Source of the DNA: Halanaerobiales bacterium
GTDB lineage: Bacteria > Bacillota > Halanaerobiia > B1SED10-174
Assembly: GCA_003551905.1 (NCBI GenBank)
Contig: PUNT01000198.1
Span: forward strand, 1 to 48,905
Direction of reading: 5' to 3'
Length of the DNA stretch: 48,905 nucleotides
This document shows, one piece after another, positions 1 through 48,905 of the stretch (positions are counted from its first letter, which is position 1; each line of letters starts with the position of its first letter). Below the pieces are notes generated by a model. That model did no database searches, had not been told where the DNA came from, and was given only the letters and a program-made list of their open reading frames with translations. The translations under genes and the position numbers were made by a program.

Positions 1-929
1 AGAAAATGGCTGAATTTATCGGTACTGAAGACTCAATCGCTTATAGCAGTGGTTATGTTGCCAACCTATCAACAATTTCCACCCTTCTTGGGCGCCATGA
101 TGTTGTTATAACTGATAAATTGAGCCATGCCAGTATTATCGATGGATGCGCCTTGTCCCATGCCAAATTTCGCCGCTTCCGCCACAATGACATGGCTGAT
201 CTGGAAAACAATCTAAAACAAGCAGATAAAGAAGGACTAAAGGGGCGAATGGTAATTGTTGATGCAGTTTACAGCATGGATGGAGATGTCTGCCCCTTGC
301 CTGAACTGCTAGAAATTTGTAAAAAATACAATGCCCTTTTAGTCGTTGACGAAGCTCATTCCCTTGGGGTTATGGGTGAAAACGGACGGGGAGTAACAGA
401 ATACTTTGGAATCGATCCCAAAGAAATTGACCTCTACAGTGGCTCTCTAAGCAAAACTATCCCGGCAGTAGGTGGTTATGTGGCCGGCAAAAAGAATACC
501 ATCAATTTTTTGCGACATCATGCCCGGGGCTTTGTTTTCTCTGCTGCCCTACCTCCTGGAGCTGTTGCTGCTGCCATCAGGTCGCTAGAGATAATTGATG
601 AAGAGAGCTGGCGTCACAAAAAACTTAGAGAAAACATCAACTACTTTATAGATAATCTGAACAAGATGGGCTATGATACTCTTAACACCAAAAGCAGCGT
701 AATTCCTATAATAATTGGTGAAGAAGCTCCAACGCTAGAGCTAACCGCCCTCCTACACAGGGATGGCATGTTCGTATCACCTATCCTTCCCCCGGCTGTA
801 CCTGTAAAAACCTGTAGACTGCGGGCCAATGTAATTGCTTCTCATACTAAAGAAGATCTAGATTTTGCTCTTAACCTCCTTGAAAATCATGGCAAAGAAC
901 TGGGAATTATAGGAGGCCAGCAAATTTAA
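1..929 (+). CDS. alpha-oxoamine synthase family PLP enzyme (KBL/BioF/serine palmitoyltransferase-like), 5' truncated by window edge
   Basis: ORF 6..929; frame stays open to the window start. Motifs VVDEAHSLGVMG and SGSLSKTIPAVGGYVAG (PLP-lysine region), HHARGFVFSAALPP typical of the AOS family. Confidence 0.85.
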   Translation, partial: KMAEFIGTEDSIAYSSGYVANLSTISTLLGRHDVVITDKLSHASIIDGCALSHAKFRRFRHNDMADLENNLKQADKEGLKGRMVIVDAVYSMDGDVCPLPELLEICKKYNALLVVDEAHSLGVMGENGRGVTEYFGIDPKEIDLYSGSLSKTIPAVGGYVAGKKNTINFLRHHARGFVFSAALPPGAVAAAIRSLEIIDEESWRHKKLRENINYFIDNLNKMGYDTLNTKSSVIPIIIGEEAPTLELTALLHRDGMFVSPILPPAVPVKTCRLRANVIASHTKEDLDFALNLLENHGKELGIIGGQQI

Positions 930-2149
930 TGAAGGCAATTCAATTTTTGGGGAGTATCCCTCGTTATGCCTTTTCAACAATTGCCGGTAAAATACATTCA
1001 GGAGCGTATTACAACACTTTTTCTAATCTACAGCTTATAGAGAAAGAACCTCCTGCTCTGCCCACTCCTCAATGGGTTAAAATAAAACCCTACTATAGCG
1101 GGATTTGCGGCAGTGACATAAATTTGATCACACTCAAAGACTCTCCCTATACTTCTCCATTTGTTTCATTCCCCTTTGTCATGGGTCACGAAAACTGTGG
1201 AACAATCGTGGAAACAGGCCCTGAGGTAGATAACCTAAAAACAGGAATGAGAGTGGTAGTTGATCCCATGCTTACTTGTAATGTAAGGGGTTTTGCAAAA
1301 GATCAATGCCCTCCTTGTAAAACTAACAATCAATCCCGTTGCCTTAATTTTAGGAAAGGATGCATCAGTCCTGGATTACTCATTGGAACCTGCAAAGACA
1401 CCGGTGGTAGCTGGAGTGACGCATTTGTTGCCCATAGTGAAAATGTATACCCCCTTCCAGAATCCATGGACTGGGAAACAGCAGCCCTAATAGACTCCTT
1501 TGCATCAGCAGTTCATCCCGTAGCCCGTCACTTCCCTGAGACACAGGATAGAGTTCTCATCATTGGCGGAGGACCTGTAGGGCTTTGTGTTTTGTTGGCC
1601 TTGCGATCTTTAGGCTTTGAGGGGAATGTTTCCATAATGGTCAAATATCCTTTTCAAGAAAAGATCGCCCAGGAAGCAGGAGCAGACAATATAATATATT
1701 TCAAAGGTAATTACAAAGAAACTCTGGCAAATATTTTTGATATGGAACTCCTTTCTCCTATGTTGGGTGAAAAAGTTCCCCTGGGAGGTCCTGAGAAAAT
1801 ATTTGATTGCATAGGCAGTTCTTCAAGTTTAAAGGATTCTTTATCCATGGCAGGTCCTGGTGGAAATGTGGTGCTGGTTGGCCTGGCTTCGTTTCCTAAA
1901 GGAATTGATTGGACACCAATTTGGCTCAAAGAACTCTCCATAAACGGTATCTTCACCTACAGCACAGAATTTACTGAAGAAGACCCTATTTCAACTTATG
2001 AGCTCTCCATAAGGCTGGCCACTGAAAACAATCTTCCCTTGTCCTCTCTCCTCACCCACACCTTCCCCCTGGAAGAATATAAGAAAGCCATGGAATATAA
2101 TTTGAGTAAAAGTAGACATGGCCTTATCAAAAGCGCTTTTAAGATTTAG
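929..2149 (+). CDS. zinc-dependent alcohol/threonine dehydrogenase-like MDR protein
   Basis: 406 aa; GICGSD, GHENCGTIVE, CPPC...C structural zinc cluster, GGGPVGL Rossmann motif; start overlaps the previous stop (TAATG). Confidence 0.85.
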   Translation: MKAIQFLGSIPRYAFSTIAGKIHSGAYYNTFSNLQLIEKEPPALPTPQWVKIKPYYSGICGSDINLITLKDSPYTSPFVSFPFVMGHENCGTIVETGPEVDNLKTGMRVVVDPMLTCNVRGFAKDQCPPCKTNNQSRCLNFRKGCISPGLLIGTCKDTGGSWSDAFVAHSENVYPLPESMDWETAALIDSFASAVHPVARHFPETQDRVLIIGGGPVGLCVLLALRSLGFEGNVSIMVKYPFQEKIAQEAGADNIIYFKGNYKETLANIFDMELLSPMLGEKVPLGGPEKIFDCIGSSSSLKDSLSMAGPGGNVVLVGLASFPKGIDWTPIWLKELSINGIFTYSTEFTEEDPISTYELSIRLATENNLPLSSLLTHTFPLEEYKKAMEYNLSKSRHGLIKSAFKI

Positions 2150-2191
2150 TTTTAAGGCTTCCTCTATAAAATATAATTTTATATACCAGAT

Positions 2192-2217
2192 AAAAAAATC
2201 CCTGCAGGGATTTTTTA
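2192..2217. terminator. bidirectional intrinsic terminator
   Basis: Perfect palindrome aaaaaatccctgcagggatttttt between convergent genes. Confidence 0.8.
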
Positions 2218-2282
2218 TTATGTAAAATATTAAGGGAGGTTTAAGTTCACCTCCCTTGATGTCAAATTATTTTCTGGCCTAG

Positions 2283-2765
2283 TTAGTCTAATAGGCCTTC
2301 AAACTCATCCTCGTGTTCTACTTCTTCCTGCATTATATGTCTTATGACATGGAAAGTGATAGGATCTTTTATATCGGTTTTTAATTTGTCCAGTATTTTT
2401 TCATATGCAGCTATGGCACATTGCTCTGCCTCAATACCTGCTTTGAGAAAACCCTTGTAGTCTTTATTATTTTTAGGTAATTTTACCTTCTTACAACCAG
2501 CAGTGGATACAATCTTTTCAAAATCCCTTACTGGTTCACCACCCAGTTGTGTTATGCGTTCTGCCAGTTCTTCAGCATGTTCCAACTCTTCAGCAGCAAT
2601 TTTGTCGAATTTTTCTGCCACTATCTGACTATTAATTCCTTCAGCCAATTCTGCAGCTAATTTGTAATAATAGAATGCTATCCACTCATCTGCATAAGCG
2701 CTTTGCAGGTCAGCAATAAGCTCATCCACTTTGGGACCAACTAACTCTCGTCCTCTTTTTCCCAT
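2283..2765 (-). CDS. ferritin-like / Dps-like diiron protein
   Basis: 160 aa; four-helix pattern with EWIAFYYY, EELEHAEEL, EAEQCAIAAYE, MQEEVEHEDEF metal-binding Glu/His motifs. Confidence 0.8.
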   Translation of the reverse strand: MGKRGRELVGPKVDELIADLQSAYADEWIAFYYYKLAAELAEGINSQIVAEKFDKIAAEELEHAEELAERITQLGGEPVRDFEKIVSTAGCKKVKLPKNNKDYKGFLKAGIEAEQCAIAAYEKILDKLKTDIKDPITFHVIRHIMQEEVEHEDEFEGLLD

Positions 2766-2787
2766 TTTAACAGCTCCCTCCTTTCGT

Positions 2788-3180
2788 TTATAATTTTACC
2801 TCCTGGGAATTTTCCCAGAGCCCATGGATATTACAATAACTCAATGCAAGCAAGGAACCGGGCCTACTAAATTTTACAACAGTTTCCACCAGGGGCTCAC
2901 AAGTTACTGCACCTTCACCAGAACCCTTAGCAGATTCACCATGTGCTTCAAGATTAAATGTAGCCAGGTGTACTGTAAATTTTTCTCCTTCAGGCTGGAA
3001 AAAGAGCTTCATCCAACGTATATGATGCTCAACTGTGTTGGGATGAGGGATCTCAGTACCAACAGCAAGCTGGATTTTAACTGGGTTCCCTGGTGAAATA
3101 TCACCTTTAATTTCAATTGTTGGCACATGTTTTTCCTTTTTCCAATCTGCTTTTTGCAGATAATCACCAATGGTGCTCAT
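2788..3180 (-). CDS. superoxide reductase (neelaredoxin/desulfoferrodoxin type)
   Basis: HxxTIE-like start, IPHPNTVEHHIRWMKLFF and CNIHGLW (Fe-binding Cys/His) motifs. Internal ATG at 3180 with upstream ggagg preferred to the ORF start at 3216. Confidence 0.88.
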   Translation of the reverse strand: MSTIGDYLQKADWKKEKHVPTIEIKGDISPGNPVKIQLAVGTEIPHPNTVEHHIRWMKLFFQPEGEKFTVHLATFNLEAHGESAKGSGEGAVTCEPLVETVVKFSRPGSLLALSYCNIHGLWENSQEVKL

Positions 3181-3257
3181 ATAAAGAACCTCCCTTTTAT
3201 TGAACTTCTCTTCCACCTATTATCCTATATTCGAAAAAAATTGCTAAAAACCTCTTA

Positions 3258-4208
3258 TCAGTAATAATTGTTTTTATCAGTACGGTATCGAATGTTCTCT
3301 AAAATCTCTTTTACTATCTCCAAGTCCTTCCCCACCCCTTTAAATCCTACAAAGTTTTCATCTCCCCACAAATTCTCTATTTTACTACCAACAACCCCTT
3401 CTTTCATTACTTTAAACAAATCTAAGCCTGTATCCTGCACGCGGGGGTCTTTTACCAGTCGAATGTTGACTTCATCTCCCTCCTGATAGGAAACCAGTGC
3501 AATGTCTGCCCCTAGTTCTAACAACATAATTGCCACATAATAAACATAATCCCTGTTTGTTTGTGTAAAAACTATCAGATAGTCGCCTAGTTTATATAAT
3601 TGAGCACTGATAGCTGCCTGAAGTTTTGTTTCTCTGGTAAGAAGGCGGCTCATACTTACAATTTCCAAAACATCTTTATAAGTAATTCCCCCCTGGAGCA
3701 AAATCTCCCCCAGGACAATAATTGTTGATCCGGAAGCCCGTTCCAGATAGATGGTATCACCCAGTATGCCAGCGGATAAAGCTAAAGCCATTTCCCTATT
3801 GATGGGCAGTCCCATTTTCTTTAAAATCCTGTATACCAGTTGACAGGTTGAATCTGTTTCTTCATGCAAATATGCTTCTGCTCCTTGCAGAAGTTTATTG
3901 TCTCTATGATGATCGATAACAGCATAAGATTCTAGAGGAATATCCGGAAGCTGCTGCTCATCAGCTGTATCCACAATTATTATCCTCTCCCCTTCCTCTA
4001 TAACCGGAGAAAAATATACATTCATCTTAAGCTTTTTTATAAGTTCTCTCCCATGCTCTGCAACATCTCCGGGGACACCAATTCTGCCCTCTAGAGCAAT
4101 ACTCAATGCATAGGCAGCCCCCAAAGCATCCGCATCTGCATCCTCATGAGTAACCATCAAGGTGTTTTCCCCCTGGCATTTTTTCAAGTATTCTATAATC
4201 TCTTCCAA
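3258..4208 (-). CDS. DHH-family phosphoesterase
   Basis: 316 aa; THEDADADALGAA, VDTAD and VIDHHRDN motifs. Confidence 0.8.
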   Translation of the reverse strand: MEEIIEYLKKCQGENTLMVTHEDADADALGAAYALSIALEGRIGVPGDVAEHGRELIKKLKMNVYFSPVIEEGERIIIVDTADEQQLPDIPLESYAVIDHHRDNKLLQGAEAYLHEETDSTCQLVYRILKKMGLPINREMALALSAGILGDTIYLERASGSTIIVLGEILLQGGITYKDVLEIVSMSRLLTRETKLQAAISAQLYKLGDYLIVFTQTNRDYVYYVAIMLLELGADIALVSYQEGDEVNIRLVKDPRVQDTGLDLFKVMKEGVVGSKIENLWGDENFVGFKGVGKDLEIVKEILENIRYRTDKNNYY

Positions 4209-4312
4209 AACACCATCACATCCTTTTCACTACTATATTCTCTCCAATATCAACAAAAAAGGAGTAGAGGGTTTCAAGTGTATTTAGAGAATTTCTTTAT
4301 TGAGGTGGTCTT

Positions 4313-6037
4313 ATGGATAAAAAGACTGTAACAAAAATGCTCCGTGAAACTGGTTTGTTGATGGAACTTGCTGATAACAATGTATATAAAGCAAGAGCAT
4401 ATAGCAATGCTGCTCGGGTCCTGGAGGATTCTGAGGAAGATTTAGAAACCTTGATTGCAGAAAATCGCTTGCAGGGACTGCCCGGCATAGGTAAAGCATT
4501 AAATGAAAAGATTATTGAGATATATAAAACAGAGACCCTGCATGTCCTGGAGGAGCTTAAAGAACAGATACCTGAAGGTCTCCTGGACATGCTACAGATA
4601 CCCGGCCTTGGTCCTAAAAAGATAAAAACACTGTATGAGAATCTTGGCATTAGCAGTATTGGAGAACTTGAATATGCCTGCGAAGAAAACAGGCTCCTAG
4701 AATTACCGAAATTTGGTCCCAAAATTCAAGAAAAAATTCTCAAAGGTATACATGCTTACCGGCAGTATAAAAAACAGTTCCTGTATTCTGAAGCTTTATC
4801 AATAGCAAAAATATTTCTAGAAGATCTCATGCAGTCAAAACTAATTTCTCAGGGAATTATTACCGGCTCTCTTCGCCGTTGTCAGGGCCTGGTAAGGGAC
4901 ATAGACCTCTTGCTCTGCGGCCCGGTTATTAGTGAATTACGGGCTTACTGTTCCCGTTTTTCTTCACTAAAACACGTTCGACTTAAAGAGCCCAACACCC
5001 TCAATGCCTTTACTGAAAATGATGTCCCGGTGGATATTCATGTGGTAAATAAAGATGTCTGGGGAACATACACTGTCTTTACTACAGGCAGCATTGAACA
5101 TGTAAACAAATTGCAAAAATTATGTGCTAATATTCCAGAAAAAGAACTTATAGAAGTCTGCCCTGACACATATCTACCAAAAGCTGACTGTGAAGAAAAG
5201 ATCTATAAAATCATGGGATTACCTTTTATCCCCCCGGAAATGAGAGAAGGAGTTTTTGAGATAGAATTGGCTGAAAAAGAAAAGTTGCCAGAAAAACTCA
5301 TCACTCTCGAAGATTTAGCAGGAATTCTCCATGTTCACACCACTTTTAGCGATGGGGCTGCAACTCTGGAACAAGTAGTAGGATATGCTTATAATGCTGG
5401 ACACAGCTACCTGGGAATAACTGATCACAGCAAATCTGCTTTTTATGCAGGCGGCTTAAAAGAAAAAGACTTAAAGAGACAAAGCAAGGCCATAAAAAAG
5501 TTTAACAGTCAATACCAGGACTTTACAATATTTCATAGCGTTGAATCTGATATTCTTCCGGATGGAAATCTGGACTACCCTGATGATATTTTGCAGGAAC
5601 TCGATTTTGTCTTGGCTTCAGTTCACTCTCATTTTAAAATGTCCAAACAGGAAATGACTAAAAGAATCATCAAAGCCATCGCCCATCCTGCTGTGCGAAT
5701 TCTTGGCCACCCTACAGGACGCTTGCTCCTGGCCAGAGAGCCTTATGAAGTTGATCTGAACGAGGTTATTAAAGCTGCCCTTTATTATAATGTAGCAATT
5801 GAAATTAATGCCAACCCTCATAGGCTGGACCTCGACTGGCAAGAGGCTAAAAGAGCAGCCAGTGCAGGGGTGCTTTTGGTAATCAATCCAGATGCACACC
5901 GCCTTACCGGTTTCCATGACACCATAAATGGCATTAACGTTGCCCGGAAAGCAGGACTCTCAGCAGAAAATATACTCAACACCAGGGAAACCCTTGAAGT
6001 ACAATCATTTTTCGATAATGGCAAGAATCTCCAATAA
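4313..6037 (+). CDS. polX: DNA polymerase/3'-5' exonuclease PolX (family X polymerase + PHP domain)
   Basis: 574 aa; HhH repeats (LPGIGKAL, IPGLGPKK), GSLRRCQGLVRDIDLLL polymerase site, C-terminal PHP motifs HVHTTFSDG, TDHSKS. Confidence 0.93.
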   Translation: MDKKTVTKMLRETGLLMELADNNVYKARAYSNAARVLEDSEEDLETLIAENRLQGLPGIGKALNEKIIEIYKTETLHVLEELKEQIPEGLLDMLQIPGLGPKKIKTLYENLGISSIGELEYACEENRLLELPKFGPKIQEKILKGIHAYRQYKKQFLYSEALSIAKIFLEDLMQSKLISQGIITGSLRRCQGLVRDIDLLLCGPVISELRAYCSRFSSLKHVRLKEPNTLNAFTENDVPVDIHVVNKDVWGTYTVFTTGSIEHVNKLQKLCANIPEKELIEVCPDTYLPKADCEEKIYKIMGLPFIPPEMREGVFEIELAEKEKLPEKLITLEDLAGILHVHTTFSDGAATLEQVVGYAYNAGHSYLGITDHSKSAFYAGGLKEKDLKRQSKAIKKFNSQYQDFTIFHSVESDILPDGNLDYPDDILQELDFVLASVHSHFKMSKQEMTKRIIKAIAHPAVRILGHPTGRLLLAREPYEVDLNEVIKAALYYNVAIEINANPHRLDLDWQEAKRAASAGVLLVINPDAHRLTGFHDTINGINVARKAGLSAENILNTRETLEVQSFFDNGKNLQ

Positions 6038-6667
6038 CTCTTCGATAGAATCTATCAGATAATCAGCACCTGTAAGTTCCTCAGGCTTACCATAACCATA
6101 TAAACACCCAATAGTTATAAGACCATTCCCTTTTCCTGCCTCTACATCAGAAGAGCGATCTCCCACCATAGCAGTAATACTGGGAAATTCGCTGGTGATA
6201 ATTCTCAATAATGCTACTTTGTTTTCCGTGCTATATTCACCAGCGCTGTAAACTTTTTCGAATAAGCTGTTGAGTTTAAAAACCTCTATAACCTTCTTAA
6301 CGTATAACTCTTCTCCATTGGAGGCAATAAAGAGGTCATGACCATTATTTTTTAATTCCTCAAGTGTTACCTCTACACCTTGATAAAGGGTCCCCCGTCC
6401 CTCCTTTAGATATCTGATATCAGTTTTACTCAAAATATCCGCTGCTTTCCCTTTGGTATATGAATCTGCACCAGGAAAAACTTTCTCCCAAATTTCCGGC
6501 ATTGGTCTTCCCAGATAATCTTTACACTCCTTCCTGGTGGGAAGTTCTCTTTTATACAGGCCCAACCTGTTCATCTCAGCTACCATCTCCCGGTAGGCTA
6601 CTACAGCAAGTTCTTCAGCTTTAAAAATAGTACCATCCAGATCAAAAACAATGCCAGGTTTAGTCAC
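6005..6667 (-). CDS. HAD-superfamily hydrolase (phosphoglycolate phosphatase-like)
   Basis: 220 aa; FDLDGTIF, ASNGE, VGDRSSDVEAG motifs. Overlaps the 3' end of polX by 33 bp, convergent. Confidence 0.85.
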   Translation of the reverse strand: MTKPGIVFDLDGTIFKAEELAVVAYREMVAEMNRLGLYKRELPTRKECKDYLGRPMPEIWEKVFPGADSYTKGKAADILSKTDIRYLKEGRGTLYQGVEVTLEELKNNGHDLFIASNGEELYVKKVIEVFKLNSLFEKVYSAGEYSTENKVALLRIITSEFPSITAMVGDRSSDVEAGKGNGLITIGCLYGYGKPEELTGADYLIDSIEELLEILAIIEK

Positions 6668-6689
6668 ATCTACTCCTCCTTGTAGTTTA

Positions 6690-8480
6690 TCAGGGCCAGA
6701 GAGGCCATACCCTCATTATCAGGGGAATCACAACCAGGACAACTATTACTGTAAGTGGTAAGCCTAAACGCCAGTAATCAGTAAACTTATACCCACCTGG
6801 ACCCATTACTAGAATGTTGGACTGATGACCAATTGGTGTCAAAAAAGAACAGGAAGCCCCAATAGCAACTCCCATGAGAAAAGGATCTACTGATGCTCCC
6901 AGTCCATAGGCAAGATTTATTGCAACTGGAGCCATCAGTACAGCAGCAGCTGCATTGTTGACAATATTTGAGAGCAAGATTGTTCCAACAATTAACGTCA
7001 GTAAGGTAATTGCAGGAGGGAAAATATCAGCAACCTTTAGCATCTGCTGGGCAAGAAGGCCAGCTCCTCCTGTTGTTTCAAGAGCTTTCCCCACAGGTAT
7101 CATGGCAGCGATGAATATTATAATAGACCAATCTATGCTCTCATAAGCCTGTCTCAACTGTATAATGCCGGCAAATACCATCAACAGAGCAACTGCTACT
7201 ACAGCCAGCTGTATGGAAACATAGCCAAACGCAGTTGCAATTATTGCCCCGGCAAAAATCAATATGGGTAGAGCTACTCTCTTTCTCTGCCCCAGCCTAA
7301 TATCCCTTTCTGCTAAGGGCAAACAACCTAGATTTGCCAGAGTTTCCTGCATGTTCTCTCGCCGCCCTTGCACCAGTAAAATATCTCCTGCTTTAAACCG
7401 TATATCACCAAGGCGTTTCCTCAAACGAGCTCCTTCTCGCGCAACAGCCAGAAGGTTTATGCCGTATCGCCAGCGTAGATTTATACTTCTTGCTGTCCTG
7501 CCAGTAAGAAATGAAGCAGGCATAATAACCACCTCTGAAAACCCCATTTCTTCCTGGCTCATTGATTCTGAACCAAATTTTTTGCTTCCTACCAGTTCAA
7601 AACCCATTGTATCAACAAGCTCTTGCATTTCTGAAGGGTGATCTGTTTCAACAATGAGAATGTCTTCTTCCTTGAGCATCTCATGCCCTGATGGGGCAAT
7701 GATGCTTTCATCTCCCCGGATTATGGCGACCACCACTACATCCGTTTTTGTAGAAAATACCATCTCCCTTAATTGCTGACCTGATAGTTTTGATCCAGAC
7801 GGTATTCTCAGTTCAGTTATATAATCCTGTATATGAAAAACTTCAGATAGATCCTTCTCCTCTTTACGGTAGGGAATAAACCGCCAGCCTAATATCGATA
7901 TAAAAACAACCCCTGCAATTACAATACCCAACCCCACAGGCAAAAAATCAAACATCCCAAATGGCTCAAAACCTGCCTCACCTCTGATTGAAGCTATTAT
8001 AATATTTGGTGGTGTTCCAATAGCTGTAAGCATGCCCCCCAGCAGAGAACCAAAAGCAATAGGCATCAGGTAAAAAGAAGCAGGAGAGTTATTGCGCCGG
8101 GCTACCCTGAGAGCTACTGGCATGATGAATGCTAAGGCTCCCACATTATTCATAAAGCCAGATAAAACAGCAACAATAGCAGTCATAGCTGATACTTGAA
8201 CAAACACACTGCTACCCAGTTTAGCCACCCAGTTGGCTAGAATGTCAACAACCCCGGAATAAAACAGACCACGGCTTATTATAAGAACAGCAGCAACCGT
8301 TATTACCGCAGGGTGACCAAAACCAGAAAAGGCATCCTGCCCCGGAACTACTCCTGTTAATACCAAAACAACTAATGCTGTAAGGGCAATAAGATCATAT
8401 CGCCAGCGCTCTGTAAGAAAAAGAAAGAGTGAAACAACTATAACTGTAAATAATATAATCATCTGTGTCATTTTTTTCAC
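6690..8480 (-). CDS. SLC13-family permease with TrkA-C (RCK-C) domains
   Basis: 596 aa; multiple TM segments flanking two TrkA-C-like segments (IPSGSKLSGQQL..., FLTGRTARSINLRWRYGI). Confidence 0.85.
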   Translation of the reverse strand: MKKMTQMIILFTVIVVSLFLFLTERWRYDLIALTALVVLVLTGVVPGQDAFSGFGHPAVITVAAVLIISRGLFYSGVVDILANWVAKLGSSVFVQVSAMTAIVAVLSGFMNNVGALAFIMPVALRVARRNNSPASFYLMPIAFGSLLGGMLTAIGTPPNIIIASIRGEAGFEPFGMFDFLPVGLGIVIAGVVFISILGWRFIPYRKEEKDLSEVFHIQDYITELRIPSGSKLSGQQLREMVFSTKTDVVVVAIIRGDESIIAPSGHEMLKEEDILIVETDHPSEMQELVDTMGFELVGSKKFGSESMSQEEMGFSEVVIMPASFLTGRTARSINLRWRYGINLLAVAREGARLRKRLGDIRFKAGDILLVQGRRENMQETLANLGCLPLAERDIRLGQRKRVALPILIFAGAIIATAFGYVSIQLAVVAVALLMVFAGIIQLRQAYESIDWSIIIFIAAMIPVGKALETTGGAGLLAQQMLKVADIFPPAITLLTLIVGTILLSNIVNNAAAAVLMAPVAINLAYGLGASVDPFLMGVAIGASCSFLTPIGHQSNILVMGPGGYKFTDYWRLGLPLTVIVVLVVIPLIMRVWPLWP

Positions 8481-8562
8481 ACTCCCTATATTTATTTCAA
8501 CATCAACAGGTACTCTTCCTTTTCCCCTTATTCCATTATTACTTCCAAGGAGGTCTCAAGCT

Positions 8563-9750
8563 ATGGAGAAAATACTGGCCCTAACCAGTTCAGCCCAGGA
8601 CTGGTTGATTTCACCTGGTCATCCAGAAAACAAAGAAAGAATATTACTAATGCAGGATATTCTGTTTTCCCATAACATATCCACAAAGGAACCTGCTCCC
8701 CTGTCCAAAGAAGATCTAAGCAAAACTCATGTAGTTAACTGTCATCCATCTTCAATAACAGCAGATCACCTTAAAGCAGCAGGAGCTGTTTATGAAGGAT
8801 TTTCTGCTGTTTTAGAAGGTCAGGTAGAAAAAGCAATAATCTGTGCCCGCCCACCAGGGCATCATGCCCCGCGAATTATCCATGGAATAAGGGGTTTCTG
8901 CTCAACTAATGGAGATAGCATTGCCCTGGAAAAAATACTGAGGGAAAACAGAGGTTTACGCCTGGCTATTATTGATACTGATGCCCATCATGCTGATGGC
9001 ACTGAGGATATTTTTTTCTATAACCCTGATGTCCTCCACATTTCTATCCATCAGGATGGAAGAACCATTTTCCCAGGAAGTGGTTTTCCGGAAACAATTG
9101 GAGGACCAGTTAATCCTGGCAATATCATGAATATACCCCTGCCACCAGGAGCAGGGGATAGTTATCTAGTAGGAGCTATAAAAAAACTTGTTATTCCCAC
9201 CATCCAAAAATTCCAACCAGATTACATAATTCATACCCTAGGATTCGATGGTCACATCTCTGATCCTCTTTCCCACCTTGAATATTCCTCACAGGTTTTT
9301 GCTGACCTAACTCACCTTCTGAATCCTCATCTGACAATAATTCAGGGGGGGTATGACCTGAAGAAAGGCATCAAGGAAGGTTTTACTGAAACTTTAAAAG
9401 CATTAATGGGAGAGAATGGAATCAGGCAGATCTCAGAAGACAAAGATATTATTCATTATCTTGATAGGATAGCAAGTATAATGGAAAATCAGCAGAATCA
9501 ACCGACAAAAAACAACTGGATAAGACAAAATAGATTTTTTTATGATGAAGAATACATCATGGAAAACCGCCAAGAAACCTACTCATTCTGCAGCAATTGC
9601 CTGGGCTTTCCGGTAATCAAGAGCAGTTGTGATAAAATTATGAGGGAAGAAGAAATTACATTGATCTTACTGCATCCTGACACCTGTCAAGAATGTCGTG
9701 ATAGAGCCAAAGAGATGCAAAGAGAAAAAGCATACATCCTCAACATCTAA
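8563..9750 (+). CDS. histone deacetylase-family protein with C-terminal Cys-rich extension
   Basis: RPPGHHA, IDTDAHHADGTEDIF, LGFDGHISDPL, GGYD motifs. C-terminal CSNC...C...CQEC. RBS aaggagg upstream. Confidence 0.85.
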   Translation: MEKILALTSSAQDWLISPGHPENKERILLMQDILFSHNISTKEPAPLSKEDLSKTHVVNCHPSSITADHLKAAGAVYEGFSAVLEGQVEKAIICARPPGHHAPRIIHGIRGFCSTNGDSIALEKILRENRGLRLAIIDTDAHHADGTEDIFFYNPDVLHISIHQDGRTIFPGSGFPETIGGPVNPGNIMNIPLPPGAGDSYLVGAIKKLVIPTIQKFQPDYIIHTLGFDGHISDPLSHLEYSSQVFADLTHLLNPHLTIIQGGYDLKKGIKEGFTETLKALMGENGIRQISEDKDIIHYLDRIASIMENQQNQPTKNNWIRQNRFFYDEEYIMENRQETYSFCSNCLGFPVIKSSCDKIMREEEITLILLHPDTCQECRDRAKEMQREKAYILNI

Positions 9751-11329
9751 AAACTATCTTACCATTTACTATGGTCCCAATAGCTTTTGCTTCATCTATT
9801 AAATTAGGACTGGCCATGAAATCTGGAAAAAAGATAGACAGATCAGCAAGCTTGCCCGGAGCAATAGTCCCTTTTCCCGTCTCTTCTCCAGCAGCATAAA
9901 CCGGACCCCATGTATAACCTCGCACAGCTTCATAAACTGTTAAAGCCTCCTGCATATTTTTCCCCATCCTAAACACAGCATACTTAATACCCTGCAGGGG
10001 GTCAATTGTTTCGATGGGGGCATCAGAACCCAGAACAAGCTCTGAACCTTCCTCTATCATACTCTTACAGGCAAATGCATAGCGACCTCTTTCCTCCCCC
10101 CAATAGTTATCTATGAGCTCCTGATCCACTTTAAGGTGAACTGTTTGCATGGAGGGAATAACATTAAGGATGGCAAAACTCTTTATATCATCAGGAGCAA
10201 CCAGCTGGGCATGCTCAATTCTATGCCGCAAATTTTCAGTTTTTGTTTGTTCTTTGATTTTTGCCAACCCATTGAGAGCAATCCTGTTTGCTCCATCTCC
10301 GATAGCATGGATAGCCAGAGGGAATCCAGCATCAACAACAGAACCAGCTAAGGAGTAAAATTCTCCAGGGTCTTTTATCAGTATTCCCTTCTCCAGTTCA
10401 TTCAGCTGTTGGTAGTATGGCTCCAACATAGCAGCAGTTTGGGAACCTAGTGCACCATCCAGAAAAATTTTAATTGGACCAATTCTCAAAAAGGAATCGC
10501 CAAACCCAGATGTCAGTCCTATTTCCTGAACAAATTTCAGGCTATCCTCCGGAATACCACAAAAGAACCGTATCAACAGTTGCCCCTGCTTATGCAGGTC
10601 ACATAACCCTCTGAGAGAAGATTTGCCTTCAAAACTATGTACACCAGTTAATCCATAACTCACAGCTTTTCTCATACCCTGCTTCAATGCTTCTAGGCAT
10701 TCATCAATAGCAGGAGGAGGTACTTTATTAAAAACTAGCTCGCAAGCTTTTTCCTTCAAGATACCCGATGGATTACCATTATCTTCTCTCTCAATTTTAC
10801 CGCCAGGTGGGTCACTACAACTGGCATCTATACCGGCCAGCTCTAAAGCTTTGCTGTTAGCCCAAAGGGAATGACCGTCTTTACTGCTCAATGCTGCTGG
10901 AACGTCAGCAGTTATTGAATCCAGTTGCTGTCGATCTGGCCAGCCTTCCTTCCATTGATTTTTATCCCAGCCACCACCAAGAAGCCATTTCCCTGTTCTG
11001 TTCTTCAATCCTTCTTTGATCTTTTCCAGTGCAGAATCCAGAGTATAGCAGTCACTCAGGTCCACCTGTGTTTCCCGGAGAGAAAACTGCAGGAAGTGTG
11101 TATGACCATCTATTAATCCAGGAAATACTGCTGCACCCTTTAGATCCCACATATCCACATCACCTTTCGCCTGCCTGCAGAGATCACCATAACTACCAAC
11201 AGCTTTTATTCTATCCTCCTGAATAAGGACAGCTTCATGAACATTACCCGGTGATTCCATTGTATAAACATTGCCATTGTATAATAATTGCAGAGGTATC
11301 GCCTCCTTGCTTATAAATTCTTGCTTCAT
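9740..11329 (-). CDS. amidohydrolase (YtcJ-like)
   Basis: 529 aa; DGHTHFLQF, AIHAIGDGANR, RHRIEHAQL, LGSDAPIE motifs. The true start may lie slightly internal because the ORF overlaps the next gene by about 86 bp. Confidence 0.85.
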   Translation of the reverse strand: MKQEFISKEAIPLQLLYNGNVYTMESPGNVHEAVLIQEDRIKAVGSYGDLCRQAKGDVDMWDLKGAAVFPGLIDGHTHFLQFSLRETQVDLSDCYTLDSALEKIKEGLKNRTGKWLLGGGWDKNQWKEGWPDRQQLDSITADVPAALSSKDGHSLWANSKALELAGIDASCSDPPGGKIEREDNGNPSGILKEKACELVFNKVPPPAIDECLEALKQGMRKAVSYGLTGVHSFEGKSSLRGLCDLHKQGQLLIRFFCGIPEDSLKFVQEIGLTSGFGDSFLRIGPIKIFLDGALGSQTAAMLEPYYQQLNELEKGILIKDPGEFYSLAGSVVDAGFPLAIHAIGDGANRIALNGLAKIKEQTKTENLRHRIEHAQLVAPDDIKSFAILNVIPSMQTVHLKVDQELIDNYWGEERGRYAFACKSMIEEGSELVLGSDAPIETIDPLQGIKYAVFRMGKNMQEALTVYEAVRGYTWGPVYAAGEETGKGTIAPGKLADLSIFFPDFMASPNLIDEAKAIGTIVNGKIVFRC

Positions 11330-11744
11330 CTAGCTTATTACCCTCCTGATCCAGAAATATAAACCTGGGATTAGGCAAGAGCAAGTCATTTTTTTCAATA
11401 GCTATAGCCGTGGCCGGATAGGTTACCACTTGAATTATAATATCTTCAGGAGAAGGATCGGTAAATTTAATCGTAATGTGAATTCGCCCAGGAATAATCT
11501 CTTCTACCTTTATTGCTTCAACCGAGTACCCACCGGTATTTTTTTCGCCCCTGTGGACAACAATTACTATTTTATCAGCTTTCTCTAGAAGGCTGTAATA
11601 TGGTTTTTCTACCTGCTGAGGCATTTCTGGGGGAATTTCTGTTACTTCAAAGTGAATCTGTCGTGGCAAACAGCTAAAAGCAAAAAATATAACTAGTAGC
11701 ATAGACAATAATATAGCCCCCAGATGCCTCCTGCACTTCGTCAA
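11244..11744 (-). CDS. PrcB-like lipoprotein (protease complex subunit PrcB_C domain family)
   Basis: 166 aa; signal/lipobox-like ...FFAFSC; GEKNTGGYSVEAIKVEE..., FTDPSPEDIIIQVVTYPATAIAI resembling PrcB_C. Confidence 0.65.
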   Translation of the reverse strand: MTKCRRHLGAILLSMLLVIFFAFSCLPRQIHFEVTEIPPEMPQQVEKPYYSLLEKADKIVIVVHRGEKNTGGYSVEAIKVEEIIPGRIHITIKFTDPSPEDIIIQVVTYPATAIAIEKNDLLLPNPRFIFLDQEGNKLDEARIYKQGGDTSAIIIQWQCLYNGITG

Positions 11745-11750
11745 ATATAC

Positions 11751-12755
11751 TCACTCCTGAAATAATTGGCTATTTCCAGCAACCTTTACAGCCAGCTTGA
11801 TGGTATTCTCTACATCCTCCAGAGCAACAACTTCTGAATAACTGTGAACATATCGACAGGGCAAAGAAAGGCAACCAGCAGGAATTCCCTCCCTGGCCAG
11901 ATTTATGGCTCCAGCATCAGTCCCACCCCTCTCCAGGACCTCTAGCTGGTACTTAATATTTTCCCTCTCAGCTGTATCAATTATTAGTTTTTTTACCTTC
12001 TGGCTGGTTATCAATGAACTGTCCTTGATTTTAATAGCAACACCTTTACCAAGGGCAACATCCATCCTCTTGGCTCCTGGAGTATCTCCGGTTCTTGTGA
12101 CATCAACAGCTATGCCTAGATCAGGATTTATGCTGTAGGCAGAAGTTCTTCCACCTCGCAATCCTACTTCTTCCTGTACAGTAAAAACCAAAAATATATC
12201 ATTATCTACCTCTCCAACCTGCTTAGCTGTTTCAATCAAAACAGCACATCCTATACGGTCATCAATGGCTTTTCCCATTATCCTGCCATCAATAAATTGT
12301 GTTTTTTGATCATACACTGCTATATCTCCCAGTGATACAATTTTTTTACTCTCTTCTTCACTACTGCTGCCAATATCCATGTACATCTTCTCCAGTTTCA
12401 AATCTTTCATGCTATCCAGATGCTCATGGCTTACCATGCCCTTTTGTCCTGATTGCAACTTGATCCTGGCTCCTACCAGATTATAGGGATTGATGCCCCC
12501 TATATTGGTAAAACGGAGAAAACCTTCTTTCTCTATATGAGTAACCATTAAGCCAATTTCATCTGCATGAGCAGCAAACATTATTTTTTTTCTATCATTA
12601 CCTTTACCCTGTTTAAGTGCCACCAAATTTCCCATTTTATCAATCTTCAAATCATCTACATAATCTTTAATCTCTTCTTTTATCATATTCATTACATCAT
12701 TCTCATAACCTGAGGGACCATATGCTTCAGTAAGTTTTTTAATCAATTCTTTCAA
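11751..12755 (-). CDS. M42 family aminopeptidase (paralog A)
   Basis: AAHADEIG, AIDDRIGCA, VQEEVGLRGG, PCRYVHS. TTG start at 12755 with ggagg upstream is more plausible than the ATG at 12782. Confidence 0.9.
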   Translation of the reverse strand: MKELIKKLTEAYGPSGYENDVMNMIKEEIKDYVDDLKIDKMGNLVALKQGKGNDRKKIMFAAHADEIGLMVTHIEKEGFLRFTNIGGINPYNLVGARIKLQSGQKGMVSHEHLDSMKDLKLEKMYMDIGSSSEEESKKIVSLGDIAVYDQKTQFIDGRIMGKAIDDRIGCAVLIETAKQVGEVDNDIFLVFTVQEEVGLRGGRTSAYSINPDLGIAVDVTRTGDTPGAKRMDVALGKGVAIKIKDSSLITSQKVKKLIIDTAERENIKYQLEVLERGGTDAGAINLAREGIPAGCLSLPCRYVHSYSEVVALEDVENTIKLAVKVAGNSQLFQE

Positions 12756-13773
12756 AGGGAAAACCTCCTTTGCCAATATCATATAAAATAGCTTTCATCC
12801 ATTTCACCATATTGTTATAGTCTTCAATATTGAGCATTGAAACTGGACTGTGTATATACCTACAGGGTAGAGAAAAACCGGCAGCTGGTATACCACTTTT
12901 AGTCTGATATATACGGCCTGTATCGGTTCCTCCTACATTTGTCCGCCGTAGCTGATAAGGGATATTTTCTCTTTCCGCAATATCCATTACATATTTATTT
13001 ATCCTGGGATTACTTAAGAATGACCTGTCAGCCATGGTTAGGGCAGGACCCTTACCCATTGAAGTAGAATAACGGTGCTCCACACATTCCGGCACATCTG
13101 ATGCTGTTGTCCCCTCCAGGACAAAAGCAATGTCAGGATTTACTCGAAAAGCAGCTACACCTGCACCTCGCGACCCAACTTCTTCTTGCACTGTAAAACA
13201 GCCACAGATACCAACAGGTAAATCTTCTTTGAGGATCTCAATAATTGCTGCACAACCAGCACGATCATCAAAGGCTTTACCCTGCAGAACACCGGGTTTT
13301 AATGGAACTGTGGCAGTATCAAAGGCTACATAATCACCAACATTTACTTCTCTACTGGCTTGCTCCTGGTTTTCTGCTCCTATATCGATGAATAATTCTT
13401 TGCTAGGAAATGGTTTTTCCCTTTTATGTTTTTCCTGCATGTGAATGGGTTTACTGCCAATTACCCCATTAATTTTTTCTTTACCAACAAGGACCTTTTT
13501 ACCTACTAACACCCTGGGATCTATACCTCCCACCGGAGAAAAACTTAAAAGCCCTTCATTATCTATACCCATTACCATCAGCCCAACTTCATCCATATGG
13601 GCTGCCAGCATAACAAGGGGTCTCCCATTCTTCCTCTTCCAGGCAAAAAGGTTGCCCATATAATCCCCGTTTACCTCATCTACGTATCCTTCCACCTCAC
13701 CCCTTATCAGCTGCCGCACCTCTCCCTCTCTACCTGATACTCCACAAGCTTCTGTCAGTATTTTTATAAGCAC
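12739..13773 (-). CDS. M42 family aminopeptidase (paralog B)
   Basis: AAHMDEVG, AFDDRAGCA, VQEEVGSRGA, PCRYIHSP. Confidence 0.9.
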   Translation of the reverse strand: MLIKILTEACGVSGREGEVRQLIRGEVEGYVDEVNGDYMGNLFAWKRKNGRPLVMLAAHMDEVGLMVMGIDNEGLLSFSPVGGIDPRVLVGKKVLVGKEKINGVIGSKPIHMQEKHKREKPFPSKELFIDIGAENQEQASREVNVGDYVAFDTATVPLKPGVLQGKAFDDRAGCAAIIEILKEDLPVGICGCFTVQEEVGSRGAGVAAFRVNPDIAFVLEGTTASDVPECVEHRYSTSMGKGPALTMADRSFLSNPRINKYVMDIAERENIPYQLRRTNVGGTDTGRIYQTKSGIPAAGFSLPCRYIHSPVSMLNIEDYNNMVKWMKAILYDIGKGGFPFERID

Positions 13774-14822
13774 GGCAACCCCTCCAAAAATTTTTCGTCA
13801 GCTTCAGCACAAAAAGATGCTAAAAGTCGTCCAGTCCGTTTGATATCTTTAATATTAATAGTTTCTACTGGTGTGTGCATGTAAGCCAGTGGAATAGAAA
13901 TAAGGCCTGTTGCAACTCCACATCTACTCATCTGAATAGCATAAGTATCTGTCCCTGATGGGAAGGGTACAGGTTCTAACTGATAAGGAATCTCGTCTCT
14001 CTCCCCAATCTCCTTTAATTTATTGAAAATCTGGGGGTGAACATGTGGCCCCCAGCTGATTCCTGGGCCAGCACCACTCTGCAATGTCCTTTCTTTCTCC
14101 AAACCTTTCCTGCGAGCAAAACCTACATCTATGGCAATACCCACTGCAGGATTTATATGGTAACTCCCGGTTATTGCACCTCGGAGCCCTACTTCTTCCT
14201 GAACTGTTGCAACAGCAATCACATCAAAATCATGAGATCTATTCCCGAGTTCTTTTAAAAGGATACTTAAAGCAGCAACACCTGCCCTGTCATCTAATGC
14301 CTTGCCTGCACAGATGTTTTCTTTTAACCAGGTAAGTTCCTGGTAAAAAGAAATGAAATCGCCTACCTGTATAATTTCATTTAGTTCCTCCTGAGAACGA
14401 CCACAGTCAATAAAGAGCTTTTCCATCTTTATAGCCTGCTCTCTCTCCTTAGCATCCTGAACATGAGGAGGTTTTGCTCCAATTATTCCCCTAATCTTTT
14501 CTCGACCTTTGATGACCACTTCCTGGCCGGGAAGGGTCCGGGGATCAATCCCTCCTAGAGGTTCAAAACGAATAAACCCTCCATCTTCTGCCTTGCTGAC
14601 CAAAAAGCCTATTTCATCCATATGAGCAGCAAACATTAAGGGAGGGGCCTCACTTTTTTTCTTCCCCTCCTTTCTGGCAATAACATTGCCAAGCTTATCA
14701 ACATAGACATCATCAGCAAGTGTTCTAAATGCCTCCTGGATAATTTCACCTACTTCTTCTTCATTACCTGAAACTCCAGTTGCTTCACTTATACGGGTGA
14801 TAAAATCTTTAAGCTCCATCAT
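13764..14822 (-). CDS. M42 family aminopeptidase (paralog C)
   Basis: AAHMDEIG, ALDDRAGVA, VQEEVGLRGA, YMHTPVETI. Confidence 0.9.
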   Translation of the reverse strand: MMELKDFITRISEATGVSGNEEEVGEIIQEAFRTLADDVYVDKLGNVIARKEGKKKSEAPPLMFAAHMDEIGFLVSKAEDGGFIRFEPLGGIDPRTLPGQEVVIKGREKIRGIIGAKPPHVQDAKEREQAIKMEKLFIDCGRSQEELNEIIQVGDFISFYQELTWLKENICAGKALDDRAGVAALSILLKELGNRSHDFDVIAVATVQEEVGLRGAITGSYHINPAVGIAIDVGFARRKGLEKERTLQSGAGPGISWGPHVHPQIFNKLKEIGERDEIPYQLEPVPFPSGTDTYAIQMSRCGVATGLISIPLAYMHTPVETINIKDIKRTGRLLASFCAEADEKFLEGLPCL

Positions 14823-14861
14823 CCTCTCCTTTCTACAAGCAGGCTTTATTTATTCTTTCTT

Positions 14862-14893
14862 TAAAAAAGTTCGAGTCCCTTCTCAGGGACTCA
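14862..14893 (-). terminator. intrinsic terminator of the LysM/M23 gene
   Basis: Minus strand gagtccctgagaagggactcgaactttttt: 7-bp stem followed by a T-run. Confidence 0.75.
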
Positions 14894-14913
14894 GATTAGT
14901 TACTATAATTTTA

Positions 14914-15708
14914 TTATTGATGCAGAAAGTCCATTGGATCCTGTGGCACACCATTCTTTCTAACTTCAAAATGCAGATGAGGACCAGTAGCATTGCCAGT
15001 AGTACCCATAAAAGCAATAATTTGCCCCTGAAAAACCACATCACCCTCTTTAACGTTATTTTTGAGATTGTGAGCGTAATAGGTCAGATATTCCTTGGAA
15101 TGATCTATAATTATCAGCTTTCCATAACCTGATGCGGTCCCACAAAAAATTACTTCCCCACATTCAGCTGCCATAATTGGAGTCCCGATTTCATTGGCCA
15201 CATCAATTCCAAAATGAAAATTATCACCTCTTTTTCCAAAGTATGAAGAAATCCAGCCTTCTGCTGGCCAGATAAAATTAGGCTCACTATCTTCCTGTAT
15301 ATTCACCGGATTGTTGGAGGGAATCACTATTTTCTGTCCTGGATAAATCAGATCAGGGTTTTTGATCTGATTTATCCTGATGATCTCTGCAAGACTTATC
15401 TGGTATCCCTTGGCAATATGGGATAGGGTTTCACCTCTCCCAACAACATGAGTTTGGTTTTCTTTTTTTTGATTGGGAATTACGACCTGCTGCCCTATAA
15501 GAATACAGTCAGGGTTTTTAATATTATTTGCAGCCATGATTTCCTGTACTGAAACCTGAAAGTTTCTGGCGATATGTATAAGCGTATCTCCTTTTCTAAT
15601 TGTATAGTAATCATGAGCGGAAACATAATTTATGGGATATAATAGCAGGGCTAATAGCAGCACAAAATAATAAAAAATATTTTTGGCCATTTCGGTCATC
15701 CTTTCCAA
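14914..15708 (-). CDS. LysM (x2) + M23 peptidase
   Basis: YTIRKGDTLIHIA, HVVGRGETLSHIA LysM motifs; HFGID ... GPHLHFEVR M23 motifs. Confidence 0.9.
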   Translation of the reverse strand: MERMTEMAKNIFYYFVLLLALLLYPINYVSAHDYYTIRKGDTLIHIARNFQVSVQEIMAANNIKNPDCILIGQQVVIPNQKKENQTHVVGRGETLSHIAKGYQISLAEIIRINQIKNPDLIYPGQKIVIPSNNPVNIQEDSEPNFIWPAEGWISSYFGKRGDNFHFGIDVANEIGTPIMAAECGEVIFCGTASGYGKLIIIDHSKEYLTYYAHNLKNNVKEGDVVFQGQIIAFMGTTGNATGPHLHFEVRKNGVPQDPMDFLHQ

Positions 15709-15757
15709 TTATTCTCTTTTTAGGATGCACCGATTATCGCCATATTATACACATCAC

Positions 15758-16891
15758 CTAGCGAAATAAAAGCCTGCCCAGAATAGGGCGGTATATTTTA
15801 ATAGCTTTATGTGGGCAAAATTCTTGACAACAAAAACATCTTATGCATTCCTTTAAATCAACCCGGGGTTGGCCTTCCTCGGCATCACTGATAACCTTTG
15901 TCGGGCATTGCCGCTGACATATACCACAGGCGACACATTTTTCATGAACAAATTCTGGCCTTGGTTGAAGTAAATTCAATATCTTCTCTCGCAAACGTGG
16001 TGAAACAAAAGAGTCCAGCCTTGTAGCATCAATACGACCAGGAGGAATACTAAATGACTCATCCTTCAAATCCCCTAAAACCTCGATTTCATCTCTGCTG
16101 GCAGGCAATCCTAACTCCCTTGCTGCTCTGATAGTTGGCACTTCCACTGGCTCTATGCCCATCATTATTGCCAGAATAACATCAATAGCAAAAACATTTT
16201 GCGATAAAATAACTTTACCTATTTTACGCACAGTACCACTGGAAGGACCACTCCCTTCCATGGCTTCTATAGCATCTACTACAGTTAAACCTGGTTCTAT
16301 AAAGCGGGCAATATCAACTAACAACCGGGAAAAGACATCAGTATTCTGCATTTTAAGATGATACTCCACCTTTAATAGTCCGGGAATAATTCCAAACAGG
16401 TTTTTGACTCCACCTGTAAGCTTCACCAGACCATGGGTTTTCATTTTTGGCACATTAACCACAAGGTCTCCTTCACCAATAAAAGAAGCAACAGGTAGAT
16501 TCTTAACTACCCTGCCTTGTGGGAAACTTAATTGTTCATGGTTAATATTATAGTTCAAAGTAGCACCTGAATCATTTGCTGCTTTTCTCATTCCTGTACC
16601 CTGATAAACACTTTTCAAATAAGTCCTGTTGAAAGGCCCTCCCGGTGAGTCGCCAATAATAGCCTGTCCACCAGACTCTTTGACCTTTTCAGCCAGAACC
16701 TGCAATATTTCAGGACGAGTTGTAACTCCTGCATCTGGAGCCTTGTTCATAAGAAGGTTGGGTTTCAAAATTACTTCCCTGGAAAAAAAAGTTCCCTCTA
16801 TTCCCAAGAGGGAAAGCCCTTTCTCAATTGCTTCCTTAACCTGGTCTAATTCATAACTTTCACAATCAACAATAGCTACCCGTGGTTTCAT
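15758..16891 (-). CDS. DUF362 domain protein with C-terminal 2[4Fe-4S] ferredoxin domain
   Basis: VPKMKTHGLVKLTGGVKNLFG; CVACGICQRQCP and CIRCFCCQEFCP clusters. Confidence 0.88.
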   Translation of the reverse strand: MKPRVAIVDCESYELDQVKEAIEKGLSLLGIEGTFFSREVILKPNLLMNKAPDAGVTTRPEILQVLAEKVKESGGQAIIGDSPGGPFNRTYLKSVYQGTGMRKAANDSGATLNYNINHEQLSFPQGRVVKNLPVASFIGEGDLVVNVPKMKTHGLVKLTGGVKNLFGIIPGLLKVEYHLKMQNTDVFSRLLVDIARFIEPGLTVVDAIEAMEGSGPSSGTVRKIGKVILSQNVFAIDVILAIMMGIEPVEVPTIRAARELGLPASRDEIEVLGDLKDESFSIPPGRIDATRLDSFVSPRLREKILNLLQPRPEFVHEKCVACGICQRQCPTKVISDAEEGQPRVDLKECIRCFCCQEFCPHKAIKIYRPILGRLLFR

Positions 16892-16927
16892 TGCGATCCT
16901 CCTTGAAGCCTAAGAACTCTATACAAA

Positions 16928-17971
16928 TTAACGGGGAATAAGATACTTTATTGGGTCTACCACTCTATTATTTTCTCTAACTTCAAAATGCAAATGTGGG
17001 CCACTGCTAACGCCAGTGTTACCGCTGAGGGCAATAACCTGGCCAGTTACCACAAAGGCGCCTGCCCGCACCAAAAGTGAATCATTGTGGCCGTATAATG
17101 TAGATATTCCATCTCCATGATCAATGACTATAGTCAACCCGTATCCTCCCAGCCAGGCACTGGTTGTTACCACTCCTGATGCAGCAGCTCTTATCTTGGT
17201 TCCCCGGGTGAGTGCTATATCTATCCCTGAATGAAACTGACGATTACCGTATATAGGATGAATACGATAGCCAAAAGGAGAACTTATTCTTCCTGTTGCC
17301 GGCCAGATCATCTCTCCCTTGCCTATGGATTTAAAACCTGAATAATCGTTCCGGGGAATTCTAATAGTTTGTCCTTGATAAATAATATCACTTCTCAAAT
17401 TGTTCTCTTTTTTAATATCATCAATGCTAACCTGAAAACGATTGGCAATTATCCATAGAGAATCTCCTTTTTCCACCCGGTAATTGATCCTTTGAGCACG
17501 ATGATCAACATCGCTTCCTCCCATCCAGGAACGAGGTATAAATAATTTCTGTCCTGCGTAAATAAAATCATTATCCATGCCATTAGCCAGCTTTATGGCC
17601 GAAATAGTAGTATCAAATTTTCGAGCCAGACTGGTGAGAGTATCACCTGTAATTACTGTGTAGCTTAAAAAAGGATTGGCCTGACGAAGGTGGGTCCAGG
17701 TCTCTTCGCCAACAACACCATCTGTGGAAAGGGCAAAACTATCTTGAAATGCCCTAACAATTGTTTCTGTTTGGGCACCAAAATATCCGTCAACATCTAT
17801 ATTATAGCCCAGGTCATTTAAGAGCTGCTGCAATTCCCAAACAGCTTCTCCCCTCATTCCTTGACGTAGTAGAGGATGCTCATCCTGAGCCAAAGCAGGG
17901 AAATTAAAGATTATTGGTATTATAATAAGTAGTGCCAGAAAATATGGTATAGTTCTGCGTAGATATTTCAT
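16928..17971 (-). CDS. peptidoglycan-binding + LysM (x2) + M23 peptidase
   Basis: Signal peptide, GYNIDVDGYFGAQTETIVRAFQ PG-binding repeat, two LysM, HSGIDIA...GPHLHFEVREN M23. Confidence 0.9.
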   Translation of the reverse strand: MKYLRRTIPYFLALLIIIPIIFNFPALAQDEHPLLRQGMRGEAVWELQQLLNDLGYNIDVDGYFGAQTETIVRAFQDSFALSTDGVVGEETWTHLRQANPFLSYTVITGDTLTSLARKFDTTISAIKLANGMDNDFIYAGQKLFIPRSWMGGSDVDHRAQRINYRVEKGDSLWIIANRFQVSIDDIKKENNLRSDIIYQGQTIRIPRNDYSGFKSIGKGEMIWPATGRISSPFGYRIHPIYGNRQFHSGIDIALTRGTKIRAAASGVVTTSAWLGGYGLTIVIDHGDGISTLYGHNDSLLVRAGAFVVTGQVIALSGNTGVSSGPHLHFEVRENNRVVDPIKYLIPR

Positions 17972-18148
17972 TATTTCCCTCCTACTATTCTTTTTTTATT
18001 CTCATATGCTATTTATTGGTAATAACCTGCCTGAAAAGTTATTTCTCAAAAAATGTTGTTTAATCATAATAATCCCTTAACACATTAATAATTTCGCTTC
18101 AGCTCATTGATTTACCTGCATACCTTTATATACTAATTTTACCATTTA

Positions 18149-20155
18149 TTAATATATCCTTTCCAGGTAAATCCCCTGATAAAAGAACTTGAGGATTTCC
18201 TGATAATTATAACCCGAATTTGCCATCCCAGCTGCACCGGTTTGATCCAGGCCAACACCGTGGCCCCAGCCACCACCCCAGAGTACGAAGTAATCAGGGG
18301 ATTTGCTGTTGCTAAAATATACTGGTTCTACAATGAATCTATTGCTCTTAAGTCCACCAAGCTGTCCCCTTATTGCATCACCCTTTATAACAGTAGAACT
18401 TTTTTCCCCAACTACTTTTAACTCTACAACACTTCCCCCTGTTCCCCGCTCCAGAGGAATAATATCTAAAATCCTGCCAACTGTATTGGCTACCCGGGGT
18501 TCATAGGGCAATAAAACTCTATTCCAGCGATAATTAGAGGCTGTTCCATATGCCGAAAAAGAATAGGCTTCTTCCCAGTTACGAACCCAGGTATCCAGGC
18601 GATAAGGGGTGAGTGGAAATTCATTTGCCTCTTTAGAAAGATTCACCCCCTGTAGATAAGGAGCCCCTCCTACCCAAACATGGGCTGCATCTTCAGTATG
18701 ACCACCAGAATTGGAGCTATATACTGCATCAATGATGTTTCCATTATACTTGGCAACAACACCCCGGGTCTCATCAACTGCCTGTGTGCTGCGTGAATTT
18801 TCCCATGTTACACCCTTGTACGCAGCATTGAGCACCGAGGCAACCAGATGATAATCCCTGTTGGGGTCCCTTGCATAGCGGGTCATTGTATAACTCCTGG
18901 CTGCAATAGCCTGGGCTTTCAGGGCTTCAAGAGGCCAGGATGCAGGCATTTCAGATGGTATAACTGAATATAGATATTCCTCCAGATTAACCTCGTTGAT
19001 GAAAACAAACTGCCCATCCTCTCTGGGTTGAACTATAAAAGAACCCCGGTACTGGCGATCTTCCCTGCCAGCCCAAAAATAACCCTGTCCATACTCCATA
19101 TCGAAGAAATTCAAGGTTGTGCTGGGATCAACCATATCTATACGAAATTTTTCCTTTAAGCGTACCAGTGGGTTACCGAAAAAGTCTTCTATCAGAATGT
19201 TATTCCCTTCCATGCTTATTATATAGGTGGTTTTTTCATCCCCCTTGAATACTTTATCCCCGGTATCCTCCAACTTGACTATAAAATCCGACCCAGCCTG
19301 AATTCTTACCTCCCTGGCTGTAGTCATCAAAGCTACCCGGATAACAGGGATATCCTCATGATCCAGGGGTATAACCTGCCGAAAACTTACCGTCCTATCC
19401 ACCGGTTCTCTCTCATCCGGAGGCGGAACTGGGACAGTCAGAACCTCTCTTAAATAACTAATCCTTTCATTTATTTTGCTGTCTCTGAGTTGTGCAGGTG
19501 TCTGATTATAAGAATTTAGAGCTTTTTGCAAAAGACCTTTTTCATAATAGAGGTCTCCAAGAACAGGATAGACTCCTGTAAAACTCCTCTCCAGTGATAT
19601 GGCCCGTTCCAGGTGGAAAATTGCTGTCTGCAAATTACCCAGCATTTTTTCACATAAACCAAGAAAATAGTGGGCAGATGGCATCCTTGGGTCCTCTTCT
19701 ATAGCTATTTGAAAACTTTTCCTGGCCCTAGCCCACTCCTCTACTTGAAAATATGCAAGTCCCAGGTAAAAATATGTATCCCTGTCTCTTTCAGCTGTTT
19801 TAAGCAACTGAATTACCTGATCGCCCCTTTGTTTGTCCAGAAGAAGCCTGGCCAGCTCCACTTTTAATCTATTATTATCACTAACAAACTCAATACCTTT
19901 ATTGAGAGTTTCTAATGCTTTTTCTTTTTCACCCATAATCCGGTAAATACCTGCCAGCTCCAGGTAGGGTTCAGCTTTGGAAGGATCTTCTGCCAGGGCA
20001 TATCTGAGAAATAAACTGCTTGTTTCTAGATTTCCTCTGGCAAATTCCATCCTAGCCAGGGAATAAACTCGCTCATAATCAACATCTCCTTGCCCTGTGG
20101 TGGAAAAAGAAAGTATAATGCTTATAATTATTATCGGTAGAAATTTTTTCCCCAT
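18149..20155 (-). CDS. TPR repeat + SpoIID/LytB domain protein
   Basis: N-terminal TPRs; EYLYSVIPSEMPASWPLEALKAQAIAARSYT...; WGGGWGHGVGLDQTGAAGMA SpoIID signature. ATG at 20155 has RBS ggaggtgg. Confidence 0.88.
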   Translation of the reverse strand: MGKKFLPIIIISIILSFSTTGQGDVDYERVYSLARMEFARGNLETSSLFLRYALAEDPSKAEPYLELAGIYRIMGEKEKALETLNKGIEFVSDNNRLKVELARLLLDKQRGDQVIQLLKTAERDRDTYFYLGLAYFQVEEWARARKSFQIAIEEDPRMPSAHYFLGLCEKMLGNLQTAIFHLERAISLERSFTGVYPVLGDLYYEKGLLQKALNSYNQTPAQLRDSKINERISYLREVLTVPVPPPDEREPVDRTVSFRQVIPLDHEDIPVIRVALMTTAREVRIQAGSDFIVKLEDTGDKVFKGDEKTTYIISMEGNNILIEDFFGNPLVRLKEKFRIDMVDPSTTLNFFDMEYGQGYFWAGREDRQYRGSFIVQPREDGQFVFINEVNLEEYLYSVIPSEMPASWPLEALKAQAIAARSYTMTRYARDPNRDYHLVASVLNAAYKGVTWENSRSTQAVDETRGVVAKYNGNIIDAVYSSNSGGHTEDAAHVWVGGAPYLQGVNLSKEANEFPLTPYRLDTWVRNWEEAYSFSAYGTASNYRWNRVLLPYEPRVANTVGRILDIIPLERGTGGSVVELKVVGEKSSTVIKGDAIRGQLGGLKSNRFIVEPVYFSNSKSPDYFVLWGGGWGHGVGLDQTGAAGMANSGYNYQEILKFFYQGIYLERIY

Positions 20156-20256
20156 TAACCCCACCTCCACTACCCAAATTCGACATCAGCCATTATTAAA
20201 CCTCTTAAGACAGAGGAATTTAAAATACTTATATCTGCCATAAAATAATTTATTTT

Positions 20257-20286
20257 AAAAAGCCTGCAGTTTTTACTGCAGGCTTT
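20257..20286 (-). terminator. intrinsic terminator of the gcv/lpd operon
   Basis: Minus strand aaagcctgcagtaaaaactgcaggcttttt. Confidence 0.8.
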
Positions 20287-20290
20287 GAAG

Positions 20291-21658
20291 CTACCTTTTA
20301 GGTGTATGGTAATAATGGCCTTGAGCCATGTGGAAAATCTCACCAACTGCCTCACTGTAGGTAGGATGAGCAAAGATTATTTTTTCCAGATAATCAAGTG
20401 AGACTCCCAGGCGAACTGCTGCTGCTCCCACATGGATTATTTCTGTTGCATCACTGCCTATTATATGCATACCCAGTACTTTATTAGCTCCCCTATCTAC
20501 AATAAGCTTTACCATACCTTCTATATTTCCACTGGTCATGGCTCGGCCCAGCGCACTATAGGGAAATTTGCAGATCTCATAATCCAACCCTCTATCTTTC
20601 GCTTCCTCTTCTGTTAACCCGGCTGTGGCCAGTGGAGGATCAGTGAAGACACTATTGGGTACTCCACTGTAATCCACCGATTTCCCCTGTCCCAATATAT
20701 TATTAACGGCAGTTATACCCTCATAGTATGCTACATGGGCCAACTGATAACCACCAATAACATCACCAGCTGCATAAACACCCAACCATTTGGTCCTCAG
20801 GAATTCATCAACTTCCACTTTACTGTCGAAAGGTAATCCATCTAATGCTGGTATCCGGCCGGCCGATAAAAGCAGGTGCTGACCCTTTTCCATTTTTTCT
20901 TTACCTTTTTGTTCATAGGTTACTTCCACTGAGGTTCCAGATTTGCCAGTTATTTTCTTTACCATTGCTGATGTTTCAATTTTGATTCCCCGTTTTTTGA
21001 GGAAAAATAATAACCTCTTGGCAATCTCCTTGTCAGTTCCTGGAATTACCTGATCCATCATTTCCAAAACCGTTACCTTACTGCCCAGTTTTGCATAGAT
21101 ACATGCCATCTCCAGTCCAATAACTCCTGCACCAATTATTATTAACTCTCTGGGTACTTCTCTTAAATCCAGCGCGCTATTACTGGTTAAAGGGTTAACC
21201 TCCTGAACTCCCTCAATTGGTGGCACTGCATTTTTGCTGCCAGTTGCTATAATAAGGTTTTCTCCCTTAATTTCTTTTCCATCTTTTAATATTATTACTT
21301 TTTCTTCCTCCAGACTGTCAACCTGCCCCCGGGAATTATATACATCTATATTATTAATCTTCATTAACTGTTCTAGCCCTTGCCGCAGTGTACTGCTAAC
21401 TTCATCTTTATAGTCAATCATCTTCCCCATATCCAGTTTTTTCTGTTCCAAAAAAACTCCCATCTTTTCCGCATTTTCAGCTGCAGACCAATGCTTTGCC
21501 CCTTCTACCAGGGTTTTGGTAGGAATACAGCCCCAGTTAAGGCAGGTCCCTCCCAGCTTATCCTCTTCGATGACAGCTACTTTCTTGCCCTCCTGGGCTC
21601 CATGTATTGCTGCCATGTAACCAGCAGGTCCTCCACCAAGAATTAAGATATCATACAT
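20291..21658 (-). CDS. lpdA: dihydrolipoyl dehydrogenase
   Basis: GGGPAGYMAAIHGAQEG, GGTCLNWGCIPTKTL, AAGDVIGG, AHPTYSEAVGE. Confidence 0.93.
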   Translation of the reverse strand: MYDILILGGGPAGYMAAIHGAQEGKKVAVIEEDKLGGTCLNWGCIPTKTLVEGAKHWSAAENAEKMGVFLEQKKLDMGKMIDYKDEVSSTLRQGLEQLMKINNIDVYNSRGQVDSLEEEKVIILKDGKEIKGENLIIATGSKNAVPPIEGVQEVNPLTSNSALDLREVPRELIIIGAGVIGLEMACIYAKLGSKVTVLEMMDQVIPGTDKEIAKRLLFFLKKRGIKIETSAMVKKITGKSGTSVEVTYEQKGKEKMEKGQHLLLSAGRIPALDGLPFDSKVEVDEFLRTKWLGVYAAGDVIGGYQLAHVAYYEGITAVNNILGQGKSVDYSGVPNSVFTDPPLATAGLTEEEAKDRGLDYEICKFPYSALGRAMTSGNIEGMVKLIVDRGANKVLGMHIIGSDATEIIHVGAAAVRLGVSLDYLEKIIFAHPTYSEAVGEIFHMAQGHYYHTPKR

Positions 21659-21663
21659 CTCTA

Positions 21664-22506
21664 CTAATGCCTCCTTTTAAAATTCCAGTTTGGTGTTGAA
21701 TATTTTTTTTGATACAATTCCCTAGCCAGATTCTCTTCTTCCTTTGTAAATCCTTCTTCTATGAAATCAGCCTCAAAAATTTCGGTAAATCCTCTTGTTA
21801 TTGCTCTCTCAACTGGGGCAATAAATTTCAGGTAATTATCCTGCTCCACCCCTTGATTATTTAAGCCACTTTCTATAAGACAGGTAGCCTTGCTATTCAG
21901 TATCCTCTTCAATTTTTCTCTTTTATGGTCATCCATTTTCAGCAGATTCACCAGAATATCATTGCTGGGAAATATAGGTATGGATCCATGTTGTAAAAGG
22001 CAGTCTTTTCTTCTGGTCTGAGCGCTGCCTATAAGTTTTTTATTATTTACAGTCAGTTCATAAGCAGCTGGAGAATCAAAGCAGGCAGCTGATCCACTGG
22101 AGCTTTCAGGGCGAGAGGGAATTAACCTGGCAGGAATGTTTATTTGATTGAGTCCCCTTACTATAGCCTGGCTAAACAATTTGTAGGTATCAACAAGTGT
22201 TCCCTCCAATAGCTGTAATGGCAGAGTAATGCTGTATGTCAATTCATTAATATGAAGAACCCCTCTGCCCCCAGTAGGCCTGCGGATTACATCAATACCT
22301 CTGTTTTTGCAAGTTTCAAGATCTATTTCTTCTATGTCCTGAAAATAACCAAGGCTGAGACAGGCTGGCTGCCACTTATAAAAACGCAGTGTACCTCCTG
22401 ACCTCTTTAGACAGTTACTCAGGAGGCTTTCATCATAAGCCATATTCCAGGCCCCACTATTAACTCCATCAATAATTAATCTCCACCTGTTGTTAACAGC
22501 CCTCAC
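21664..22506 (-). CDS. lipM: lipoate ligase/octanoyltransferase family, LipM-like
   Basis: RRPTGGRGVLHINELTYSI; ACFDSPAAYELTVNNKKLIGSAQTRR...LLQHGSI. Cys in the ACFD motif corresponds in position to the LipM catalytic Cys. Confidence 0.78.
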   Translation of the reverse strand: MRAVNNRWRLIIDGVNSGAWNMAYDESLLSNCLKRSGGTLRFYKWQPACLSLGYFQDIEEIDLETCKNRGIDVIRRPTGGRGVLHINELTYSITLPLQLLEGTLVDTYKLFSQAIVRGLNQINIPARLIPSRPESSSGSAACFDSPAAYELTVNNKKLIGSAQTRRKDCLLQHGSIPIFPSNDILVNLLKMDDHKREKLKRILNSKATCLIESGLNNQGVEQDNYLKFIAPVERAITRGFTEIFEADFIEEGFTKEEENLARELYQKKYSTPNWNFKRRH

Positions 22507-23486
22507 ACTTTCTCCTCCTGCCTGGTACCGGAAAATATTCTTCCCAGCGCTTCTTTTAACTCCCCCGAATGCAAAGAATGAGGATAGTTATAAATATCTC
22601 TACCCGGTCTTTCATTATAAAAAGGACGGTTACACCCGGAACATCCAGATGTCTGAAAGGCTTCTCCTCTAATAATTGTTTCAATTTCCTGCCGGGGTCT
22701 TCCCCAGTCTAATAAAAACCCCTTGGAGTCAAAAACAATCTTGTGAATATTCAATCGGCCAGTTTTCAGTAAATATCTGGCGGCCTGAAGTCTGCGGTAA
22801 TAGTTGAGAGAAGGAGGCTGTACTTCTGCCATGGGAGTTCCTTTCAATGGCGTGAAAGCAAATAAACCTATCTCAATATTCCTGGACAGTAAATAGTCTA
22901 TAAGGAAAATCATGTCTCTTTCTTCTTCTCCCAATCCAGCAATTAGATGAGTGGTTATTCTATTAGAAAAACTGGTAGCTAGAGTTTCCAGGAGGTAAAG
23001 AGTTTTCTCCCAGCTAATCCCTTTTATTTTTTTCATCAACTCCGGGCTGGCACAATCCAGGGCCAGGGAGATCCGGTCAAACCCTGCTTCTAATAAAGCT
23101 TCTCCCTCTGAAAAATTCCTGATAACAGTAGAAGCATTAACCCTGATACCCTCCTCCACCAGTTCTTTCCCCAGGTTCAGTAGTCTATTGTGATTCTCCT
23201 TTTCACCGGTAACCTGAAAACAAACTCTCTTAATATTCCCATCCCGGTAAACAGTAAAAATCTTCTCACGAACCTCTTCCCATGGGTACAAGGGCCATGT
23301 AACTCGGGATAAAAATGGTCTGCTGATGCTTTTCAGTGATCTAGAACAAAACTTACAGTGATAAGGACATTTTTCTCCCAGCAACAAGTAAGCAGTCTCC
23401 GGCAATACATCAACCTGTTTTCTGGTTAGATTAAGGGCTACTGCTGTTCCTGCCGAAACTCCTACCAGTTCCATAAGGCACAACAC
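22503..23486 (-). CDS. radical SAM protein, candidate LipS1-type lipoyl synthase subunit
   Basis: CPYHCKFC cluster motif, TIM-barrel-like body, C-terminal SGCSGCNRPFYNERPG. Overlaps the lipM start (ATGA). Context in the gcv operon. Confidence 0.75.
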   Translation of the reverse strand: MLCLMELVGVSAGTAVALNLTRKQVDVLPETAYLLLGEKCPYHCKFCSRSLKSISRPFLSRVTWPLYPWEEVREKIFTVYRDGNIKRVCFQVTGEKENHNRLLNLGKELVEEGIRVNASTVIRNFSEGEALLEAGFDRISLALDCASPELMKKIKGISWEKTLYLLETLATSFSNRITTHLIAGLGEEERDMIFLIDYLLSRNIEIGLFAFTPLKGTPMAEVQPPSLNYYRRLQAARYLLKTGRLNIHKIVFDSKGFLLDWGRPRQEIETIIRGEAFQTSGCSGCNRPFYNERPGRDIYNYPHSLHSGELKEALGRIFSGTRQEEKV

Positions 23487-24292
23487 TCCCTGCTAATAAG
23501 GGGATTTTCTGTAGTAACAATAGGTTTCACTATCCCCTGAAAACCTATTTCCAGAACACCTCTATCAATTATTTCTCTGTATGTGCCCCCTGGACGCATG
23601 CAACCCAAAATCAAGGGAACCCTGTCCAATTTTTTACGCAGATTCTCCATGAGACTAAGAACTTTTTCTCTATCCGGGGGAAGCTCATTTCGGGAAATGG
23701 GTATATATATTAAAAGAACCAATGCCGCTGGAGGGTTTTCTTTTAAGAATTCTGCTATCTCCAGTTCTCCCTGAAAGTTTTCTCCCAGCCCAATAAGCAG
23801 GTGGGGAACAACTTTACATCTTTCCCGCAACAACAGGTAACTTTTCTGATAATCATATACCGTATTATCAAGCCCCAGAACCTTTTTAATAACCATATCG
23901 TCACCGTGCAGATCCTGAGATACAGTATGAGCATATCTGCATATCAATTCTGCTTCTTTCTGACTTACAAGACCAGCATGAATATTAAGTTTAAATCTTT
24001 GAGATAGACAAGCCAGTTTCTCCTCTTCAGGAAGTATTACTTTTCCTTCAATATCACATCCTCCACTCAGGAGTATGCTCTTTACTGCTGTTTCTTGTTC
24101 TAGATTCAATCTTTCTAGAGGAAGCATGTTCTGCAAAAAATGTCCCCTACAGTGAGCACATCCTAAAGCACAAAAATCTCCTGTAGTGGATATGGGCTGG
24201 GTTAGAGAAGGATAAAAGAATACTGGCCTTAATGCCTGAGGCCGCAGGAAACCTGCGGCCCCGGCATTAATCATCAACTCTCCGGCTGCCAT
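23462..24292 (-). CDS. radical SAM protein, candidate LipS2-type lipoyl synthase subunit
   Basis: [17 protein letters not shown] (CxxxCxxC), GCMRPGG, C-terminal RECCA. Context in the gcv operon. Confidence 0.75.
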
Positions 24293-25731
24293 TTTAGAAC
24301 CGGTTCCCTGGCAGCTTTTGTTTCATCTAGCCTGCGAACTGGTGTATTAAATGGCGATTCCCGGATCCTATCTGGATCATCCTGGGCCATCTCAGCAATC
24401 TTTTCCATTACCTGAATAAATTCATTCAGTGTTTCCAAAGATTCAGTCTCAGTTGGCTCAATCATTAAAGCTTCCTCAACTATCAGGGGAAAATATACTG
24501 TGGGCGGGTGAATATTGAAATCCAGCAACATTTTGGCAATATCCCTGGTTGTTATTCCATGATCCTTTTTCTGCTTGCTGCCGGAAAGAACAAATTCATG
24601 CATACATCTTCTCTGATAAGGGAGGTCATAGGTCATTTTCAGCTTTTCCATGAGGTAATTAGCATTGAGAACAGCATCTTCACTAACCCGTTTCAAGCCA
24701 TCCGGCCCCATCATCCTGATGTAGGTATAAGCTTTTACAACTACACCAAAATTACCATAAAAAGACCGGACCTTGCCAATGGAATCAGGGAGATCATAGT
24801 TAAAATAGAGTTTTTCCCCATCTTCTTCAACTACAGGCACCGGCAAAAATGGCACCAGTTTTTCTTTCACGCCAACCGGTCCAGAGCCCGGCCCGCCTCC
24901 CCCATGTGGGGTGGCAAATGTTTTGTGAAGATTGTAATGAATTACATCAAATCCCATATCTCCTGGACGCGAATATCCCATAATCGCATTGGCATTAGCC
25001 CCATCATAGTACAACAGAGCGCCAACTCCGTGCACCAGTTGACAAATCTCTTCAATATTCTCATCATACAATCCCAGGGTATTGGGATTTGTCAGCATGA
25101 GACCGGCTACATCTTCATCTAGAACCTCTTTGAGAGCTTCCAGATCTACACACCCTTTTTCATCAGAAGGTATTTCCACCACATCATAACCACACATGGT
25201 AACAGAAGCCGGGTTGGTTCCATGGGCTGAATCAGGTATGATTATAGTTTTTCGAGGGTTACCATTCTTTTTATGATAAGCCCTTATAAGCATGAGACCG
25301 GTAAGCTCTCCATGTGCTCCAGCAGCTGGTTGTAAAGTAGTCTTGTCCATTCCACCTATCTGACAGAGATATTCTTCAATATCTTTAAGAAGGCGCATAG
25401 CCCCCTGAACCATTTCTTCTTTTTGATAGGGGTGAAGTGCAGCAAACCCTTGCAACCTGGCAACATCTTCGTTAATCTTGGGATTATATTTCATGGTACA
25501 TGAACCAAGAGGGTAAAAACCAGTGTCGACACCATGATTCATCTGGGAAAGATTAACATAATGCCTGACCACTTCACTCTCTGATATTTCCGGCAGTGCT
25601 GCCTTTTCTTTCCGCAAAGACTTTTCCGGTAAAAGATCTGCTAGTTTCTGGCTGGGGACATCCAGGGGAGGAAGAGAATAACCCCGGTTACCTTTTCTAC
25701 TCTTCTCAAAGATCAACTTTTCCCCTTTCAT
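24274..25731 (-). CDS. gcvPB: glycine dehydrogenase (decarboxylating) subunit 2
   Basis: 485 aa; [37 protein letters not shown]-lysine motif. Confidence 0.96.
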
Positions 25732-27081
25732 CTAAATCCCCTCCAATGCATTCAAAAATTTATCCATCTCTTCTTTTGTTCGCTTCTCAGTTACACAGAC
25801 TAGGAAATGGTTTTCAAGTTCATTATAAAACCTCTTCAAATCAATCCCCGGCAATATACCTTGTTCCATCATCTTCTTTTCAACACTATCCCAGCTCTTT
25901 TTGGTTTTTACAACAAACTCTTTAAATACAGGTCCTTCAAATGCCAGGTCAAACCCGGATATTTCCTTAATCCCTTTCTGAAGATAACTGGTTTTTTGCA
26001 AGCATTGCTCTGCTACCTCAGTTATACCTTCTCTGCCCATTAGGCTCATATACACAGCTGCGGCCAAAGCATTAAGGGCTTGATTGGAGCAAATGTTAGA
26101 AGTGGCTCGGTGTCGCCTGATATGCTGTTCTCTAGTTTGCATTGTCATGACAAATCCTCGCTGCCCTTCAACATCTTCTGTTATCCCGATGATCCGCCCG
26201 GGCATTTTTCGCAAGAGTTTATCCCTGGCTGCAAAGAAACCCAGGTGAGGGCCGCCAAAAGAAAGGGGATTGCCAAGAGGCTGACCTTCACCAACAGCAA
26301 TATCACACCCATATTCTCCCGGAGGTTTTAATAGTCCCAGTGAAATTGGATCCAGAGCAGCAACAAAGAGAGTTTTTGTTAAATTACCTGTAATCTGGCC
26401 AACCTTTTCTGTATTCTCTATTAGCCCGAAGAAATTCGGTTGCTGTATTATTACTGCTGCAGTTTTTTTATCTGCACTTTTTTCCAGAAGATCATAATCT
26501 GTGAGACCATCTTTAAAAGGAATTTCCACAATTTCCAGACCAATGGCATCAGCATAAGTCTGAACAACCTGCCGATATTCCGGGTGTACAGTTCTGCTTA
26601 TCATTATTTTATTCTGTCGGGTAGATCCATGGGCCATCCAGGCAGATTCTGCCAGGGCAGAGCCTCCATCGTACATAGAAGCGTTGGCAACATCCAGGCC
26701 AGTCAATAAACAAATCATACTCTGAAATTCAAATATATTCTGCAATGTGCCCTGGCTTACCTCAGGCTGATAAGGAGTATAAGCAGTATAAAATTCACTG
26801 CGAGAAATAATGTGGTCCACAGCTGATGGAATGTAATGATCTGCCACCCCACCACCCAGGAAAGAAACTAATTCTGCAGTTGACTGATTCTCACCTGCCA
26901 ATCCTTCTAGATGTTTTCTTGCTTCCATCTCTGAAAGTGCAGGTGGTAGATCCAGGGACCCCTGAAAACGAACCCCGGGAGGAATACAGCAATTAAACAA
27001 TTCTTCAACACTCTGTAGACCGATTTCCTCCAGCATCCTTTTCCGTGTTTGGTCAGTCTGGGGTAAATAATGTTTTCCCAA
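25732..27081 (-). CDS. gcvPA: glycine dehydrogenase (decarboxylating) subunit 1
   Basis: 449 aa; YTPYQPEVSQGTLQNIFEFQ, MYDGGSALAE, GGPHLGFFA. Confidence 0.96.
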   Translation of the reverse strand: MGKHYLPQTDQTRKRMLEEIGLQSVEELFNCCIPPGVRFQGSLDLPPALSEMEARKHLEGLAGENQSTAELVSFLGGGVADHYIPSAVDHIISRSEFYTAYTPYQPEVSQGTLQNIFEFQSMICLLTGLDVANASMYDGGSALAESAWMAHGSTRQNKIMISRTVHPEYRQVVQTYADAIGLEIVEIPFKDGLTDYDLLEKSADKKTAAVIIQQPNFFGLIENTEKVGQITGNLTKTLFVAALDPISLGLLKPPGEYGCDIAVGEGQPLGNPLSFGGPHLGFFAARDKLLRKMPGRIIGITEDVEGQRGFVMTMQTREQHIRRHRATSNICSNQALNALAAAVYMSLMGREGITEVAEQCLQKTSYLQKGIKEISGFDLAFEGPVFKEFVVKTKKSWDSVEKKMMEQGILPGIDLKRFYNELENHFLVCVTEKRTKEEMDKFLNALEGI

Positions 27082-27090
27082 TTATATCAC

Positions 27091-27465
27091 CTACTCTATA
27101 GTTTTTTCATAAGTTTGATTATCCATTAATTGGTCCAGTTGAGACTCATCTCGAATTTCAATGACAACTACCCACCCATCACCATAAGGATCTTCGTTTA
27201 TTAGTTCTGGATTATCATTGAGTTTTTCGTTTACACCTGCTATTTTTCCATCTACCGGCATGAACAGGTCTGAAACCGTTTTAACCGATTCAATCACTCC
27301 AAATGATTCTCCCATTTCATATTCTTCACCTTCTTCAGGCAGCTCCAGAAAAACTACATCTCCTAGCTGATCCTGAGCATAATTAGTTACCCCTATATAA
27401 GCTTTCCCGTTTTCAACTCTTACCCATTCATGATCTTCAGTGTACTTAAGATTTTCTGGGTACAT
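27091..27465 (-). CDS. gcvH: glycine cleavage system H protein
   Basis: 124 aa; GVIESVKTVSDLFMPVDG with lipoylation lysine. Confidence 0.96.
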   Translation of the reverse strand: MYPENLKYTEDHEWVRVENGKAYIGVTNYAQDQLGDVVFLELPEEGEEYEMGESFGVIESVKTVSDLFMPVDGKIAGVNEKLNDNPELINEDPYGDGWVVVIEIRDESQLDQLMDNQTYEKTIE

Positions 27466-27470
27466 AATTA

Positions 27471-28577
27471 TTACCTCCTTTTTCTTTTATAAAATGGTAA
27501 TTTAACTGTTTTCCCTCTTAACAGTCTTTTTCTTATCCTTACATCCACTGTTTTATCCGGCTCACTATACTCCCTGTTCACCAATCCTATACCTAAATTT
27601 TTTTCCAGTGTCGGACTAAAAGTCCCACTGGTTATAGTGCCAATCTCCTCTCCTGACACTTCAATGGGATATCCTTGCCTGGGAATACCTCGATCCAGCA
27701 TCTCTATTCCAATTATTTTTCTTTTCACCCCTTCTTCCACCACTTCTTGCAAGCTTTCACAGCCAATAAAATTATCTTTTTCCAGGTCAACAAATATTTT
27801 CATTCCCGCTTCCAGAGGATTTATTTCTGGACTTAGCTCATGCCCATAAAGAGGCATTCCCGCCTCAAAACGTAGTGTATCTCTGCACCCTAATCCACAT
27901 GGAGCAAGACCAAAATCTTTTCCTGCCTCCATAATGAGGTCAAATATACCTGGGGTATCTTGACTCTTGCAGTAGATTTCGAATCCATCTTCACCAGTAT
28001 ATCCTGTTCTGGAAACAGTGCAAAGATATTCGCCTACACTACCTGTATTGCTAAAACGGAAAAATTTAATTTGGCTCAGGTCTTCATTATATACTTTTTG
28101 CAAAATGTTTTCAGCTTCCGGACCTTGAATAGCCAGTTGTCCTATCTCATACGATTTATCAACAATGTCTACTTCATACTTACTCAAATTCTCTTTGATC
28201 CATTGATAATCCTTGTCTTTGTTAGCAGCATTAACAACCAGCAAATAATTATCTTCGCCATACCTATAAACCAGCAAATCATCAACAACCCCCCCATCAT
28301 GATAACAGATGGGAGTATAGAGTACCTTGCCATCTTCAAGTTTTTTGGCATTATTGGCAATCAGCATTTGAACAGCTGGAAAAGCATCCGGTCCTATTAT
28401 TTCTATCTCTCCCATATGAGATACGTCAAAAATTCCTGCCCGTTCTCTAACAGCCCGGTGTTCCTCGATTATTCCAGTATATTGAACAGGCAATGCCCAG
28501 CCGAAATAATCAACCATCTTCCCTCCCAATTCTTTGTGCCGCTCATAAAGGGGCGTTTTTTTATTTTCCCCACTCAT
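27471..28577 (-). CDS. gcvT: glycine cleavage system T protein (aminomethyltransferase)
   Basis: FDVSHMGEIEI, GYTGEDGFEIY, GLGCRDTLRFEAGMPLYGHEL. ATG at 28577 after ggaggtg preferred to the ORF start at 28592. Confidence 0.95.
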   Translation of the reverse strand: MSGENKKTPLYERHKELGGKMVDYFGWALPVQYTGIIEEHRAVRERAGIFDVSHMGEIEIIGPDAFPAVQMLIANNAKKLEDGKVLYTPICYHDGGVVDDLLVYRYGEDNYLLVVNAANKDKDYQWIKENLSKYEVDIVDKSYEIGQLAIQGPEAENILQKVYNEDLSQIKFFRFSNTGSVGEYLCTVSRTGYTGEDGFEIYCKSQDTPGIFDLIMEAGKDFGLAPCGLGCRDTLRFEAGMPLYGHELSPEINPLEAGMKIFVDLEKDNFIGCESLQEVVEEGVKRKIIGIEMLDRGIPRQGYPIEVSGEEIGTITSGTFSPTLEKNLGIGLVNREYSEPDKTVDVRIRKRLLRGKTVKLPFYKRKRR

Positions 28578-28592
28578 ATTATACACCTCCAT

Positions 28593-28637
28593 AAATAAAA
28601 ATGGACACAGTTGTCGACCTGGCCGACTCCTCTGTCC
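28593..28637 (-). promoter_or_regulatory. candidate terminator/expression platform of the glycine riboswitch
   Basis: Minus strand GGACA-gagga-GTCG-gccaggt-CGAC-aactg-TGTCC-ATTTTTATTT. The 5' GGACA belongs to the aptamer-2 conserved AAGGACAGAGG. Confidence 0.5.
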
Positions 28638-28805
28638 TTTTACCTGAGAGATTACCTTTAAGGCTGCCCCGTCGGTGCCAGCTTAAAAGCTGGAACTCTC
28701 CAGAGTCCTGTCCAGAAACGGTCCTGAAACCTGAGCGTTTCTTTAGAGGTTGCCAACCACTAAATTACGCCTTCGGTGCTAAAAAAAGCTCTCCCGTCCC
28801 TTTCA
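28625..28805 (-). promoter_or_regulatory. tandem glycine riboswitch (two aptamers)
   Basis: Minus strand: ...gggagagc...gcaccgaagg...aaacgctcagg...aggacc... then ...ctggagag...gcaccgacggggcagcc...aatctctcaggtaaaaggacagagg. Directly upstream of gcvT. Confidence 0.95.
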
Positions 28806-28868
28806 TCCAGTCTATATTTGGTCTTTGTTTAAATAATTCTTCTATTTATAAAAAACTCCTGCACGAAA

Positions 28869-29501
28869 CTAGGAAAGAGGATAACTCTTACACTCTTTCT
28901 TGACTGGACACATTTCGCAACTTGGTTTCCGGGCATTACAGGTCTTTCTCCCATGTGCTATGAGGAGGTGATGAAGATCGATTATTTCCTCTTCAGGAAA
29001 CATCCCCACTACCTCATCTTCAACTTCCAGAGGAGTTTTCCCTTTGCTCAAACCCAGACGGCGAAGGACACGAAATACATGGGTATCAACAGCAAACGCT
29101 GGCTTGTTAAAACCAACTGATAGCATAACATTTGCCCCTTTTCGCCCTATCCCCGGTAACCTCATCAAATCTTCCCGGGAATCGGGTATCTCGCCCCCAA
29201 ATTCCTCCATCAGCATCCTGGCTGCAGCAATTAAGGCCCTGGCTTTATTCCTATAAAGACCTGTACCTTTTATGAGTTCAATAACTTCATCCTCACAGGC
29301 TGTTGCTAGCTTCTCTGCCTCCGGAAATTGGAGAAAAAGTCCTTCTGTTACCCTGTTAACCTGTTTATCTGTTGTCTGGGCAGAAAGAATTATGGCTACC
29401 AGAAGTTGAAATTTGTTTTCATATTGTAAAGCTGTCCTGAGTTGACCATAGTGGTTTTTCAATTTATCAAATATAAGTTTACCCTTATCTCTCTTATTCA
29501 A
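28869..29501 (-). CDS. nth: endonuclease III
   Basis: LLVAIILSAQTTDKQVN, LPGIGRKGANVML, FAVDTHVFRVLRRLG, C-X6-C-X2-C-X5-C cluster (CNARKPSCEMCPVKKEC). TTG at 29501 with agggggaaaa upstream is more plausible than the ATG at 29585, which abuts the divergent gene. Confidence 0.9.
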   Translation of the reverse strand: MNKRDKGKLIFDKLKNHYGQLRTALQYENKFQLLVAIILSAQTTDKQVNRVTEGLFLQFPEAEKLATACEDEVIELIKGTGLYRNKARALIAAARMLMEEFGGEIPDSREDLMRLPGIGRKGANVMLSVGFNKPAFAVDTHVFRVLRRLGLSKGKTPLEVEDEVVGMFPEEEIIDLHHLLIAHGRKTCNARKPSCEMCPVKKECKSYPLS

Positions 29502-29585
29502 TTTTGTTTTCCCCCTATAAATTGCCAGTACTATTGCTAGAGATTTTTTGTTATAATGGTTGCAATCTTTGTAAGGAGGTGGCAT

Positions 29586-30041
29586 ATGATTAGAAATATT
29601 TTCCTAGCAGCTGTAATAACCATACTCTTACCAGTTTTATTGCTAACCACTACAGCATCTGCAAGCCCCCAGATAACTCAAGATGATGAAAAATTAGATG
29701 TCCTGGCTCGCATTATATATGCCGAGGCGCGAGGTGAACCATATATTGGCCAGGTAGCTGTTGGAGCCGTAGTCTTAAACCGGGTAAAAAGTCCAGAGTT
29801 TCCTAACACTATACTGGATGTTATTTACCAGCCTCTGGCCTTCCAACCAGTTCAAACAGGCTGTTTTTACCTGAATCCTAACACACATGCATACAAGGCT
29901 GCCCGAGAAGCACTAACGGGACATGATCCAACAGATGGAGCTCTATATTTCTACAATCCGGACAAGGTAACAAATCCCTATAACTGGATATGGAGCAGGC
30001 CGGTATCTTTTAGAATAGGCAACCATCTTTTCTGCCATTAA
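29586..30041 (+). CDS. cell wall hydrolase (SleB/Hydrolase_2 family), secreted
   Basis: Signal peptide; LARIIYAEARGEPYIGQVAVGAVVLNRVKSPEFPNTI... ATG at 29586 with aaggaggtgg RBS. Confidence 0.88.
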   Translation: MIRNIFLAAVITILLPVLLLTTTASASPQITQDDEKLDVLARIIYAEARGEPYIGQVAVGAVVLNRVKSPEFPNTILDVIYQPLAFQPVQTGCFYLNPNTHAYKAAREALTGHDPTDGALYFYNPDKVTNPYNWIWSRPVSFRIGNHLFCH

Positions 30042-30066
30042 GGAACCCCCTCAGGGGGTTCCTTAA
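30040..30066. terminator. bidirectional intrinsic terminator
   Basis: aaggaaccccctcagggggttcctta between convergent genes. Confidence 0.75.
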
Positions 30067-32486
30067 TTCATTTCATTATCTTTTGCCTTTTCTTCTTGAT
30101 TTTCTTTTTTCATATATTCTGCCATGCTGGTAAGCTTTTTCTCCACCAGGTAGTTTAATGTCCCCTGGGGATAATTCCCAACCTCATCCCTTTCACCTGC
30201 TTTTAATCCTGTGAGAACTTCAATTCCTTCCGTTACATTCTTGATTGGATATATTAAAAGCTTTCCTTCCTTAACAGCGTTTTTCACCTCATCAGATAAA
30301 AGTAAGTTGTTAATATTCTGCTGGGGTATTATCACCCCTACTGCTCCTTCGATACCTTTAATTTTACACGCTTTATAGAAACCCTCCACTTTTTCTGTTA
30401 TACCTCCAACCGGCTGAACATCTCCTTTTTGATTAACCGAGCCTGTCACAGATATATTCTGTTTTATAGGCACCTGGGCCAGGTCAGAAAGAATTGCTAC
30501 TAATTCAGCAACTGAAGCACTATCTCCATCTACGCCTTGATAGTTCTGCTCAAAAGTAAGGCTGGCAGTAATTGAAAGGGGACTTCTGATTGCAAATTTA
30601 CTGCCTAAATAGCCAGAAATGATGAGTACTCCTTTGCTGTGAATCCGACCGCTCATCTTAACTTCTCTTTCAATATTAATGATCCCTTTACGTCCCAAAT
30701 AGGTAGCAGCAGTGATTTTTACAGCCTGACCAAATCTATAATCACCAAGATCGCTCACGGTCAGACCATTTATTTGCCCTATCTTTTCTCCTTCTAAGTC
30801 CAGGAGAATCTTGTCCTCCTCAAGCATGTGGTGAATTTTTTCTTCAATTTTGTTGGATCTGTATATTTTTTCTTCTATGGCCTCATGGACATGCTGCCTT
30901 CCCACCAGTTCAGAACTTTCTTTTTCTGCCATAGCCACTGCTTCATAGATTATTTCAACCAGTTCATTGAACCTGGTAGATAATTTTTCTTTTTGCCCGG
31001 CAATTCTGGCACTATATTCAGCAACTGCAATTACTCCATCGCGGCTGAAGTGTAACAAATCCTGCCCATTACAGTGGGAGCTTATGAAATTAGCCAGTTT
31101 GCTAACATTTTCTGCAGTTGCCTCCATTACCGTATCAAAATCAGCTTTTATTTTGAAGAGTTTGGCAAAATCCTCATCGTACTGATGTAGTATCTGATAA
31201 ACAAAAGGATCACCAATAAGTAACACCTTTACTTTCAGGGGGATGGGTTCTGGTTTAAGAGTGCTTATTGTTAAGAACCCAAGGTATTCCCCTATATTCT
31301 CAATAACAACGCTCTTATTCTTCAAAGCCCGCTTCAATGCCTCCCAGGCCTGGGCATGCCCGAACATGTCTCTGGCATGAATGACCAGATAACCACCATT
31401 GGCCCGGTGTAGGCTACCTGGTTTTATAAATGTATAGTCAGTTACCATGGCTCCCATACGGTTCTGATATTCTACCTTGCCGGTGAGGTTGCTGTAGGTG
31501 GGATTGCTCTCTATTACCACCGGAGCCCCTTTTAAATTATGGTTATCGATAAAAAGATTGACTCGATACTTCATCTTGGGATCTTCTTGTCTCTGGGGTG
31601 CCATGAAAGGCAGAGGAGATGTTTCCTCCTCTTTATCCTTGAAATCATCTATGTTCTTAATTATATTTTCCTTAACTGCCTCCAGGTACCCCTTTAACTT
31701 GTCATTATCTTCATATTTCTGCTTGACATCGTCTATTGGCCCATCAATGGCATGGTGAGCTATCCGTGCATCCAATTCCTCCAGGGCTTCCTTCCCTTCC
31801 CTTTCCAGTTGCCTGATCTGTCGGAGAGCATCGGATATCATTTCCTGTACTTCTCTTGATTTCTGCCCTATCTCTTCCCGCTCCTCAGGACTGAGCTGAT
31901 TAAATTCCTCCTGTTTTAGTGGTTGACCATCTCTTTGGGGAACCGTCATAAGTCCTGTAGGTTTTCGCTGAATAATGAATCCTTTTTCCCGGGCCTTTCT
32001 ATCGATCTCATTAGAAATTTCCTGCTGTTTTTCTTTATAACCCTTAAGAACCTCATTTCTCTGCCGTTCATATTCATCACCAGAAAATGTCTTTCTTATT
32101 TCCTCTTGAATTTCGTCTATCAATTCATCCATCTGCTTACAAAATTCTTGTCCCTTGCCAGCTGGTAAATTTATGGCAACAGGACGGTCTGGGTTCTTGA
32201 AATTATGCACATATATCCAGTCACCTGGAGTGTTCTCCTTGGCTGCTTTCTTTTTTACAGCCTCTCTAATGTAGGTAATCTTCCCTGTTCCCGGTGGGCC
32301 AGCCACAAAAATATTATAGCCGGGCTGTTTTATATCCAGACCAAATTCAACAGCTTTCACTGCTCTTTTCTGACCAATCATCCCCTCTAGAGAGGGGATC
32401 TCAGCAGTGCTATGAAAATCTGGCAACATGTCAGCAAAGGGAGCAGTCAATAAATCCGATACAAGGGGTTTCACTTCCTCTGTCAA
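30063..32486 (-). CDS. Lon-like ATP-dependent protease (AAA_32/LonC-type)
   Basis: VAGPPGTGKITY Walker A; GVDGDSASVAEL Lon catalytic Ser; GGITEKVEGFYKACK Lys. ORF start at 32495; TTG at 32486 possible. Confidence 0.88.
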   Translation of the reverse strand: MTEEVKPLVSDLLTAPFADMLPDFHSTAEIPSLEGMIGQKRAVKAVEFGLDIKQPGYNIFVAGPPGTGKITYIREAVKKKAAKENTPGDWIYVHNFKNPDRPVAINLPAGKGQEFCKQMDELIDEIQEEIRKTFSGDEYERQRNEVLKGYKEKQQEISNEIDRKAREKGFIIQRKPTGLMTVPQRDGQPLKQEEFNQLSPEEREEIGQKSREVQEMISDALRQIRQLEREGKEALEELDARIAHHAIDGPIDDVKQKYEDNDKLKGYLEAVKENIIKNIDDFKDKEEETSPLPFMAPQRQEDPKMKYRVNLFIDNHNLKGAPVVIESNPTYSNLTGKVEYQNRMGAMVTDYTFIKPGSLHRANGGYLVIHARDMFGHAQAWEALKRALKNKSVVIENIGEYLGFLTISTLKPEPIPLKVKVLLIGDPFVYQILHQYDEDFAKLFKIKADFDTVMEATAENVSKLANFISSHCNGQDLLHFSRDGVIAVAEYSARIAGQKEKLSTRFNELVEIIYEAVAMAEKESSELVGRQHVHEAIEEKIYRSNKIEEKIHHMLEEDKILLDLEGEKIGQINGLTVSDLGDYRFGQAVKITAATYLGRKGIINIEREVKMSGRIHSKGVLIISGYLGSKFAIRSPLSITASLTFEQNYQGVDGDSASVAELVAILSDLAQVPIKQNISVTGSVNQKGDVQPVGGITEKVEGFYKACKIKGIEGAVGVIIPQQNINNLLLSDEVKNAVKEGKLLIYPIKNVTEGIEVLTGLKAGERDEVGNYPQGTLNYLVEKKLTSMAEYMKKENQEEKAKDNEMN

Positions 32487-32510
32487 AAAAATCACTCCTC
32501 TCTTATCTAC

Positions 32511-33575
32511 CTAATTCTGAGGAAGTTTTTCTTGCAAAAAATCTTTTATCTCTCTTGCTGCTTTTTCAACATTGATTCCCTGCACCTCTAAGTGAAAAGC
32601 AGCAAACTTTTTGATTGAAACTTCGTACAGGGGGTCATAATAGTACCTCAGCATCATCTCTACAAACTTGCTATACTGACCTTTCTTTAAAACCTCTTCT
32701 AGACTTCTATAACCATGGTTACCAATCCTGCCTACAATTCTTTTAGCGATTTTAGCCAGTGCTTGACTGGCATCATCAGCTATATTCGGGTTTTTTAGCT
32801 GCCCTCTATATTCTAATAAAATGTTCTTCACCCTTTTTTCAAGGGGGGTCTCAATTAAAATATTAATCCCCTGCTTCCTGACATCATCCCAGAAAAATGA
32901 AGGCAGGTATATATTCCCCAAGCGTTTTGACTCACCTTCTATTATAATATACGGAGCTTTATAAAGCTCCTGCAATCTTTTCCAAAGCCAGGCATCAAAG
33001 TGTTTTTGTCCATGGGATCTGGAAAAACCTATTTCGCCAAATACAGAGCCTCGATGCCCGGCCAGTGCTTCTAAATCTACAACTGGTAAGCCTTTTTTTT
33101 CCAGTTCTTTCACAATATTGGATTTACCAGCACCAGTTTTACCATGAATGGTTACCAGGGGGCCGGGAAGTTCATATGCTTTTAAAAAATCAAGCACATA
33201 TTTGCGAAAAGCCCGGTAGCCTCCTTTCAGCAAATAAACTGGGATCTCCAGCAAAACTGCCACTTTCTTTACTGATCTGCTGCGCAGCCCTCCTCTCCAG
33301 CAAAACAGAACGACCTGGCCATTTCCTGTTAGTTTCCTTATGGACTTAAGGAGAGCCGGTAGCCGCTCTGATACCAGTTCAAATCCGTACATGAGGGCTC
33401 TTTCCCGAGACTCTTCTGTATATATCCTGCCTATTTCCTGCCTTTCCTCCTCATCAAACAGAGGCAGGTTAACCGCACCGGGGATCGTCCCACTTTCATA
33501 CTCACTTCTAGTTCTCAAATCTATATAAACAGGGGACAGCAACTTAAAAGTCTCCCTGAAAGCAATCTCCTCCAT
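32511..33575 (-). CDS. mnmH: tRNA 2-selenouridine synthase
   Basis: Rhodanese VVLFCWRGGLRSRS with active Cys; P-loop IHGKTGAGKSN. Confidence 0.9.
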   Translation of the reverse strand: MEEIAFRETFKLLSPVYIDLRTRSEYESGTIPGAVNLPLFDEEERQEIGRIYTEESRERALMYGFELVSERLPALLKSIRKLTGNGQVVLFCWRGGLRSRSVKKVAVLLEIPVYLLKGGYRAFRKYVLDFLKAYELPGPLVTIHGKTGAGKSNIVKELEKKGLPVVDLEALAGHRGSVFGEIGFSRSHGQKHFDAWLWKRLQELYKAPYIIIEGESKRLGNIYLPSFFWDDVRKQGINILIETPLEKRVKNILLEYRGQLKNPNIADDASQALAKIAKRIVGRIGNHGYRSLEEVLKKGQYSKFVEMMLRYYYDPLYEVSIKKFAAFHLEVQGINVEKAAREIKDFLQEKLPQN

Positions 33576-33577
33576 TT

Positions 33578-34870
33578 TTACTCATCCTCAGTAAAGGGCT
33601 CAACAATTGAAAAAGAAGACCTTTCTTCCACAATATCTCTTTCTAGCACCTCCATCAAATCACCTGTTTCTACCTTTTCTAGCTGCAGAAAATGATGGGA
33701 GAGCTTCACCCCCCTGCGGCAATCCTTAATGAACTGCCCGGCCAGAACTTCTAGAGAATTCAAGCCTGATATGAAACTTCCCCATAATTTTTTCTTTGCC
33801 CTTTCCAGGTCCTGAATATCCAATCCCTCATCTTTTACTTTCTCAATGATTTTCAGTAACCTTTTTCTTAGCTCCTCAGGGTTACTGGTTCTGCCACCCA
33901 TTATCATATGGCCAAAGCTTTTTTCACCAGAAAAACTTGTGGAAAAACCATCATCAACCAGACCCTCATCGTACAGTTCATAAAATGCTGGCGAACCACT
34001 CCCCAGTATTATATCCAGGAGCAAGGCGTAAATCAGCTCTCGTTTCAATAAGCCCAGGCCTGTACATGGATGTTCAACTGCTCTAAAACCAAGGTGCACA
34101 ATAGGTTGGGAGATACTTAAATATTCCCGGCTCTCTCTTCTATTTACATGTTCCGGCTCAGGGACTGGCAAAAAGGAAAACTCCCTATCCGCAGGAAATT
34201 TCCGCCTGCTCTGATTATCTTCAATTAGTTCAAGAACTCTTGCCGGGTCCAAATCTCCAAGCAAAATAAAAACCATATTTTCTGGATGATAGAAAGTCTC
34301 ATAACAAAATTCAATAATCTCACGGTCAATGGATAAAACACTCTCCTCTGTACCGGCAATATCATTGCGAATGGGGTGGTTATGATAAAGCCCCTGTAGA
34401 AGATTAAAAAATGCTCTCCATTCTGGATGATCCCTATACATTTTTATTTCTTGCAATATCACTTTTTTCTCTTTTTCCAATCCTTCTTCAGTCAGATAGA
34501 GGTTTTGCACAAAATCCAGCATCAGGTTCAGGCATACATCTAAATGCTCCCAGGTAGAAAAAAGGTAATTGGTACTGTGCAAACTGGTAAATGCATTGCA
34601 GGAAGCACCTATTGCAGCAAATTTGTTGAATACATTTTCGCCAGTTTCTTCAGCAAATATTTTATGTTCCAAAAAATGCGCTGCCCCTTCCGGTATCTCG
34701 CAAATTTTATCAGCAATCTTTACCCGGTTATTTGTAGAGCCAAAGGGAGTAGAAAACAGTCCATACTTCTTTTGGAAACCAGGAAAAGGCCAGATAACGG
34801 TTGTCAGGCCTGAACTCACTTTCTTTATGACCGGCTCTTCTTTTCTTAAAGTTTCCAGTAAAGAAGCCAC
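33578..34870 (-). CDS. M16 family peptidase, YfmH-like
   Basis: GAAHFLEHKIF (HxxEH inverted zinc motif). Confidence 0.85.
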   Translation of the reverse strand: MASLLETLRKEEPVIKKVSSGLTTVIWPFPGFQKKYGLFSTPFGSTNNRVKIADKICEIPEGAAHFLEHKIFAEETGENVFNKFAAIGASCNAFTSLHSTNYLFSTWEHLDVCLNLMLDFVQNLYLTEEGLEKEKKVILQEIKMYRDHPEWRAFFNLLQGLYHNHPIRNDIAGTEESVLSIDREIIEFCYETFYHPENMVFILLGDLDPARVLELIEDNQSRRKFPADREFSFLPVPEPEHVNRRESREYLSISQPIVHLGFRAVEHPCTGLGLLKRELIYALLLDIILGSGSPAFYELYDEGLVDDGFSTSFSGEKSFGHMIMGGRTSNPEELRKRLLKIIEKVKDEGLDIQDLERAKKKLWGSFISGLNSLEVLAGQFIKDCRRGVKLSHHFLQLEKVETGDLMEVLERDIVEERSSFSIVEPFTEDE

Positions 34871-36154
34871 TTAGATAACCTCCCTTGTTCCGGGCTGCAA
34901 AAAATAGACTGTATCTTCACTCAGCATATTACAAGCTTCAACAATATCAGCTATTTCCACACTGTTAATTTCTTGAATCAACTGGTTGGTACTTTTGGGG
35001 TTGAAATTTAAAACTCCCAGCAGGTGAATGCTGGTCAGATCAAAACCATCATCCTCAACAATCTTCAGCTGACTGATGAGGGATTTCCTGGTATACCCTA
35101 GTTCCTCAGGAGATATTTTGCCCTGTTTCATCTCCTCAATCTGTCCTTTCACTATTTCCACTGTTTCATGAAAATTTTGGTCATCTATGCCAGCAGAAAC
35201 TACAAGAAGACCTTTGGTGGATTCCAGGCTGGAAAAAATATAATAAGCTAGGCCCCTCTCTTCTCTAACCTGTCGGAAAAGACGGGCGTGGGGAAAACCT
35301 CCCAGAAGGCCGTTAGCCATGAGTAATGCAGCAAACTCTGATGATCTCCTGGTTATTCCTGTTCGATAACCCATTATCAGTTTCCCCTGGCTAATTGTAT
35401 CCTCCTCCACAACAACCTTCTCCTGATCCGGTTTTTTATTAATATTCTCAACATATTGAAAATCTGTTTGGCGATCAGGAAATTTACTCCCTATGATTTC
35501 CATTACTCTACTGAATTCCATATCTCCTACAGAAAATATATAAACCGGCACTCGGGCAAAGTAATTCTGATAATGCTCATAGAGACTCTTTTCTGTAATA
35601 CTCTCCAGTTGTGCACAATCACCATATCTATATATGGCAAATGGTTCTCCCCGGCACATCTCCTGGAAACATCTTTCCATGGCATACTCCATCTTATTAT
35701 TCTTTAAACTTTTTATTTCTTCCACCAGGGTTCGTTTTTCACTATTAACATAGGTCTTTTTAAAACCATCATCCAGTACCAGAGGATTGAACAGTAACTG
35801 TGTGAGCATTTGGACTGCTTCTGGAAAAACATCCTGCCCTGGGGGCAGATAAGCAGAATTCACTGTTTCCAGGGAAAAATCAACTAGCTGCCATTCCCCC
35901 CTTTTTCTCACATCCACTGCCAGGTCTGTACCGTAGAGATCTTCCAGCCTTCGGACCATATCCAGGGTCTTTGGGTACCGGGCTGTCCCCCGAAAGAGAA
36001 CAAAGGGTAAAAGAGCATTATAACTTGCCAGGTTATTCAGCTGAACCGGCATAATACATTTGAGGAAGTTTGTCCGGAACTTATCAGTCTGCAGGTGATG
36101 CAAAATAGCTCCTTTTTCCTTTATTTCCTGGGAGAAAAAACTCCTTTCCATCAA
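34871..36154 (-). CDS. M16 family protein lacking HxxEH, YfmF-like
   Basis: M16 fold-like sequence (RGTARYPKTLDMVRRLEDLYG, LLGGFPHARLFRQVREERGLAYYIFSS), no zinc motif at the N-terminal site. Confidence 0.8.
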   Translation of the reverse strand: MMERSFFSQEIKEKGAILHHLQTDKFRTNFLKCIMPVQLNNLASYNALLPFVLFRGTARYPKTLDMVRRLEDLYGTDLAVDVRKRGEWQLVDFSLETVNSAYLPPGQDVFPEAVQMLTQLLFNPLVLDDGFKKTYVNSEKRTLVEEIKSLKNNKMEYAMERCFQEMCRGEPFAIYRYGDCAQLESITEKSLYEHYQNYFARVPVYIFSVGDMEFSRVMEIIGSKFPDRQTDFQYVENINKKPDQEKVVVEEDTISQGKLIMGYRTGITRRSSEFAALLMANGLLGGFPHARLFRQVREERGLAYYIFSSLESTKGLLVVSAGIDDQNFHETVEIVKGQIEEMKQGKISPEELGYTRKSLISQLKIVEDDGFDLTSIHLLGVLNFNPKSTNQLIQEINSVEIADIVEACNMLSEDTVYFLQPGTREVI

Positions 36155-36156
36155 TG

Positions 36157-38901
36157 CTAAAACTCCTCTTCAATGATTTTAGAAAGCCTGTTTAATATCT
36201 CTTCCAGATCCTCCTGCAATTGCCCATATTCACTCCAATTACCATCCCTGAGAGCTTGCTGCGCTTCTTGGAACAATTCTCCAACCCGCTGTACCAGTTC
36301 AAACACATCATAAATTTCTTCATCAATAATCACTTTCTTTTCTATCTCTGCTGGCAACTCTTCTTCTATTCTTTCACCTACCAGCACTCTCAATGCATCC
36401 TCAACAGTTTCCTCCATTACTACCTTGTCACCTGCTGCCATTATAACTCTTCTAACTTGTGGGATTTGAGCTTCCTCTGACTCCAGGAATAACGGTTCCA
36501 CATATAGCACAGTTCCACCTATGGGAATTACCAGGAGATTTCCCCTGATTACCCTTGAGCCTCTCTGATCCCATAAAGAAATCTGCCGGGAAATTTCACC
36601 ATCCTGGTCGATCCGGGCTTCTATCTGCATGGGGCCAAAAGCCAATCTGTCCTTGGGAAAATGATAGAGAACCAGTTCTCCGTACCTTCCAGGGTCACAG
36701 AGAGCTGCCATCCAGGCAACCATATTGTTTCGCCCTACAGGAGTAAAGGGCAGCATCAAAACAAATTCCAGCTCATCTTCCCCAGGCAACTGCAGCAATG
36801 TATAATAAGGAGTCATATTTATAATCCTATCCCCATACCTTTCCCGGGGTAAATCCCATTGATCTTCTCTATTATAGAATACCCGAGAATCTTTCATATG
36901 ATAAGTGGTCAAAACTCTACTTTGCAGTGTGAAAAAATCTTCTGGGTAACGAAGGTGATTCTCAAGCCCTTGGGGCATCTCATCAATGGATTTAAATAGG
37001 TCCGGGAATATCTTATCATAGGTCTGGATAATGGGGTCATCTTCATCAATTATATAAAATTCTACAGTACCATTATAAGCATCTATAACAATTTTAACCG
37101 AGTTTCGCACATAGTTTCCCCACTGCCCATAAGGCTCTGAGTAAGGGAAATTACTGGATATGGTATAGGCATCCTGTATCCAGAAAATGCGTCCATCATG
37201 GATTACAGTATATGGATCCTGATCGTATTGCAGAAAAGGAGCTATCTTTCTAACTCTATCGTGAATGATTCTGTCAAACATAACTCTGCTTTCAGCTGTA
37301 ATATCACTGGCCAGAAGTATCTGTATACTCCTGAAACGCAAAGCAAATGCCAGCCTGCGCATGAAGTTGTCTACAGGTATGCCTCCTATCCCTTCATAGT
37401 GAACATAAACATTGTCATCTCCCCGGGGATAATGGAACTCGCCCCCCTCATTATTAGCAACAACATATTCTGGAGCACTTTCCCCATAATAGATGGCCGG
37501 ATTCTCTATGGTCAGATCGACTACTGATGCAGGGGGAATGTCGCGAATATAAAACTCAGGAAAACCTTCTGAAGTGAAGTTACTGACTGGATTCAAAACC
37601 ATACCCATGCCATGTGTGTATCTCAAGGCCTGATTAACCCAGGTCTTGGCTCTTTCTGGCAGGAGGTTTTGGTCAAGCTCTCTTGGAGCAAGCATTACCT
37701 GTTGATACTCCCCATCAATTACATAACGGTCAATATCCACCCTGTTGAAAACATAATATGGTCGTCTTTCCTCCAGTTGCCGATAGGTTTCCAGTATAGG
37801 CCTCCAGTCCCAAATGCGTAAATTATTAATTGTCAATCTATTCTCCTCAACCGTAGCCCAGTCCAGTTCTCCATCCAGGGGAAAATCCACTTCCCGGATA
37901 TTATCTAACCCGAAAGCATAGTTGGTAAATCTTATGTTGTTAGCTATAAATTCTTCTTCTAGGGCAATTTCATTTGGCTCTACTCGCAACCTCTGAATAA
38001 TCCCTGGATATACTGTTCCTGCCAGAAAAGCTACTAAAAGCCATGCCACTATTAGAACAGGCACATGTTTTCTTGTTCTCAGGAAAATGGAGATCAAGAG
38101 AATAACTCCCATAACCAGGAGCATTATTGATAAAATATTGAGAACTGGCATTTTTATGTTAGCATCTACATAACCAGGGCCAAAAACAACACCCTCCCGG
38201 GAGAATAAGAGCATGTGCATATCCAGACGGTAACCCCACCCCCGGAGCAGGAGAAAAAGTCCACCTAAAAAGCATAGATGCTTCTGCCCCGATGTGGAGA
38301 TGTTTACCATCTTCGTGGATGTTCGTCCTAAATAAACATATATAACACCAAGAATGACCAGCGTTACACCTAGCATTAGCAGGCCAGATTCAAACAGAAA
38401 GCGGAAAAAAGGTAGTTGAAAAACATAAAAACCTGCATCCTGCCCCAGTATTGGCTCCACCACACCAAAATCAGTTCGATTCAAATAAAAAAGAAGGTCT
38501 CGCCAGGCCTGAGGATTAAAAGCACTGAATATTATGGCCATAATTATTGAAATCAAAGCCAAAAACCAGCTGGCAGCCCGACTGCTAATATCTTTAAAGA
38601 TTGAGTTTCCTCCTTCGGGCTTACCTATATCAATTACATTTGGAGCCATCTCCCTTTTCAAATGAAAGAGCAATGCTTTTTTAACTACAAGAAAATTTAA
38701 GAAGAAAAACAATGCAAATACTGCAATCTGGGCTATCCTTATACCAGTATTGGTAAAGAGTATTTTCCAGAAAACGCTCAGGTAATCAACTTCTTTGTAC
38801 CATAAGATTTCTGTGTAAAAAGTCACAATTGTGTGCAAGAAGAATACTATGAGGAGAATTAACCCACCCAGTATCCATTTACCTTTACCCCTAATACCCA
38901 T
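36157..38901 (-). CDS. UPF0182 family membrane protein
   Basis: 914 aa; seven N-terminal TM-like segments, VEPNEIALEEEFIANNIRFTNYAFGLDNI, RYTHGMGMVLNPVSNFTSEGFPEFYIRDIPP. Confidence 0.9.
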   Translation of the reverse strand: MGIRGKGKWILGGLILLIVFFLHTIVTFYTEILWYKEVDYLSVFWKILFTNTGIRIAQIAVFALFFFLNFLVVKKALLFHLKREMAPNVIDIGKPEGGNSIFKDISSRAASWFLALISIIMAIIFSAFNPQAWRDLLFYLNRTDFGVVEPILGQDAGFYVFQLPFFRFLFESGLLMLGVTLVILGVIYVYLGRTSTKMVNISTSGQKHLCFLGGLFLLLRGWGYRLDMHMLLFSREGVVFGPGYVDANIKMPVLNILSIMLLVMGVILLISIFLRTRKHVPVLIVAWLLVAFLAGTVYPGIIQRLRVEPNEIALEEEFIANNIRFTNYAFGLDNIREVDFPLDGELDWATVEENRLTINNLRIWDWRPILETYRQLEERRPYYVFNRVDIDRYVIDGEYQQVMLAPRELDQNLLPERAKTWVNQALRYTHGMGMVLNPVSNFTSEGFPEFYIRDIPPASVVDLTIENPAIYYGESAPEYVVANNEGGEFHYPRGDDNVYVHYEGIGGIPVDNFMRRLAFALRFRSIQILLASDITAESRVMFDRIIHDRVRKIAPFLQYDQDPYTVIHDGRIFWIQDAYTISSNFPYSEPYGQWGNYVRNSVKIVIDAYNGTVEFYIIDEDDPIIQTYDKIFPDLFKSIDEMPQGLENHLRYPEDFFTLQSRVLTTYHMKDSRVFYNREDQWDLPRERYGDRIINMTPYYTLLQLPGEDELEFVLMLPFTPVGRNNMVAWMAALCDPGRYGELVLYHFPKDRLAFGPMQIEARIDQDGEISRQISLWDQRGSRVIRGNLLVIPIGGTVLYVEPLFLESEEAQIPQVRRVIMAAGDKVVMEETVEDALRVLVGERIEEELPAEIEKKVIIDEEIYDVFELVQRVGELFQEAQQALRDGNWSEYGQLQEDLEEILNRLSKIIEEEF

Positions 38902-39077
38902 TCTGTAAACCCCCTGTTTTTAAAAATTAAAATATTTATCATGGGCAAATATTTTCCTGCTTGTAAAACAGCTTTACCAGTCAGCAAGCTTCCCTCTCGT
39001 TTATGCTAAATTCGATAAAACTACCTGTCTTCCTTTTTTATTTTAGGAATACCTGAAACATTCGAAGTAGTTGAAAA

Positions 39078-39100
39078 TAAAAAAAGGCCCCAAGGCCTTA
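39078..39100 (-). terminator. intrinsic terminator of the RadC-like gene
   Basis: Minus strand taaggccttggggccttttttttatttt. Confidence 0.7.
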
Positions 39101-39835
39101 TAGTAAGTTTAACTCATCGAAGCTAAAATAACCACCTTTATGAATAACCACATGATCCAGCACTTCTACTCCCAGTATTTCGCCAGCTTTCACCAAGCGT
39201 TTGGTCCGGAGAATATCTTTTTTATTGGGATGACTCTGATAGCCATTGAAGTTTTGGGCTAGAATCAATGCAGTTTCACCTTTCATTACAATAGGCATCC
39301 TGAAAACAACCTGTGGTTCAAAAGAGATAGGCTGTTTTGTGCCATCTCCGTATATTTCCCAGGTAAGGAGATGATTTTCTTCATCAACAAGTAGTACCAT
39401 CAGACGTCGGGAATCAAAGCTATTGTATTTCAAAAACAGGTTGCAAACATCCTGTGGTTGCTTTAGAATCTGCCCTTGATCCTCTACCAGCACTTTTCTT
39501 TCCATAGAACAGAGGGTGAGGAACTCTTTAACAGAAACAATTTTTTTCAACTGATCGTGAAAATCAATAATGTCATTAGTACTGATATTAGGCTCCCGCT
39601 GAACCAGCATAATCTCTTCTGGAGTTAGTTCTGGATGGGAAGAGTAATCTGTGGACTGTTTTTTTTGAAAGGGGTTCTGGCTTAATAACTGGTACTCCTT
39701 CCTATGACAGGAGGAGCATTCAAAAGTTACAAACGTTGTTCCAGCATATTTGCCAATATTTTGGTCAAAAGTTCCTACCCCGAGAATATCTTTTTCCCGT
39801 ATCTGTGCGCCACACTGCGAGCAAAAAATTTTCAA
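39098..39835 (-). CDS. zinc-ribbon + RadC-like (MPN/JAB fold) protein, degenerate active site
   Basis: N-terminal CSQCG...CSSCH; C-terminal ALILAQNFNGYQSHPNKKDILRTKRLVKAGEILGVEVLDHVVIHKGGYFSFDE aligns by eye with the RadC C-terminus. Confidence 0.72.
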   Translation of the reverse strand: MKIFCSQCGAQIREKDILGVGTFDQNIGKYAGTTFVTFECSSCHRKEYQLLSQNPFQKKQSTDYSSHPELTPEEIMLVQREPNISTNDIIDFHDQLKKIVSVKEFLTLCSMERKVLVEDQGQILKQPQDVCNLFLKYNSFDSRRLMVLLVDEENHLLTWEIYGDGTKQPISFEPQVVFRMPIVMKGETALILAQNFNGYQSHPNKKDILRTKRLVKAGEILGVEVLDHVVIHKGGYFSFDELNLL

Positions 39836-39939
39836 CTGCAGCCTCCCCCTTTCTTCAAATGATAATACTCCATTCAGTGTATTATTCTAATTCGATGTAA
39901 AATGCTCAAAACCTCTTTTATTAACATTAGGAATTTTTG

Positions 39940-41223
39940 TTAACCCTTTATCAATCGTTTTGCCCTGATATGCACTTCCTGTTTTACCTCTTCTACATCA
40001 ATAGTTCTGAACACCCCTTTTTCATACAAGATCTTTCCATTAACTATTGTAAATGACACATCACTCCCTTTTCCACTGTAGACCATATGAGCAATGGGGT
40101 CAAAAGTGGGAGTAAAGTGGGGTTTATCCATATCTACAAGTATTAGATCAGCTTTCATCCCTTTTTTCAGCATCCCAACATCTTTTAAGCCAAGTATATC
40201 CGCTCCTGTACTCGTAGCCATTGCCAGCACTTCATTTGCCGGCAAAACCTCAGCTCTATTTACAGCTAGTTTCTGTAAAAGGGCTCCAGCCTTCATCTCA
40301 AAAAACATATCCAGGGAGTTATTGCTGCCTGGCCCATCAGTGCCAAACCCTACCTTCACTCCCAATCTGCTCAGCTCAGCCACAGGGGCAGTGCCACTGG
40401 CCAGTTTCATATTGCTCTGGGGATTGTAGGCAACTCCAACACCTTTCTCTTTCAGAATATGCATATCCTCAGAAGACAGGTGAACACAGTGAGCAGCAAG
40501 TGTGGGATGGTTAAAAACACCCAGATCATTTGCCCATTCTATTGGTGTCTTGCCATAATTTTTCTCAATCTCTTCTATTTCATTTCGGGTTTCAGCAAGA
40601 TGTATGTGCAGTGGCAATTGATGTTTTTCTGCTTTATCAAGAACCTTTTTCATAAATGGCGGTGGACAAGTATAAGGAGCATGAGGTGCCAGCATGGTAC
40701 TGATGCGTCCATCAGCTTCACCTCGCCAGTTAACAGCAAAATCAACTGACTGGGCTAATTTCTCATTAACACCGCTCCCCAGGCCAATCATACCAGTTGA
40801 GAGAACTGCCCTGATCCCGCTCTCTTTTACTGCTTCTGCAGCTCTGTGCATCATGAAATACATATCAGCAAAAGTAGTTGTTCCGCTGGCCAGCATCTCA
40901 CTGATTCCCAGCATAGTTCCCCAGTAAATATCATCCGCTGTAAGCCTGGCCTCCAGAGGCCAGATGTAATCATTAAGCCAGATCATCAGAGGTCTATCAT
41001 CTGCATAACCTCTGGTAAATGTCATCCCAGCATGTGTGTGACAGTTAATAAGTCCCGGCAAGGCCAAAAGCCTATTACCATCAATTATCTCATCAGGCTT
41101 CCATAAATCAGGTAAACTGCCACTACCACAATGAATAATGGTTCCATCTTCAATGGCAATCAACCCGTTACCAATAAATTCTTTTCCATTAAAAATATCG
41201 GCATCTTTTACAAGTATTTTCAC
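39940..41223 (-). CDS. mtaD: amidohydrolase, 5-methylthioadenosine/S-adenosylhomocysteine deaminase-like
   Basis: LPGLINCHTHAGMTFTRG, HIHLAETRNE, AAHCVHLSSED, GFGTDGPGSNNSLD. GTG start at 41223 preceded by aggaggg (ORF start 41340 not used). Confidence 0.85.
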   Translation of the reverse strand: MKILVKDADIFNGKEFIGNGLIAIEDGTIIHCGSGSLPDLWKPDEIIDGNRLLALPGLINCHTHAGMTFTRGYADDRPLMIWLNDYIWPLEARLTADDIYWGTMLGISEMLASGTTTFADMYFMMHRAAEAVKESGIRAVLSTGMIGLGSGVNEKLAQSVDFAVNWRGEADGRISTMLAPHAPYTCPPPFMKKVLDKAEKHQLPLHIHLAETRNEIEEIEKNYGKTPIEWANDLGVFNHPTLAAHCVHLSSEDMHILKEKGVGVAYNPQSNMKLASGTAPVAELSRLGVKVGFGTDGPGSNNSLDMFFEMKAGALLQKLAVNRAEVLPANEVLAMATSTGADILGLKDVGMLKKGMKADLILVDMDKPHFTPTFDPIAHMVYSGKGSDVSFTIVNGKILYEKGVFRTIDVEEVKQEVHIRAKRLIKG

Positions 41224-41330
41224 CTTATCCCTCCTGTTAGCCTTCCTTCTATAATAATTTATTTCTGTAATAATCTTTTTACTCCTCTTAAGACCGGCTT
41301 TCTTTGCAAATAATATTCTGAATCTTTTTG

Positions 41331-41360
41331 TTGACTTCATGGAGCTAAATGTGCTATAAT
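41331..41360 (+). promoter_or_regulatory. sigma-A-type promoter for the c-di-GMP aptamer RNA
   Basis: TTGACT (41331-41336), 18-bp spacer, TATAAT (41355-41360) with extended -10 TGC. Confidence 0.75.
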
Positions 41361-41373
41361 TTAAAAAAACAAA

Positions 41374-41468
41374 TCTCTGATAAAGGCAAACCTGTTGAAA
41401 AACAGGGACGCAAAGCTACGGGCCTACGGTCAGAAATTCTGGCTAGGGTGGTCGAGCTGCCGGGGAGA
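41374..41468 (+). promoter_or_regulatory. c-di-GMP-I (GEMM-I) riboswitch aptamer
   Basis: aaaggcaaacctgttGAAAaacagggacgcaaagctacgggcctacggtc...ggctagggtggtcgagctgccgggg. GNRA tetraloop, GACGCAAAGC core, CCUA/UAGG tetraloop-receptor elements. Confidence 0.93.
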
Positions 41469-41571
41469 AATAGACTTTAAGCCTATTTCTCACGGTGTGG
41501 GATATAGGCTTATTTATTTGCAAGGTTTTAGTAAAAGCAAAATTCCTTCTTATCAATCCTCCTTACTACTC

Positions 41572-41598
41572 AAGCCCCTTCGTGGGGGCTTTTTTTTA
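41572..41598 (+). terminator. plus-strand intrinsic terminator
   Basis: aagccccttcgtgggggcttttttttatcc. The U-run is on the plus strand only; the minus direction lacks a T-tract. Confidence 0.85.
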
Positions 41599-43152
41599 TC
41601 CAATTATTGATTTTACATCAGCAAAACTACTTTTACCCTTTAGAAAAGTGATTATCTTTTTCTTTTCCAGATCAGAAAAATATTGCTCATTAAAGATGTA
41701 TTCAGAACATCTCTTTTTTAAAGTGGACGCATTGCCTTTCACATCACCTCGTCTAATACTGGCTAAGAGCTGCAAATACTTTGAAAGTATTAGATCTGGA
41801 CTCCAGTCTTTATTGCCTAAAGCTATCCCCGGTAGAAATTCACAGAATTGTCTTTCCCTGTTTATTATTTTTCTTATCCTCTTTGGGTTGCCTATAATAT
41901 CTGCCAAAAGGACACCAGGTTCTTTCTCCACCCCTTCTTTTGCATTATATGCAGAGAAAAGGAATACATAGGGATGATAAAATAAATTTCTTAATTTTAA
42001 ATTTTTTATATAATAAAAAAGATCTTCATATGAAAGGAAATTCTTTTTTTCCATAAGCAAACGATAGCAGATTTCCCCTAAAATTGACGGTAATTTTTCC
42101 TCTATTCGGGCCAATAATACTGAACGGTTCAATTCTTTTCTTAAATCAAAGTATATTGATTTATTACCAGCAAAATTCTCCATAAGCAGCTCTTGCAGTG
42201 AACGCTTTGGCAGTCTATGAGGGAAATTATATATTAAATGTTTCCGTATCTCCCTGTAGGAGGTTACTTTTTTGTCCTGCAGAAACAGACCTATTTCTCT
42301 AATTATTGAATTTTCAATATCTAAATTATTCATCTCTTCCAATCTCTTCAATGAACCATAAACTCTGCTTGTACCTCCTCTGGAAAAGACACAAAAAATA
42401 TAATTTCCCCAGATTTCATATATTTCCCGACTTTCACTAAAACGCCAACCCTGCCTGGCTCCCTCTTGAAACAAGGTTCCCAGGAATATATCAGCATCCT
42501 GAACTAAAAAAACCAATTTGCCACCTATTATTAAATATTTGCTGTATAAACTGAATATTTTTGTTGCAAACTTTTCTAATTTTATTCTGGCACCATAATT
42601 ATCTGCAGGACATAGATCAGTCAGCAAAACCATTATCATATTTGCTTTTTTCTTTGCACTATCCTCCAGATTACTTCCATATACAGGAGTCTCCCCCTTA
42701 ATGAGAAATTCCTTATGCAGTTTTTCTGCTTTTTCATCTATACTCACTTCCCTTGTCAGTTCATCGTGATGGAGAGCTTCCAGTTGAGAAGAATTTTTCT
42801 TTCTCCTGTTCAGAGAAGGGGCCCCCTCCAGTACCCCCTGCCCTGTAAGCAACTGAAAAGCTCTCCAACTTTGAGATTCTTCCTTTTGATCTATGTCTTC
42901 ATTATAAACATCTAAAAGTCGTCTATAAAAACGCGGACGAGGTTCAAAATAGTTTAATTTAATATATTTAATTTGTTCATCCCAAAAAAGTGGCAACAAA
43001 CTGCAATTCTGTATATAAACCAGGTCTCCAGAAGTTGCCTTTTCTTTTATATAATCAGATATTTCTCCCAAAAGGAAAATCTCTTCATTGGCAAGTTCTT
43101 CAGGCAAAAAACTTAATTTTCTAGACCATTTTTTAGCAAAAGGCAACTCCAT
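41596..43152 (-). CDS. hypothetical protein (518 aa); a central segment weakly resembles a SAM-methyltransferase fold
   Basis: Long ORF without recognised family. Segment MIMVLLTDLCPADNYGARIKL...YSKYLIIGGKLVFLVQDADIF...EGARQGWRFSESREIYEIWGNYIFCVFSR is methyltransferase-like by pattern only. Confidence 0.75.
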   Translation of the reverse strand: MELPFAKKWSRKLSFLPEELANEEIFLLGEISDYIKEKATSGDLVYIQNCSLLPLFWDEQIKYIKLNYFEPRPRFYRRLLDVYNEDIDQKEESQSWRAFQLLTGQGVLEGAPSLNRRKKNSSQLEALHHDELTREVSIDEKAEKLHKEFLIKGETPVYGSNLEDSAKKKANMIMVLLTDLCPADNYGARIKLEKFATKIFSLYSKYLIIGGKLVFLVQDADIFLGTLFQEGARQGWRFSESREIYEIWGNYIFCVFSRGGTSRVYGSLKRLEEMNNLDIENSIIREIGLFLQDKKVTSYREIRKHLIYNFPHRLPKRSLQELLMENFAGNKSIYFDLRKELNRSVLLARIEEKLPSILGEICYRLLMEKKNFLSYEDLFYYIKNLKLRNLFYHPYVFLFSAYNAKEGVEKEPGVLLADIIGNPKRIRKIINRERQFCEFLPGIALGNKDWSPDLILSKYLQLLASIRRGDVKGNASTLKKRCSEYIFNEQYFSDLEKKKIITFLKGKSSFADVKSIIG

Positions 43153-43249
43153 AATTCCCGCCTCCTCTCCATTAGTTTATTCGTCAACTGCCATAAATTT
43201 CCTTTTGCTATATATGTCTAGTTTTGTCAGCAGACCCTGAAAAAAAAAT

Positions 43250-43282
43250 AAAAACCTGCAGCTCCATAACTGCAGGTTTTTA
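43250..43282 (-). terminator. intrinsic terminator of degV
   Basis: aaaaacctgcagctccataactgcaggttttt hairpin. Confidence 0.7.
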
Positions 43283-43293
43283 GCTCTACCTTC

Positions 43294-44127
43294 TTAATCC
43301 TTAGATATCCAAACGATCCCCAGCATACCAGGCCCCCCATGTACTGCCAGGCCGGGCCCCAAATCAGCAATAAATAGTTCATCATAATTGAAATGTTTTT
43401 GCACATATTCCATATACTCAGTTGCTTTTTCCTTGGTATTGGTATGCATTACAGCAATATTCACCTTTGCAGTTCCAACTCTCTCTTTTACTGTTTCGAT
43501 TATTTTTTTTAAAGCCTGTTCAAAAGATCTTGTCTTCTCAAAAAACTTCACTTCCCCGGCATTTATTATGAGAATTGGCTTAACAGATAGAATATTCCCC
43601 ATCAAGGCTTTAGCATGGCTAATTCTACCACTCTTGGCTAAAAACTTCAAAGTTGGAATGGCAACAAGACCCCCTACCTTGGTTTTTAGCTGTTCAACAA
43701 GCTTGATAATATCTTCTTTTAGCTGGCCACTTGCCGCAGCCCTGGCAGCAGCAAGAACCAGAAAACCAGTGGCCATAGAAATATTTTCCGAATCTATGAC
43801 AACAATGTCCTCTTCTGGAAGCATTTCCCGGGCTAGAACTGCTGATTGATAGGTGCCACTAACTTTTCCACTGATATGAATAGAAATAATTGTTCTATAT
43901 TTCTGACTCAGCTCTTTATATACTTGATAAAAATCTCCAGGAGGTGGTGCGGATGTTGTTGGAACTGTATTATTTTCCAGAAGTTCATAAAACCGATCCA
44001 GTGTATCAGTGGGTATCCTTTCTTCCCCGCGGTGAACAGGTATATCCACTACAGCAATATCCAGTTTATCTATTAGATACTGTGGGATACTGGAAGCACT
44101 GTCTGTGACTATTTTTATATTCCCCAT
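43294..44127 (-). CDS. DegV family protein
   Basis: IVTDSASSIPQYL, TTSAPPPGDFYQVY, SGRISHAKALMGNILSVKPIL. ATG at 44127 with aaggaggtg RBS. Confidence 0.9.
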   Translation of the reverse strand: MGNIKIVTDSASSIPQYLIDKLDIAVVDIPVHRGEERIPTDTLDRFYELLENNTVPTTSAPPPGDFYQVYKELSQKYRTIISIHISGKVSGTYQSAVLAREMLPEEDIVVIDSENISMATGFLVLAAARAAASGQLKEDIIKLVEQLKTKVGGLVAIPTLKFLAKSGRISHAKALMGNILSVKPILIINAGEVKFFEKTRSFEQALKKIIETVKERVGTAKVNIAVMHTNTKEKATEYMEYVQKHFNYDELFIADLGPGLAVHGGPGMLGIVWISKD

Positions 44128-44149
44128 TATTACACCTCCTTCATTTATT

Positions 44150-44674
44150 TTATGATGTCTTAAAAAGAACACTCAATGTGGTTCGCATATAGTCAGCAGC
44201 TGAAAGAACTGCCATTCCAGCACCCAAACCAACTAACAGGGCTCCGAGAGGTTGCAGATTAAAGATATTAACTGCTGCAGTAATGTACAGAATGGCAGCT
44301 GTTGCTTTTCCTAAACTGCTGGGATGTATTATATCCATCCCTTTCAGGTAAAAAGTAGCTGATAAGCCAAAGACAATCAATTCTCTCAACAAAATGACCG
44401 TCCCACCCCATATGTTAATGTTATTGCTTAATGTCAGGAAAAAATATATTGCTATGAGAGTTACCTTGTCAGCAAGGGGATCAATAATGCGGCCAAACTG
44501 AGTAACAATTCCCAGGCGACGGGCCAAATAGCCATCCAGGACATCAGATACTGAAGATAAAACAAATAATCCGCCAGCCAGTAGCCGGTAAAGTGTTGTA
44601 TCCAATACTAGAAGATAGATGATGATTGGAATCAATATGAATCTTGATATAGTCAACAGGTTGGCAATATTCAA
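44150..44674 (-). CDS. pgsA: CDP-diacylglycerol--glycerol-3-phosphate 3-phosphatidyltransferase
   Basis: DVLDGYLARRLGIVTQFGRIIDPLADK (CDP-alcohol phosphotransferase motif). Confidence 0.92.
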   Translation of the reverse strand: MNIANLLTISRFILIPIIIYLLVLDTTLYRLLAGGLFVLSSVSDVLDGYLARRLGIVTQFGRIIDPLADKVTLIAIYFFLTLSNNINIWGGTVILLRELIVFGLSATFYLKGMDIIHPSSLGKATAAILYITAAVNIFNLQPLGALLVGLGAGMAVLSAADYMRTTLSVLFKTS

Positions 44675-44698
44675 AATAGCTCCCCTTTTCCTGTGTTC

Positions 44699-45781
44699 TC
44701 AATAAGCAGTTAGTTTTGCCACATTTTCACTATCCAATCTTAATACAACCTCTTTTAACAAACGCAAAGTGTTAAAATAATCTGCTTTGCTTATTATACT
44801 ATAATGACTGTGTATATAGCGAGTAGGAACAGAAAGAACCAAACAGGGGACACCTTCCTGTACAAATTGGATTGCCCCAGCATCTGTTCCCCCTCTTTCC
44901 ATGACATCAAACTGATAGGGAATATCACTTTCTTGTGCAATATCAATAACCAGATCCCGAAGCTGAACATTAGGCACCAGTGAACCATCATAGAGCAGTA
45001 TAACCGGTCCAGCGCCTAATTTCCCCTGGGCTTGATCTTCTTTGCTGCCTGGTACATCACCGGCAATTCCAACTTCTAGAGCAATACCTACGTCTGGTTT
45101 GATCTTTTGTGAGCTGGTCCTCGCTCCCCGCAATCCTACTTCCTCCTGAACAGAACCCACCCCAAAGATAGTATTGGGATGGTCTGCCCCAACTAGATCC
45201 TGCAACAGATGAACAAACAAGGCACAGCCAACCCGATCATCCCAGGCTTTGCTCATAAGTGAATCTCCATTGGCCATGACTATAAATTCAGCATTAGGAA
45301 TAATGGGATCACCCTGACGCACTTTCAATTTTTCCGCTTCTTCCTTGTCCTTTACACCAATATCTATGAACATATCCTTCGTCTTGACTGGCTTCTTTCT
45401 TTCTTCTTCATCCAGAATGTGGGGAGGTGTAGAACCAATAATCCCATGAACAGGACCATCCTTTGTCAGCACCTGTACTCTCTGGGCCAGAAGAACCTGG
45501 GGCCACCAACCACCAAGAGTTGTAAATGTTAGAAAACCTTTATCGGTAATCCTCTTCACCAGAAAACCAATTTCATCCATATGTCCTGAAAGCATTATCC
45601 TGGGACTTCCAGCACTACCTTCCTTTTTACAGATAATGCTGCCCAGTTTATCGGTAGAGAGTTCGCAAAAATCCTTCAACTCACTTCTGATTATCTCCCT
45701 TACCTGCCCTTCAAATCCTGGTATGCCAGGTGCTTCTGTAATGCTTTTCAAAAACTGCAATCTTTTTTCCAATGCGACCAC
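44699..45781 (-). CDS. M42 family aminopeptidase (paralog D)
   Basis: SGHMDEIG, AWDDRVGCA, VQEEVGLRGA, PTRYIHSHYSII. Confidence 0.9.
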   Translation of the reverse strand: MVALEKRLQFLKSITEAPGIPGFEGQVREIIRSELKDFCELSTDKLGSIICKKEGSAGSPRIMLSGHMDEIGFLVKRITDKGFLTFTTLGGWWPQVLLAQRVQVLTKDGPVHGIIGSTPPHILDEEERKKPVKTKDMFIDIGVKDKEEAEKLKVRQGDPIIPNAEFIVMANGDSLMSKAWDDRVGCALFVHLLQDLVGADHPNTIFGVGSVQEEVGLRGARTSSQKIKPDVGIALEVGIAGDVPGSKEDQAQGKLGAGPVILLYDGSLVPNVQLRDLVIDIAQESDIPYQFDVMERGGTDAGAIQFVQEGVPCLVLSVPTRYIHSHYSIISKADYFNTLRLLKEVVLRLDSENVAKLTAY

Positions 45782-45787
45782 CCTTCA

Positions 45788-46789
45788 CTAGAAATCTGCT
45801 CCCATACCAAAAAGCAAACTTGTTTTGGAAAAGCTTAGCCCCTCGATTCCTAAAGCTATGTCAACATTCATTGGGCCAATATTAACCCCCAGCCCACCTG
45901 TGTAACCGCTATCATCCCCCTCCCTATAAAATCCGCCTCGCAGATCCAGCAAGCCCCGAAAGAATCTTTTTTCTATTCCTGCCCGAAGAAATGTCCCTGG
46001 TTCATGAACAAGATTCCCTATATCCATAGAAAAACTCATATCAATCAAGGGTAAGACCAAGCCACCGCCTAATACGTACCTGGGAGGGAGCCTCTCTGTT
46101 CCCTCTTCTTCCCAGAAAACATTACTAAAAAAATCTCCAGCTTTTATTCCCAGACTTATATTGTCTGTGACCTGCAACATCAAACCTAAATCACTGCCAA
46201 CCCCCCAGGCAGTTTCCAGTTCTTCCTGGAATTGAGGATCATATTCAATTCTCTCAGCGCTAAAAATTTTAACATTTATACCAAGTGAAAGGGCTCCTAT
46301 GTTTAGAAAGGGTTCTAATAACTGATAGCTGTAAGCCAGGTTGTAAGAAGTTTTTTGTTCTATTCTGAGCCTGGCTTGATCATCATCTGGATCAAAAAAG
46401 ATTTGACCATCATGCAGAATGCCGGCACCAACTGTCTTATAACGTAGCCCAGCCATGGCACCAAAGTTTCCTGTAACTGGCCTTTCTTTATCCGCAAAAA
46501 TGCTTTCCCAATCAGGAGATCGAATCATAAAGCCCTGACCTAACTCAATTCCTGGTAGAAGAGGAACTCCCTTTATAGCTACATTTCCACCCAGACCAGC
46601 ACCTAAAAAACCAGTATGAGCAAGGCCTGCAGGATTGAAATAAAACGAAGAATAATCATCTGTAATGGCTGTATATGCTCCTCCCAGAGCATATGCCCGC
46701 CCGTGGTAAATGCTCTGGGCTTGAGAAAACTGAGAAAAAGTTAACAAGGTTAATATGAGTACTACAGCTAAAATCATTCCCCTGGGCAA
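45788..46789 (-). CDS. predicted outer-membrane beta-barrel protein (FadL/PorV/TraF-like)
   Basis: Signal peptide ending in SQAQS; ALGGAYTAITDDYSSFYFNPAGLA; alternating beta-strand pattern; C-terminal aromatic GMGADF. Confidence 0.7.
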   Translation of the reverse strand: MPRGMILAVVLILTLLTFSQFSQAQSIYHGRAYALGGAYTAITDDYSSFYFNPAGLAHTGFLGAGLGGNVAIKGVPLLPGIELGQGFMIRSPDWESIFADKERPVTGNFGAMAGLRYKTVGAGILHDGQIFFDPDDDQARLRIEQKTSYNLAYSYQLLEPFLNIGALSLGINVKIFSAERIEYDPQFQEELETAWGVGSDLGLMLQVTDNISLGIKAGDFFSNVFWEEEGTERLPPRYVLGGGLVLPLIDMSFSMDIGNLVHEPGTFLRAGIEKRFFRGLLDLRGGFYREGDDSGYTGGLGVNIGPMNVDIALGIEGLSFSKTSLLFGMGADF

Positions 46790-46856
46790 ACTTTTACCCT
46801 CCTACTATTTGTATTCATAATTTTATTCAATAAGAAAAGACAAAATCCTGCTAAAA

Positions 46857-46893
46857 GAAAAGTAGAAAGGAACTAAAACCCTTTCTACTTTTG
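46857..46893 (-). terminator. intrinsic terminator of hup
   Basis: aaaagtagaaagg-aactaaaa-ccctttctactttt hairpin. Confidence 0.7.
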
Positions 46894-46924
46894 CTTACAG
46901 TGAAATGTATGTACTTATAAGAGT

Positions 46925-47224
46925 CTATACATCTACCGCATCTTTTAAAGCTTTACCGGGTTTGAAAGTAGGGACCTTTTTACCAGGTATCTGGATTGGC
47001 TTGCCGGTTTGGGGGTTTTGCCCTTTTCTGGGTTTCCGGTCTTTGACATCAAAACTCCCAAACCCTATTAGTTGAAGTTTCTTGCGAGATTTTTCTTTCT
47101 TCTTAGCTTCACTGGCAAGAAAGTCACTAATAGTGCTAAAAACTATATTAACAACTTCTCCGGCATCTTTCTTTGTCAGTCCAGCTTTTTCTGCTACTTT
47201 TTCAATAAGGTCTGTTTTTGTCAT
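46925..47224 (-). CDS. hup: HU family DNA-binding protein
   Basis: [21 protein letters not shown]...[31 protein letters not shown] at 47224 after ggaggaggtgg. Confidence 0.93.
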
Positions 47225-47304
47225 AATATCCACCTCCTCCTCTTATATGTATATCCCTTGCCTTGTTTATTCGTTATTCCTGCCTAGACTCCTGCATCAA
47301 AAAT

Positions 47305-47344
47305 AAAAAAAATGCCCAAGATTACACAAATCTTGGGCATTTTT
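47305..47344 (-). terminator. intrinsic terminator of spoIVA
   Basis: aaaaaatgcccaagatt-acac-aaatcttgggcattttt. Confidence 0.8.
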
Positions 47345-48823
47345 CTAGAGTATTATACATATTAACCCCCCGCTACCCTCATTTACAATTTTTTCCAGGG
47401 TCTCCTGCAGCTTTTCCTGCACATTTTCCGGTAGCCTGTTAAGTTTTCCCTTAATACCATCTCTAACCAGATCATTAAGTGACCGTCCCAAAAACCCTGA
47501 CTCCCATATGGCCCCAGGATCTCTTTCAAATTCCCCTTCCAGAAAGCCTGCCAGGTCTTCACATTGCTTTTCTGTGCCAAAGACTGGAGAAACTTCTGTA
47601 GATATATTAGCTCTGATCATGTGAATAGAAGGAGCAGATGCCCGTAATTTAACACCAAATTGATTGCCTTTTTTGAATAAAACCGGCTCTTCAAAAGTCA
47701 TATCCTCCAACCGGGGACCAACAATACCATAACCAGATTCCTGTAAATTTGTTAACGCTTGCGCAATATAGTCGTACTCCTTCTTTGCCACACTGAGTTC
47801 TCTTATCAACCTGAACAGATCATGATCACCTTTAATTTCAAATCCGCTTTCTTCTTCTAAAATTTCAAAGAATAGTTCCTCTTGAACACCAATAGAAACG
47901 GAAGCAGCCCCTTCTCCCAGCTCCATTTCATCGATATATACTTCCTGAGTATATTTGCAATCACTCAAAGCTCCAACCAGCTTCCCCATATCCCTTAGCT
48001 TATAAACATCCTTTATGGCCAGTTGAATTGTCCTGTCGTATTCCTTTTTCAACCAGTGTTCTTCCGGCAGCTCGTCAAGCCACAGAGGTAAGCGTATTCT
48101 AACTTCATTCAAGGGGAATTCATATAGAACTTCCTGCATTATTCGGTGAATATCCTGCCGTTGCAGGTTCAAACAATCAGCAATTATAATAGGAACACCA
48201 TACTCTTCTTCCAGTTTTTCTGCCAGGTCTACAGTGCTTTTAGCCTCTGGTCGGGTAGAATTCAACACAATAAGAAATGGCTTGCCAATATCTTGCAGTT
48301 CGCCTATCACCCGCTTTTCCGCTTCAACATAATTCTCCCTGGGTATTTCTGTTATTGAGCCATCAGTTATTATCACGAGGCCAATTGTAGAATGTTCATT
48401 TATAACTTTGTGTGTCCCTAGTTCGGCAGCCTCCTGAAAAGGAATGGCATGTTCATACCAGGGTGTAACCACCATCCTGGGACCTTCTTTCTCTTCGTAC
48501 CCTATGGCCCCTGGCACAGTATAACCTACACAATCAACAAGCCTAACCTTAAAAGATAATTCTTCTGCCAGGAAAATTTGAGTCCCTTTATCAGGAACAA
48601 ACTTGGGCTCAGTAGTCATAATTGTTCTTCCTGCCCCGCTTTGTGGTAGTTCATCCTGAGTTCTCTGTGCTTCGTTCACATCCTTTATATTGGGTAATAC
48701 CAGGAGTTGCATGAATTTTTTTATAAATGTGGACTTACCGGTTCTCACCGGTCCTACTACCCCAATATATATGTCCCCACCGGTTCTTTCTACAATATCA
48801 TTGTAAATATCATAAGACTCCAA
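47345..48823 (-). CDS. spoIVA: stage IV sporulation protein A (spore coat morphogenetic ATPase)
   Basis: 492 aa; YIGVVGPVRTGKSTFIKKFM Walker A; TMTTEPKFVP-like segment; C-terminal region ending GGLICIIL typical of SpoIVA. Confidence 0.96.
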   Translation of the reverse strand: MESYDIYNDIVERTGGDIYIGVVGPVRTGKSTFIKKFMQLLVLPNIKDVNEAQRTQDELPQSGAGRTIMTTEPKFVPDKGTQIFLAEELSFKVRLVDCVGYTVPGAIGYEEKEGPRMVVTPWYEHAIPFQEAAELGTHKVINEHSTIGLVIITDGSITEIPRENYVEAEKRVIGELQDIGKPFLIVLNSTRPEAKSTVDLAEKLEEEYGVPIIIADCLNLQRQDIHRIMQEVLYEFPLNEVRIRLPLWLDELPEEHWLKKEYDRTIQLAIKDVYKLRDMGKLVGALSDCKYTQEVYIDEMELGEGAASVSIGVQEELFFEILEEESGFEIKGDHDLFRLIRELSVAKKEYDYIAQALTNLQESGYGIVGPRLEDMTFEEPVLFKKGNQFGVKLRASAPSIHMIRANISTEVSPVFGTEKQCEDLAGFLEGEFERDPGAIWESGFLGRSLNDLVRDGIKGKLNRLPENVQEKLQETLEKIVNEGSGGLICIIL

Positions 48824-48868
48824 CGCAAAACCCCCTCCCCATTTTACTGTCGGCCATGCTTATCAATA

Positions 48869-48898
48869 TATATATATGAGGAGGGCACACAATTATGC
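48869..48898 (-). promoter_or_regulatory. possible sigma-E-type promoter for spoIVA
   Basis: Minus strand GCATAATT-(12 to 13 nt)-CATATATATA resembles the sigma-E -35/-10 pattern; AT-rich so weak evidence. Confidence 0.35.
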
Positions 48899-48905
48899 AA
48901 CCTGC

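Follow-up and report, generated by a model that had tools for sequence, protein, structure and literature searches.

Introduction

Riboswitches that bind c-di-GMP are usually viewed as cis elements serving single operons. Riboswitch-regulated noncoding RNAs are also known, examples being Rli55 and AspocR of Listeria, both under B12 riboswitches (PMC8079631). At Cdi1_4/Cdi1_5-RCd11/RCd12 of C. difficile, whether transcription continues into a noncoding RNA depends on the terminator of a c-di-GMP-I riboswitch (PMC7699646, PMC11477304), and one further riboswitch of the c-di-GMP-I type is listed as an unassigned "orphan riboswitch" (PMC11477304, PMC7699646). Termination of the OFF type is the usual mode of the c-di-GMP-I switches in this species (PMC11477304, PMC3649979). 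Here, we describe a gene-less c-di-GMP-I unit in the window, which is the whole 48,905-nucleotide stretch of DNA analyzed. The window genome was compared with all five sister-genus genomes examined, giving a set of six genomes from two genera. The family is uncultured and known from sediment MAGs, which are filed as Halobacteroidaceae or Bacillota and whose isolate names read as those of soda-lake samples.

Results

Aptamer, Promoter, and Neighboring Genes

The features of the unit are listed in Table 1. The aptamer matched RF01051 with E = 2.5e-14, its 80.4 bits standing against a gathering score of 35. This bears out the first-pass annotation, which had recognized a GEMM-I aptamer and named RF01051 as the model for checking it, and c-di-GMP is presumably the ligand as judged from this match. 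A near-consensus promoter had also been claimed. Our scan found one site in 701 bp versus 1.8 expected by chance, which alone is not above chance; TTGAC and TATAAT are invariant across the six orthologous loci, so that the claim holds on match and conservation together. The window further carries an ordinary tandem glycine riboswitch (28630–28806, minus strand; RF00504, 55.6 and 49.7 bits) located 5′ of apparent glycine-cleavage genes gcvT, gcvH, and gcvPA.

Table 1. Coordinates of the c-di-GMP-I RNA unit and its convergent neighbor in the window.
Feature	Position	Strand	Remark
Sigma-70 type promoter TTGACT-18-TATAAT, TG extended -10	41331–41360	+	11/12 matches in scan; TTGACT 41331–41336, TATAAT 41355–41360, 18-nt spacer
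P1 extension, 5′ strand TCTCTG	41374–41379	+	Pairs with 41461–41466
c-di-GMP-I (GEMM-I) aptamer	41375–41464	+	RF01051, 80.4 bits, model 1–87, full length
P1 extension, 3′ strand CGGGGA	41461–41466	+	Overlaps antiterminator 5′ arm
Antiterminator 5′ arm GAGAAATAG	41465–41473	+	Pairs with CTATTTCTC 41483–41491; predicted fold
Terminator T1 hairpin AAGCCTATTTCTCAC-GGT-GTGGGATATAGGCTT, then ATTTATTT	41479–41511	+	Predicted fold, −19.2 kcal/mol
Tandem anti-Shine-Dalgarno (anti-SD) block ATTCCTTCTTATCAATCCTCCTTACTA, 27 nt	41542–41568	+	25/27 columns invariant in 6 genomes
Anti-SD motif CCTTCTT in block	41545–41551
Anti-SD motif CCTCCTT in block	41558–41564
Terminator T2, stem 41572–41591 and T-run	41572–41598	+	Found on + strand only
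Convergent ORF, 518 aa	41596–43152	−	No Pfam or NCBIfam match

On the plus strand between the aptamer and T2, we found no ORF with a ribosome-binding site or a reading frame conserved across the orthologs, and no ORF precedes T2 in any of the six, in line with the earlier statement that no credible ORF lies there. A co-directional downstream protein gene, which is usual for RF01051 although not strictly defining, is absent in all six orthologs. T2 had been described as a plus-strand-only terminator; this was reproduced, and its stem is retained in the orthologs with two-sided pair changes. The next gene is convergent, again as annotated, and in the window it ends exactly at T2, the two overlapping at the stop codon only. 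The encoded 518-aa protein lies between the RNA unit and degV/pgsA here and is absent from this place in the sister genus. The upstream flank of the unit is a divergent amidohydrolase gene.

The gene-less unit is syntenic in 5/5 sister-genus genomes, where it is again without an ORF and is flanked by the divergent amidohydrolase gene and, downstream, by pgsA on the minus strand. At the two loci measured, pgsA lies beyond T2 by roughly 170–180 nt. Protein identity between the window and the sister genus is 44–47% for PgsA and 59–64% for the amidohydrolase. The comparative search suggested in the first-pass annotation thus found the promoter, T1, the 27-nt block, and T2 kept without an ORF in six genomes.

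Predicted Expression Platform

The P1 extension can form a helix of 5–7 bp in 12/12 family platforms compared, and G002 carries a compensatory change in it (CTCTAG:CTGGAG). T1 and an antiterminator were predicted in the same 12 platforms, six of which lead to ORFs. The segment CTATTTCTC is shared, being both the 3′ partner of the antiterminator and a part of the T1 5′ arm, and the two predicted structures are mutually exclusive; as modeled, this is a standard riboswitch expression platform. For T1, 84.7% of cells were paired compared with ≤57% in slid versions, four pairs showed two-sided changes, and the pair counts exceeded both the shuffled and the slid controls. The antiterminator also exceeded these controls (83.2% paired, one two-sided pair), although its covariation is weaker than that of T1. 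The window T1 has an imperfect U-tract, ATTTATTT. When the window platform was folded by plain MFE, T1 was favored over the antiterminator, and the choice between them would therefore have to be kinetic. A single RNA of ~230 nt had been proposed for this locus. Its end at T2 was kept, but T1 (41479–41511) had been overlooked, and a transcript with two alternative ends chosen by the riboswitch, ~145 nt at T1 and ~230 nt at T2, is more likely. The earlier parts list stood for the promoter, the aptamer, and the final terminator, while it missed the T1/antiterminator region (41465–41511) and the anti-SD block.

Six paralogous platforms of the family occur as tandem pairs (G001:C79, G003:C88, and G004:C210) and precede real ORFs, the pairs leading to an ORF for a small secreted peptide and to a protein of ~545 aa. 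This suggests that the platform type regulates whatever is located 3′ of T1, and T1 is, by this analogy, probably the regulated step. In these pairs (L055, L061, and L064), the two c-di-GMP-I riboswitches are ~700 nt apart; the first stands before a ~65-aa secreted peptide ending in NNPIDVAGA, and the second before a ~545-aa membrane protein with putative resemblance to a degenerate GGDEF protein. In the sister genus, other c-di-GMP-I riboswitches precede apparent flgB flagellar operons (L058, L060, L063, and L067; G001:C110, G002:C31, G003:C1, and G004:C134), and no copy of this type was found among the three aptamers of the window's own, incomplete genome. Another aptamer of the class (L112, G007:C10:468-544, plus strand) is followed by a hydrophobic ORF of ~27 codons with a good ribosome-binding site and a GTG start, possibly a small membrane peptide.

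A second family of the class has two gene-less c-di-GMP-I units whose layout is like that of the window unit without its synteny. Each comprises T1, then a C-rich stretch and a strong T2, and faces a convergent gene; the stretch is CCCCCTT and ACCTCCCTTTC in L099 (G007:C31:44461-44537, minus strand) and ACCCCCTTG in L109 (G019:C17:57245-57330, plus strand). These two units are taken as suggestive only. The heuristic census of ORFs at 132 aptamers across the class mislabeled several loci, and only individually inspected cases were relied on.

Tandem Anti-Shine-Dalgarno Block

The heptamer CCTCCTT is the core of the anti-Shine-Dalgarno sequence. The block lies 3′ of a poorly conserved spacer that follows T1 and just 5′ of T2. 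In the sister genus, it contains two exact CCTCCTT copies located 13 nt apart, whereas the first copy in the window is CCTTCTT. The 16S rRNA 3′ end was not found in the family's own MAGs, so that class relatives were used as a stand-in for comparison. The core of the sister-genus block, CCTCCTTTCTAAG, is identical to the 16S rRNA 3′ end region of two class relatives, and the second sister-genus repeat shares a 13-nt identity with this region. In the window block, the 16S-like match ends after CCTCCTT. Together with the deviating first copy, this limits the term "16S mimic" to the sister-genus block, for which it is a description of sequence likeness rather than a proven principle.

Duplexes of the block with consensus SD sequences were predicted at −14 to −15.5 kcal/mol. 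Thermodynamic folding gave the block a mean unpaired probability of 0.41–0.98 across the orthologs, so it is not open in every one of them. In the predicted fold, the platform GGAG is a possible pairing partner of the first copy; such pairing could add another layer of control, or it could be an artefact arising because tertiary contacts are left out of the folding.

Invariant columns of the block amounted to 93% in the six genomes and to 27/27 (100%) in the five sister-genus genomes. Over six genomes, the aptamer reached 52%, the T1 platform and T2 50% each, and the spacer 21%. The block is present as a single copy in each genome. Its exact pattern was found among 84,980 GTDB species only in the family MAGs and in one unrelated stretch, which lies on two contigs of one archaeal MAG and has no aptamer. 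On these figures, no other part of the locus is under as strong a constraint as the block. A search of 399 genomes of the phylum for a GEMM core plus CCTCCTT gave no credible GEMM match, with the window's own spacing lying outside the range of that pattern. Pattern searches with the reverse complement of the block returned self-matches and ordinary SDs, and no orthologous or conserved target of long complementarity. On the minus strand, the block would read as tandem GGAGG; this meaning was rejected, as no conserved minus-strand ORF accompanies it.

Discussion

We consider it probable that this locus is a complete small-RNA gene under a transcriptional c-di-GMP-I OFF riboswitch, which would yield a ~230-nt trans-acting anti-SD RNA when c-di-GMP is low. 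Transcription would start near 41367. When c-di-GMP is bound, the aptamer and the P1 extension (TCTCTG:CGGGGA) would keep the antiterminator 5′ arm occupied, T1 would form, and a ~145-nt RNA would end there. When c-di-GMP is low, GAGAAATAG would pair with CTATTTCTC, T1 would be blocked, and the polymerase would pass to T2, leading to the ~230-nt RNA with two anti-SD motifs in its 3′ part beside the terminator. Such motifs adjoining a terminator are the layout of many Gram-positive small RNAs. The long RNA may then pair with ribosome-binding sites of mRNAs in trans and block their translation. The aptamer itself is more likely an ordinary cis riboswitch, the "gene" of which is a small RNA. The OFF direction is suggested by the geometry, in which the ligand would stabilize P1, P1 would hold the antiterminator arm, and T1 would form; it agrees with the OFF-type termination of c-di-GMP-I switches in C. 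difficile (PMC11477304, PMC3649979).

A wider reading may be entertained, though we rather doubt it in full: low c-di-GMP would release a tandem anti-SD RNA like the 16S 3′ end that competes with ribosomes for an mRNA regulon, reprogramming translation directly and globally, and another family of the class may have evolved functionally similar RNAs with different C-rich tails (G007:C31 and G019:C17).

The first-pass annotation had left a c-di-GMP sensor or sponge, a trans-acting RNA, and a relic side by side. Conservation of the block above that of the aptamer favors the trans-acting RNA over the sponge. A sponge or reservoir like merRNA of Bdellovibrio, on which the tail would be incidental, is suggested by a gene-less c-di-GMP-I unit with its own promoter and terminator, and merRNA provides a precedent (PMC3627812). 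We nevertheless regard a bare sponge as improbable, since the best-conserved part is the tail and not the aptamer, and since the retained T1/antiterminator platform would be unneeded by a sponge. That paralogous platforms of the family control ORFs would fit a relic whose protein gene was lost or replaced; this is contradicted, and effectively ruled out, by the fact that six genomes from two genera share the gene-less unit in synteny and have all retained its promoter, T1, the 27-nt block, and T2. The full-length RNA might instead act on a protein or on the ribosome, its 16S-like repeats serving as a decoy through non-specific SD or protein binding, comparable to Rli55 sequestering EutV. The 13-nt identity of the second sister-genus repeat and the lack of a specific target in the pattern searches speak for such a decoy, but the window block leaves the 16S match after CCTCCTT, and the conserved non-SD letters of the block (TTATCAAT) suggest sequence-specific pairing, which makes a decoy unlikely.

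Regulation of the convergent gene by an antisense-acting riboswitch would be in keeping with the over-representation of c-di-GMP riboswitches in antisense orientation (152 antisense, 2554 sense; PMC9943018) and with the window ORF that ends exactly at T2. This overlap covers the stop codon only, however, and the convergent neighbor in the sister genus is not this ORF but pgsA, which lies beyond T2, so that the RNA should not reach it; action on the neighbor was accordingly rejected as highly improbable. There is still less to be said for a very short unannotated peptide gene 3′ of T1. Small secreted-peptide ORFs do follow some paralogous riboswitches of the family, but no ribosome-binding site or start stands at a conserved position here, upstream frames differ between the orthologs, and the nucleotide identity of the block is 100% at all codon positions in the sister genus. 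We place very little weight on it and dropped it as a candidate for want of a ribosome-binding site and a conserved frame.

If the small-RNA reading is correct, the riboswitch output would be a translation-blocking sRNA, by which c-di-GMP could directly control the translation of distant mRNAs and affect many genes simultaneously with no protein receptor involved. The unit would also be a specific candidate, backed by conservation, for explaining the so far unexplained c-di-GMP riboswitches described as "orphan" or "antisense" in C. difficile, Bdellovibrio, and genome surveys.

Comparison with Known Systems

Rli55 and AspocR resemble the proposed unit in that a riboswitch controls a noncoding RNA by premature termination, the ligand giving the short form and its absence the long form; they differ in having B12 as the ligand and, as the effector, either an element that binds an ANTAR protein or a long antisense RNA, with no tandem anti-SD block (PMC8079631). 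Their layout of a riboswitch, a regulatable terminator (here predicted), a noncoding part, and a separate terminator was found in the window unit and is kept in six genomes. RCd11/RCd12 likewise have a c-di-GMP-I riboswitch ahead of a noncoding RNA (PMC7699646, PMC11477304), but this RNA is a type I antitoxin of a prophage, which lies antisense to its own toxin gene and is transcribed mostly from a second promoter, whereas the window unit has no antisense partner. Bdellovibrio merRNA is a gene-less c-di-GMP riboswitch transcript with no conserved ORF; it is a massively expressed RNA of 445 nt, proposed as a c-di-GMP reservoir, and the portion of its report considered describes neither an anti-SD block nor a T1 switch (PMC3627812). 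The csRNAs of Streptococcus and other Gram-positive anti-SD sRNAs carry an SD-complementary stretch just before the terminator hairpin, which is thought to block translation initiation (PMC3091779). A conserved stretch of this kind before the terminator was found in the window unit. For csRNAs, the two-component system CiaRH exerts control at the promoter, with no riboswitch described. In the Bacillus cereus group, the c-di-GMP-I riboswitch Bc1 also has an aptamer followed by two intrinsic terminators, both belonging to the leader that precedes the coding gene mcpE (PMC11218506). It had been remarked that c-di-GMP-I riboswitches normally sit in the 5′ UTR of a gene; the gene-less layout is confirmed here, but it is not unprecedented in view of merRNA, RCd11/RCd12, and the orphan riboswitch. 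In the literature covered, mainly open-access rather than subscription journals, we found no report in which a c-di-GMP riboswitch gates an anti-SD small RNA. Riboswitch-regulated noncoding RNAs and gene-less c-di-GMP RNAs were thus already known, and it is the combination of a c-di-GMP-I riboswitch with an anti-SD RNA that appears to be new.
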